Source: Magnolia sinica (lineage: Eukaryota > Streptophyta > Magnoliopsida > Magnoliales > Magnoliaceae). Taken from it: 64,000 nucleotides of DNA. The stretch lies in the NCBI RefSeq assembly GCF_029962835.1, contig NC_080577.1:23604501-23668500 (forward strand). Reading direction: 5' to 3'. Shown in pieces: positions 1 to 64,000 of this stretch. The position numbers and the translations under genes are program-made. Position 1 is the stretch's first letter. Each line of letters opens with the position of its first letter. The notes under the pieces are model-generated. The model saw only the letters and a list, made by a program, of their open reading frames with translations, searched no databases and was not told the origin of the DNA.

Positions 1-127
1 GCATCACAAACATAATCAAAATGGGCCGTTAAACCGTATCATGTTTGTAAAATCAAATAATAACTAGAGTTTAATATGTAATATTTGACCCTCAACACTC
101 AGTTAGAAAAACAAAGTCGGATCGACT

Positions 128-365
128 TCGGCAAGGTTCATTTTCGATGAAAATCATTATCCTCGCTGCTATTTTCGATGTGGTCAATTTGAGCTTTAGA
201 TATGATTCATTTTTTGTTCAAATGCTCTAAAACCATCATGAAAAATGAAAAAAACGGTATGGATATAATAAATACATCATTGGAGAGCCCATGTAATCTT
301 GATATCATTTGAGTCGTTCGTACAACTCAGAGCTCGAGGTGTATCTCTGATCGTCTTTGCACGAC
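128..365. repeat. Half of a MULE-type MITE
   Basis: The sequence matches the distal half of the MITE core repeated throughout the window: a diverged form of the usual end (ACGGTATGGATATAATAAATACATC), then a block related to 24240-24318 (reverse) and 52290-52375 (direct) that contains TTGATATC and GTACAACTC. The other half is not visible. Nothing gene-like is seen in 1-451. Confidence 0.5.
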
Positions 366-451
366 ACATTACTACGTTAACATGCTGTGCACAAAACTAC
401 ATTGCGTGTGGGCGCGGATTAGATACTGATTAGGTTAGTACCAAATTCCTA

Positions 452-1045
452 ATGTCACCAAGCTCTATGGACCCCGCCATGATACGTGTGTTGTATTCAT
501 ACTGTCCAACCATTTGTAGAGATGGTTTTATGGTAGAGAAAAAAAGCGAGATAGATCTAAAGTTCAAGTGGACCCACTATAGAAAACCATGGGATCAGTC
601 ACACACACCCGTTGAAACATTTATAGGGCCCACCATGATGTATTTTTTAGATCCATAAGTTAACATAGAGATAGATGAAGTGAAAACAAAAATATAAGCT
701 TGATTGGAAACTTCTGTGGCAGCTAAGAACTTTTGAACGGTGGATGTCACTGTCCCCACTGTTTTCTATGGTGGGGTCCACTTGAACTTTAAATCCATCT
801 CATTATTTTTCTCATGCCATAAAACAATCTCGCCAAATGGATGGCCCCACTGTTTTCTATGGTGGGGTCCACTTGAACTTTAAACCTAACTCATTATTTT
901 TCTCATGCCATAAAACAATCTCTTCAAATGGATGAAGAGATTGTCTCCACTTAGTCTGCCAGTTGAACTATGGATCTGAGTGTGATATGGATACAACACA
1001 TGCATCATAGTGGGGACCACAAAACTTGGTGACGTCACTACTGAA
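452..1045. mobile_element. MITE ending in a GTGACGTCAC-type block
   Basis: Inverted ends are visible: GTCACCAAGCTCTATGG near the left and the reverse complement of CCACAAAACTTGGTGAC at the right, followed by the palindrome GTGACGTCAC's inner part. The interior holds the usual core phrases (accatgatgtat, ccactgttttctatggtgg). A segment of about 91 bp is tandemly duplicated (about 754-844 and 845-935). The same right end recurs near 33090-33125 and 38670-38705. Non-coding and non-autonomous. Confidence 0.6.
943..985 (-). mobile_element. SINE head fragment
   Basis: On the minus strand this reads GATCCATAGTTCAACTGGCAGACTAAGTG, in pieces the tRNA-like head (A-box region) of the SINE seen complete at 48307-48466 and again at 28205-28272. 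Only the head is present, embedded in the MITE at 452-1045. Confidence 0.45.
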
Positions 1046-1430
1046 CACATACCTACGGGCTAAGGCTACATGCTACACTGTCAGTGGTGGTGAGGGAAAT
1101 CATAAAAAGCAGGGAAGAAACTAAATTTATGCCTGCTAGTTATAGCTCTGATTAGATCCATGTTAATTTTACACCATTAAGGAAATGGTGGTGATTATCC
1201 GGAGCTTAGCCAAGTGAACACACTTGTGCAACAAAACTCATCCCATATGTGCTAGCATGGCATGATAACTCCAAGATCCAGTCCATTCATTGGAAAGGTA
1301 CTGCTATATTGATGCTCTGGGCTAAAAATCAGCTTGAGCCAATAATCAGTTGGGCCACGGATTGCAAAGCAAAGATTGCGTGATATATAAGCAAGGCTTT
1401 GGCAGGAAATCCGCGTCCCGCTACAGCGTC
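1046..1430. other. No gene seen; MITE remnant
   Basis: I see no supported gene. Near 1401-1420 the sequence GCAGGAAATCCGCGTCCC equals the right end of the MITE at 42353-42865, so a relic of that subfamily abuts the next MITE. Confidence 0.4.
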
Positions 1431-1992
1431 GAAGCGGATTGCGTACTGAGTAACTCAGTACGCTAAACGCACTGAGTAAACTCTGTGGGGTCCACCGTGA
1501 TTTATGTACTTTATCCACTCTGTCCATCCATTTTATCAGATAATTTTAGTGTTTGAGATCAAAAATTAAGTATATCCAAACCTCAATTGGACCACACCAC
1601 AGGAAACAGTGTGAATTGAACATCTACCATTGAAAATTTCTTGGGGGCCTCAAAAGTCTCCGATCAAGTTTGTATTTATGATATCCCTTCATCCATGTTT
1701 GTGTGATCTTATGAACAGGTTGGATGAGAAATAAACATCACTGTGGACCCTATAAAGGTTTCAACGGTGGAAATCATTATTCCAACTGTTTCCTGTGGTA
1801 TGGCCCACTTGATCTTTGGATATGCTTAAATTTTTGTCTAAAAGCATAAAATAAGATGGAAAAATTGATGGACGGTGTGGATAGACCAGATACATTCACG
1901 CTGGGCCCAACAGAGTTTACTCAGTACGATAAGAGCGTACCGAGTAACTCAGTACGCAATCCGACTTCCTGAGTTAGTACGCAATCCGCTTC
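1431..1992. mobile_element. MITE with CTCAGTAC palindromic ends
   Basis: Left end GAAGCGGATTGCGTACTGAG... is mirrored by ...CTCAGTACGCAATCCG and then a second GCAATCCGCTTC at the right. The subterminal GTACTGAGTAACTCAGTAC is itself a perfect palindrome. Between the ends lies the shared core (gtggggtccaccgtgatttatg ... atggacggtgtggata). The element is about 560 bp, non-coding, and ends about 220 bp upstream of the ATG of the G3BP-like gene, so it may form part of that promoter region. Confidence 0.75.
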
Positions 1993-2145
1993 CGTCACGG
2001 ACCACGCTATCCTGTGCACGTGCAAACGTGCGCGCGAGCGACTGATATCTTTAATAAATCTCGCACGGATTTCAGTCACTAACCCTAGGACACTCTACTT
2101 ATTTCACAGTTAGATCTTGAAGAGCATTGCAGATCTAGGGCTCGG

Positions 2146-2163
2146 GATGAAGGTTATAGCGTA
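2146..2163 (+). promoter_or_regulatory. Short uORF upstream of the G3BP-like gene
   Basis: ATG AAG GTT ATA GCG TAA (five codons) lies 47 bp upstream of the main start codon at 2211. If transcription starts upstream of 2146 it would be translated first and could lower main-frame initiation. The transcription start is unknown. Confidence 0.3.
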
Positions 2164-2210
2164 AGGGTTTTAAGATCGCTTTCGTTACAGGCTTTTGTAG
2201 CAGTGCGACA

Positions 2211-5200
2211 ATGGCGGCTCCGTTTCCTGCTTCCGTGAGTGCTGTTCAGGTGATTACATCTAAAAAAAACCATCTTTTCTTCCTATTTTTAAGTTTCAAT
2301 GGCGGTGAAATATATATATTTTTGGGTGCAGGTTGGATCGTATTTCGTTGGGCAGTACTATCACATTCTTCAACAGCAGCCGGATTTCGTTCATCAGTTC
2401 TACACGGAATCGAGCACGATGCTCCGTGTCAATGGGAGCAAGACCGAAACTGCCACTGCAATGATGGTAATTCTGCAGTGTGCGTGTGTGTGTGTGTGTG
2501 TGTATAAATTTTGCTTTCGTGCATGTTATTCAAATTCATAATTAAAAAATTGTAAATTCGCATTCATGTGTTAGTTATTGGAATTTCAGTTTCTTGCACG
2601 TGATTTTAGAGGAATGGTGCTATGTAGATAGACATTGTTTGGAATGTAGCTTCATATAAGTATGCTATGATTTTGTAGGACACACGGGCATGCCATTATG
2701 TTACGAAGAGTGGCCACCACTGTAGATTGCTTGCTTGCATTTATTCGTTTGGGCTGATCCCTGATATTTAAGTAAACAGAATAATGTAAACCCCAAAGGG
2801 GATGAAAATAGAGATAAAAGAAAAGAAGAAAGAGATTGTGGAAAGAACCCAACAATCCTCTAGCTGAATGCTAGTGACCTTAGAAAAAATCCCTATCCAA
2901 ATCTTCTACCAAATAAAGAAACAACATACCAAAGAAGTTAGAAGTTTTATTTAGATCATCATAACAATGCATTAGACCTCCATAACATACCCTTTTGTAG
3001 CCTTGAAGTAAAAAAGAGAAACCCTAATAATAGAAAATGACCAAAATGCCCCTAAACACAATCACTACAATATGGGCCTTATGTAAGGCCATATCTCACC
3101 CAAACTGCCTCAAAATTACATGATCTTGGGCTCATTTGAAACCTCACTCAGTAGGCTATCAAACAGGATGATTTTTAGGTCGTTCATGCATCTTTTGGTG
3201 CCCCCAAGAAGGGTCCACCAAGAACGTGAAGAAAATAAAAAAGAGAATATATTAACTAAATCACGACTAAATCTCACCCTAAAAACTAATTAAATAAATA
3301 AAACTTATGAAATTAATGACCATATGATCGATTCCATAGGCAACACAATTCAATTTGACTGTCGATCCCATTCAATTGATCATCAAACCATTGATTTGGT
3401 CCAGATCATCAATCAAGACAATCTAACTCGTAGGATTGATCAAATCTTACATCAACTAGCTTTTGGGCCATTGGGTTACATCAATTTCACCCAACTCCAA
3501 AAGAAATTGTCTTTAAAAAAAAGTAATAAGGATAAGAGGTGTTAAGCTTTTTATCATCCTAGCATTGTCCTATTTTTCCATAGGACCTCCCCTACAGTAT
3601 CGTCACTACATGATCCATTTGCAACTCCTTTGGAAACATGACTCGAATGGTACTTCTATTGTGTATTTCAAGTATAGTAATTTCAAGTATAGTACCCAAT
3701 AAGTTATTGAGTGCCTCTAGTTTAAATTGGTAGTCTTAATTTCCTGTAAAGATTGTCATTCGTAGCGTGTTTTATTTGACTTCGATGACAGTTGATGGTG
3801 GAGACACATGCAACTTGTGCATAAATATGGTGTAGAAATATGTCCATCTTTTCTTTTGCCTCTTGGTGGTCCTCCATGTTCTAGATGTTGATTGTGGTCT
3901 CTTCGTCACTGTTGGCTTTCGATCGGTGGGCCTTGATTGACATTGAGAGGCTTCATGGTGATCATGAAACTATCAATCTCTTCAACCTTCAAATCATCCA
4001 TTCTTGTTAATCTCCTCTAACATGTCATTTGCTGGTTGATCATCCATTTTCACTGGCGCTTCCTTCGATCGAGCTGGTGATCCATCGGTAGGTGTATCCA
4101 TGGATCCATCGGGTGAGCCAATAGTGGATTCCTCTCTAGTCACCACACTCGCAAACATTTTGTTCTTAGGAACTCTAGTGAAAAATGCATTGAAGTTCAT
4201 AGCATTTTCTTGTTCAATCAATGGCTCAAAACAAGCTCTTGTCTCCTCCTTGAATTCCTTGATTTTTTTTTTGCAGTATCTTCCTTGAACATGCTAATCT
4301 CCTTCTTGAGTTCCCATAGATTCTCCTTCTGCGTCTCTTCAATATTCTTAGTCATCTTTGACAATGTTGTGAGCAATGGGAGGCTTTTGAATAATTGACA
4401 TGTGGCTGCCATTGTTGATAACACTGAGAGAGGTGTTAAAAGAAATCGTCGGAAGGCACATATGAAGATAGCTATAACTTGAGGTGATGCGAAGGACTAT
4501 CTTGATCATGAAGGTAACTTGATAAGAATAGCATCGTGGATATGAAAGGGCATGGGAGTCCGAATAGGAATATTTGTATGAGGCATATGAACGTCTTCCT
4601 CAACATGAAATAATGTAGGTTGAAGTAACTCGGATAAGAATAACATGATGGATATGAAAGGGCATAAGAGCTTGAATATGGATAATTGTACGAGGCAGAT
4701 GGACATCTTTCTATCCATAACTTCTCTAACAAAGAACATGAAATAATCCAGGTTGAACTTTAGGCTTGAGTTCTAGATATAAGGGTTTTGGGGGTTTGGG
4801 ATGGGTTTTAGGGAAGGGAAAAAAAGGCAAGGGAATTGATGGGTTGGAACGGGAGTAGGATTTGGTAGGGTTGGAAATGGGTACAATCAGGGTTTGATGG
4901 TTTTATTTTATTTTATTATATTGGGTATGGTTGGGGTTCAAAGGATTTGGTAATTTGAGGAAGTAAGGGAAAATGAAAAGAAAAGAAAAGGGAAGAGATT
5001 GAGAAAAAGATGAGGAAATTAACTTATTTCAGTTTTTCAAAGAAGTAACTTGCTCTAATACCAATTAAATGCAAACCCCAAAAGGAGATGCAAATAGATT
5101 AAAGAAAAGAAGAAAGAGAGATTATGGGAAAGGATCCAGCAATCCTTTAGTTGAATGCTAGAGATTGTGAAAAAAAACTCCTTCTCCAAATCGTCTACCG

Positions 5201-8200
5201 AATAAAGAAACAACAAACCAAGGAAGTTTTAATTTTATTTAGATCATCATTATAATGCAGCCTCCATAACATAGCCTTATATATGCTTAAAACAAAAAAT
5301 AGAAGCCCTAATAATTGAAAATGAACAAATTGCCCCTAAATCTTGTCACTGCCACATGAGCCTTACGTAAATGAGCCATTTCCCAAAAGGGCCGACCAAG
5401 AAAGTGATGAAAATAGAAAAGAGAATTTGTTAACTAATTCATGACTCAATCTCACACTAGAAAGTAATTAAATAGATAATACCTATGAAATTGAAGATCA
5501 TATGATTGAACCGTAGGCCCCACAATTTAAGTAGACAATTGGTCCCATCCAATTCATAATCATACAATTGATTTGGTCCAGATCATCAATCAAGACAATT
5601 TGATCGGTAGTATTGATTAGATCTTAGATCAACTAGCTTGCATGGCCATTTGGTTGCATCTTAGAGGAATGCACTTCTCTTTACAAAAAAATAGTTGCTT
5701 GAGTCAATTGAATTTCCTTTACTATCAAATCAGGGAAAAAAGTTGAATGAAATATCATAGTGGATTTTTGCTGAACTTTGATGATTTGATCAATGGATAT
5801 CACAGTGGATTGGAATGATACCATCTTTTCAAATGATGTGAATTGGTTCAATGTAACAAGGATGGCACTCCCTGACACGATTGTGTGAGCCAAGTGTTTT
5901 ACTGAGAGCTTGTGCACTCATATCTCCCACCATCCATAAATGGTGGGTGGGAATCTTAGCACACATTTCAAAATGGATTTTTGAACATTTGAATTTTGAA
6001 ATGCTGAATAGAGAATTGCTGCTAGTTAACCACCGACCGTCATTAAACAGTGAGAGATGATGACTTCATTACTCACCATGAATCCTATGTGCATTGAAAT
6101 CATGCCCTTAATTGTGATTACATATTATACACATTTTATTTCTGTAATATTCTTTACATACAAATAATTGATTTTGTTAGGTTATTATTACCGTTATCAC
6201 TTTTAGGATTTTTTTTTACTCACAAATAACTACAGAATACTATTAAAATAAAATCTTTTTTCAGACGTGTCAGTAACTTGGCTTCATGCAGTCTATGACG
6301 CTGCATGGTTTGTGTGTGTGGAAGAAGGGAATTCTCATGAGCATTCTTAATTTTTTGTACAACTTTGCATGTCTGTGCCCAAACAAGCCCGTTTGAATTT
6401 GTATTTTACTTCGATGAGCAAGTAAGTCAATGTTATTGACTGGACTTATGATAGCAACAAGTTGGCCGATAATGTGAAACTGTTAAAAAAAAAACTTCTG
6501 ATTTCATGTTTGGTGTTATCTGGTTTGATGGCCTGCAGGTATTTGTCTGTCTGGTCTCTCCTGGCAGTTTGATCCAACTTCAACCACTTTATTGTTTTGC
6601 TAGTCATTTATTATTTTTATTGATAGGAACTTGAACTGATACAGTTGTTGGAATTTGATAGGAGTCAGCAAAATATGCTGTTAATGTTGTTCGTTTTATT
6701 TACTTCTTATTTCATTTCACTTAGTACCCTTTTCGGGTGCGTCGCAAAGACCTAGCTGAAAAGGCTAGAAGCTATTTCAGTATTGCTGATAGTACATTCC
6801 AAGCATTCATTTATGTTCTGTTCGGCGTTATTTTGAGCATCATTACATGGATTCCATATGCATGAATAATATCTCCCGTGGTTTTACCTCTGCAGCAAAT
6901 TCATTCACTTATCATGTCCCTGAATTTTACCGGAATTGAGATCAAAACAGCACATTCTCTGGAATCCTGGAATGGTGGTGTTCTAGTGATGGTTTCTGGT
7001 TCTGTGCAAACCAAGGATTTCAATGGCAGGAGGAATTTTGTGCAGAGCTTTTTTCTTGCTCCCCAGGAGAAAGGTTATTTTGTTCTCAATGACATCTTTC
7101 ACTTCCTCGACGATGAAAATATTCATCAACACCCAGCAGCTACATTGGCCCATGGTGATTTTGAAACGAAACTAAGTGCACCCAATCCAGCTCCCGAGCC
7201 AGGTATGTTGGATGAATGCTACCAATTTAGGATTTGTATGGATATGTGTGAATATGTTAAGTTATTCTAGAAGAGAAGAGGCTTTGTACTTATTCAACAA
7301 ATTTCTTTTAAGTTTTTAGTCACCTCCTTATTTTTTAAATGTTTTAAAGTGATTTTTTTTTTCCCTGCTGACTGAGTGAGCCTTTGGCATATTTATGCAA
7401 CTCTGATGAAATCCACACTTGAAATACTTGTTAATTTGAACTATGACATTTTTCAATCACACTATTCATTTGCAGGTAGGATTAAGAACCATTATTTAGT
7501 TTGATTGATGCTTATATCTTAAAAGTTCTATAGTATGAAGAAAAGCTATGGAAGTTACGGCTGATCCTGTGTCATGATGATTATGAAACTTCTATAGAAG
7601 TTTCTCATTTTTTCTTCTTCTAAAGATGCATACGTGGAAGATTTCCTATTCCTTTTTAATGCTTAAAAGGTTGAGAAGTATAGTGAATGGATAGTACTAG
7701 GTGCAGAATTGGTCGGGATCCACAACTTTCCTGTAAAAAATTTAATTCTACCTTTTTGCTGCTTGTTCCTTGTTTTTTTTTTTTTTTTTAATCAATTAGT
7801 TTGTTGGTACCTTGCCTTTTGTGATTTACCCCCTCTTGAGAATGAGATTGTTTTGTGTCACTATAGAGAAGAAAATTGCTTTTGAAGTTTCGGAGTATTC
7901 GCTGGGAGCAGAAGTTCAGGCTATGGAGTTCACGGCTTCAGATCATGTGGATGAAAATGACACTGTCGACAAGTACAGTATACCCGAGCCACCTCAACAA
8001 CTTTCTGAAGCTGATAACATAGTGGAAGAAACTCCTGCAGAAGAGCCTGCAGCTTCATATCCGGTGGCAGTGAACACTGTGCGGGATCCCCCACCTGTCC
8101 CTGTCGAAGAACCTGTTGGAGAACCCCCAAAACACACATATGCCTCTATTGTATGCACCACTCTTAAGCTACTAGCCTGTTACTGTCATATTATTTCCAT

Positions 8201-11200
8201 CTGGAACTGATTATTCCTCTTTATTATTATTATTATTAATTTTTTTTCTTTTTAAATCTTTTGCTGCAAAAAATTGAAGCTACGGGCTGCAAAAGGACAA
8301 TCTGCGCATTCTGTAACTCGTCCTGCTTCTTTAAACAAGAGTGCTCCAGTTGCTTCAGAGCGGTATCATGGTCTGGAGCCTAGTCAGCATTCCTATCCTC
8401 TATTGTCAGTGGGACCTGATAGCTCTGGTGCAGAAGCAGCAGATGAAATTACAGCACCAGAAGAAGAAGGTTAAATTTCCTCACCTAGACTCTCTAATAG
8501 CGAAGATGGTACCTTTCCCTGTAAATGTTCCTTGAAAGTTACAGGAGTAGTAGGATAAACAGTAAAGAAAGAAAAAAAAGAAAGAGTTAGAACTTTAGAG
8601 ATAAGGTGCAGGAGGACATTGGTTTTCTGGGAGCAGCCAAAACCGCCTTGACTACTCAGACACATAGCATTGTTTGCACCTTATCCTTTTGAAAAACACA
8701 AACATTCACGAATCTCAAGTTGCCATGCACCTCCTTTTAAGTAATGAAGTACATGGCCACTTAACTGTTTGGTGTGTTTACCACTGCGAATGTACGACAT
8801 GTTACCTACTTGATATATTTGTCTTGCCCGACTTGAAAACTCAAGAAGAAAGTACCATCTTCTTTAAACAACTATATGTCTACATTTATATACACGTACA
8901 GCGGTACAGGCATGACTTGACACTTGCTGTAAACTAAGCTATTCTCAGCCATCTGACATCCTGTTCAAGGAATTCTGTACCGTCTGTAATACAGTGCTCT
9001 TTTCCTCTCTCCACCAACATGCACGCACAAACAATTACAAATCCTTTTCAAAGGAAAATTGTTTGCCAGCAAAAATTCTTGAAACTCATTCTATTTTCTT
9101 TAAACAACTACATGTCTACAGGCACGCACAGACATGATTTGACACTTTGCAGTAATCTAAACTTTTCTCATCCATTTGAGATCCTGTTCAAGGAATTCTG
9201 TAGCTCCTGTAGTGCAGTGCTCCTTTCCTCTCCATTTTTTTTTTTGAAACGATGATAACAAATTGTATTAGAGAAAGAGCCAAAAGGCTAAAAAGTACAA
9301 AAGGGAGAAAAATAGAAAGAGAGAAGATTTTACAACTTGATCCAAAAAACCAGAAATTGCTCAGCAGCTAAAATATTCGCTGCATGCACCCATTCGACAA
9401 CATTTTGCCTTACCCTATCGAGAACTTTTGCTGGATCACACCTATCATTTTTAAAGCATCGGCTATTTCTTTCTAGCGAAATGCTCCACAGCCTTGCTAA
9501 TAAATGTTAAGGACCAAACTCGATTCCCAACCTTACATTTGCCCCCTCCGTGCCAAGCCAGAAGAAGCTGGTCAACTGAACCTGGGAAAACCCATGAGAC
9601 TCTGAACATGGAAAGAAAGCCACTCCAAATCATATATGTGAAAGGACAGTGAATGAATAAATGATGAACAGATTCCTCATTGTTATAGCATAACAAGCAC
9701 ACATGTGGAATTATCATTTCACTGCTTCGCAAGTTATCAATGGTAAGGACCTCCTTTCTGCCCACCAACCACACAAAGGCCTTGTAAAGAGACTTTATGG
9801 AAAACTTTCCAGATTTGTCGATGAGCCACATGGAGGTATCTTCCTCCGAAGAGACTGGATGTATAGATGACAAGACATCCAAAAGCCTTAGAAACTCCTC
9901 CATCTCTTCGTTGTTAAGATTTCTTCTGCATCGAGGGGCGCAAATTGTTACTTCACCTTGATTGGACAGACATTTTTCTTCCAACACATTCACGTCAATG
10001 GCAATACTTGCCAGATGAGGGAATAACACATTATTTAGACTCTAATTCCCGACCCACACATCTGGCCAAAACTGTTTGTCAGTCCTCTTCAAAGGAAAAC
10101 TGTTTTACAGTAAAAATCCTGGAAACTCATTTTCTTCTCTGCTGGAGGTCTGGCCTGTTTTATTTGTTACAAAAATTCAGGATGGTGATCCTTCTTTCTA
10201 AGCCTTGTTATGTTGCAGTGTTTGTTCTGATGCCTAATCGCAAATCTTCTCAGGTGAAGGGAGATCTGTTTATGTAAGAAACCTGCCCTCTACAGTGTCA
10301 GCTTCTGATGTTGAGCAGGAGTTCAAGAACTTCGGTAGAATCAAGCTTGACGGTGTTGTCATCAGGAACCGCAAGGTACCATCCATGGCTGTTTTTTTAC
10401 TGGTTACTGCTTCCCACCTCAGAAATTAATCAAATATTTAGCTTCTGACTTCTGAGTGTACACTCTGGATCTGCAGGATATTGGTGTCTGCTATGCGTTT
10501 GTTGAATTTGAAGATGCTGCTGGTGTCCAAAATGCAATTAAGGTTTGTTTTTCTTTCAAGAATTATAAAGAACTTCAGGTTTATCATTCCATGCCGTCTT
10601 CTTTCCTCAGTTTGGTTGGGCCATTACCTCTATAATTTCTCCGTATGGATTTCTGTGTATCCCAAATACCCTATCTGTGTTAATCCAACTGTAACATCCC
10701 TGCACAAGTGGAGGGAGTCAGTTGGATGTAACCGCTACCCGTGGCCATACAGCTTGATCTGATTGCTCAGGCTACCTGGAGAAGTCCCATTCATGCCATT
10801 CCACGATGTGTCATAATGATTTCTATGCGAACAGCCCATGTCCAAGCGGAATTCAGGAGGCATCAATATTGGGACCTATTTGGTTACTGAAAAAGTTAAA
10901 TTTGGACAGCCTTGTCCATACAGGGCACATTTGCATTGTTTGTAAACAACCATTATTTGTGGGTCCGGTTCCATGGCTCAGTGGTAGACAGATTGCATTT
11001 CAACACTGAGGTCATGGATTCAAGTGCCTGTGTGGTGTGGGTGTGTGTATGAAATCCGGACATGAAGCTAGTTTTAGCCCATATTTCATAGAATACATAA
11101 ATGAATAGCTATCTTTTTTGCATGTATGGCACATGTGCCACATGTCTACATGAGACACTTACGAATAGCCATGTGAAGGTATGCTGCATGTACCACAAGT

Positions 11201-14200
11201 GTCACTGTGCATGTTCAAGCAACCGACATGTGCCGCCGTGCATCACTGCATCTTCAAATAGCCCATGTCTGCCACATGTGCCCATATTAATATACAAATG
11301 CATTTCATGTCTACATGCGCCAATTTACCTAATGTGTACAAGTGCCACAAATGCTTGTCTAGACGGTGTTTGAAAAACAACATTCTGCACAACAAAATAA
11401 TCTATCTGTACAAGTCTATTAAGAGAGGCAATATCTGGACAGATGTGTTCAAAAAGTTCTGATCAGATAGAACTTTGATGGTAACCAAACGTGCCCTTAG
11501 GTTTTCTCAAATCTATTTTTTTTCTTGGCCGCACATGTGAAGCTTGTTGCTCCTATCAAAATGAGGAATCTCATTCTTGGCAATGGGAATTTCATGGGAG
11601 ATGTTTGACTTTGGTTTTTATCAGCATACAATTGGTAAAATCTTGCAGCAAATTGAACAACTTAGAATATGAAAATAGGTGGACAAAGAAATAATTGATA
11701 ACAAACAAATTAGTAAAGCGATAAGTATGCTTATTGTAAAAAAATAAGAGAGCATATTGTGATATTATCAATTTTTATTTTTTATTTTTTGGTTGCAAAA
11801 TATTGGTGACATTTGTTATCATGCCTTGACCAAGTGACCGACACGTTAGTGCAGTTTCTGGTGCACTCTAGCTATCCGCTTAATCTCTCTGGCTTATTGC
11901 AGGCATCTCCAATCCAGTTTGGTGGACGGCAAGTGCACATTGAAGAGCGGAGAGCAAACAGCAGCTCATCTAGAGGAGGAAGTATGTCATTCTTTCATGC
12001 TGCTGCTTTTTATTTTACTCCAGCTGCTATTATTATTGTTGCCTGAATGCTCTATTTGGGAATCTTTGTCAGCTTTTGGATATTGGCTCGTACATTTGAA
12101 TAACTCAAATGTACTTGGATTTGTGAGGACCTAAATGCATTGATGCAGACCAATCTAGGTTTAGAAAGAAACCTGATTAGTCCCAAGATCCAATTGGTAT
12201 GGGAATAGATCCATAATGATTTCTACCTCTGGAATATGTCAATTGCAGGTTTTGAATATGTAATCATCAGTTCCATTAAATTCCAAATATCAATCAATAT
12301 AGGTAAAATGATAGCACCGTAGTAGCATCCACGGGGGGTGCAAACAGAATCATCAGTAGGATTTCATTTTCTGCAGCCAAACTAAATTCTAATACTTGAA
12401 AATCAAACCCAGCGGCTGTTTTCTAATTCCCAGCAACTTGTTAAACCCAGTAGTCAAACAATAATTCCAGCACACCCTGGACAATTTTTCAGTCAAAACA
12501 GTATAACTAAAAATTATACCAGATTCGTGCACTGGAGAGAAGTACTTCAACTTTCATAAAATGGTTCAAAAAGGAACCAAAGAATTCTAAAACATCGTCA
12601 AATTTTGCTTTCAAAGAAAAGATGCAACCAGTTCCGGAATCTGCCTCCTATGGTGGGGCAAACAGCTTTATATTACCCCTAAACCAACCCTAAATCATCA
12701 ATCATAGCACTATGCTCGGCAGTAGGTAATCTCAACTCTTAGCATCACTTCAATATGACCCCAAGAAGAAATTATCTGTTAGAGAAACCCCTAAACAAAA
12801 CTAAACATTAAGACATAAGTGGGTATGCCTAGACAAATAGGAGAGCTGTGAAAGCCTTGCAAACCATTCCTTAGAATGAAACCTATCTGCATGAGTCGAT
12901 ATTGACATCAGCATAATGGTTGCATCATCCCTTATTCTTTTCCTCCAAACTGCATGTCCAATCATTTTATGGTTGCTGGTGCTGTTGGGCTCAGTATCAG
13001 TATGGTGGCCTCCTTCAGCTTCTGACTTCCTATTTGATCAGCTTTCTCTTTTTAGTTTTTTTGAATGGTTTCTTCTTTTCTTCTTCTTCTTCCAATCAGC
13101 ATCAATCTCTTTCGGTTGGAGAGGTTTCCCACTTGATTTCCAAACTTTCTGGTCACCTTTGTCATCTGGATGCTCCTGCATAGACTTCAGAATAGTTCTT
13201 GCAACTTTTTGTAGTACTTGAAGGAGAGCTGTAAGACTAGCTATTTTTTATTGGACATAATGTTGGGCAGTTAAAGCACAAATGCTCACAGGAAGAACGT
13301 AGCTGAAATGAGGATGTTGAGATGGATGAATTTCATGATGGGGAAGGATAGTATTTGAGAGAACTTGGGAGTTGCACCAATAGGGCAATAATGTGAGGGA
13401 AAGTAGACTTGGATGGTTTGGCTGTGCACAACATGGACCAAGAACTGCATCAGTTAATGAGCAAAGGGCAAGGGGAAGGCCTAAAAGGACACCAGTGGAG
13501 TTAGTAAGAAAAATATCTTAGGACCTACAGTTTAACTGAGGATATGGTCTGTGATAGAGTGGAATAGTGAAACTGGATTCGTGTAGCTGACCCCAATTAG
13601 TCTTTGATAAGGCTTAGATGATGATGAAGAAAAAGAACAAGGATTCAACTGGAGCATGATCCTCCTTCAGTACATGAAGGAACAAGTATTGCTCCTCCCT
13701 TGGAGCAGTATCCCTGTCCTGTAGCTGTGTCCTCACCAGAAGTATTTTCCTACACCCCATTGGATCAATGTTGCACCACACCCTTACCAGAACATGTTCC
13801 CAACAGAGTACGGCACTAGTACCTTCAGGTAACTGGCTGGTGACTTTATTTACCTAAATCCATGCATTTATGGAGCTGTGGATTTGGAGAATCCATGGAT
13901 TTGGCAAATCCCCAACAAAAACAAGAAGGGAGATTTGAAATCCATGGATTTTGCAGAATCCTTTCCCTAAATCCCTCGCCCCAAACAGCCCTTAATAACA
14001 GCATAAGATGGCGAACCCTGAACCCAGTACAAGCCAAATCAGCGTGCCAGCATCTCTATTTTCAACCCCTTGTTTTTGCGGGCAATATTCTAATTCCCCT
14101 TTATAACTTGTATATTGCACCATACAGACTGACTGAGCACGTTCCCAGGGCTGGACACCTGTTCCTTTCTAGTCTACTAAAAACCATTTGTATTAATATA

Positions 14201-15083
14201 GCCTCTATATGGAAGGATGGAACATATGTTGGAGGGAAGGATGAGCTGCCTCTTACTGCAGGAGAGATTTTTATTTTTTTATTTTTATTTTAGTGAAAAG
14301 CCATCTTGTGCTATCCATCTCATGCAACTACTATCCATCTCATGCAACTATTGTGCAGTACAGTAGTGTACTTCTGTGTCAGCAATGTTGTAAAATATTT
14401 TCCAGATTGTTTCTTGAAACAGCTGAATTTCTGCTCAGTTATTCAAGATCCGAATTTTCTAGATTTGGCAAAATGCAGAATTCAGATTGGTTGGCACTTC
14501 ATCATTCTGAGAATTACCTGTTCCCCCCTATGAAGTACAAACACTGTTTGAAACACATTATTACAAGTCGATATCTTGGTGCAATCACATGCACTGACAC
14601 ATTTTGAAACAAGTTTATTCTTCATGAAAGTTTGATTGAAATAATTGCAAGCAAGGTTGATGAACTGAACTCATCTCTTTCAAAAGAGGCAGGGGCGAGG
14701 GGCATCAGTTTGCAATGGCATTCGGGGGCTCCCTTTGCCTTCATACAATGTTTTCATCTCGTGTGCTATTTTTCATATTTTTCCAAATGATTTTATTTTC
14801 TTTAATTATATGTATATACATAAAAAGGAAACCTCTGTTTTCATTCAACTGCTACTTGGAACTGTTTTGGGCAGGAAGGGGTCGTGGCAGGGGCGGCTAT
14901 CAGTCCGAGGCCCCCAGGGGGCGTTTTGGTGGTCGGACATTTGGTAGGGGAAGTGGGCAAGACGGTGTTGACAGGGACTACAGCAACAGGCCAAGGGGGA
15001 ATGGTTTCCATCAGAGGGCCCCACGGGGTAGCCAGGTCTCAAGGAATGATGGTTCCAACCTATCAGAGGCCTCAGCTTCTTAG
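2211..15083 (+). CDS. G3BP-like NTF2/RRM/RGG RNA-binding protein, nine exons
   Basis: Exons: 2211-2249, 2332-2466, 6896-7202, 7888-8150 (an upstream acceptor would give 7867), 8280-8469, 10254-10375, 10477-10542, 11903-11981, 14875-15083; all introns GT-AG. The phases join to 1410 nt, 469 aa. Residues about 14-125 form an NTF2 domain (VGSYFVGQYYHILQQQPD; SFFLAPQEKGYFVLND). A Glu/Pro-rich linker ends in TYASILRAAKG. The RRM spans about 315-395, with RNP2 VYVRNL (317-322) and RNP1-like VCYAFVEF (356-363), then GGRQVHIEERR. The tail from about 396 is RGG/RGR-rich. Order and motifs match Arabidopsis At5g43960 (about 450 aa, from memory). G3BP-like proteins bind RNA and condense into stress granules in the cytoplasm; the NTF2 fold dimerises. 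Intron 2 (4.4 kb) and intron 8 (2.9 kb) are swollen by transposons but no exon is broken. The ATG is the first in-frame one before the NTF2 domain. Confidence 0.92.
2479..2506. repeat. (TG)n microsatellite in intron 2
   Basis: A run of GTGTGTGTGT immediately after the exon 2 donor region. Simple repeat, likely length-polymorphic. Confidence 0.85.
2785..5658 (-). mobile_element. Non-autonomous LTR retroelement fossil in intron 2
   Basis: Two direct repeats, 2785-3480 and 5070-5658, both begin TG and end CA on the plus strand and share the order of many phrases (TRTAAACCCCAAA, GAAAAGAAGAAAGAGA, CAGATCATCAATCAAGACAA). Read on the minus strand, the repeat at 5070-5658 is followed after six bases by TGGTATTAGAGCA (5051-5063), one mismatch from the initiator-Met tRNA primer-binding site of plant LTR elements. 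The 1.6-kb interior has no recognisable gag or pol, so it is a TRIM/LARD-like non-autonomous element. The LTR copies differ a lot, so it is old and decayed. No target duplication was found. Confidence 0.72.
4508..4752. repeat. Two-copy tandem repeat inside the intron 2 element
   Basis: A segment of roughly 118-125 bp (starting GAAGGTAACTTGATAAGAATAGC, in pieces, and ending near AACATGAAATAATSYAGGTTGAA) is present twice in tandem with moderate divergence. It belongs to the interior of the LTR element. Confidence 0.6.
5659..6895. other. Rest of intron 2, nothing recognised
   Basis: AT-rich intronic sequence up to the polypyrimidine/acceptor TTTTACCTCTGCAG at 6895. No gene, RNA or repeat was recognised. 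Confidence 0.5.
8860..10150. repeat. Diverged tandem duplication of about 240 bp, split by a LINE
   Basis: Copy A (about 8860-9098) and copy B (9099-9234, continuing at about 10040-10150) share AAACAACTAYATGTCTAC, CCTGTTCAAGGAATTCTGTA and, beyond the LINE, TTCAAAGGAAAACTGTTT with matching downstream phrases. The LINE at 9235-10030 interrupts copy B, so the duplication came first. Confidence 0.65.
9235..10030 (-). mobile_element. 5'-truncated L1-type LINE fragment in intron 5
   Basis: The minus strand has an uninterrupted 188-codon frame (9463-10029) with the zf-RVT tail of plant L1 elements: GKFSIKSLYKAF, VGRKEVLTIDNLRS and the Cys/His cluster HVCLLCYNNEESVHHLFIHC. The junction between SLYKAF and VWLVGRK looks shorter than in full-length relatives, which suggests a small internal loss. 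The 3' end is a poly(A) tract, seen as T11 on the plus strand at 9235-9245. The insertion opposes the host gene and is 5'-truncated, as most LINE copies are. Confidence 0.85.
10874..11503. mobile_element. Possible MITE in intron 7
   Basis: ACCTATTTGGTTACTGAAAAAGTT at the left (given in pieces) resembles the reverse complement of the right end GGTAACCAAACGTGCCCTTAG. The interior is rich in ACATGTGCC-like words and holds a SINE. Ends are imperfect and no target duplication is clear. Confidence 0.35.
10964..11060 (+). mobile_element. tRNA-derived SINE copy
   Basis: TTCCATGGCTCAGTGGTAGA (A-box like), TTTCAACACTGAGGTC and GGATTCAAGTGCC (B-box like) follow the same order as the complete SINE at 48307-48466. 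It ends in a GTGTGTGTAT stretch without a clear poly(A) tail. Confidence 0.5.
12300..13245 (-). pseudogene. Unrecognised gene fragment in intron 8
   Basis: On the minus strand a frame from about 13240 reads LTALLQVLQKVARTILKSMQ, then EHPDDKGDQKVWKSSGKPLQ, PKEIDADW, a lysine-rich tail and a stop near 13050, followed by about 700 bp that looks like non-coding tail. It has the feel of the 3' end of a host gene copied into the intron, but I cannot name the family, see no poly(A) tail and see no second exon. It may be chance. Confidence 0.25.
13255..13632 (+). mobile_element. RTE-clade LINE 3' end in intron 8
   Basis: Plus-strand fragments match the C-terminal tail of plant RTE LINEs: VAEMRMLRWM, ENLGVAPIG, the GRGRPKRT-like stretch (caaggggaaggcctaaaagg), then GTGTAGCTGACCCCAATTAG and the RTE tail AAGGCTTAGATGATGATGA. 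Several stops and shifts break the frame, so it is an old 5'-truncated copy. Confidence 0.78.
13850..14010. repeat. MITE-like fragment
   Basis: Repeated AATCCATGGATTT words and an end CCCCAAACAGCCCTTA, typical of hAT/PIF-type MITE termini (reverse complement TAAGGGCTGTTTGGGG). The opposite terminus is not convincing. Confidence 0.35.
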
Positions 15084-15420
15084 ATGATTTCTAGAGAGAG
15101 ATTTCAGGTGTAGTCTGCCCTCCTCGAGTACGTTCTTTTTGGTTTTGAGGAAATATATATTCATATATATGTTTTTTTGGGAGTGTCAACTCATTCTATT
15201 GAATTAGCTGGTGTTGAGAGGCAGCACCCTTTTGGTGCGATCATCATCGTTGTTTCACCCCTCCCCTCCTCCCTCATCAATTTGAGGGTTGGTGGTTTTT
15301 CGCAATTACCAGATACCCTGTTAAGTGTGTTTTCAGAGCCCTGAGGTAGAGGCGCTGGCTCCCTTTATTATTATTATTATTATTATTTTTAAATCTTTTA
15401 AATGAATTAGTTTCTCTGAG
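15084..15420 (+). other. Probable 3' UTR of the G3BP-like gene
   Basis: Directly follows the TAG stop. It contains ATATATATTCATATATATG and a (TTA)n run at about 15367-15387. No unmistakable poly(A) signal could be fixed. Confidence 0.4.
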
Positions 15421-16527
15421 ATGACCATGATGAGGTGGTGCAAATGTCAGCAACTAATGGTATTGACTCATATTTTTCTCGATAGTCACATGGGGCTCTC
15501 TTTTCTGTTGTGTCACATGGGGGGAGGGATGTAGGACCCATGCCAAAGGTGGGCCAGGTAATCTTTAAGTGCACCCCACCTGATGAGTCGATTGGCCTCA
15601 CATTAGGCCCTACAATGTTCATGCTGTGATATTTGCATTGACGGGAAGGATTTCGGCTCTATATGGGAGTATCTCATTTTTATGCTTCTGGATTTATTTA
15701 TTTATTTATTTTTCTACATCTGCTCTCGAAAATATCACGTCTTGTGACGACTGATTACCTTACAGGTGGTCATATGGTAAGGCCCATTTTCTTCTATCTT
15801 CCAAAATGTCGTCTCCAAACCTAAAATATTGGGATATCTTTGGAGGGTAAAATGGCTGGTAAAAATGGGTCGTCGGTTTACTTGTACCTCAAAAGCAAAC
15901 AGTTCCTAAAAAATAGTTTTGCAGGTTTAACCTAGTTAATGTTGTTGGACCGTCCAGTTCGTATCATCCGACTGTATTTGTTACGACTTTATTAGGCCCA
16001 CCTTAATGCATGTATCTTTTTGAAGTAAGGGGTGCACTACCATTTCTCTTGAGTCGATGGGGTTTTATATCCCTTGTGTTTGTAGCCTGGGTTGAACTCT
16101 TCAGAGTCGAGAATTCCATGTCCCACTGTTTTGTTTAGATGCGTTGTAGTGGACATGGCGTGGCCCACTCAACAAATAGGACACTTGCAAGAAGAAAAAA
16201 AGGGCGGTGAAGAATCTACGATATGGATCCATGTTCAACCTTCACATTGGTCTTCTCAACGTTTGGAATGTAAGCTTTCTTTGAATGGACCCACATGATG
16301 AATGGCCTTGGATCTCACATACGCCTCAATCTCAAGCATCAGATGGTCTATTGTCGTCACAACCACCTACCTTTGTGCGCTATCAACGAATCAGTGTTTA
16401 CCTTTTGGTCTATTTTCATATTAGCGTCCACTTAAGATTTGGATCTGCTTCATTTTTGGGCTCATGCCCTAATCATCCTTCCAAATGGAAGAGAATGCGT
16501 AGATGTGGGATACACTAAAGTGGGCCT
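15421..16527. other. No gene seen; degenerate MITE-like sequence
   Basis: Contains scattered core phrases of the MITE superfamily (catgatgaatggcc, tttgggctcatgccctaa) but no complete element and no coding region I can support. Confidence 0.4.
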
Positions 16528-16895
16528 AATAGTAAGGCCGACTTTAATGTTTGTATTGTATATACACAGTCTATCATCCCCTTTTAACTGCTCATTTTAG
16601 GGCATGGGACAGAAAAAAAAATTGAAGCAGATCCGAATCTCACGTGGACCATACATACGAAGCAGTGGTGATTGAATGCCCACCATTGAAAACTCCCAAG
16701 GGCTCCCCTAATACACACCGTATTGTTTATTGAAACGCCCACAATAAGTTTTTAATGGTAAATCATCAATTTTCCTGTGGTGTGGTCCACCGGAGATATG
16801 GATTTGCTTCATTTTTAGAAATCATGGCATAAAACGAACCAGAAAAATGGATGGAAGGTGTGGATATACAATACATGCATCAAGTTGGCCCCCAC
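16528..16895. mobile_element. Degenerate MITE of the shared-core superfamily
   Basis: Inner landmarks in order: atccgaatctcacgtggacc, gtggtgattgaatgcccacc, cctgtggtgtggtccacc, gggcataaaac-like, AAATGGATGGAAGGTGTGG and catgcatcaagttgg. No end module is preserved. Confidence 0.55.
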
Positions 16896-17307
16896 AGTCA
16901 CGACAGCACCATGTTGGGTGAGCCCGGGCGTACCTAATAAGCTGGTAAACGTTTTCAAAAAAAGGAATGGAAAGAAGAAAAGTGATTTTAAGTGGCCGTG
17001 ACGATTATACAAAATACAATCCACCCATGAGGTCGCTTACTAAAATTGATTTAACGGCAAAAAATAAGGCCCGACCATGATTTAGGTGGGCCACAAGAAT
17101 AGAAACCGTTTTGAGGATGAGCATTGTCCCATACTCTTTTCAATCACGTGGCAAGAAATTTGGTTTTGGGCCTACTGTAGGGGTGTCTGAGTGGTGGTCG
17201 AGGTTATATTTCACGTACACATGACGGTGGGCTACCACAAAGTTTGATGGCTTGCCAAAGTAGGCTGGTTGCAATCTGTCCTTGAGGACTCTGCAGCACG
17301 GATGGTG

Positions 17308-17705
17308 CTCTGTCGGCACCACCATGATTTATGTGTTTCATCCATGACGTTCATCCATTTTGGATCATTAATTTAGCAATGAGCCAAAAATTGAGGAAGA
17401 TCCAAATCTCAAGTGGACCATACCACTGGAAATAGTGGTGATTGAATGCCTACCGTTGAAACCTTTTTGAGGCCCACCATGATGTTTATTTGCAATCCAA
17501 CCTGTTGATTAGGTCACTCAGACCTGGAAAAATTGAAAACCCCCCCCCCCCCAAGGAAGTTTTCAATGGTAGGCGTTCAATCCCCACTAACCTACGTGAT
17601 CTTTGTATGTGCTTTATTTTTGGGCTCATGCCCTAAAACGAGATAGAAAAATGGATGAATGGCTTAGATAAAATGTATAGTCATGGTGGGGCCCATAGAT
17701 TCCAC
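17308..17705. mobile_element. MITE of the shared-core superfamily
   Basis: Left end CACCACCATGATTTATGTG and TTTCATCCATGACGTTCATC; right end AAATGGATGAATGGCTTAG and TCATGGTGGGGCCCAT. A C10 run lies inside near 17541-17550. Confidence 0.6.
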
Positions 17706-17842
17706 CAGCACCACATCCAGTAGCTAGAGCGCTGCGAGCTGTTTGTTAAAACTTAAATACTTATTATTGAAAATTGTCATTTTTAGTGATTTTTATAATT
17801 TATAAATGCTCTAAAAATGTATTAGGTGAAGAGTATAATGCC

Positions 17843-18265
17843 AGGATACACGTGTTATATCTACACCATCCATCCATTTTGCTAGATCATTTTAGGCATG
17901 AGCCAAAAAAAAATCAAACATCCAAAGCACAAGTGGATCACAGAAAAAAATAAAAAAAGAAAAAAACAATGGGAAGAATGATGTCTACCGTTGAAATCTT
18001 CCTAGGTCCATAGCTGTTTATTTGCCATCCAACCTTGAATAGATTACATGGAGCTAGATGAACGGAAAACACAAATATTATCTTGATCCAAAACTTGTGG
18101 GCCAACGAAAATTTCAACGGTAGGTGTTTGATCTCCACTGTTTTTTGTGGTGTGGTCCATTTGAGCTTTGGATCTAATTCATTTTTGGTTACATGACCTA
18201 TAATGATCTGAAAAAATGGATGGACGGTGTGGATATACCACACACATCATGATGGGGCTCACATG
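17843..18265. mobile_element. MITE of the shared-core superfamily
   Basis: Left TATATCTACACCATCCATCC, right AAAATGGATGGACGGTGTGG plus CACACATCATGATGGGGC. About 420 bp, non-coding. Confidence 0.6.
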
Positions 18266-18351
18266 CCTTTCCCACACCGTGCCGTGTTATGCTCTACACA
18301 ATCCCGAGTCACGAAGCAAATTAGGTGTTTCCGGGTAACACGTGGGTTGCC

Positions 18352-18775
18352 CTCACTATGGGGCCGTATGTTCTATATATCCAAGCCGTCCATCAGTTTT
18401 TCAAGATCATTCTAGGGCACGATAAAAGAAAGAACTAAATCCATATCTCAGGTGTACAGGAAAAAAGTGGTGATTGAATGCCCACCATTAAAAACTTCAT
18501 ATGGCCCATGATAATATTTATTTGCCATCCAACCTTTTGATTAGGTCACACAGATCTGGAAGAATAAAAAACACAAATATCAACTTCATCCAAAACTTTT
18601 GTGGCCCCCAATGAGTTTTTAATGCTCGGTGTTCAATTACCACATTTTCCTATGGTGTGGTCCGCCTGAGATTTGGATCTGCCTCATTTTTGGGCTCATG
18701 CCCTAAAACATGTTGGTAAAACGGTGGGACAGCGTGGATTTTACATAAATATCAAGGTAGGCTACCTCTTATTTT
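18352..18775. mobile_element. MITE of the shared-core superfamily
   Basis: Left CACTATGGGGCCGTATG and CCAAGCCGTCCATC; right AACGGTGGGACAGCGTGG and ATATCAAGGTAGGC. More diverged than its neighbours. Confidence 0.5.
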
Positions 18776-20320
18776 TTGGCCCAGGACCTTATGTGGATAA
18801 TCCAATCCATTTCATGAATTACCATGCAAAACCACATTTATTGGATGATCCAATCCATCCATTATTTGACCTTATTTTCTATGGACATTTCCTTTCCAAG
18901 CCATCGATGAGTTGGTTGAAATGGCCTTAAAAAGTGATTCTTTAGAATCATCAGTCATCCATGATGGGCCCTAACTAATAGATAGATCAAATTGTTACTT
19001 GCACTTTTAAATTATATTTTTTTAAAATTTTATTTTTAACAATAGGAACCGTCCATGTTAAAGACCATTGATCAAACAATTAATATTTGTCAGATTTGAT
19101 GGCTCATGAAATGCGCATCAGATCTGATATACGGTTTGGATCAATGCATTGTGTTGTCTTAATGGGCAACCAAATTTCAAATCTAGCAATTATGATTATA
19201 AATTCAGATCTGGCCTACAAAAAATCTGAACTACATTTTGTATGCTTGTTCAAACCATCCAAGCTCTGGGACTCACTGTAAATGAATCATAACCTCAAAA
19301 TCAAAGTCATCTACAAATCTAATAATTCAATTCGGGTTATCAAATAGATGGCTAAAACTAATTAGTTTAGGGTATATTAATGGGACAATTTGAATGGATT
19401 AAAATGATCCAATCAATATGATATTTGAGTTATTTCTCCATCTACAATGGAGTCCATTGATAACGTGGCCCGTCTCACAAATGTGGTTTAACTTCGGAAC
19501 TAGGCCACACATGTAGAAATTGAAAATTTGAACATACAATGCATATCCTTGGGACGGGTCATCTACTTGATTCGTGGCAAACGTTAAAGATCTAGACCAT
19601 TCATCTACTTTGCTTTATTTGGTGGGAAAAGTATTAACATTTTATTGGAATGGACATAGATGTGCCCAATTTTCAGACAATACGGGTAAATATAATAAAT
19701 TGTCAATTTTCAGACATTTGTAATTTGTGTTTACCAAACGAGTTTTTTGAAAAAATTGCTTATTTTTAAATATTAAAATTTTTTCACCACTTTTTTAAGA
19801 CAAATTACCAAATAGATTTTTCAATACTTATTTACGTATTAAAATTCAGAATTTAAATTAATTTTCAGACCTTATTTTTCAGTTTGCTAAATAGCATCTG
19901 ACATGGAAATATTCTAAAAGCAGGCACTAATTTGTCAATAGCACAAAAAGTAAGCAACTGCATGGCAATAACTCTTACCTTAACCACCCATTTTGTATGC
20001 TCTTAATTGTAAGGATCACTGTTAATTTTAATCACATGCAATCAATGGTGGATAAGAAGTTTGTTGATCACAGGTGGACCACATGGGACCCACATGGATA
20101 TTGGCATGGTAGGTTTAGGTACTAAGAATCAGTTCACAGCTCTTTATTGAAAAAACATGTAAATAGATAGTGACTTAGCATTCAATAGTTATTACAAAGA
20201 TCCCCTGTAAGGCTGTAACAGAGAGAGAGAGAGAGAGGAGAAAAAAAAAACAAAAAAAAAAAACACTAACATGCCACCTTCCCACCCGTACATGTCAAAG
20301 GTTAGCCATGGAAGCCATGA
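18776..20320. other. No gene seen; 3' flank of the TPR gene
   Basis: AT-rich intergenic sequence with a (GA)n run near 20219-20237 followed by A-rich tracts. The last part probably includes the 3' UTR of the minus-strand TPR gene. No coding region or known repeat was recognised. Confidence 0.45.
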
Positions 20321-23300
20321 TCAAGCAGCACTCGCAGAAGCTATTGCACCATGTGAAAGTGGTACACCTACAAACTGGCTTCCTTCTTCTTCTTCTTCTT
20401 CTTCACTGCCTTCTGTTTGCCAAAGAAAACTAGCATATGCCGCAAGAACATGGCTGCACACAAGAAAATTTCAATTTCTCAAAAGATCCTTAAACTCAAT
20501 AATGCAATTGAATGCGCGCCTGTTCCATCTACACTGTCCATTTGATCCAAACTGTTAACTGATAGTCTGCCTCTTAGGCAATTGCCCATGGGTTCCCAAA
20601 ATTGGGTGATTGAGCTACATCTGTGGCCTGTGAAGAGGTAGTCCAGTGATCGTCTGGGTTGGATGTGGGTGAGTTTATAAATTAAATTTTGATGCATAAT
20701 AAGGCCACTGGTAGTGTTTGGATTGAGAGAATACTTTGGAAATGAGTTGAATTTCCATGGAAATCGAGTTTGCGCTGTTTGTGTAGAAGAAATAACTGTG
20801 GCATTTGATTTCCAAGGTCATGAGAGTTAGGTCTTGGCATTTGCGTCATTTCCTTGGAAAAACACATTCCAAACCAAACAATGGGATTATCGTAAGATTT
20901 TATAGGGATTCGGCATCTACATTTTGGATTGACTATCCAAAGAGAAGGATATATAGAACATATAATGATTTGGGAGACATACCTATTGTCGGAAGCAGCT
21001 TGAATGGCCTGTTCGAAGTAGCTCAAAGCTCTTTGATGGTCGTGATGACGCTCCCAAATTAGCTGAGCATACTCTGACAAGATCCCACCGTCTCCAGGTT
21101 CTGCAAGTATGGCACGTGAGTAGTAGTCCTCAGCTCTCTCTAAGTCGCCCTTGGACTGTCAATGGAACCCGGAATTTACATTATTACTGATGAAAGCAAA
21201 GCACACATGTACAAAATCCAGACTATTCAATAGGACCCACTGTGGATGAGTGGTATGCAGAAAGCCTCACTTGAGGGTTGTGATTTTTGGAGCCACAAAT
21301 TTCGGCCTCTCTCATCCTTTACGAACAGAATAAGTTGGTCACTGCCCAAAGATGAACTAGGCCTAAGGTTACAATATCGCCCATCGATATCCCATTTTAA
21401 TTTTGTGTTGGGTTCTTCTTGCATATCGCAGTTCCTACATATAATGTGCATGGGTCTAGTTTTCAGCTTGTTCTAACTAAAAATCTTCTTTCGTGCTCAA
21501 CCATAATTCAAAAACCCAAAGACTCAACTCAATCTCTTGTAGAGCCATTTGGCTTAAAGACTCAAGCGACCCGTTAAAACTTGAATTGGTACCTTTTAGG
21601 GCTCCCCTTCTTAAGGACCCCTAAAGAGCCCCTAGTGGTATATGAGACTAACCAATCCGTCTTGAGGAAAAAAACAAGTTGGAATAGAGGTAGAGAACAG
21701 ATAGTGTTCAGCAAATAGCCAATCAAAATACAAGGGAGTGGGAGTTCAGCAGTGCTAGGCAAAAGCAGCAGTCTTCGTTAGGTCGATAGGGATCCCAAAA
21801 CTAGTAGATTGGACAATTTTCTATCTACCTCCATTGTGGTGGAAAGAGTTATAGAGAGATATAGTTGTTGTCGTCACCATCATCTAAGCCTTATTTCGAC
21901 TAATTGGGGCCGGCTACACAAAACCTGTTCTACCATTCCACTCTATCAAGGACTCAAAATGTTAGATTTGTAAGATTTGAAGGAGTAGTTGTGATGGGTT
22001 GATCTACTCCAGTGCCCTCTTCTATAAATTTATGTCTTGGTCCTCAAACCTACAGGAGCGAAAACTCAAGTTTCATTGAAAATGTTTTCAGAAAGGGTGT
22101 GAGGTGTGGAAGGCCATGTACAGAAGGCTAAGTTAATCAATCCAATATCTAAGCAATTTAATGCCCATCAGGTACGAATCTAAGATTCAATTATTTAGTT
22201 TATAATCTCCATAATTGATGGATAGATGATCCATTATTCCACATTTACTCTAACAAGATTGTCAGGATTCATGAGGAAAGGTAGCCATGTTCAAATGTAT
22301 TAAATGGCTGAAATGAACAAATGAACGGTTCGCGATTCGCAGCGATTTCTTGGTTGAGGCCAGGAGTTTGAAACTCAAAGTGTCTTTTTGCTTTTCACCA
22401 AGCAAGCAAAGTTGCATTCTAGCCGAGCCGAGCCGACCAACTCAGTGAACTGACTTTAGAAGTCTTTTGGAAATGAGACCAAGCCACGCTTGCAAGCGAG
22501 TTTTCTAGTGACTCAGCTTGAAATCTAGCAGACTCGGCGCTGAGTTTCGAGTTGAGTCACTGAAAGGTTAGGACGCCCCAACCAGGCATCGAGATCAAAA
22601 TTCAGTGGACCCATGATATAAAAACCTGCGTTTGATTGCATTTCACATGTGTTTTTATGATTCAATCTCCCAATTTTAATTCAAAAAACGATTTTCCCGA
22701 GGAAAAAACCAAATTTACAGAATCTAATAATGAGTTTGATAAGGGCGTGTTTGGTTGCACCAAATATCATGATATTTGGTGCAACCAAACACACCCTAAT
22801 GCAGAAAACTAATTAAAAAGAAAAGGGGTTAGATGGGCGGAGCTCACCTGAAACAGGAATTGAGCATAGTTCCTCAAGTACAGAGGATTGCATGGATCTT
22901 CTTCTATCATCCTTCTGTAGTAATTGTCGATGTCAGACTCATCTCCGCCGCCACTCAAATCTTCGATTGGAAAAGCACTTGCAGCGCCATCCGTTGTAGC
23001 GGAACCACCCACATCAATTGCAAGCCCTCTTGCAAGAAAGAGAGGTAGTCTCTCCATCCCTTCATCGTTCTCTTCAATTTCTTCAATTCCCTCAGCAAAG
23101 CTGATGGTTTTCCCATCAGAGAAGCTGAAATCTCCGCCTGGCGAACCAATACTCTCTCCGATTGTAATCGACCGCTCCAACCCGTCTTCCCCACCAACTC
23201 CCTCCTTCACCTCTTCCACAACATCTCTTGAATTATACACCGAAAACGACGGAATCGATACCAACGGTGAATTGGGTTGTCGCAGGTACCTCTGCGGGTT

Positions 23301-23624
23301 TGAATTATGGAATTCGCCGGTGACGTTGGTGGTGAGGCCTTCTAATTTCCCATCCGATTGGACCCGTCTGAAGCCGCTCGGAACCACATCGCCGTGTTCT
23401 TGAACGGATTCGGGGATTCCGGTAAGGGAGTGAGACATGGCAGAGGAATTGCAAGAGAATGAATGAAAATTGGGTGGCCGACTGTGATTGAGGAAGGAGA
23501 TCTTCTTGAGATAGTGAGGAGTTGGGTGTGATCTGCTGCTGCTGTGATCGACGGTGATGGGAGAGTCTGAGATTGAGGAGAGGAAGGATCCGAGAAGAGG
23601 AAGAGAGGAGCTTCTAAGCAACAT
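20321..23624 (-). CDS. Plant TPR-like superfamily protein, three exons
   Basis: Exons on the minus strand: 23624-22848, 21155-20983, 20453-20321; both introns GT-AG; 1083 nt, 360 aa. It starts MLLRSSSLPLLGSFLSS, the hallmark N-terminus of a plant family that includes Arabidopsis At4g17940 and At1g04530 (from memory). Residues 1-230 are Ser/Pro-rich, low in structure and carry an acidic patch. From about 233 come TPR-type helices: DNYYRRMIEEDPCNPLYLRN, then GDLERAEDYYSRAILAEPGD, then HQRALSYFEQAIQAASDN and SHVLAAYASFLWQTE. A poly-Glu run follows and the protein ends ASASAA. TPR helices bind partner proteins; no enzymatic role is implied and the biological role is unknown. Intron 1 (1.7 kb) holds a LINE piece and a miniature MITE. 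A TATAAA-like word lies only about 30 bp before the ATG. Confidence 0.9.
21870..21965 (-). mobile_element. RTE-clade LINE 3' tail in TPR intron 1
   Basis: On the minus strand: TAGAGTGGAATGGTAGAACA, then GTGTAGCCGGCCCCAATTAG, then ATAAGGCTTAGATGATGGTG and GACAACAAC. This is the same 3' tail as the RTE copy at 13255-13632. Only about 95 bp remain. Confidence 0.7.
22743..22796. mobile_element. 54-bp palindromic mini-MITE with TAA target duplication
   Basis: Two 27-base halves are reverse complements with one mismatch (outer GGGCGTGTTTGGTTGCACC; centre ATATCATGATAT). TAA flanks both sides (22740-22742 and 22797-22799), as for PIF/Harbinger-Tourist insertions. It sits in TPR intron 1, about 50 bp downstream of the exon 1 donor. 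Confidence 0.75.
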
Positions 23625-23959
23625 CTCACAGCTAATGGGAGTTGGGTTTGTTTATAGAAGAAGTTCCCTGGGAAGGTGGTCCATGAAAGGAGTCTGACTT
23701 CTTTTGAAATTGAGAAACCAACGGTTGATAAACAAGGATGGATACTCGGGTTTTGAAAGCAGGGCCCGCCAACATATTTCTCACCAGCCTGACGAATGGG
23801 CATACCTGAAATTTTTGTCAGAGCATGCTCATGGTAGGCATCAGGTGATGAACGTGAGGGATCTCTCACACGTGTTCCATGTTGCCACATGTGCAGCGAA
23901 AGCCTTCGTGTATCTCACGCCAGACGAAGTGCATGTAAATACCGGAAGCGCATTGCGTT

Positions 23960-24147
23960 GACGCGGATTGGATGCTGACAGGTTGATCAGCGAGTCGGCT
24001 ACTGAAGCGACGTTAAGAACTTGTATGGCCCCACTACTATGATGTATGCGTTGTATCCACACCATCCATCAATTTTGAGATATCATTCTGTGGCTTTAGC
24101 CAAATCAATTTCGTGATGTCATTTTGAAAAATTTACACTGTGGACCC
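23960..24147. repeat. MITE left-end fragment
   Basis: GACGCGGATTGGATGCTGAC followed by core start CCACACCATCCATCAATTTT. The rest of that copy is missing; it borders the foldback element. Confidence 0.4.
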
Positions 24148-24844
24148 CACCTTTTATCCAGTGGTTTTTTGGAAACAATACAAACTTAGAATACGCAGTT
24201 CGACCTCCTCTTACGGAGTCGGAATTTCAGGAGGAAAATAACCCCACCTTCCTTTCGAAGACGAGCGCTGACGCTCCTCCAACCGAGAGTTGTACGGCTC
24301 AAAAGATATCAAAGTTACATGGCCCCACAGCCATGTATTTATTATATCCACAACGTTCATCCATATTTCGAGATCATTTCGGAGCATTATCCCAAAAAAG
24401 AAAATCATATCCAAAGATCAACTGGACCACACCACAGAGAGCAGCGGGAAATTTGATTTTCACCGTTAAAAATTTTGTAGGGCCCACCATGACATTTATT
24501 TTCCATCATAAGGCCACAAAGGTCTTTATGAAGAGGAAAAACAAATTTCATAATGATCCAAAATTCTGTAACCCCTAAAAGGGTTTCAATGGTAGACGTT
24601 CAATTCCCCACTGCTTTTTACAGTGTGGTCCACTTGATAGTTAGATCTATCTTATTTTTCGTCTCAAGCTTTAATATGAGCTCCCCAAATAGATGGACGG
24701 TTTGTATATAACACAGACCTTATGATGGGACCTACAAAAGTAACGTTGTAAAAAAAAAAAAAAATCATCACAGAAAGGCCGCGGCACCACCGCCGTTTTG
24801 GCGGCAGGTTCGGCGGCAGTGCCACTTTTTTTTTTTTTTTTTTT

Positions 24845-25080
24845 ACATGGGGAACTTTTTCTCCCTTACATTTTTCTCTAATACATAATTAAGTAAATAT
24901 GTATATATAAGTGTATAAAAATATTTGCTATCTTTCAATTCATTTCTTTGTCTATTTATTTAACAAGCATATCTCCTAAACTAGAATGATTTACTTAATG
25001 TACCACATATGATTTCGGGGCAGGAGAAGCTAATTAAGCCAAGCAACCTAGTTATTTTCTAAGATTCCATTAGGTCGATG
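24845..25080. repeat. AT-rich inverted-repeat arm, first copy
   Basis: Contains AACTTTTTCTCCCTTACATT, TAATACATAATTAAGTAAAT and TAGAATGATTTACTTAA. Inverted copies lie at about 28745-29125 and 31645-31990, a direct copy at 30085-30330. These arms define the two nested palindromes. Confidence 0.8.
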
Positions 25081-25129
25081 GTCGAAAATCCATTTCATTC
25101 AGTTCGTGGTCAATTTCAATCACTTCGCG

Positions 25130-26165
25130 GTCAAACTGGAAATTCAGCGGGGCAAACATGAAATTGAGCGAAGCAAACATGAAATTGAGTGGGGAAAACT
25201 AGAAATTTAGCGGGTAAAACATGAAATTGAGCAGGGCAAACATGAAATTAGGGTTGAAAGTCGGGCCGGTTGGTTCGGGTTGGTGCTCAACCCTAACCCA
25301 ACCCAAGGTTCCTATATCTAAACCTTGACCTAACCCAACCCAATCTTGAGTTGGGAATTCTCAACCCAAGCCCAACCCAAGAGAGCTCGACGGGTTAATT
25401 AGGTTGGTCGAGTGTATACATGTCTATTTGGGAGAGAGAAATCCGATATATCTTATTAGCTTAAGTCCTTGGAAATGACGTGGACAAATGAGACCCGACA
25501 TCACTAGTGTACCTTCTACACATACAATCCACACTCAATTATAATTTATAAGTAACTAATATATTGATTGGGTTCAGGTTGGGTCAGGCAACCTGGGACC
25601 TCAACCCAAACCCAACCTAAGTTTTATTTTGGTGTTTGTATAGCCCAAGCTTGAGATTAGACCTGATATATCCTGCCCGAGTTTAACCCAATGTTGGGTC
25701 GGTCACAGGTTGGTCGGGTTGAACCCGCCCAACTTTCAGTCGTACATGAAATTGAGGGGGGCAAACTAGAAATTCAGAGGGGCAAGCATGAAATTGAGCG
25801 GAGGAAACTAAAAAATCAGCAGGGCAAACTAAAAAAATCAACGGGGCAAACTAGAAAATCAGCAGGGCAAACTATGAAATCAGCGGGGCAAACTATGAAA
25901 TCAGCGAGGCAAACTAGAAAATCAGCGGGGCAAACTAGAAAATCAGCGGGGCAAATTATGAAATCAACGGGGCAAACTATGAAATCAGCGAGATAAACTA
26001 GAAAATCAGTAGGGTAAACTAGAAAATCAGCGGGGCAAACTAGAAAATCAGCGGGGTAAACTATAAAATCAGTGAGGCAAACTAGGAAATCAGCGGGGCA
26101 AACATGAAATTGAGCAGGGCAAACATGAAATTCAACGGGGCAAACTAGACAATTAGCGGGGCGAA
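25130..26165 (+). repeat. 21-bp minisatellite array, plus orientation
   Basis: Units of 21 bp such as CAGCGGGGCAAACTAGAAAAT with variants (TATGAAAT, CATGAAATT). It is interrupted by a MITE at 25250-25743. Exact 21-bp spacing keeps one frame open (SAGQTRK-type repeats), which is a by-product of the period. Confidence 0.85.
25250..25743. mobile_element. MITE inserted in the 21-bp array
   Basis: Ends AGGGTTGAAAGTCGGGC and the reverse complement of GCCCAACTTTCAGTCGT. ACATGAAATT flanks both sides (25240-25249, 25744-25753), a 9-10 bp target duplication of Mutator size, though the flanking array itself contains this word. The interior is rich in CAACCC/GGGTTG. Related segments lie at 26440-26670 and 30490-30965. 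Confidence 0.6.
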
Positions 26166-27064
26166 CTTAACAGATATTTTCATTGCTTAAGCCGATAAAT
26201 CTAAACTTATTCAATGTTCAAATGGACCACACGAAATGAAATTTTTAATTGAACTTCTATTGTTGATCATTTCTTAGGGGCTATAGAAGTTTTGGATCAA
26301 GCTTGTAATTGTTTTTTCTATTAATCCATGTCTGTATGATCTTATGAATAGGTTTGATAACAAATAAACATCACTATTGGGCCCATTATGGTTTCAACGG
26401 TGGAAATCATTATGCCCATTGTTTCTCATGGTGTGATCCCTTGGAAATGACATAGACAAATGAGACCCGACATCACTAGTGTACCTTCTACACAAACAAT
26501 CCACACTCAATTATAATTTATAAGTAACTAATATATTGATCGAGTTCGGGTTAGGTCGGATAACTTGAGACCTCAACCCAAGCCCAACCTAAGTTTTATC
26601 GGGTTGGTGTTTGTATAGCCCAAGCTTGAGATCAGACCCGATATATCCTACCCAAGCCCAATCCAATGCAGTGGGGAATTGAACATCTACCATTAAAACC
26701 CTTTTAGGGATTACAGAAGTTTTGTATCATTATGAAATTTGTTTTTCCTCTTCATCAGGTCTTTGCGACCCTATGAATGAACTCAGATGAGGAGGATTTT
26801 TCACAAACATCACAGTTGGCCCCACCTGAGTTTCTAATGGTTGACGCTCATTCAACACTGTTTCCTGTAATGTGGTATAGTTGAGATTTGGATATACCTC
26901 ATTTGTGGTATCATACCATAAAATGATCTGGAAAAATATATGGACAGCATGGTTGAAAATCATACATCATGATGGGGCCCACAGACCGGCGACGATCCGC
27001 CATTGGCGGGTGGCAGGAGGAGTACCCAATCCGTTTCTGTGAAAAGGAGGGGTATTTCCGTGAA

Positions 27065-27440
27065 AAACAGTGGGGCAAATTAGAAAAACGGCGGGGCAAA
27101 TTGAAATATGAGTGGGGCAAGCTAGAAAAACAGCAGGGCAAACTGAAGTATGAGCGGGGCAAACTAGAAAAACACTGGGGCAAACTAGAAAAGTAGCGGG
27201 GAAACATGAAAAGCAATGGGGCAAACTGAAAAACAGCTGGGGACACATGAAAAATAGCGGGAGAAACATGAAGAACAGTGGAAAAAATCAACGGGGGAAA
27301 CATAAAAAACAACGGAGAAAACAAGAAAAACAGCGGGACATGCCAACGAGAAAAATATGAAAAACATGAAAAATAAGAAAAACAACGGAAAGATAGAAAG
27401 AGGCATTCCGCAAAAAGCAGGGGAAACATAAAAAACAGCG
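27065..27440 (+). repeat. 21-bp minisatellite array, plus orientation
   Basis: Units like GCGGGGCAAACTAGAAAAAC and GGAGAAACATGAAAAACAG follow the half-MITE that ends near 27050. More diverged than the 25.8-26.1 kb array. Confidence 0.75.
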
Positions 27441-27789
27441 GGAGAAACATGAAAAACTCTATGGGCCCATCATGATAGATGTGCTTTATCCATGTTAGGT
27501 GGTTGTCCATTTTACCAGCTCATTTTAGAGTATGAGCACGAAAGTGATGCAGGTCTAAACAAGTGCAGCTCAACATTTTTGGGGGCCTTAGGCAAGTCAT
27601 AAAAATAAGGCTTAGAATTTAATTTTTTAAGAACTTAATTAGCAATAAAGTAGGTAGTTGTGGTCCTAGGTTTTAGGAGAAGAATTTATTGAGAATGATG
27701 TTATTATTTTGAAAAGAGACGCTCGTGTTGGACTATTATTTTGATAGTGCTAGTTTTAGGATTTATTTTTTAGGAGTTGGAAACATGAG

Positions 27790-28200
27790 CTCAGCTATTT
27801 TATGTTTCCCCTGTTGTTTTTCATATTTCCTCCACTTTTTCATGTTTTCATTTTATCAGTTTTTCCCATTGTTTTTCTAGTTTACCCCTTAGTTTTTCCC
27901 GCTACTTTTCATGTTTCCCTCGTTGTTTTTCATGTTTCCCGGTTTTTGTTTTTTTTTCATGTTTTTTTTATTTTCTAGTTTCCCTCGTTGTTTTTCATGT
28001 TTTCTCCGTTGTTTTTCTAGTTTGCCCCGCTGTTTTTCATGTTTCCCCCACCGCTTTTCTAGTTGCCCCGTTGTTTTTTTAGTTTGCCCCGCTCATACTT
28101 CAGTTTGCTCTGCTGTTTTTCTAGTTTGCCCCGCTCATATTTCATGCTTACCTTGCTCATTTTTATGTTTGCCCCGCTCTTTTTCATGCTTGCCCCGCTC
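27790..28200 (-). repeat. 21-bp minisatellite array, inverted
   Basis: Reads GTTTTTCTAGTTTGCCCCGC on the plus strand, i.e. the same unit in reverse, with many CATGTTTCC variants. It faces the plus arrays across about 350 bp, so a transcript could fold back. Confidence 0.75.
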
Positions 28201-28204
28201 TTAG

Positions 28205-28272
28205 GATCGATACCAAGACCTCAAGTGTTGAAACGAGGTATTTCCACTCAGTCTGCCAGTTGAGCTATGGAT
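28205..28272 (-). mobile_element. SINE head fragment
   Basis: The minus strand reads GATCCATAGCTCAACTGGCA, then ACCTCGTTTCAACACTTGAG and GGTCTTGGTATCGATCC, the A-box to B-box part of the SINE family that is complete at 48307-48466. Confidence 0.6.
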
Positions 28273-28544
28273 CTACGTGATAGCTAGATCTGTCTTATTT
28301 TTCGTCTCAAGCCTTAATACGAGCTTGTCAAATAGATGGACGGTTTGCATATAACACATACCTTATAATGGGACCCACAAAATGCCGTAGGAATTATAAC
28401 GAAAAAAGAAAAAGAAAAAGAAGTTAGTGAATTAGGGTCAGTGGGACCCTATAGCTAATGGTGAAAATAAGTGTTTTGACCTGATAGAGGGAGGTGGTTT
28501 CACACATACTGCATAGTGGGCTATATAGAGCATGAGTGTAGTCC

Positions 28545-28735
28545 TATTTTAGTTTGCCCCGCTGTTTTTCTAGTTTGCCCCACTCATATTTCAGTTTGCC
28601 CCGCTGTTCTTGTTTGCCCCACTCATATTTTAGCTTGCCCCGCTGTTTTTCTACTTTGCCCCGCTCATATTTTAGTTTGCCCCGCTGTTTTTCTTATTTG
28701 CCCCGCTGTTTTTCTAGTTTGCCCCGCTAGATTTT
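28545..28735 (-). repeat. 21-bp minisatellite array, inverted
   Basis: Alternating CTAGTTTGCCCCGCTGTTTTT and CATATTTCAGTTTGCCCCGC units (given within limit), period 21 bp. Continuous with the AT-rich inverted arm that follows. Confidence 0.8.
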
Positions 28736-28843
28736 TAACCATCGACCCGAGAAAATCTTGGAAAATAACTAGGTTGGTTGGCTAAATTAGCTTCTCCTAC
28801 CCCCAAAATCATATGTGGTACGTTAAGTAAATCATTCTAGTTT

Positions 28844-28974
28844 GGATCCTTACTCTTGCTCGAGTGGTAGACTCTTACGAGTTTCAACACCCGGTCAAGC
28901 GTTTGAGTATCCATAGGTGGTGAAATTCCACTAGTGTGAGTGTGTGGGGGTGTGTGTGCGTGTGTAAAAAAAAA
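28844..28974 (+). mobile_element. SINE, second family, in the AT-rich arm
   Basis: TGCTCGAGTGGTAGACTCTT (A-box like), CCGGTCAAGCGTTTGAGTATCC in the B-box region (in pieces), TGGTGAAATTCCACTAGTGT, a GTGTGTG stretch and A10. Flanks ATCATTCTAGTTT / ATCATTCTAATTT form a 13-bp target duplication with one mismatch. The same insertion at the same site is present at 31706-31843. Confidence 0.7.
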
Positions 28975-30019
28975 ATCATTCTAATTTAGGAGATATGCTT
29001 GTTAAATACATAGATAAAGAAATGAATTAAAAGATAAAAAAATATTTTTATATACTTATATATACATATTTACATAATTATGTATTAGAGAAAAATGTAA
29101 AGGAGAAAAAGTTCTCCCCTAAAAAAAAAATAAAATTGCCAGACTTCTGCGGCTTGTTTGTTTTTTTTTTTTTTTTTTGCTGTTCTTCTTATGTGGGTCC
29201 CATCATGAGGTCTGTGTTATATCCAAACCGTCCATCTATTTGGCGAGCTCATATTGAGGATTGAGACGAAAAATAAGATAGATCTAACTATCCAGTGGAC
29301 CACACTCTAAAAGGCAGTGGGGAATTGAATGTTTACCATTGAAACCCTTTTAGGGGTTACAAAAGTTTTGGATCATTATGAAATTTGTTTTTCTTCTTCA
29401 TCCAAGTCTTTGTGACCCTATGAATGAACTTAGATGGGGAGGATTTCTCACAAACATCACAGTGGGCCCCAACTTAGACGGGGGAGGATTTCTAATGTTT
29501 GACGCTCATTCAACACTATTTCCAGTAATGTGGTACACTAAGATTTGGATATACTCATTTTTTGCCTCATACCATAAAATGATCCGTAAAAATATATGGA
29601 CGGCATGGATGAAAAGCATACATCATGGTGGGGCTCACAGACCACCGAAGATCCGCCATTGGCGGGTGGCAGGCGGAGTAGCGAATCTATTTCTGTGAAA
29701 AGGAGGGGTATTTTCATCCAGAGATTCCGACTCCGTACGAGGAGGTCCAAGTGCGTATTCTAAGTTTGTATTGCCACTAAAAAACCGCTGGATAAAAAAA
29801 ATGAGCGGGGCAGGCATGAAAATGAGCGGGGCAAACTGAAATATGAGTGGGGCAAACTGAAATATGAGCGGGGCAAACTAGAAAATCAACGGGACAAACT
29901 TGAAAATGAGAGAAAATTCACCCAGAGAGAGAGAGAGAAAAGGGTTTCATCAGCCGAAAATCGAAGATAGTGAAGAAAAATCCCTCAATTTCAAGAGAAA
30001 ATGAAAACAAATCAAAGCT

Positions 30020-30093
30020 CATGTAAAGAAAATACCTGGAAAACGCCAACAGAGACAGAGAGAGAGAGAGAGAAGAGGTATTTTCTTTACATG
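30020..30093. repeat. 17-bp perfect inverted repeat
   Basis: CATGTAAAGAAAATACC (30020-30036) and GGTATTTTCTTTACATG (30077-30093), with a loop containing an (AG)n run. It lies at the joint between the outer and inner palindromes of the foldback element. Confidence 0.7.
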
Positions 30094-30374
30094 AACTTTT
30101 TCTCCCTTACATTTTTCTCTAATACATAATTAAGTAAATATGTATATATAAGTATATAAAAATATTTTTCTATCTTTCAATTCATTTCTTTATCTATTTA
30201 TTTAACAAGCATATCTCCTAAACTAGAATGATTTACTTAACGTACCACATATGATTTTGGGGTAGGAGAAGCTAATTTAGCCAACCAACCTAGTTATTTT
30301 CCAAGATTCCATCGGGTCGATGGTCAAAAATTCATTTCATTCAGTTCGTGGTCAATTTCAATCACTTCGCGGTC

Positions 30375-30490
30375 AAATTGGAAATTCAACGGGGCAAACA
30401 TGAAATTAAGTGAGGCAAACATGAAATTGAGTGGGTAAAACTAGAAATTTAGCGGGTAAAACATGAAATTGAGTAAGGCAAACATGAAAT
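30375..30490 (+). repeat. Short 21-bp array, plus orientation
   Basis: GGGCAAACATGAAATT-type units directly after the second copy of the AT-rich arm; ends at the related CAACCC-rich insertion. Confidence 0.65.
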
Positions 30491-30967
30491 TAGGGCTGAA
30501 AGTCGGGCCAGTTGGTTCGGGTTGGTGCTCAACCCTAACCCAACCCAAGGTTCCTATACCTAAACCTTGACCTAACCCAACCCAATCTTGGGTTGGAAAT
30601 TCTCAACCCAAGCCCAACACAAGAGGGCTTGACGGGTTGATTGGGTTGGTCGGGTGTATGCATGCTAATATTTTTATTATTATATTAGTTTATTATATTT
30701 CAATATAGGACTTATTTTTTGTATCTATGATTTTATTAATTATATACGTGATTATTCATCATAAAGAACTTCATTTTTTTCCTTTAAAAAACCAAGCTAA
30801 AATATAGGACTACCCCTTTAAAAAGTCATGTAGCATAGCACGCAATCTATTTGGGAGAGAGAAATCCGACATATCTTGTTAGCTTGAGTCCTTAGAAATG
30901 ACGTGGACAAATGAGACCCAACGTCACTAGTGTACGTTCTACACAAACAATCCACACTCAATCTATT

Positions 30968-31650
30968 TGCCCGCTGCTTTTCATGTTTCCTCCGTTGATT
31001 TTCTAGTTTGCCCCGCTCATATTTCAGTTTGCCCCGCTGCGTTTCATGTTTCCCCCGCTGATTTTCTAGTTTGCCCCGCTCATATTTCAGTTTGCCCCGC
31101 TGTTTTTCTAGTTTGCCCCGCTGCTTTTCATGTTTCCCCCGCTGATTTTCTAGTTTGCCCCGCTACTTTTCATGTTTCCCCCGCTGATTTTCTAGTTTGC
31201 CCCGCTGTTTTTCTAGTTTGCCCCGCTCATATTTCAGTTTGCCCCGCTGCTTTTCATGTTTCCCCCGCTGATTTTCTAGTTTGCCCCGCTGCTTTTCATG
31301 TTTCCCCCGCTGATTTTCTAGTTTGCCCCGCTGCATTTCATGTTTCCCCCGCTGATTTTCATGTTTCCCCCGCTGATTTTCTAGTTTGCCCCGCTCATAT
31401 TTTAGTTTGCCCCGCTGTTTTTCTAGTTTGCCCCATTGCTTTTCATGTTTCCCCCGCTGATTTTCTAGTTTACCCCGCTCTTTTTCATGTTTGCCCTGCT
31501 CTTTTTCATGCTTGCCTCGCTCATTTTCATGTTTGGCCCTCTCATTTTCATGTTTGCCCCGCTAATTTTCATGCTTGCCCTCTCATTTTCATGTTTGCCC
31601 CGTTGAATTTCATGTTTGCCCCGCTGAATTTCATGCTTGCCCCGCTAAAT
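30968..31650 (-). repeat. Longest 21-bp minisatellite array, inverted
   Basis: About 32 units; four types recur: CTAGTTTGCCCCGCT, CATATTTCAGTTTGCCCCGC, CATGTTTCCCCCGCTGATTT and late CATGCTTGCCC variants. The 228-residue frame across it (FLVCPAH/ISVCPAV heptads) is a by-product of the 21-bp period. Confidence 0.88.
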
Positions 31651-31705
31651 TAACTTCTCCTACCCCAAAATCATATATAGTACGTTAAGCATATCATTCT
31701 AGTTT

Positions 31706-31843
31706 GGATCCTTACTCTCCCTCGGGTGGTAGACTCTTAGGAGTTTCAACACCCGGTCAAGCGTTTGAGTATCCATAGGTGGTAAAATTCCACTAGTGTG
31801 AGTGTGTGGGGGTGTGTGTGCGTGTGTAAAAAAAAAAAAACAA
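31706..31843 (+). mobile_element. SINE, second family, same site as 28844-28974
   Basis: CTCGGGTGGTAGACTCTTAG, TTTCAACACCCGGTCAAGCG, GTGTGTGTGCGTGTGT and A12 inside the same flanks (ATCATTCTAGTTT ... ATCATTTTAATTT). A shared insertion means this arm was copied after the SINE arrived. Confidence 0.7.
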
Positions 31844-33139
31844 ATCATTTTAATTTAGGAGATATGCTTGTTGAATACATGGACAAAGAAATGAATTAAA
31901 AGATAAAAAAATATTTTTATATACTTATATATACATATTTATATAATTATGTATTAGAGAAAAATGTAAGGGAGAAAAAGTTCTCCCAGTAAAAAAAAAA
32001 TAAAAAATAAAAAATAAAAAAAATCTGCCAGACTGTCGCGGCACTACCGTCGGTTCGGCGGCACTGCCGGGGCAGTCTGTGGTTTTTTTTTTTTTTAACT
32101 GTGTTGCATGTGAGTGTCCAATCATGAGGTTTGTGTTATATCTGAACCGTTCATCTATTTGGCGAGCTCATATTAAGGCTTGAGACGAAAAATAAGATAG
32201 ATCTAGCTATCAAGTGGACCACACTGTAAAAGGCAGTGGGGAATTAAACGTCTACCATTGAAACCCTTTCAGGGGTTACAAAAGTTTTTGATCATTCCGA
32301 AATTTGTTTTTCCTCTTCATCCAGGTCTTTGTGACCCTATGAATGAACTTAGATGGGGAGGATTTCTCGCAAACATCATAGTGGGCTCCACCTGAGTTTC
32401 CAATGGTTGACGCTCATTCAACACTGTTTCTGTAATGTGGTACACTTGAGACTTGGATATACCTCATTTGTGGTCTCATACCATAAAATGATCTGAAAAA
32501 ATATATGGACGGCATGGATGAAAAGCAAACATCATGGTGAGGCCCACATACCACTGACTATCCGCCATGGGCGGGTGGCAGGAGGCGTACACAATCCGTT
32601 TCCGTGAAAAGGAGGGGTATTTTCGTCCTGGAATTTGTTGTCCATACGAAGAGGTCCAAGTGCGTATGTTAAGTTTGTATTGTTTCAAGAATATCCAATG
32701 GATAAAAGGTGGGGTCCACAGTCGTAAATTTCTCTATCATTTTATGGCTTGAGCCAAAGAATTTGACAGATAAAAATCTGTAGTGCACCACCGTACCATA
32801 GAAAAGAGTGGGGAGAGTGATTCCCACCGTTGAAACTATCCTGAGGCTCACCATAATGGTTATTTGAAATCCAACCTATTCAAAAGTTAAAAAAGACATG
32901 GAAAGATGGGAAAACACAAAAATCAGCTTGATCTAAAACTTTTATAGTCAATAAAAGTGTTTAATGGTGGGTGTGGCTGTCCGACACTGTTTTATGTGGT
33001 GGGTCCACCAGAACTTTGGATTTAACTCATCCTTTGGATATTGCCTAATCTCGCCGAATGAATGGAAAGTGTTTATACAAAACATACATCATGGTGCGCC
33101 CACAAAACTTGATGACGTCACTTCATCCATAATATATCT

Positions 33140-33532
33140 AGGCCCATCATAATATATGTGTTTCATCCATGTTGCCTATATATTTTTAGAGATCATTTTA
33201 TAGTATGAGACCAAAAATGAGGTATATTCCAATCTCAAGTTGACCACATTACAAGATACAGTGTTGAATGGTTGTCCACCATTAAAAACATTTTAGGAGC
33301 TGTAAAAGCTTCAGAGTAAGCTGATTTTTTTTTTTTTTCCATTCAACAGATTATATATCAAATAAACAATACAGTGGGCCTCAGGAGGATTTTAATGGTG
33401 GATATTCAAACACTGTTATTTGCATGTGGTGTGGACCATGTGAGATTTATATACATCTAATTTCTCAGATAAAACCTAAAATGATCTTAAAAAATGGACA
33501 GAAACACATACATCATGGTAGGGCCCACGGAG
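33140..33532. mobile_element. Left part of a MITE split by a copia insertion
   Basis: Core start near GGCCCATCATAATATATGTG; core end AAAATGGACAGAAACACATA, CATCATGGTAGGGCCCACGG. The remaining end block (CACCAATTGGCTGGTGGCAG) continues at 38291-38335 beyond the copia element. Confidence 0.65.
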
Positions 33533-36500
33533 TTTTGAAAATATACAGATTAATGTATTTCTATATAATGTGGAAACCGAAAAGTGCAAAATAATTAGAA
33601 ATCAGGACAGACTGAAGGACGTCTGAAACGCTGTCCTTAAAGCGTTATTTGCCCATACTCAAGTGAATTGAGTATGCTGGTAGGTTGCAAGCAAATAGCT
33701 TCTAGGATACGACGAGCCTGGTGTGGTTCTGCGTTCAGCAAACACGAAGGCCCACCAAATGGAACTCAATTACACACTTTTTTGCAGTATTACAGTATAA
33801 AGGAAAAAATCCCAAAAGAAGAAGAAAAGAAGAGAAAAACTTTTGCACAGGTCAGTTCAAATCTTCAGCCACTGGTTCAGTTGAACCGTTCTAGACCACA
33901 CCGTCGGTTTGTTCTTCAAGCTAAGGTTTAAGCATAACCCCCACAATGTTTTTTAACTTTGATACCAAGAATTGTATCAACTTGTCCAAGATCCTTCATT
34001 TTAAATACGGAAGATAGAAATTTTTTTGTTTCAGTTACACCTTCCATTTTATTACTTATTATTAACATATCATCAACATACAGACAAATAATAACGATGT
34101 AACTACCATCTACTTTAGAATATATGCATTTGTCAGCTACATTATGCATGAAACTATGAGAAAGTATTTTAGAATCAAACTTCTCATGCCACTGTTTTGG
34201 TGCTTGTTTTAATCCATACAATGATTTGACTAATCTACATACTTTGTTTTCATTTCCTGGTAGAACGAATCCTTAAGGTTGTTCCATATATACCTCCTCG
34301 TTGAGGTCACCATTCAGGAATGCAGTCTTTACATTCATTTGGTGGATGTGAAGATGATGTATGGAAGCTAGCGCAACTAATATCCTAATGGATGTTATCC
34401 TAGCTACAGGAGAGTATGTGTCAAAATAATCTATCCCTTCTTTTTGTCTAAAACCCTTAGCTACTAGTCGAGCTTTAAAGGTTTGGATAGTCCCATCAGT
34501 GTGATATTTCTTCCTAAATACCCACTTACAACCTATGAGTCTAGAACCTGGAGGTAAGTTAACTAGTTCCCATGTTTGATTTGATAGTATAGATTTCATT
34601 TCATCGTTTATAGCTTCTTTCCAGAAAGTTGAGTCTCTAGAGGATATGGCCTCTTTATATATTTTAGGATCATCTTCTATAGTCATTACTATAGGTATTT
34701 TTCTTATAACATTTTCTCTATCTCCTTCTACAGATGGAAAATGACACGTTGTGAGTCTATATAGTCATCTCCTAGACTCTTCTCTATTCTTGTCTTTTGA
34801 CTTCTACGAGGCTCAATAGGAGCTTCCACCATCTGTGGAGCTGTGCTATCTGGTTCTCTATTAGGAGTTTGGATTTCATTATCCTTTGACTCCAAGGATA
34901 GTGAGTTCTCGAAAATCTCAACATCTCTTGATTCTATTATTGTATTAGACTCTATATCTAGAAGTCTATAAGCTTTACTATTTTGTGCATACCCTACGAA
35001 GGCGCACTTAATAGCTCTTGGTCCTAACTTAGTTCTTTTTGGATCAGGGGTTCTGCAATATGCAAGACACCCCCACACTTTTAGATATCCTAAGTTAGGT
35101 TTTCTACCTCTCCATGTTTCATATGGAGATATTTTATATTTTTTAGATGGAATTCTGTTTATTATATGGCATGCTGCAAGCAGTGCCTCTCCCCATAGAC
35201 TTAGTGGTAACTTTGCTCTGATCAGCATTGAGTTGACCATTTCTACTAATTTTCTATTCTTCCTTTCAGCTATACTATTTTGTTGAGGTGTGTATGGCGC
35301 TGAACATTGATGTATCAGTCCATGTTCTTCATCGAAGTTATCAAATTCATTGAAGAAGTATTCTCCTCCTCTATCGCTATGGAGAATTTTTATTTTCTTA
35401 TTCAGTTGATTCTCTACTTCTGCTTTATATATTTTAAACATGTTTAATGCTTCATCTTTGCTCTTTAATAGGTACACATACACATACCTAGAGTAATCAT
35501 CTATAAAGGTTATGAAGTACCGTTTACCTCCATGAGTAAGAATGCCGTTTAACTCACAGATATCACTGTGCACAAGATCCAATACTTGAGACGATCTTTC
35601 AACACTTGGAAAATATTTCTTTGTCATTTTGGATCTTATGCACACTTTACATTTTTCGGTTTCATTATCTGTGTATGAGATTAAACTATTCTTAGCCATG
35701 AACTTCAAGGTACTATACCCTATATGGGCTAGTTTATCATACCACAGTCCAGCGGATTCAACCATATACGCAGAAGTGCTACTTTTATTTAGAGAAAACT
35801 TAACCATTTTGTTACAAGCATATCCCTTTCCGACAAAATTTCTATTTTTGGACAGAATCAGTTTACCTGACTCATAAACCACCCGTATGCCTGGTTTTCC
35901 CAGAAGATCCCTAGAAACTAAGTTTCGCCTCATGTCTGGGATGTGCAGTACATTAGTTAAAATCACTTTCTTTCCAAAGGTGAATATCAGTTCGACAGTC
36001 CCTTTGCCGACGACCTTCGATCGGACTTCATTACCCATTTTGACTTCTTGACCATCGGTCAATTCCTCATCGGTTTTGAAGGCTGATTTGTCGTAGTACA
36101 CATGTACAGTAGCGGCAGTATTATACCACCAACCTGGAACTTTGCCTTGGATGGTATTCACCTCAGTGATCATAGTTACGATATCGCCTTCTTCTACTGC
36201 ACTTGCCTCTTTTTTAGATTTGCGATAGCAGCATACTCGAGCATAGTGCCCGATTTTTTCACAGACATGGCATGGGCCCTTGAACTTTTCGTGCTTTTTT
36301 TGGGTGTTCTTCTTGAATTTCCCTTTATTAGGTTTCAGGGAATCGTCCTTCTCGGGATGTTTGTTATTAGTGTTTTCTACAGCATGTACCTTGGACGAGG
36401 TATTCCCATTATCATTTTTTCTATCGCGGTTACGGGATTCTTTCTCAATCCTGAGGTGTTTCTGGATTTGTTCCAGTGTATAGTTCTTGATTTTATGCAG

Positions 36501-38285
36501 CAACTTCTTTCTATAGTTTTTCCACATCGGTGACAATTTGGCGATTATAGCCCCGACTTAGAATGATTTAGGAAGATCGGTTTTTTTCGCTTTGATTTTG
36601 TTTACTATTAGTTGTAGTTCTTGGATTTGGGGCAGCAGCGGTTTATTATCTACCATGCTGAAGTCAAAATACCTGGCGATGAGAAACTTGTTGGTACCTT
36701 CTTCTTCAACCTTGTATTTGAATTCTAGAGCGGCCCAGATCTCCTTTGTTGATGACTTCTGTTGGTACAGATCGTACAGGCGGTCGAAGAGAGCGTTCAG
36801 AATGTGTCCTCGACACAAGAGTTCGTCTTCGGCTCTTTTGGTGCGGGCAGCTACTTGTTCAGGTGTGTCGTTGTCAGATGCTTTAGGCAGTGCTTGCAAA
36901 TTTGGATCTAATATGTAATAGATCTTCAGCGCCGTCAGGAGAAATTTCAGCTTGTCTTGCCATCTTGTAAAATTGGTTCCATCGAACCGATCAAGACGTA
37001 TCAAGTCTTGATTCATCAACTTGATAGATGAAATACTATCGGCTTCCATCAGTAAAATAACGCTTTAAGATTTTTGGAAATATACAGATTAATGTATTTT
37101 TGTATAATGTGGAAACCGAAAAGTGAAAAATAATTAGAAATCAGGACAGGCTGAAGCACGTCTGAAACGCTGTCCTTAAAGCGTTATTTGCCCCTACTCA
37201 AGTGAATTAAGTATGCTGGTAGGTTACAGGCAAATAGCTTCTAGGATAAGACGAGCCTGGTGTGGGTCTGCGTTCAGCAAACACGAAGGCCCATCAAATG
37301 GAACTCAATTACACACTTTCTGGCAGTATTACAGTATAAAGGAAAAAATCCCAAAAGAAGAAGAAAAGAAGAGAAAAATAGTTTTGACTTCTGCACAGGT
37401 TAGTTCAAATCTTCAGCCACTGGTTCAGTTGAACCATTCTATACCACACCGCTGGTCTGTTCTTCAAGCTAAGGTTTAAGCCTTATTATGTTGCTGGAAA
37501 CACTAGATTATATGAGAGGGGCTGGCTGTCTCAGTTCGCATGAGTTTCCTGGAGTGAGTTGAGATGGTTTGGAAACCCATCCAGGTCCTCCTTTTATAGG
37601 TTATGGTGGCTAGGGGTTATGGTCCAGAGACTTAAATTCCATTAAGTCATTTCTGGCTGTTGGAAAATTAGCCGTTTTATGGCCGTTTTCTGACTGTTGT
37701 GCATGGATCATTAAGCTGCTGCATGCTGACTGTTGTAAGACAACAGCTAGCTGTTGGGCTAGCCATGCAGCAGTTACAGCTGGACCCTGCACTAATGGCT
37801 CGGCTGTTATAGTTTCTGCTGCAACAGTTCTTTTCAGTCCTTCTATTTATACTGAGAGATTTCTCTCTCAGTCCTTTAGTCTCTCTGCTAACCAGCTACC
37901 CGCCACGTCTCGCTTCGGTTCGCTCAAGGTCGCAAAGGAGCGACACGATGCGGACGCGCGAAGTGCAAAGTGCACCACTAGCGCCTCTACAGCCACACTG
38001 CCTCACATGCCCACGTTCTCGTACCGAGCCCGTAACCGAGACCGAGCCCGAGCCCGAGCGCGAGCGCGAGCCCGGGTGTGCAAGGTCCATAGTCCACGGA
38101 CTAGGTAGGTAAATATTATAATACTTCACATCTTTCATATAAACCACAGGTTTTTCTCTTCTCTTTTTCATGTGGGACTATTCTCTAAAAACCCACAGAA
38201 AAGTGTTTTTTCAAAATAATTTTTTATATTATATATTATTTTATTATTAAAATATTTTTTATTAAAATCAATATTTTTTGCAACA
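33533..38285 (-). mobile_element. Ty1-copia LTR retrotransposon fossil
   Basis: A minus-strand element with parts in copia order: gag-like region (about 36.5-37.05 kb; starts MEADSISSIKLMNQDLIRLD), CCHC zinc knuckle (CHVCEKIGHYARVC), protease/integrase region with LHSDRGGEYF and SAPYTPQQNSIAERKNR (about 34.7-36.5 kb), and reverse transcriptase (GCKWVFRKKYHTDGT, CLYVDDMLII; about 33.9-34.7 kb). LTR copies: 33536-33934 and 37075-38285, alignable over about 400 bp at roughly 94% identity by eye, i.e. a few million years at usual plant rates. CGGAG flanks both sides (33528-33532, 38286-38290) as a 5-bp target duplication. It is broken, with a small number of breaks. Confidence 0.93.
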
Positions 38286-38290
38286 CGGAG

Positions 38291-38335
38291 CACCAATTGG
38301 CTGGTGGCAGGAGTAGCCAGTTCGTTTCCATCATA
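38291..38335. mobile_element. Right end of the MITE split by the copia element
   Basis: CACCAATTGGCTGGTGGCAG, GAGTAGCCAGTTCGTTTCC: the same end block as the MITEs at 39954-42316. Confidence 0.6.
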
Positions 38336-38339
38336 ACAA

Positions 38340-38705
38340 AGAAGGCAAATCAAGGCGGGAGTAGACCACCATATAAACCAAGGGGGAGAGCGATGACCAC
38401 CATTGAAACCCTATGAAGGTCCACGGTGATGTTTATTTGAGAGCCAAGTTAATCATGTGTTAACGAAGCCATGAAAGAAGGGAAACATAAATATAAGGTT
38501 CATCTAAAACTTTCTTGGCCTTTAGGAATTTTTAATGGTAGCGTTACTCTCCCCACTGTTTTCTATGGTGGGGTCCACTGGAGCTTTGGATATAGCTCAT
38601 TCTTTAGATCATATCCTAATATGATCTCTCCAAATATACGGATGGTTCGGATAAATAACAAACATACATCATAGTGGGGCCCACTGAACTTGGTGACGTC
38701 ACTTC
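38340..38705. mobile_element. MITE ending in GTGACGTCAC
   Basis: Interior phrases (ccaccattgaaaccctatg, cactgttttctatggtggg) and right end CATCATAGTGGGGCCCACTG, AACTTGGTGACGTCAC, matching the right end of 452-1045. Confidence 0.55.
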
Positions 38706-38743
38706 AATAGCGCGTCTTGCTACTCAACCTGTCAGTAACTAAT

Positions 38744-39080
38744 CCGCGTCGGACCCCGCCTGTCCCTGGCTCGGCAGGGACAGATCTATGTGGGGCCCAC
38801 CGTGATGTATCCGTCCAGCCCTTTTCTCAGTTGCCCCAAAAATGAGGCAGATCCAACGCTAAGGTAGATCACACCAAAAAGTAAGCAAGATTGCATTAAA
38901 TGCAAGTCGCATTAAATGTGGTGTGGTCCACTTTACAGTTGGATGTGCCTATTTTTGTTTCATACCTTTCAAAATGATCCGAAAAAAGGGATGGACGGCG
39001 TGGATAAACAGATACATCGCGGGTGGGCCCCACACAGATCTGACCGTTCCGTGCTAGACACGGCAGGTCGGACGCAATCC
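38744..39080. mobile_element. MITE with CTGTCCCT/AGGGACAG hairpin end
   Basis: Left block CTGTCCCT...AGGGACAG forms a hairpin, followed by AGATCTATGTGGGGCCCACC. The right end mirrors the block imperfectly (GGTGGGCCCCACACAGATCT, then GTCGGACGC). The internal part is shorter than in relatives. Confidence 0.6.
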
Positions 39081-39408
39081 ACCTCCATAAATACGGCACT
39101 TTAGGATCCACCATTAGATGATTTATGCTCCGCTTTTAGGTTATGCCATGATTCAGCTGATCACACCGTTGGCCTGTTGGGCCCCACCGCTGATTGATCA
39201 TACCAGAAAACGCTTGATACGTTCAGTGTGTGGCTAGGATCTTCCACTAAGGGAGATTTTTGTGGGTCAAACCATTCACACCAGGTCACATCGTACCAAT
39301 GGCCTGGATTACTGGATGATGGACCCCACTCGTGCATGCTGAAAAGCCGAGCATGATGTGCATATCTTCTGCTCAAGGATTACGTAATTCCGCGTGGAAA
39401 CAAGGACG

Positions 39409-39453
39409 CGGATTGCATGCGAAAGCCTTTCATTGTCAATCCGCGTCCCTAGA
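39409..39453. repeat. Small inverted repeat with GACGCGGATTG ends
   Basis: GGACGCGGATTG and CAATCCGCGTCC, 12-bp perfect arms around a 21-base loop. The arms equal the terminal word of several MITE families here, so this looks like end-to-end joined termini without a core. Confidence 0.6.
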
Positions 39454-39944
39454 TAAAAATCAGACTGCACGTGCCGGGTCATCTGACGTGGATGAACTCA
39501 TGGAGGCATTACACGATCTCATTTTCGACAAGTGGGGCCACTGTTCGTTGATCCAAGCCATGGAATTATAGCCCCATTGAGTGATACGTGCAACAAAAAT
39601 CTCCAGATGGGGTAATCCCAAACACTTAAATAGGTGGCCAAAAAGGCAACGGCTAAGAAAGAAGATACATCAACGTTTCCTCTTTTTAACCAAAAGAAGG
39701 CCAAATGTTCTAGGATTAGGATCTTTCAGTGTCGGTGATTTTCGGTATGTCGGTGATCCATGGTGTGTACCATCATTTCAACGTTTTAGATCATCTAAAT
39801 GTGGCCCCTGTCTCTAGAAACTAAAAGTGCAAGCGTACTATAAATCTATAGGCACCAGCACTGTATAACAATACCTCTTTAGTCATTAAAACGTCTGGGT
39901 CTGATCTTATCTCTGTCAGATCCTCGCGCATTGAATCCAACGGT
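39454..39944. other. No gene seen
   Basis: Intergenic sequence with no supported gene, RNA or complete repeat. Confidence 0.4.
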
Positions 39945-39953
39945 CCTTGCTAT

Positions 39954-40489
39954 GGGAACGGATTGGCTACTCCCCCTGCCACCCGCCAATGGCTGGTGGT
40001 CGGTGCTCTGTGGGCCCCACCATAATGTATGTGTTTCATCCATGACGTCCCTCTATTTTTATAGATCATCTTATGGTATGAGACCAAAAATGAGATATAT
40101 CTCAATCTCAAGTGGACCACATTACAAGAAATAGTGTTGAATGAGTGTAGACCATTAAAAACTTTTTGGGGGCCATAAAATTTTTGGATCAAGCTGATCT
40201 TTGTTTTTTTCCCTTCATCTAGGTCTGTATGACATCATCAACAGATTGGATGTCAAATAAACAGTACAGTGGGCCTTAGGAGGATTTTAATGGTGGATAT
40301 CCAATCACTATTGTTTTACTGTGGTGTGGTCCACCTGAGACTTATATCCTTTAATTTTTTAGATAAAGCCCTAAAATGATCTTTAAAAATGAATGAACGG
40401 AATGGATGAAACACATACATCATAGTCAGCCCACGGAGAATCGAACACCAGCCACGGGGCTGGTGGCAGGGGAGTAGCCAATCGTTTCC
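39954..40489. mobile_element. MITE, GGATTGGCTACTCCCC end type
   Basis: Left GGGAACGGATTGGCTACTCC, hairpin CCACCCGCC-AAT-GGCTGGTGG, then TGTGGGCCCCACCATAATG. The right end is the mirror. Flanks CCTTGCTAT / CCTTCCTAT make a 9-bp target duplication with one mismatch. Confidence 0.8.
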
Positions 40490-40494
40490 CCTTC

Positions 40495-40612
40495 CTATTT
40501 TGCTCCGGAGGTAGACTCTCAAGGGTTCCAGCATACATAGGTGGTGAAATTCCACTACGGTGAGTGTTTGTACGTGCGAGCGTTAAAATAAAAAAAAAAA
40601 AAATCCAAAGAA
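40495..40612 (+). mobile_element. Decayed SINE, second family
   Basis: TCCGGAGGTAGACTCTCAAG, CATAGGTGGTGAAATTCCAC and an A13 tail match the SINE at 28844-28974. Flanks are not clear. Confidence 0.5.
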
Positions 40613-40662
40613 AACAACTTTGATACTCGGGCCGAGGATGATACGCGGAACCTAATTTTAGG

Positions 40663-41196
40663 GGAAACGGATTGGCTACTCTCCCTCCTACTACCCAATA
40701 GCTGATGGTCGATGCTCTGTGGGCCCCACCATGATGTATGTGTTTCATCCATACCTTCCATATATTTTTACAGATCATTTTATCATATGAGAGTAAAAAT
40801 TATGTATATACAAATCTCAAGTAGACAACATTATAAGAAACAGTGTTGAATGAGCATAAACCATTAAAAACCTTTTTGGGGCAATAAAAGTTTTGGATCA
40901 AGACAATCTTTGTTTTTTCCCTTCATCTGGTCCTTGACCTAATCAACAAATTGGATGTCAAACAAACAGCACAGTAGGCTTTAGGATGATTTTAATGGTG
41001 GATATCTAATCACTATTATTTTCCTGTGGTGTGATCCACCTGAGATTTATCTCTCTCATTTTTTATATAAAGCCCTAAAATGATGTGTAAAAATGGATTA
41101 ACAGTATAGATGAAACAAATACATCATAGTAGTGCCCACAGTGCACCGACCACCAGCCATGGCCCTCGTGGCAGGGGGAGTAGCCAATCCGTTTCC
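40663..41196. mobile_element. MITE, GGATTGGCTACTC end type, perfect 9-bp target duplication
   Basis: Starts GGAAACGGATTGGCTACTC and ends in the reverse complement (GAGTAGCCAATCCGTTTCC). AATTTTAGG stands on both sides (40654-40662 and 41197-41205), nine of nine, the target duplication size of Mutator-like elements. The interior is the shared core. 534 bp, no coding capacity. Confidence 0.88.
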
Positions 41197-41234
41197 AATT
41201 TTAGGTGGAAATTGCATACGTGGCATACAGGTAA

Positions 41235-41766
41235 CGGGAGCGGATTAGGTACTACCCCCGCCTGTTCCGAGCTCGGGACAGGCGGACGCTCCGAGGGCTA
41301 GTGAGGGGCCAAAATGACTTATAAAATTTATCCAAACTGTCCATCAATTTTTAAATATGAATTTAAAAATCGAACTGAAAATTAAAATAGATCCAAGCTC
41401 ATATGGATCATAAAGTGGGGATTAAATTCCCACCGTTTAAAATTTCTTGGGGCCATAGGAGTTTGGATCAAGATGATATTTATTTATTTTTATTTCATCA
41501 AGTTTCATATGACCATATCAAGAGGTTGGATGGAAAATAAACAACACGGTGGACCCTAAAAAGGTTTCAATGGTAGCCATCCTTAGCACTGCTGCTTCAT
41601 GTGGTGTGGTCCACTTAAGACTTGGATCTAGCATATTTTTGGTCCCGCACTCTAAAATGATATGAAAAACTGTATGGACGGTGTGGATAAAATTCATACA
41701 TCAGAGTGGCCCATCAGTAGCCTGTCCCGAGCTCGGAACAGGTGGGAATAGTACCTAATCCGCCCC
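41235..41766. mobile_element. MITE, GGATTAGGTACTA end type
   Basis: Left GGGAGCGGATTAGGTACTAC, then a near-perfect palindrome centred on CCGAGCTCGG; right is the mirror (GTACCTAATCCGCCCC). The core follows the usual order. No target duplication seen. Confidence 0.75.
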
Positions 41767-41794
41767 AAAATAATAGCAAGACGCGTGTGATTTC

Positions 41795-42316
41795 GGAACG
41801 GATTGGCTACTCCGCCTGCCATTAGCCAATGGCTGGTAGTTGGTGCTCCTTGGGCCCCACCATGGTGTATGTGTTTCATCCATACCGTCCATCTATTTTT
41901 AAGATCATTTTATAGTATTCTACAAAAAATGAGGCATTTCAAAATCTCAAGTGGACCACATTATAGGAAACAGTGTTGAATGAACGTCAACCGTTAAAAA
42001 CTTTTTGGGGCCATAAAAGTTTTGGATCGAGCTGATCTTTGTTTCTTCTATTCATCTGGGTCTGCATGACCTAATCAACAGACTGGATGTCAAATAAACA
42101 ATAAAGTGGACCTTAGGAGGATTTTAATGGTGGATATCCAATCAATATTGTTTTCACGTGGTGTGGTGCACCTGAGATATATATCCCTCTAATATTTGGT
42201 ATCAGTCACTAAAATGATATTTAAAAATGGATGAAACACATACATCATAGTGGGGCCCACTGAGCACCGACCATCAGCCACGTGGCTGGTGGCAGGGGAG
42301 TAGCCAATCCGTTCCC
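41795..42316. mobile_element. MITE, GGATTGGCTACTC end type
   Basis: GGAACGGATTGGCTACTCCG ... GAGTAGCCAATCCGTTCCC. Flanks TGTGATTTC / TGTAATTTC give a 9-bp target duplication with one mismatch. Third copy of this subfamily in 2.4 kb. Confidence 0.8.
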
Positions 42317-42352
42317 TGTAATTTCCTCATTAAAACACACCGTCAGTTCTAA

Positions 42353-42865
42353 GGACGCGGATTTCCCTTTAGCAGAAAGTTCCTGCGCAAGGATGCTGGG
42401 TGGGGCCCACCGAGATGTTCGTGAGAAATCCTTACCGTTCATCCGCTTCTAGAGATCATTTTAGAAAAAGTGACTAAAAATTATGTGTATCCAAATCTAA
42501 AGTCGGTCACACGAGAGGAAACAGTGGGAATTCAGTGTGAATCGTTGAAACATTCTTAGGGCCATAAAATTTATGTATAAGTCAATTTTTTTGGTATTTT
42601 CACTTCATCCCAGTGGTAATGACCTTATAAACGGTTTGGATGGCATATAAACATCAAGGTGTAACCCAGGATGATTTCAACGGTAGGAATTTATTTTCCC
42701 TCACGTGTGACACACTTGAGTATTTGATCCACCTCATTTTTGGTCTCTTTTCCGAAAATGATCACTCAAAACGGATGGACGGGGTGGATTTCTCAAAAAC
42801 TTCCTTGTGGGCCCCACCCAGCATCCTTACGTAGGAACTTCCTGTTTCGCAGGAAATCCGCGTCC
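42353..42865. mobile_element. MITE, GGACGCGGATTTCC end type
   Basis: Left GGACGCGGATTTCC, right GGAAATCCGCGTCC, with subterminal hairpin TTCCTG-TTTCG-CAGGAA at the right. Inner core GGTGGGGCCCACCGAGATG and mirror. Flanks CAGTTCTAA / GAGTTCAAA agree at seven of nine positions. Confidence 0.75.
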
Positions 42866-42872
42866 GAGTTCA

Positions 42873-44105
42873 AATTGACCACTGTAACGCCACCTTTTAC
42901 CCAGCGTCTTTTCCAAGCGCTGGCAAACTTATTTTCCCAGTCTAAACCTTTTATGTACGGACAGCCTAATTGAGAACGAAAATAACCTCAGCTTTTCAAA
43001 GCTATTTTTAGAGGTGGGCATCGAGTAGAGTTGAGGTGGGCCAAGCTTGGCTTGGCTTGTCCATGATGTACTCGAGCTAGAGCTCGAGCTTGGCCTCGAG
43101 CTCAACATTGAAGCTTGGCTTGTTTACCAAAGTTGTCGAGTTGAGCTAGTAGTTCGAGTCGAGTTGAGTTTACCTCAAGTTGAGCTCGAGCTTGTTGGGT
43201 GAGAGAGTAATGGATTCTGTTATTGATCCTCCTCCATTGATGAAAAATTTAAAAATCTTAAGAGAATAAAGCAAAACCCGATGAAAAAACCAAACAAAGC
43301 TTCGAATCGGATGAGGAAACCTGTAAGAATCGATCTATTCTTGATCTTCTTCCACTAGCAGAAATCTAAATACTAGAAAAGAAACAGAGCAGAATACAGA
43401 TTAGAAATCTAAGTAAAGAGCTCTAGCCAATCAGATCATTGGATTTCCTTGAAGCTTTAACAAATCTGAGAAGAACCTATCTTGAATTTCTTGGGTTTCT
43501 CGCCTAAGAAGTAGATCTCAAGATATTGAAATCATACTATTGTGGAGCTAAAATGAAAACTGGTGGTGGTGGTCGGGGCGGGCGTGTAGCTGGCAGTGGG
43601 CAGATAAAGAGAAGAAAGGGAAAGGGAAGGGGGTGTGTGCAGTCAGGTAGAGACTTCAGGGTTTATTTTTTATTTTTTATTTTTTTAATTTTTAAGTTTA
43701 AACTTAAAACTTATATTTATATAATACATATATATATATAATATTTAATATATTCATTAATCGAGCCGAGTCGAGCTCGAGTTCGAGTCAAGTCAAGTTG
43801 AAATGCCCCCTGGTCGAACTTGGCTTGAACTCAACTCGAGCTTCAAATAATTAGCTTGGCTCGACTCGAAGCGGCCATTCAAGCCAAGTCAATCCGAGCT
43901 GGCTCGAGCTGAGTCGAGCGAGCTTTTCGAGCTAGCTTGACTCGTGAACAGCCCTAACTATTTTTATTTTTTTTAAAGCAAGGGTATTTTCGTCTTCAAA
44001 TAGTCTGTTCGTACATGAGAGGTTTAGACTGAGAATGTAAGTTTGAGATGTCTCGGAAAAGACGCTAGCTAAAAGGTGACATATACAGTGGTCAATTTCT
44101 TCTGT
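42873..44105. mobile_element. MULE-type MITE with about 120-bp terminal repeats, split by a hAT element
   Basis: AAATTGACCACTGTA, CCACCTTTTACCCAGCGTCT, CAGTCTAAACC and ACGAAAATAACC at the left are mirrored at the right by CGTCTTCAAAT, GGTTTAGACTGAGAATG, AAAAGGTGACAT and TACAGTGGTCAATTTC. Without the insert it would be about 280 bp. End words match the outer ends of the foldback element at 24148-32712. Confidence 0.7.
43010..43957. mobile_element. Non-autonomous hAT element
   Basis: Starts AGAGGTGGGCATCGAGT and ends GTGAACAGCCCTAA, typical hAT termini. CTATTTTT flanks both sides (43002-43009, 43958-43965), an 8-bp target duplication as hAT elements make. Subterminal zones are dense in GAGCTCGAGC-like words; the middle has no transposase. 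Confidence 0.75.
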
Positions 44106-44526
44106 TCGTAATACGAAACTCTTACTTTACAACGAAGATGCTGGATATAGACTATACATTGCAATTGGGTGTAAAAAATATATGTTCCATCCACCGTTAC
44201 ACGTGTGACCAATCTCGACTGTCCAATACCATTTGAAGTTCCAGAGGGCCAACAAGAGGCATAACCTACCGGCCATTAGTCGGATGGCTAGGATTATTTA
44301 ATTAGCATGGTTGGGGCTATTTACAATTAGAGGGATTAGATTGATTGTTCTCAACCTTTCAACATATAATCTATGCGCCTGAGCTTTGATTAGATATAAG
44401 ATTCGAAACTTATAACATAGTACAGGGACGTTGGAAGAGGAAAAAGCCAGGTACCTTATCACAAAGAGAAAAATCGAAAGAGAACCATCGTAGAATGAGA
44501 GAGGGAGCATGGTATCGGATAGAGGG
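44106..44526. other. No gene seen
   Basis: Intergenic sequence with no supported gene or complete repeat. Confidence 0.4.
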
Positions 44527-47190
44527 TGTCACACCCCAAACCCAAAAATTGGATTCACAGGAATTCTGATCACCAAATCCGGTGCTGACAGCTTCCGTAG
44601 TACCCCATTATCGGCTCTCAGCGCTCATACGCCAGATTTTCGATCCTGGGATCCTACAAGGAAAATTTTCAATATGAATTTGTCTCATAAGAAGTATAAC
44701 CATAAGTATACCTAAATCATAAAAACAACATCATCACCACATATCCACTAATATAATCATTTGAGTACAATACTGAAAAGAAAATACATGTGTAAAAATC
44801 AAAGCTCCAGAAGTTAGTTACATGCTCTAAGCTCCACGCTGCTGCAACTTAACATCACCTGCATGCATCTATCGTGTATAAGCTTATAAAAAGCTTAGAG
44901 AGCGGTGTATGTGTGTGCACAAGGTAAGTACCAAATATTCAATATAATGCCATAATCCTACAATATCAGAAATATTAGTAAGATCATGAATCATACGATA
45001 TTAGAGTAAGCAGAGATACTGACAAGTCCATGAGTCAAAAAAATTAGAGTATGCAATACAGATCAGCCACGTAAATGGGGAGTCATAAAGAGCTAAATAT
45101 CAGATGCCGATGATGCAATGCAATATACAATTCCTGATGAGTTCACGAATACCGTCAGCCGTATCTAGATATATAAATGCAGAAACACGGAAACCCAAAA
45201 TGTCAAATGCCGCAGATTGTAATGTAATATGCGGTGCGAATGGAATGACCATGATGGAGTGTGAAGTCGGGATGATAGTACGTAGTATCGTAAGCTACGG
45301 GGTCCACCACAAGGACTTCTATCCAAACCAGTCCCATACCTAAATTTGGGTAGTCAGACTCAATGTGGTAAACTCCTGATCTCAGGTTAGTCGCGCGCTC
45401 CAACCGAAATCTTGGCCATTGTGAAGGTACACGTAACAAATAATTGCGCACCACCAGCCCGAGTGGATAGTGAATGAGTGAATGAGTATGCAACTCCTGC
45501 TCCACAAATCAGTATTGTACAACTTCAGGATCATCACCGGGGTCTAGTACACTCTACATGCGAATCGCCGCCCATTGACGCACGACCATGCAGGTGGAAG
45601 AGACCTCACTATCCGCCTGACCAGTAGTCAGCCAATATCTACCCGGCACGTCGATAGCGGACCCATTCACGAGCTGGTCAAACTCAGCCTAGCTATGCCC
45701 CCTACGCTTGGGCGGGTAAGGCTACACCCCCTCCCAACTGACCACAATACAGTAGGAGACGCGGCCTCCTGGTATTCGGCACTCGGGCACTCATGTATCC
45801 ACTCGGTCTCAACGTTGGGGCGTCTCTTGGCCTTGGAGGTTTAGGAACTTTCACCCATGGACATCCAAAGTACCCAGATGCTCGAATCAAACATTTTCGG
45901 TGTCCCATCAAGCCATTCACGACATGCCTGTGGAGGCTACGGCCCTGATATCGCTAGGACGTATAGTAATCACAACATACAATGCAAGATGCATAAGTCA
46001 TGCAATCCAGTCATGCATCAATCCTGCGCATACCGTGCGCTCATGTGAGACAATCTCCGCTTATCAGGGAGTCTCATAAATCATCTGTACTATGGCATAT
46101 GCAATGGTTAATCATATCTCATAATAAATATGCAGATGATGCGTATGGGCATGTATCATGATGCTATGCTGTCACATACTCATAATCGGTATCAATAACC
46201 GTCATTGACAATCAACCTTGACAATGTGAACATTTAACCAACATTGTCCCCAAGGAATGACCTATATACAGCTTAACATACAGTGGACCCATGGCCTCAC
46301 ACAAGGGTCAAATATACGACACCATGGGCCTCACTCAAGAGCTTAATACACATCACGATGGGCCCTTCACATGGGCCTAACGTACATCACAATGGGCTCC
46401 ATCTCCTAACCCTCAAATGCACCACAATGGGCCTCATTACATAGGTCTCACATACATTACATAGGCCTCAAATGCATCAAGCCGATGCCGAATGCTCATC
46501 AGAATGGCCTCAAATACGGGCCGAATATACATCACAATGGGTCTTGGCAATCGGCCTCGACAATCAGCCTCGACAATCGGAGTCGGCCTCGATAATCAGA
46601 ATCGGCCTCAATAATCGGAATCGGTAATCGACAATCAGAATCGGCCTCGACCCCGATAATCGAAATCAGTAATCGGCAATAAGAATCGGCCTCGACCCCA
46701 ATAATCGGAATCGCTAATCGACAATCAGAATCGGCCTCGACCCCGATAATCGAAATCGGTAATCAACAATTAAAATCGACTTCGACCCTGATAATCGGAA
46801 TCGGTAATTGACAATCAGAATCGGCCTCAACCCCGATAATCGAAATCGGTAATCGGTAATCGGCAATCAGAATCGGCCTCAACCCCGATAATCAAAATCG
46901 GTAATCGGCAATCAGAATCGGCCTCAACCCCAATAATCAAAATCGGTAATTAGCAATTGGAATCAGCCTCAACCCCGATAATCGAAATCGGTAATCGGCA
47001 ATCAAAATCGGCCTCGACCCCGATAATCGGAATTGGTAATCGACAATCAGAATCGGCCTCGACCCCGATAATCGAAATCGGTAATCGGCAATCAGTGAGA
47101 ATGGGTCTAACAAGGCTTAATGGAAGGTCACAATGTGGACATTCAACCATCATTGCCCATTAATGTGGATAATCACTCAATTTCAAATTA
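44527..47190. mobile_element. Partial long LTR related to the 58-62 kb solo LTR
   Basis: Begins TGTCACACCCCAAACCC, the LTR start word seen at 58140, and follows the same order: CCTGGGATCCTACAAGG, GCATAAGCTTATA-like, CCGGGGTCTAGTACACTC, AGACCTCACTATCCGCCTG, GGGCGGGTAAGG, CCACTCGGTCT. The 45-bp satellite lies in its distal part. The far end of the family (as at 62.2 kb) is not seen. Probably a Ty3-gypsy LTR; orientation cannot be fixed from an LTR alone. Old and broken. Confidence 0.65.
46605..47097. repeat. 45-bp satellite, about 11 copies
   Basis: Unit reads AGAATCGGCCTCGACCCCGA then TAATCGAAATCAGTAATCGG then CAATA, with an inner AATCGG hexamer theme. Because 45 is divisible by three, frames stay open on both strands (IIGVEAD... 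/ IIEIGNRQS...). It starts as diffuse AATCGG/CCTCGA words near 46550. Confidence 0.85.
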
Positions 47191-47341
47191 TAATGTTGGT
47201 AGAACCTGACTGTTGCACTGTCACATGGATGTGAGAACAACTCTTGTTAGTTTCTAGATGAGGCAAATCAAACAGAAGTGGAGTAACTCAATATTTTTCA
47301 CCATCAATCATAACCTTGATCTAAATTCTTCTTCTCTTCAG

Positions 47342-48033
47342 GGGCAGTTGTCCATGTTGTCGAGATCGATCCTGTTGTCATCTCAGCCTCAGTTCAGGCC
47401 ATGGGCTTCCCTGCTTCCGCAGTGAAAACGCCCACTGATTCCTCTCCCTCATAACCTGACATGGTCGATCATGTACTGTGGAAAGGCATCTCCGAACGAC
47501 TTTTCCTCTACGAAGCAGATGCAGAGAACTTCATCCTGGACAATAACAATATCTATGACTTGATCTTCATAGATGTTTACGATGGCGATGATATTTTCCC
47601 TCACAAGCTGTGGGACCCACATAACCCATTTCTTGGAGCCCTCAGAAGCAGGCTCCATCCTGAGCATGGGACCGTTGTCATCAACCTTCACGCGGACTCC
47701 AATGTCTTGACCCCAGATGTGAATGTCTCACCCCATCCTTATTACCATATTCTACCCATGGGTAAGTATGTCTCTTAAGTTTGTAGATCATACAAGGATA
47801 CGTTGTTAGGGAAAAGCATTGACAAAAAGATGGAGGTTAGTCCTGGGTTTGCTTTTACTGTTTTAGTTCCTTGGCTCTGCAACATTTCTCTTGTTGTTAG
47901 CAAAGGTGTCTGCCTTGATAGGCATTTGATTTCAAACATCCTCAGATCTAAATCCCGATTGGTGGAAGATGCTCTTGACTTGCCGTTTTCCTCTTTACAG
48001 TATATAAAGAGGGATTTTATTATGGTGGATTAA
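47342..48033 (+). pseudogene. SAM-dependent methyltransferase-like last exon, broken
   Basis: After an intact acceptor (TTCTTCTCTTCAG) one frame reads AVVHVVEIDPVVISASVQAM, then VLWKGISERLFLYEADAENF, IYDLIFIDVYDGDDIFPHKL, HPEHGTVVINLH, GFAFTVLVPWLCNISLVVSK and LQYIKRDFIMVD, ending at TAA 48031-48033. VVEIDPVV and IFIDVYDGDDIFP fit the SAM-binding fold of spermidine-synthase-like plant proteins. Two in-frame stops, at 47452-47454 (after SSPS) and 47776-47778 (MGKYVS*VCRSYKD), break it. The retained acceptor points to a DNA copy, not a processed transcript. Upstream exons are absent; the flank is LTR/satellite DNA. The exact family name is uncertain. Confidence 0.78.
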
Positions 48034-48306
48034 TTGCCTATGGAATTAATAGTGAGGTGATGACTCATTTTACTTGCATTGAAATGCAGGTTATCTTCTA
48101 TCGATTATGCTAATAAATTCATATGCAATTTCGATGGTGTTGTGGATGTATTACCCAATCAAATTGTTATTGTTAGTCGATGAAGTTGAAACAGCCAAAT
48201 TGCAGTTTTCTTCCCAGCATTTCTCATTGAGAAGGCTGCTGCCACAATTATGATTTTCTTCCCCCTGGTTAGACAGAACGTTTGCAATTCAATTCTCTTG
48301 TGCATC

Positions 48307-48466
48307 ACACCTTGATCCATAGCTTAAGTGGTAGACTGAGCGAAAGATACCTCGTTTCAACACTGAGGTCTTGGTATTGATCCCTAGTGGGGGTGGCTAA
48401 CAGTGAAGTGTGAATTGACAGTGGGGTGTACCAACAAGCTATTAGAATAAAATTAAAAAAAAAAAA
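48307..48466 (+). mobile_element. Complete tRNA-derived SINE with 13-bp target duplication
   Basis: Head GATCCATAGCTTAAGTGGTA (A-box like), TTTCAACACTGAGGTC, B-box-like GGTATTGATCCC, a unique body and a poly(A) tail. TCTCTTGTGCATC flanks both sides (48294-48306, 48467-48479), 13 of 13. Fragments of the same family lie at 943, 10964 and 28205. Confidence 0.9.
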
Positions 48467-48537
48467 TCTCTTGTGCATCCAAAGACTATTAGTTTATGTG
48501 GTCATATGCTAGCATTGTTGTCATTTTGGGGCGTGTT

Positions 48538-48745
48538 TGGATATTCATGGAACCCAAACAATCATCCGTATTAGTTTTACATGGTAATGTGTTAGCATGG
48601 TTGTCATTTGGGGTGCGTTTAGATATTTGGCGAAGCCAAACACGACCACATTAGTTTTACATGGGAATGTGTTAGCACCATGTCATATTAGTTTTACACA
48701 ACCACATTAGTTTTACATGGGAATGTGCTAGCACCATGTCATCAT
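48538..48745. repeat. Repeat with GTGTTTGGATATT and internal tandem copies
   Basis: GCGTGTTTGGATATTCATGG and GTGCGTTTAGATATTTGGCG are related. CCACATTAGTTTTACATGGG plus AATGTGYTAGCACCATGTCA occurs twice. A diverged direct copy lies at about 49805-49930. Confidence 0.55.
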
Positions 48746-49256
48746 TTTTGTTGTGTAATCGTATCGCAAATCATAGTAGAGGTTGAGTCATATTGAATCA
48801 CAAATCGTGAGATTTAAAAAAATGATTTTCTTAAAAATATGAAAAATATAAATAAATCAGAAAAAATTAAAAACTTAGCAATCATCCTTTTACCATTAAC
48901 ATGCATCTAAGTAATACCATGTCATGACAGTGTTCAAAGATTTTTATTTTTACTCTTTAGTATTATTATTATTATTATTTTAAAAAATATATCTTTCAAT
49001 AAATTTTTTTCTAAAAAAGTATACAAGGATTCATTAATAACATATGTTCTTGTTATCTTTCTTGAATATAAAATCACATTGGAAAGTAGAATTTTATTAT
49101 GTAGACCTATAAAAAAAGATATGGTAATTTCTAACCATCCTTCACAATAAATAAGTTAACATGTCTTAATCATCTATAAAAATATTTCAAATAATTCATG
49201 CGTCAATTTCGTATGCATCAATTTAGTGTTTTAATGAGTTAAGAAGTAAGAAGTCA

Positions 49257-49468
49257 CCTAACGAGGTTTGGGCGAATGGTCTTCACCATAGGTTTGCTCC
49301 CTATAGGTGAGGGTTCGATTCTCCTCATTAACTTTACCTGATACACGTGATTGTTATAGGTGAGGGTTCGATTCTCCTCATTGACTTTACCTGATACACG
49401 TGATTGTGAGTGATTGCGTGTATCTCTTTAACAAACAGGTGGGGACACCTTGTGTCTTCAAAAAAAAG
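49257..49468 (+). mobile_element. SINE, third family, with duplicated B-box and 16-bp target duplication
   Basis: GGTGAGGGTTCGATTCTCC, a textbook B-box (GGTTCGANTCC), occurs twice in a tandem duplication of about 57 bp (about 49305-49361 and 49362-49418). It ends GTGTCTTC plus an A-rich tail. AAGAAGTAAGAAGTCA flanks both sides (49241-49256, 49469-49484), 16 of 16. Confidence 0.82.
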
Positions 49469-49484
49469 AAGAAGTAAGAAGTCA

Positions 49485-50200
49485 TTAAAAAACACTCAAT
49501 GAGTTACCATTGAAGAGAATATATTTTATTTAATTTCTTATGAAAAGTAAAATAAAATAATTTATATTTTCTAAACTTTTCTTAAAGAGTTATTTTCCTT
49601 CTAAATGATTATTAATATCCCAACTAATTTAAAAACATAAAACGAAAGTCAAGTAAAACTTCAAATAGAAGAAAACAAGTATAATTTGAATCATAAATTG
49701 AGTTTTGAATCCTAAGTTGTAGGATTTAAATTATAAAATAGTAGGATTAATGTAAAAGGGGATTTGATTTGCTTAAGATTCGTTGTAGGATTTTTATAAC
49801 ACCAGTCATGCATTTGGATACTCTTGGAACCCAAACATGTGTATTAGTTTCAGAATTAGTTTTACATGCTAATGGGGGCAGCGATGTTGTCAGTTGGGAC
49901 GCCTTTGGATATTGGTGGAACCCATTTTTGCTGAGTCATGATTTGGCACGGAATCATCATTTGGGGAAGGCAAAAATGAGGTGAGAGAGGCCCTAGATCG
50001 ATAATCCAGACTATTGATGTGTCATGGACTAAGAACCGAAATTCTACAAAACAACAAGATCAACCTTTCATTTTCTGACCAAAGATAGACGGTGCAAATT
50101 CATCTCGAAAGGGGTTTTAGAAATGGTCTCTGGTCCATCCACTAAGCAACGGACTCGATTGCCCAATCATGGTTAACAATTCCCAAAATTTAAAATCACA
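49485..50200. other. No gene seen; AT-rich, includes a repeat copy
   Basis: AT-rich; holds the diverged direct repeat at about 49805-49930 (TTTGGATACTCTTGGAACCC; GCCTTTGGATATTGGTGG). No coding region can be supported. Confidence 0.4.
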
Positions 50201-50400
50201 ATAAGTTTCTAACGGTGGGCGTTGAAACAAGTCTGTTGTGGTGTGGTTCACCTGAGATTTGGATCTGCATCATTTTTGGGCTCATGCCGTAAAATGAGAT
50301 CGCAAAATAGATGGATGGTGTGGATAAAACACATACATCATGGTGAGGGCCAGGGAACACCGTCCAGTAGTGAGCGTCAGTATGCAATCTGCGTCCATAC
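50201..50400. repeat. Half MITE
   Basis: GGTGTGGTTCACCTGAGATT, TAGATGGATGGTGTGG and ACATACATCATGGTGAGGGC, then an end block with TGCAATCTGCGTCC. Only the right half of the core is recognisable. Confidence 0.5.
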
Positions 50401-51829
50401 TGTGCCAAGACACGAGTCGAGTATAATGTAATTCTCCATAGGCCAGATCCATTACATGGGTTTGCATATCGGGCTTTATCCACAACCCGACGTGAGGGGC
50501 CCAAAATGATGCATTGATTACATCTAACTCGTCCATCATGTGAGATCCATTATGTTCTTCCAGGAAAGTAGGGGATTCAAAACTCAGGTAGGCCACACCA
50601 CAGGAACGGTTGCAATAGGGAACCCACCATTAAAGTTTCCGAGATATCTTGTGGGTCCACTACATGTTTTTATATGCTATCCAATCCATTCGGAAGGTGT
50701 GGCCCACTTGAGTTCTAGATTGGCCTAATTACTATAATTACTAAGTTCCTAAGTATAAAACAAGGGGCCCACATTATGGACGCAGAGGATGTTTTGTACA
50801 TATATTGTGTATTGAGTTACTCAGTAGGCTAAGCGTACTGAGTAAACTCTATGGGATCCACCGTGATTTATGTATTTGATCCACCTCGTTTATCCATTTT
50901 AACAGTTAATTTCAGTTTCTAATCCCAAAAATAAAGTGCATCCAATAATCAAGTGGACCACACCGCAGGAAATAGTGTGAATTGAGTGTCTACCATTGAA
51001 AAATTTTAGGGGGCCACAGAAGTTTTGGATCAAGCTGAAATTTTTGTTTTCCCTTTATCCAGATCTTTGTAATCTTATGAACGTGTTGGATGACAAATAA
51101 AGATCACTGTGGGCACTAGAAAGGTTTCAACGGTCGAAATCATTATTCCCATTGTTTCCTGTGGTATGGTCCACTTAAGCTTTGGATTTGCTTCAATTTT
51201 TGGCTTAACTTATAAAATTAATTGAAACAACGGATGGACGGATTGGATAAACCACATAGAGGTGGGCATATTGGACCCGATCCGGTGGATCCGACCCGAT
51301 CCGACCCGACTCGGTACCGTTCCGAACAGAACCGACGGCCTAGATCGGCCCTGATCGAGTTTGCCAATCCAGATCCGATCATTTTCGGGTCAGGTTCGGA
51401 TAGAGGTGTATCCGGACAGAACCGATCCGAAAACTCGAACCGAAATGGTCCGACCCGACCCAACTCGACCTGACCTGGATATAAATATATATCTAAAAAA
51501 AAATTTCATCGCCTAGGCTTTTCGTTCGGCGCCAAAAAGTCCCGCCCAGCTCTATCTCTATATCTATCTATTTCTCTTTATATTTGCCTCTCTGTCTCAG
51601 TTGAAGAAAAAAAGTAAGAAGAAGGCTAATTAAATATTCTTTGATAGATCAAATTCTTTTTTTTTGCGGTTGGGTTTTGTAGTTTCATGATATTTCTCTG
51701 TTGGAGAAGAATATATACAGAGAAGTGGTGTATAGTTTAATTCGAAAGAGAGAGTCGTACTCGTAGCAGGTTGACGGTCATACCAGAAGTTGACGGAAGT
51801 AGATTGATTGGATCGACCGGTGTAACGGG

Positions 51830-52375
51830 TCTGATCACGAGGTATGTATTATATCCAAACCGTCCATCCATTTGGTCAGCTTATTTTAAGGCTTCAGACA
51901 AAAAATAAGACAGATCTAACCTTCAACTAGACCACACTTCAAAAATTAGTAGGTAATTCAACGTCTGCCATTGAAACCCTTTCTAGGGTCACATTAAATT
52001 TTGGATCAAATTTTGTTTTTCCTCTTCATTCGGTACTTAAGATCTTATGAAATTTATTTTTCCTATTCATTCAGTTACTTGTGACCTTATAAACAGATTG
52101 GATGTAAAATAAACGTTATAGTGGGCCCTACAAATTTTTTAACGGTGAAAATCACTATCTCTATTGCTATTTATGGTGTGGTTTAGATGATCTTTGGATA
52201 TGATTCATTTTTTTGGATAATGCTCTAAAATCATCTCTAAAAATAGATGAACGGTGTAGATATAATAAATACATCACTGTGGGGCCCACATAAGATGTAA
52301 CATTGATCTCCTCTGAACCGTTCTCACAGCTCGGAGATCGAGGAGCGTCAGTGCTATCTTCACACAGCACGTAGC
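51830..52375. mobile_element. MITE inside the hAT element
   Basis: Core start ATATCCAAACCGTCCATCC, core end AGATGAACGGTGTAGATATA, CATCACTGTGGGGCCCAC, then the end block that recurs near 24240-24318 and 290-365. Confidence 0.6.
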
Positions 52376-52394
52376 CAATAGGCTAGGGGGTAGG

Positions 52395-52910
52395 GAAGCG
52401 GACTGCGTACTGAGTAACTCAGTACGGTAAGCGTACTGAGTAAACTCCGTGGGCCACTGTGTCACTCGTGCGTTGTATCCACTCCGTCCATTTCTTTTAA
52501 CACATAATTTTATATCTCTATGCCAACAATGGATTATATCCAAACCTCAAATGGACCACACCACTGGAAACTGTGTGAATTGAAAATCTACCGTTGAAAA
52601 ATTCTTGGGGACAAAAGAGGTTTTAGATCAAGGTGATATATGTGTTTTTCATTCATCCATGTCCTTCTCATCTTATGAACAGGTTGGATGACAAATAAGC
52701 ATACTGGGGCCTTAAAAAATTTTCAACGGTTGCAATCAATAGTTTCACTTTTTCCAGTGGTATGGCCCACTTAAACTTTGTGTATACATCAATTTTGGAT
52801 TGAACCCATAAAATGATCTAGAAAAACGAATGGACGGCGTGGATAAACCACATGCATTCGCAGTGGGCCCAACCTAGTTTACTCGGCACGATAAGAGTAT
52901 ACTACACGGA
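52395..52910. mobile_element. CTCAGTAC-type MITE inside the hAT element
   Basis: GAAGCGGACTGCGTACTGAG, TAACTCAGTACGGTAAGCG at the left; right CGAATGGACGGCGTGGATA, GGGCCCAACCTAGTTTACTC, CGATAAGAG. Same subfamily as the element that hosts the hAT insertion. Confidence 0.7.
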
Positions 52911-52917
52911 CCTTTCC

Positions 52918-53045
52918 TAGGCTAGCTGGTGCTAGCTACAAATAGCATTAAATAGGCTAGCTGGAGCTAGCTACAAATAGCATTAAATAGCATTTATAAA
53001 GCTTCTCTAAGAAGCTATGTCACCGATGTGAAGCTTCTTCAAGAA
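52918..53045. repeat. Short tandem and hairpin repeats
   Basis: TAGGCTAGCTGGWGCTAGCT plus ACAAATAGCATTAAA occurs twice (period about 39 bp), followed by AAGCTTCTCTAAGAAGCT and GAAGCTTCTTCAAGAAGCT, two small hairpins. Confidence 0.65.
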
Positions 53046-53559
53046 GCTACACAACAATAGGCTTTATTCAACTGGGTAAACTATGTGGGCCCATCATGAA
53101 TTTTTTTGGTTTATCTACACCGTCCATCAGTTTTTTCAGATCATTTAAGGAGTTGATACTAAATTTTAAGTGAATTCAATAATTAAATAGATCACACCAT
53201 ACGGAACACTGATATAATGATTTTAATGTCGTTGAAAAAAACGAACGATTCAAGCTTTCCCCAATCTGATCCGACTCGGTTTTCTTGACCGGGTCGGACC
53301 CGAATCGATTCAGAAAAACAAACGTTCGAATCTGTTCGAATTAGATGATCCAAACTCGGTCCCGGATCGGAACGAGTACGGATCAGGTTCTACAAATTTC
53401 GAATCTGGTCGGATTGGGCCGAATCCGATCCGACTCGGTCCGATGCCCACCTCTAAAACCACATACATTCAAGTTGGGCCCAACCAAGTTTACTCAGTAT
53501 GAAAAAAAGCATACTGAATAACTCAGTACGCATTCCGATTTTGTGGTGAAGAGCGTGGT

Positions 53560-53895
53560 GTGGATTATCTGTGGAGCCCATCGTGGTGTATATATTTTAT
53601 CCACACCGTCCATACATTTTTCAAACTCATTTTAGGGGATGAACCCAAAATTGAAGTATATCGAAGCTGAAGTGGACCACATCGCAAGAAATAGTCGCAA
53701 TTGCACGCTTATAATTGAAAACTATTTCAATGGTGGACGTCATTATCTCCCTTATTTTCTATGGTGTGGTCCACTTGAGTTCTTGACATACTTCAGTTTA
53801 GAAATAGTTTACTGAAATGATCTGTAAAAACGGATGGACGGCATGGATAAAACAGATACATCGCGGTGGGCTCCTTAGAGAATCCACACGATGCT
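53560..53895. mobile_element. MITE forming the upstream region of TOM22 copy 1
   Basis: Left GTGTGGATTATCTGTGGAGC with CCATCGTGGTGTATATATT; right ACGGATGGACGGCATGG, ATCGCGGTGGGCTCCTTAGA, GAATCCACACGATG. The right half is also present upstream of TOM22 copy 2 (63467-63560). Confidence 0.65.
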
Positions 53896-53999
53896 ATTAC
53901 GTGGTGAGCTCCTCACTTTACAATCCACGTCTCGATTCCCCTAATTCCCCTAACCTGCTCGAGCCACCTCTCTCGTCCTACTCTCTTTCTCTCTCTCTC

Positions 54000-54206
54000 A
54001 TGGCGTCTCAGAGCAGAAGACTTTTGCTGTCTCTATCCGGGTCGAGCAGCAGCAACAGCAATGACGGAATCCTAGCTAGGGTTTCAAACTTTATATCCCA
54101 ATCTTCAATCATCTATCAAGGTAAGAGGGTCGCTTCCAACGCTACCTTTGCTGCTAAGAAGCTCCTGAAGAGCACCGAAAAAGTTGCTTGGATCGCTGGG
54201 ATTTAA
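54000..54206 (+). pseudogene. TOM22/TOM9-like import receptor, truncated
   Basis: 68 codons: MASQSRRLLLSLSGSSSSNS, NDGILARVSNFISQSS, GKRVASNATFAAKKLLKSTE, KVAWIAGI stop. GILARVSN, GKRVAS, KKLLKST and AWIAG align with plant TOM22 (Arabidopsis TOM9-2, about 99 aa), an outer-membrane subunit of the mitochondrial TOM complex that receives preproteins. After WIAG the sequence leaves homology and enters AT-rich DNA, so the membrane anchor (FLVLVVPLIIEMDRE in copy 2) is lost. Without it the product should not insert in the membrane. The frame up to the break is clean, so the truncation may be recent or some use may persist. The start follows a CT-rich 5' leader shared with copy 2. Confidence 0.8.
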
Positions 54207-55604
54207 ATCATCGTACGTGAATAAGATTATCATTTAAAATTTTGATCGTGCGCATGCGGTCTGTTGTGACTTATATACCATATACATCGGGTATATAAGT
54301 AATACCAAACTATAAGGTATACATGTGCCCATTTTCAACAATCATGTCTTATGTATTTGTTATCATTATCTTTCGTATAATTGTTAATATGACTATCCAA
54401 AACCCATATAATTTTGGATAGTCATACTAGACATATTTCTTCTCATACAGCATATAAATTTTATATTATCCAAAACAACATAATTTATTTTCACATTCTA
54501 TTATTAAAATGAGAAGTGTAATACGACAACATCATGAAGTCGAGACTTCAATTTTATTCTTTGTGTCCACCTGATAAACCGGCATTCATTATGCCTTCAC
54601 CAAATGATGTTTATACCGACATTTATAAGGCACAATATATAGTTTCTTTGATATAATGAAGTCTAGATCACTCTTAGGAGTTTCACAATCCATCAATTTC
54701 TCTCTCAAACCACTATCATTTACACAAAGAAATGATAATCCATGCCCAATTAAGCTAGGAGCTCTATATCTTATCAATGACCCGATGATAATAGGAGCTG
54801 GTTCTTTAAAAAAGGAACTATAAATTATGAGAATGATAGTTGATAATAGAGCATAATACTATTATCATAGCGTCATTGTTTTGGTCAACTAGTGAATCAT
54901 CAGATTATATATTATAAGATTATCATTTCTTATAGTACCATCATTATTGCTTCACTAAACTATCGAGTTAAATTATGATGATTTATATTTTATTTATGTG
55001 AAAATAGCTATCAGTCTTTCCTACCAGACTCATTAATACTTTTGAAACAAATTGTATCTGTTGATTTTAATACGGTATAAGATAAATTACCGTGTTAAAT
55101 ATAACAGACTATTGCTCTATATTTGAATGCTCTATTTTTATAAGCAATTGTCGATTTTATTACCTATCAATGACCATCGGATCATCACTATTAATTCAAG
55201 AGATATACATACTCAAGTACAACAACATGTGATAGTTTACTTCTTCAAGCCTTAAAGTTCAAGGTTTCAAAGCTACATGTAAAGGCAAGACAATAATTAA
55301 TATAATATAATTTCTTTAGTATTATGCCCAACCCTAATATCTTTTTCGTACCACTATATTACCCCTTAATTATTATCAAATCATCGGGTCATTGATAACA
55401 TATAACATGTGACGGTTCAGTGTTCCAAATTGATTATACTACTATTAATAATATAAAAATAAGTTAAGCAAAAAAGTAATGTAAAGATTTATGATAAGTC
55501 ATTATTATAATATATAATCATGTTGTGTAATAGATTTAGCAATCACTATAATTAACCACACTTTTGATATTGATAGTATTATTGATACCTATCGTGATAA
55601 TCGT

Positions 55605-55761
55605 GAATTGTGTACATAACAATCAAATGTTAAAATATAACTGAAATAAGGAAATTACATATCCATATACAAATTTTGATATTATCATTATATATAATAT
55701 GTTTAGATCAAGTTAAGATGGTGAGTATACTATTATCATTTGATTGTTATGTACACAATTC
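55605..55761. repeat. 25-bp perfect inverted repeat
   Basis: GAATTGTGTACATAACAATC plus AAATG at 55605-55629 and its reverse complement at 55737-55761, separated by 107 bp. It could be the ends of a small AT-rich MITE; no flanking duplication was identified. Confidence 0.65.
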
Positions 55762-57007
55762 ATAATATATTTTTTAAATTAATATAATTAATTATGCCTT
55801 ACCCGCCGTGGCACTAGCACGCTCGCTTAGTACGACGCTCCTGCTCGCCTCCTAATTTGCCCCGACGATGCCTTGCCCGCCGTGGGTTTGTACATAGGGT
55901 GCGACTGTCAAGCGGATCATACCACAGGAAAAAGTAGAAGTAATGATTTCCATCATTGAAAAATTTATAAGGACCCAGTGATGTTTATTTGTCATCCAAC
56001 ATGTTCGTAAGATAAATATATGTGATAAATATTCATACGAATCACTTCGTCTTCGATAACATCGAATAGGGTATATCGATATCATCAAAACAAATGTCGA
56101 TGATATCGAAGTTCACCGCCCGATAAATAGCTGGCGAGCGAAAAAAATTCATTTTTGTTTCCCTGTTCGATTTCTCTAAGAGTTTCTTCCGTGTTTCTCA
56201 TCTTTTGTCGACCGCTTGTCATCTAGGGTGACTTGAATCAGGTAATCTCTGACACATACTCTTGATTCCTTAACGTATGCTTCCTTGTGTCAGGGCCTTT
56301 CTAGTTGGAAATTTCAGGTTTATTCTCATAGTCCTCAGATTCCTTTTCTTTGACATTTTCTTTTGAGTTATTCAAATAAGTAAGGAGAAATGTAAGTCTC
56401 CTATCATTGGTGAGTCATCCAGGCCCACCAGAAAGAAATCTTATATTTTATATAAATTGAGTTTGGGAGAATCTTGAACTCTTATGGATATATTATAAGG
56501 GATGACATGCGCAATTTATGATTTATACAAAATATCATATTAATTTTGATCTTATTAATATAATTATAAGATCAAAATCGAACACATATTACATTAGAGA
56601 TTTGTAATGTATGTTATCCTACTTGATAATATAAATATTATGACTGATTATAGTTATATCATTTTCGATAATATATTATAATGTATGTTAAATTGAGTTA
56701 TTCAAAGTTACTCATGGGTCACATATGCATCACATTGGGCCTCACTCAATGGCCTAATACACATCACGATGGGTCAAGTCCAACTGGATCGAATTTCAGC
56801 TCGAGTCGGATTGAGTTACTATGTAACCCGAACTCGACTTGGTCAGGATTTGGGATGACTATACTACGAATTGATTCAAATTGTTATAAGGAAGCACAAA
56901 AATGAATCAGAGAGTCACGAAGTGACGTAATATCTATCCGGGACAACTTTACAGAATTGTCTAAATTGTGCACCAACTGGATTGCACCGTAATGAAATCA
57001 AGCATAT

Positions 57008-57056
57008 TAAAACTTCTGTGACCTTTAAATTATCACTTTAAAAGTCACAGAAGTTT
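57008..57056. repeat. Short hairpin
   Basis: AAACTTCTGTGACCTTTAAA and TTTAAAAGTCACAGAAGTTT pair around a 7-base loop. The right arm continues into MITE core sequence, so it probably arose by inverted copying of that core. Confidence 0.55.
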
Positions 57057-59584
57057 TGGATCAATATGAAATTTGTTTTTACTCTTCATTCAAGTGCTTG
57101 TGACCTTATGAAAAGATTGAATTTAAAATAAACATTACAGTGGGCCCTACAAATTGTAAGCAACATATCAGTGTGGAATTCCTTAAATAATAAATAATTT
57201 TTCCACTTGTGGGCCACATCCGTGGATCCCACTTTGTAGTACATATATAAGGGGACATAAAAACTATTTTATTCAAATTTTTAAAAGCCTTTAATCTACC
57301 CCATTGGAAGCTCAGATGGGGGGGGATTAAATCATGTAATATATTTATATGATTGATTAAGCCAACATGAATTTATATACGAAAGGCCTAATCTTAAAGT
57401 ATAATATAGTGACCGATATTTATATTATATATTTTATGGTAACAACTTATATTAGATTAATACATGTATTGTATTAATACATATAAACATATGTCTTATT
57501 AAATTTACAATTTTTATATATGATCAGGGTTGTTATATATATAATATACCTGATCATTACCCAATCATTTTATAAATATTAGGTATATAATGTAATATAC
57601 AATGAAATAATGATCTTATTTCAATGTGAAATATTATATTATCATTGAAATAACAACAATATGAACTTGAAATTTATGATAATGCGCAATATGATTACTG
57701 TGATTACTTATACATATAATAATATATATACAGTATTTATATAAGTTTAGATAATGGTGCATAGAAGAATAGAATGAGGTATCCTATAATATAGTGGTAC
57801 AATGTTTGATAAATTCATTCTAAATTATATATGTTACCACATAATACATGTATTCACATTACGCTATGAATGTTTAAAATAGTAGTATTTCGTTACTACT
57901 GTTTTAAAATTTCCAACATGTCCGGTTGACTACGTGATAACTGCACTACTATCACAAAATCAGATTTGTATTTAGTAACATATCTGATTATATCATAATA
58001 TCTAATACAATAAGAGTTACTTGATAATTATCAAGTTGTAAACATTATAGATTCGTAAACAATATAGATTCTAGGTAACATATTATATTTATCCAAACGA
58101 CAGATATGTTACAACTATCCCTCGTTTGGATAGTTATAATGTCACGCCCCAAACTCGGAAACCGGGCTCACAAAATTCCCGATCACCGAATCCGGCACCG
58201 ACAGCCTCCGTAGAACCCCATTCTCGGCTCCCAGCGCCCATTCGCCAGGTTCCGATCCTGGGATGCTACAAGGAGGATTTTCAACATCAGTTTGATTCGT
58301 AATAAGCATAACTAAAGGCATAACCCACAACAACAACCAAAAACTCCATCACATTTCCACTATAATCAAAAACTTTACAAGTACAATGAGCATAAGGGAA
58401 ATACAATGATGATAGACCAAAAGCTCCAAAAAGATCAGCCACGCGTCCAAGCCTCAGCGCTGCTGCGATCCAACGTCACCTGCACGCAACGGTCGTGCAT
58501 AAGCTTATAGAAAGCTTAGAGGGTGGTGAAAGTGTATGCTTAAGGTGATAATGCAGCTATACAGTATCAGAGTAATGCGGAACATGCTGATGAATGCCAA
58601 GAATACCATAGCCGTACCAAGGCCATGCGGTGCAAAGAATGATGTCGGCCATACCAAGGCCATGCAATGCGAAATGCAACTCAAGCATGCAAATCCTCAT
58701 CTAAGTCCACATATCAATACGGCTCAAAATCTGAAATATCACCGGGGTCTAGTACACTCCAAGCCAGATTGCCGCCCCATCGCGCGCAATAAGGTGAGTG
58801 GAAAAGACCTCACTATCCGCCTGCCAAAATCGGGCTCGGCTCGTCAATAGCGGACCCATTCCTCGAGCTGGTCAGAACCTAGCATTGCCCCCTACTCTCG
58901 GGCGGGTAAGGCCGCACCCCCTTCCAACCGACCACGACACAGTGGAAAGCGCAACCGTCTGGTAATCGGCACTCAGCGCTCATGCATCCACTCGGTCTAG
59001 ACGTTGGAGCAACCTCCTGGTACCATAAGGGTTTAGGGACTTTCACCCAGGGATATCTATCGCACCCCATGTAGAACAGTATTTTCGGTATCCAATCCTG
59101 CCAACCACGATACGTCTGTGGAGGCTACGACCCTGATGTCGCTAGGGCGTACAGTAACCATATCACTCAATGCGAATGCATGAATCACACTACATCATGC
59201 AGCAACCTACGGGTATCGTGCCCTCATGTAGGGCAACACGGGGGCCCCTAGACAATCTGCCCGAAGGCATATGCTATGATTAGTCATTTCTCATATCAAG
59301 CATACGTATGATGCATATGATCATGAATCATGAAACTAAACAGGTTATATAGGATGGATGATAATCATAACAAAGATGGGCCTAGACGGCCTACACATCA
59401 GACACACGAGCCTAACAATGGGCCTTAGGGAAAGTCATAATGCGGACATTTAACCACACTATACCTGCAATGTGGACGTCAAACCACCATTGCTCCCAAG
59501 GCATAGCCCTGACGTAAACATCATTACATAAATCATGTTGGGACTGCACATTGCAATGAACCTTAGGTACATCCCATTGGCTTT

Positions 59585-59880
59585 AAATACATCAAATGGG
59601 CCAAATCACATGGGCCTTATATTCATTAAGTGGGCCACATCAATGGGCCGCACCAATGGGCCTTATGTTCATTGCAATGGACTATAACCCGTGGGCCTTA
59701 GAGTGCATCAAATGGGCCTAATCATATGGGCCTTATATTCATCAAGTGGGCCACATCATTGGGCCACACCAATGGGCCCTATGTGCATTGCAATGGGCCT
59801 TAACCCATTGGCCCCATTACATCTTAATGGGCCTCGACCCATTGGCCCCTAATGCATTAAATGGGCCCGGACCCATGGAC
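59585..59880. repeat. TGGGCC-rich tandem repeat in the solo LTR
   Basis: About 118-bp unit present twice (ATCAAATGGGCC..AATCA..ATGGGCCTTATATTCAT, in pieces; GTGGGCCACATCA; CACCAATGGGCC) and then degenerating. TGGGCC/TGGGCY matches the plant site II element bound by TCP factors. Confidence 0.75.
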
Positions 59881-59944
59881 CTTGCATATACATCAAAGTG
59901 GGCCTCAATCCTGGCCCATAAGTGAACTGAAATGGGCCTTCCCC

Positions 59945-60020
59945 CACCTTTATATTATATATGATATACTATATAATATGTATACATTACATATAACATT
60001 ATATATAATATAATATTATA

Positions 60021-60074
<54 letters not shown>

Positions 60075-60155
60075 TATAAATCTATATATATATATATATA
60101 TATATAAATACACACACGCATGCACCACACACGCACGCACCACACGCACGCACAC
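59945..60155. repeat. (TA)n then (CA)n microsatellite
   Basis: A TA-rich tract (about 59950-60107) followed by ACACACACGCATGCACC and CACGCACGCACC. The frame that runs through it is a repeat artefact. Confidence 0.9.
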
Positions 60156-62251
60156 GAGGCCTACCGCCCTGGACGGTGGGGATAAAACACTTACATCACC
60201 TGGGCTCCACCGCTCGCCTGGACGGTGGCCATATAACACATACATCACTGTGGGCTCCATGTGGGGCCCACCTTAAAGTTTATATTCCATCCCACCCGTT
60301 GATAGGGCCACGTAGGCCTAGATGAAGGGTGGACACAAATTTCCACCCTGATCCAAAACTTCTGTGGGCCCAAAAAGAGTTTCAAAGATGGAGGTTTAAT
60401 CCCACTGTTTCCTACGGTGTGGGCCACCTGAGTCTTGGATCAAGTTGGTTTTTGGCGTGGGACCACGTCAGGGGGTGGCCCACCCTATGAACGGTTTAGA
60501 TAGTATATAAACATCAAGGTGGGGCCCACGGCTACAGCCGTGAGAGGTTGTCCGGTCGCCCGCTCGCCCGAGCGCAGGTGCGCAGGCAGCGCCTGCTGCA
60601 TCGCCTGACGCAGCCTTTAAAAAAAAAAAAAAAGAGATTTCCTGTGGTTTTTCACAGGTGAGGCCCACGTCCGTTAATCCACTCCGTCTAATGGCCCTCC
60701 ATGGCTCTAGACAAGCAAAACAAGCCCAATATTGGGCCTGTTTCGGTGTATAGAAGCAATATGGGACATTTCAATGGTAAACTCACTGTTTGCCATGTTA
60801 TGGCCCGCCTGAAAATCTAATCGGTCCCATCTTTGGACTCAACGCCTAAAAATGGCTTGGGAAAGGAATGGATGGTGTGGATTTAATACACGCATCAAGG
60901 TGGGGCCTACATAAGTGGACCACCCCAAACCTTTGGAAAAAGGCTGATATTTGTGTCTTTCCAGCAACGTCCAGCGTCCCTGGACGCTGGACTTTCTATG
61001 TTGGTTGGAGGTGGGCCTTGCTTAGGTGGGCCACCAAGTGATGAGGGCATGGTACTACATATATAAGGTGGGCCCCACTTATAAATGGGCCGGATAGAAT
61101 ACCTACTTCTTGGTGGGTCCATTCAAGTGGGCCACATAACCTCATCATCATAACACAAAGAAAAATAGAAATAAAAAAAAGAAAAAGAAGAAAAAGGGAG
61201 AGAGATAGAGAGTGAGGCTCGCGTGATGGAGGGACCCCGGCACTATGGGCCCTCCCTTGCACTAAATCATACATCAAGTGGGTCCCATTTCATGTGGCCC
61301 ATTAAAATTAAATTCAACGGTGGAGATCCCATCTCCACTAAATTAAACGGTCTAGATGACCCTAAATATGCAAGAAAACAAACATCATGGTGGGGTCCAT
61401 GGAGAATGGCCCCATCATGGAATGATCATGGTGATCCAAGTGGGCCATCGGCCACATCTTAGGGTCCAAAGTGAGATCCAACCATTGATCGGTTGGCCTC
61501 ACTTGGCCCATCTTAAAAATATCAAAATCTACCCTATCAAGGCACCCACCACTTGATCTTCTTGCTCCCTTGGCTTCCTTAGCTCCTTGGGCTTCTCTTT
61601 GATGGAGGAAGATGAGAAATGGATGGTTGAGATGAGAGATGAAGGGGTAGGAAAGGTGGGCCTCACAAATGTAATTTTCTCACCATGGGGGACTCATACG
61701 TATGGGACTTGCTTATGGGAGAGTAAGGAATGAGAGAGAGACTTGTAAGGGAGAGAGAGAGAGGGAGTGATGGGTGATGGAGTGATGGATGGGAGAGAGG
61801 GATGGGAATGTAAGAACTTTTGACTTTTTTGGCTAAAGGTGTAAGAAAGGGTATGGGTGGTGTAAGAGCTTTTTTGACTTTGGGGGTTGCTTGGGAAAGG
61901 ATGAAAGTTGATGTGTACTTGACATGATGGGATTGATGGGATTGATTGATTGATGTGACACCTTGTAGAGATTCTCTCAGGATTCGCACGCGCGGCGTTT
62001 CCTCGCACCGAACGCTGGCCCACAACTCCCAACCAGGGTATCGCCTCGGCGCGCAAGTCGCGGCATCGAAACCGCGGCGACGACGCGGTCGCTAAGGTAT
62101 AAGCCCTGAGTTGAATCGACTCGGATTGTCGGCACGAGAATCCAGGTCGTGCGCAAATACCGGTTAAGGGTCGAAGGTTGCCGGAATTCGACCGGGAAGA
62201 CCGCGGAAGCCTATGGAACGGTACGGTTTAGGATATGGGGCTTACATATAA

Positions 62252-63466
62252 CATATCATTTCACCTTTTAAAATTTTATATAGCGTTTGGATATATATTA
62301 TCTATCTAATGATTATGTTACATTTTAGATTTGCTAGATTAATCTATTTGTATTATTAAGATATTTTATTTACCATTCATATATGATGGTATAATAATAA
62401 TTTAGCTGGTGAATGATGAGCAAGCACTCGTCTTACCATTGTCTAGGTGTATAACATATACACCTACATATGTAATAAATATTACAGGAAACATAATCTA
62501 TCCTTATAAATTACTCTCATCTGATTACACCTTTTAATATTGAATCAATTATAATTATCAAATAAAGTATAGATCATCAAAATATACCCGGATAACCATA
62601 TTTTAATATTATATCACTTTACTATAACTGATCATTAATATAATATACCTATTTACATAGACTTCATAATTAAAAGTAGTGGTATTTCACTTGCGCCGCT
62701 TAATATCAGCTAAACCTGTCATATAGTGAATAAGTACTTAAGCCCATAATAATAATAATTATTATTATCAAATATAGTGAGCTGGTTCATATATCTCTTG
62801 AATGTAATAGTGAATTATCATTGTTTAGAACTATCACCTTATTTTTTAACTACATTTATATTGGTTTGTTTATATTTCTCATAATAATGTAAATTTTGAT
62901 GATTTATACTTTATTTGATATAATGTATTCCAAGTTATGCTAATACATCAATATCTAGACTGAATTGATTACATATAGTAATACATATTATTTTCTAATT
63001 ATAACATTAAGTAATATAAGATGAACAGGTTTCTATAATTAGTATGTGATATGGTATATAATTTACCATAGATTGTCCACGTGAATATTAACCAAATTTC
63101 TGCACATGAATGAATACAACTACCGAGAACATCTTATATTATTATTTGTCAATAACTTGTCCCATTGTATTACTATATGTAATCAATTTATAGTCAAATA
63201 TAATTATCAAAATGTGTGTTTCTGTTATATATCACTTTGTTAGTATTATCCAAACTAAATGCATATCATCCACCCTAGTGTTCAAGAAATTGATGTAATG
63301 TGGCTATTAAAGTAGATTATATCATGCGCTAATCAAACCAACAAAACTTTTATTATGAATTTAAATAAAATTCTTTAACCGTCCATTCATAGTCATCATG
63401 TTATTACTTATTATAATATAGTTGAGGATAAAAAAATGCAAGTGTAATTTTCTTTACAGTTTAAGA
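62252..63466. other. AT-rich tract without genes
   Basis: Continuation of the AT-rich DNA on the far side of the solo LTR; no coding region. Ends at AGTTTACTAAAGG, where homology to the upstream flank of TOM22 copy 1 begins. Confidence 0.5.
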
Positions 63467-63658
63467 ATAGTTTACTAAAGGTCTATAAAAACGGATGGAC
63501 GACGTGGATAAAACAAATACATCACGATGGGCTCCATAGAGAATCCACATGACACTATTGCGTGGTAAGCACCTCACCCTACAATCTGCATCCCGATTCC
63601 CCTAATTTCCCTAACCTGCTCGAGCCGCCTCTCTCGCCCTGCTCTCTCTCTCTCTCTC

Positions 63659-63982
63659 ATGGCGTCTTAGAGCAGAAGACTTTCGCTGTCTCTGCCCGGG
63701 TCGAGCAGGAGCAACAGCAATGATGAAATCCTAGCTAGGGTTTCAAACTCTATATCCTAATCTCTAATCGTCCATCAAGGCAAGAGGGTCGCATCCGACG
63801 CTACCTTCGCCGCTAAGAAGCTCCTGAAGAGCACTGGAAAAGCTACTTGGATCGCTAGGAACACATTCCTCGTCCTTGTCGTCCCTCTGATTATTGAAAT
63901 GGACCGAGAGTAGCAGATAAACGAGCTCGAGTTTCAGCAAGCCAGCTTGCTTGGCACGTCCCCCATCATTACCCCTAAATGA
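63659..63982 (+). pseudogene. TOM22/TOM9-like pseudogene, full length with stops
   Basis: Same leader and frame as copy 1, here complete: ILARVSNS, GKRVASDATFAAKKLLKSTG, KATWIARNTFLVLVVPLIIE, MDRE, INELEFQQASLLGTSP, stop TGA 63980-63982; 107 codons. Three in-frame stops: TAG at 63668-63670 (CAG in copy 1), TAA at 63758-63760 (CAA in copy 1) and TAG at 63911-63913 just after MDRE. WIAR replaces WIAG. The transmembrane segment TFLVLVVPLIIEM is intact. Homology to copy 1 begins near 63467, inside a MITE, and covers the 5' leader, so this is a DNA-level duplicate. A functional TOM22 is presumably elsewhere in the genome. Confidence 0.85.
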
Positions 63983-64000
63983 TCATCATCACCCACCACC

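Follow-up and report, generated by a model that had tools for sequence, protein, structure and literature searches.

At this site five foldback MITEs (E1–E5) adjoin one another (Table 1), and the family to which they belong occupies 12,575 bp of the window, the whole 64,000-bp stretch of Magnolia DNA that was analysed. E1–E5 are 518–536 bp long with inverted arms, and so have the short length and the terminal inverted repeats of MITEs. E1 matches its own reverse complement at 68% over its entire length, so the "mirror" of the core described in the first-pass annotation is the opposite arm of the foldback. In E3 the inverted repeat 41237-41283/41720-41766 is 91% matched, and the E5 arms (42373-42521/42696-42844) are 79% complementary. 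The 9-bp flanks of E1, CCTTGCTAT and CCTTCCTAT, agree at 8/9 positions; no target duplication was recognised at the flanks of E3. The type C end block, found in E3, is CCGAGCTCGG, while the type E block (GTGACGTCAC or a relative) occurs at 467, 1020, 33104 and 38684. The elements at 1431, 50806 and 52395, named in the first-pass annotation as sharing the core, all have a single end type, B.

Table 1. Selected MITEs of the family in the window
Element	Coordinates	Strand	Ends and remarks
e04	1432..1967	+	Type B (GTACTGAGTAACTCAGTAC); right end partly tandem-duplicated outside
e26	26652..27037	-	Truncated relative of e29 and e32; A end
e29	29178..29693	+	Chimera; lies within a 1.3-kb repeat
e32	32109..32603	+	Chimera built like e29; 0.94 to e24b, 0.81 to E1
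Short element	38748..39085		F-like ends (CTGTCCCT-like block, 38790/39033)
E1	39954..40489	+	Type A; palindrome CCACCCGCCAATGGCTGGTGG left, CACCAGCCCCGTGGCTGGTG right
E2	40663..41196	+	Type A; perfect 9-bp target duplication AATTTTAGG
E3	41237..41768	+	Type C; palindrome CCTGTTCCGAGCTCGGGACAGG
E4	41795..42316	+	Type A; target duplication TGTGATTTC/TGTAATTTC, 8/9
E5	42349..42866	+	Type D (GGACGCGGATTTCCTGC..., TTCCTG); flanks agree 7/9
e50c	50801..51258	+	Left end type B; right end not recognised
e52	52395..52918	+	Left end type B; right end decayed, B-like
Type G element	53525..53933		Type G (right GTGAGGAGCTCAC)

The shared core is readily detected by its boxes. With up to three mismatches allowed, the window contains 30 matches to CCCACCATGATGTATGTG where 0.06 are expected, and 36 to ATCCATACCGTCCATC where 0.47 are expected, which bears out the core first noticed among the named elements. 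A scan with the 44-bp box gave 69 hits, and one Markov control sequence gave none. In the 1.84-Gb genome there are 63,567 box matches (control, 0), 10,257 outer-end matches (control, 6) and 918 matches to the type C hairpin (control, 0). Pattern scans of viral and prokaryote contigs returned nothing. The tips of located ends read GG..CGGATT, without the piggyBac motif CC[C/T]T of CMITEs proper. Among the 46 symmetric elements with a located tip pair (21 of 67 had none), 29 are flanked by 9-bp target duplications whose two copies agree at 8 or 9 positions, compared with none of 44 mispaired control pairs. The elements are non-autonomous Mutator-type foldback MITEs. MULE domains are plentiful in the genome (at least 150 scored matches, 1104 candidates).

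The end types are discrete, and an element has the same type at both ends. This was examined in a non-random sample of loci (from contig 1 the first matches, from contigs 1-5 exact type C hairpins) together with the window; of 120 paired elements, 73 had both ends typed, and the 47 with one or both ends untyped were set aside. The same block was expected at both ends of each element. This holds in 67 of the 73, where shuffled labels give a mean of 19 and a maximum of 31, and fails in six. In 1412 cross-type comparisons among 63 elements (four of the 67 symmetric ones, less than 360 bp apart, were left out), an element's own two ends were mutually closest in 1410 instances, falling to 1395 for the box, 1259 for the near arm and 562 for the far arm. 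Arm likeness within elements thus fades inward. Within the window the exceptions are e29 (29193-29638) and e32 (32112-32547), in which an A end is paired with an unrelated left end, and the short element at 38790/39033, whose palindrome is CTGTCCCTG..CAGGGACAG on the left and CCGTG..CACGG on the right.

End labels follow subfamily lines and are not freely swapped. On the core tree, from which 141 of 357 arms without an end type were excluded, the labels change 33 times, against 124.7 in shuffles, none of 200 being as low. This comparison of core tree and end class had been proposed as a check on free exchange of ends between cores, and the strong agreement speaks against it. A separate core tree, in which the 5' arms of all subfamilies group before the subfamilies themselves (support 80 for the 5' group), had to be toned down: with elements oriented by their middle, the near arm shows the own-arm pairing given above, and the far arm (own 562, same side 477, opposite 373) decides for no topology, its same-side share being 0.333 where random orientation gives 0.299 on average and at most 0.337.

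Most of the six mismatched elements have other explanations. L089 was judged a nested insertion, the window element at 53571 and L038 wrong assignments (in the former, the left end of the element 53525..53933 was mistyped as B), and L020 a weak case. L003:2036-2462, whose E core has an A end on one side, remains as a hybrid, and L046 is perhaps another, so that one or two of the 73 typed pairs look like true hybrids. Real chimeras do occur in the window, namely e26, e29 and e32. In e29, for example, the left arm belongs to the H lineage (0.92 to e24b); joined to it is an inverted 5' arm of type A, at 0.75 to E1, that carries an A end. The region 26665-27061 of e26 matches 32230-32626 at 89%, and the three may represent one event, because their surroundings are duplicated in common.

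The suggestion that exchange or conversion is going on now did not hold up either. In type A, 22 of 25 elements have the loop AAT/ATT at the 5' end, and one of 25 has it at the 3' end (counted from printed ends, since a C-run in the flank spoiled the automatic classes, and after one of 26 elements proved too short). Among the type B pairs listed, the centre base differs between the two ends in 4/4. Such side-specific bases persist, and ongoing left-right levelling was therefore rejected.

Ends and core part company only between types. Within a type, identity is 0.70 for the ends and 0.72 and 0.69 for the inner arm. Between types, the ends drop to 0.50 (shuffled 0.486), while the box keeps 0.67, the near arm 0.61 and the far arm 0.57; the type C block is longer, and the 56-nt end window used here and in the arm-pairing tests stops short of its outer tip. 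The interior is thus the more conserved part between subfamilies (0.57-0.67 against 0.50; shuffled 0.47-0.50), as in CMITEs. Different-type ends stand at chance at every level of core identity, the types there being defined by the ends. Because the ends fall to chance between types and the core does not, gradual divergence alone does not fit the between-type pattern.

Among A, C, F and K the loss is concentrated in the palindrome. Consensus sequences of these four types agree at 0.83 over the outer 21 bp (K and part of the A sample having been retrieved through the outer end itself), at 0.43 in the palindrome and at 0.73 in the inner flank, against shuffled values of 0.46, 0.46 and 0.49. The inner flank of type C is barely like the others (0.59-0.61, where the shuffled 95th percentile is 0.58), so that in this type conservation is clear on the outer side of the palindrome alone. 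The first-pass annotation had treated ends and core as modules. Free exchange between cores is not supported, but part of the end does behave as a discrete module, since the A, C, F and K palindromes are unrelated beside an alike outer 21 bp and both ends of an element change together.

At least four end blocks had been described as containing a palindrome of their own. A significant palindrome is present in the type consensus of A (z = -2.0), B (-5.9), C (-3.1), D (-4.0) and F (-5.0, from 100 ends; a two-row consensus gave -1.7), but is not significant in E (-1.25), G (-0.7), H (+0.9) or K (0.0). The near inner arm is also structured in the consensus of A (-2.3), B (-1.9), D (-1.8) and E (-2.7). 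Taken individually, 44 end blocks are more structured than random windows (p = 0.003) but not more than inner arms (p = 0.37), and the idea that every copy's end block is structured was rejected. Strong pairing selection in standing copies was likewise rejected, because double changes that keep a base pair exceed shuffles only modestly and slid alignments of F give equally many (75 of the 100 F ends listed had standard length, and the 71 distinct ones were used).

The reading we favour, at a probability of about one half, is palindrome turnover at the founding of each subfamily, common to both arms. Behind each subfamily would stand a master copy. In types A, C, F and K this copy would have exchanged its palindrome, about 25-45 bp from the tip, for a new one; in types B, D, E and H the difference extends to the whole block outside the box. 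Over the terminal ~165 bp the two arms of the master copy would also have been made alike, by arm-to-arm conversion or a fresh inverted duplication, and the founded subfamily would multiply, its copies decaying independently. The palindrome most likely lies within the transposase recognition site, so that a new one could have moved the subfamily to another transposase while the body was inherited. We infer that a replacement took place, that the arms were made alike by conversion or duplication, and that a transposase recognises the palindrome; episodic fast divergence under selection would look similar.

A rather unlikely alternative is ordinary subfamily divergence, in which the ends change stepwise with the transposase and are kept alike by selection, with no replacement. 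The agreement of end type with core lineage, the equal divergence of ends and core within types and the weak excess of double changes are all consistent with it. However, it does not readily account for different-type ends at chance at every core-identity level, even with types defined by ends, or for a palindrome that has fallen to chance next to an outer end still alike at 0.83, and independent change at two ends would not yield likeness over 40-60 bp. Movement of end blocks between existing copies, by recombination or conversion in the common box, could have produced L003:2036-2462, possibly L046, and the window chimeras e26, e29 and e32, and has a precedent in Galileo (PMC3573991, in the parts covered). 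As a general account it is improbable: 67/73 elements are symmetric, ends agree strongly with cores, and most mismatches are nesting or assignment errors.

Repeated uptake of the ~400-bp core, in the manner of Pack-MULEs, between the TIRs of different MULE families predicts one core with unrelated two-sided ends tracking core lineage, and MULE domains are plentiful, as counted above. It is equally improbable, given the outer 21 bp common to A, C, F and K and the pairing of box and near arm within elements, which simple core capture does not predict. Finally, the palindromes might have no role and arise incidentally when foldback DNA undergoes hairpin-templated mutation or repair. Among the 100 F ends listed of 344, 11 have lost much of the hairpin and four read ATTA where the loop is TAAT; the type C hairpin is flipped in 1/28, and L019 has hairpin-less ends. 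We consider this very improbable, because subfamily-specific palindromes are kept in hundreds to thousands of copies and 27/28 C hairpins retain a one-base asymmetry.

Palindrome turnover at founding can be extended, tentatively, to a view in which this palindrome, 25-45 bp from the tip, acts as an exchangeable address label and determines the transposase by which a subfamily is mobilised. Next to a conserved outer end there would be a hypervariable cassette, exchanged for another palindrome at founding and common to both ends. Hairpin-templated repair could be the source of new labels, and the deleted and inverted hairpins may be its traces. A single body with about nine end labels, several of which reach hundreds to thousands of copies in this genome, offers a test of how non-autonomous elements switch the transposase they depend on: if the palindromes are address labels, a different autonomous MULE should correspond to each in TIR and binding site. 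If MITEs were clustered by their ends only, this family would fall apart into seemingly unrelated ones, and clustering by core alone would hide its subfamily structure.

Maize Mu elements, of the same superfamily as the Magnolia family, have common ends and differing interiors; the Magnolia pattern of a common body with differing ends is the reverse. Within the maize Mu terminal repeat lies a ~32-bp transposase-binding motif, according to the parts of PMC3310237 covered. Acropora CMITEs and Drosophila Galileo are partial precedents. As described in the covered parts of PMC2872659, the interior of CMITEs is more conserved between families than the terminal repeats, only a short terminal motif being common to families, and the Magnolia interior likewise outlasts its ends between subfamilies. 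CMITEs, however, are of piggyBac type, ~100 bp long with 13-14 bp terminal repeats, whereas the Magnolia elements are Mutator-type foldbacks of ~520 bp with 9-bp duplications; subfamily-specific palindromes do not appear in those parts of the CMITE paper.

Galileo of Drosophila mojavensis is foldback-like with subfamilies and chimeric copies, as the Magnolia family is a foldback with subfamilies and some chimeras, but it belongs to the P superfamily, with 7-bp duplications and long, internally repetitive terminal repeats (PMC3573991, parts covered). The same parts of that paper describe end exchange between Galileo copies, including copies with both ends from one subfamily and the middle from another; in the Magnolia family exchange is rare. 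Copies with ends of two subfamilies are present here (e29, e32 and one or two of the 73 typed pairs); copies with both ends of one subfamily on another core were not established among the 67 symmetric elements, and apart from scattered single rows the end type follows the core tree.

Tandem ends occur occasionally, at 1912-1990 and in L031 and L056. In this they resemble the Mutator-like elements with multiple (tandem) terminal repeats, which have 9-11 bp duplications and long terminal repeats (PMC3310237, parts covered), except that in the Magnolia family the tandem ends do not define subfamilies.

Matches to five closely spaced foldback elements (E1-E5, see the table) cover 12,575 of the window's 64,000 bp of plant genomic DNA, in 41 stretches. 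Across the assembly containing the window (1.84 Gb, 127 contigs), the 18-bp box, a short conserved core motif, had 63,567 matches at one mismatch or fewer, and its reversed control had none. The tips read GG..CGGATT and were located in 46 of the 67 elements having one end type on both sides. Flanking 9-bp sequences with 8 or 9 matching bases were found in 29 of these 46, against 0 of 44 mispaired ends with at least 7, and E2 is flanked by a perfect 9-bp pair, AATTTTAGG. The elements are Mutator-type foldback MITEs. Mutator-type MITEs have the largest share in 207 plant genomes, according to the accessible text of a survey (PMC12550479).

Positions of the features in the window and at sampled genome loci
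Feature	Position	Remark
Foldback elements E1-E5	window 38,340-42,865	518-536 bp each; E1, E2 and E4 type A ends, E3 type C, E5 type D
e26	window 26652-27037	
e29	window 29178-29693	
e32	window 32109-32603	
1.3-kb direct repeat	window 28542-29797 and 31395-32707	80.6% identity; carries e29 and e32
Minisatellite-like arrays	window 25744-26167 and 30962-31651	mutually inverted, ~80% identity; the second can be read as a 240-codon repetitive open frame
~45-bp piece	window 39399-39448	D-like ends in both orientations (GGACGCGGATTGC..CAATCCGCGTCC), no core between; perhaps an end that lacks its body
Tandemly duplicated end sequences	window 1912-1990; L031 near 1460; L056 at 942 and 1026	like those described for some MULEs
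Presumed copia-type retroelement	window ~34.3-37.1 kb	among ORFs
G/G element adjoining a B remnant	window 53571-53876	counted among the mismatched elements
Element with one A end and an A box	L003:2036-2462	mismatched ends
Type J (hairpin-less) ends	L019:2095 and 2381	outer end runs directly into the box at both ends
F element	G000:C1:7601824-7602341	loop seemingly reversed at one end and normally oriented at the other

The end blocks outside the shared core were sorted into types, A-H by eye from the window and genome loci and K from a pattern search. Genome matches numbered 4,949 for type B, 918 for type C and 344 for type F taken from outer end through box, with a control of 0 each time; the outer end common to A, C and K had 10,257 (control 6), and this end joined to GTGGGGCCCACC had 260 (control 0). 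The first-pass annotation had described palindromic end blocks. This is borne out for A, B, C, D and F, whose consensus has a significant palindrome, and not for E, G, H and K, whose consensus does not. Structure is not limited to the ends, since the near part of the inner arm is also structured in the consensus of A (z -2.3), B (-1.9), D (-1.8) and E (-2.7).

In A, C, F and K, the changeable unit is mainly a palindrome of 17-27 bp beside a kept outer end. This follows from a three-part comparison of hand-read consensus ends, where identity was 0.83 in the outer 21 bp, 0.43 in the palindrome and 0.73 in the inner flank (shuffled 0.46, 0.46 and 0.49). The inner flank reaches 0.83-0.92 among A, F and K, and 0.59-0.61 between C and the others, close to 0.58, the 95th percentile of shuffled strings. 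The outer end served to retrieve K and part of the A sample; the hairpin led to C and, initially, the box to A, and the A-C outer-end likeness is therefore not built in. For five F arms tested, C was nearest by the five best matches, with small margins, and by medians in only two of the five.

Within a type, same-side identity was 0.70 in the end, 0.72 in the near and 0.69 in the far inner arm. Between types it was 0.50 in the end (shuffled 0.486), 0.67 in the box, 0.61 in the near arm and 0.57 in the far arm (shuffled 0.47-0.50). A set of seven window elements gave, for end and inner arm respectively, 0.81 and 0.78 within type and 0.51 and 0.64 between types. Among 31 arms, ends of different type were 0.49-0.52 identical whatever the core identity; types there were defined by the ends, so that only the 5' versus 3' end rows (nine elements, 0.54-0.86) are independent of the labels.

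Exchange of end modules, first suggested as a possibility, would be supported by discordant core and end-block trees. The inner-arm tree (216 typed arms, eight types) required 33 label changes against 124.7 when shuffled, with 0 of 200 shuffles as low, and the ends thus track the core tree, which was built on 137 columns and has 135 of its 213 inner branches open. Two types are uninformative on this agreement: F, whose 6 rows take 5 changes (no fewer than in 23 of 500 shuffles), and G, whose 2 rows take 2. Several lone rows, mostly long or unsupported, were placed among other types; row A16 is the L003 element. Chimeras do occur. In e29 and e32, for example, the left arm is of H lineage (0.92 and 0.94 to element e24b) and is joined to a 5' arm of type A in inverted orientation (0.75 and 0.81 to E1), with an A end. 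Because these two lie in a repeated unit and e26 matches e32 at 89%, the three chimeras may go back to a single event that was then copied.

The claim that both ends of an element carry the same block largely held: both ends could be typed in 73 of 120 paired elements, and the type agreed in 67 (label shuffles, mean 19, maximum 31). Six were typed as mismatched. Besides the G/G element, these were a low-scoring F (L038), a low-scoring A with H (L020), an H/E element (L046), what reads from its flanks as an A element inserted in an H end with its own end eroded (L089), and L003, whose inner arms group with type E. In 1412 cross-type comparisons (63 elements), where one third would be expected without signal, an element's own two arms were each other's nearest in 1410 when the end was compared, in 1395 with the box, in 1259 with the near arm and in 562 with the far arm. 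Likeness between arms therefore extends ~165 bp inward, fading. It is not being renewed at present, because the two sides carry their own marks: of 25 type A elements read by eye, 22 have the loop AAT or ATT at the 5' end and one has it at the 3' end, and the type B centre base differs between ends in all four pairs among the matches listed.

Most likely, a master copy would gain a new palindrome, its terminal arm parts would be made alike by arm-to-arm conversion or a new inverted duplication, whichever transposase recognises it would amplify it, and the copies would decay afterwards. Different transposases would presumably recognise different subfamilies. In Mutator, the transposase-binding motif is found at a comparable distance from the tip. 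This motif is ~32 bp long and sits within the terminal repeats (PMC3310237). MULE domains are common in the genome (150 scored matches, 1104 candidates). Several equal-scoring matches lie on different contigs in open frames of ~715-780 codons, and may be autonomous copies that moved recently.

Coral CMITEs have an interior more conserved than the terminal repeats (PMC2872659), and Galileo has chimeric copies, including one subfamily's ends around another's middle (PMC3573991); the accessible text of these papers describes for neither what is proposed here, the replacement of a palindrome next to a conserved tip in elements whose two ends match. A search of mainly open-access literature returned no description of this MITE family, which does not show it to be unpublished.

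The hairpins themselves vary. Among the matches listed, 100 F ends included 75 of standard length and 11 with much of the hairpin gone; the loop was TAAT in 70 and ATTA in 4. Double changes that preserve pairing exceeded shuffles only modestly: 10 against 4.8 in A (13 of 1000 as high), 5 against 2.1 in B (48 of 1000), 12 against 1.8 in C (0 of 1000), where selecting loci by an intact hairpin favours pairing, and 10 against 5.2 in F (43 of 2000), which carry no weight since slid alignments yield 6-13. The type C hairpin was flipped in 1 of 28, and the seeming one-end loop reversal in the F element listed in the table recalls the terminal-hairpin flip-flop that occurs in some viruses.
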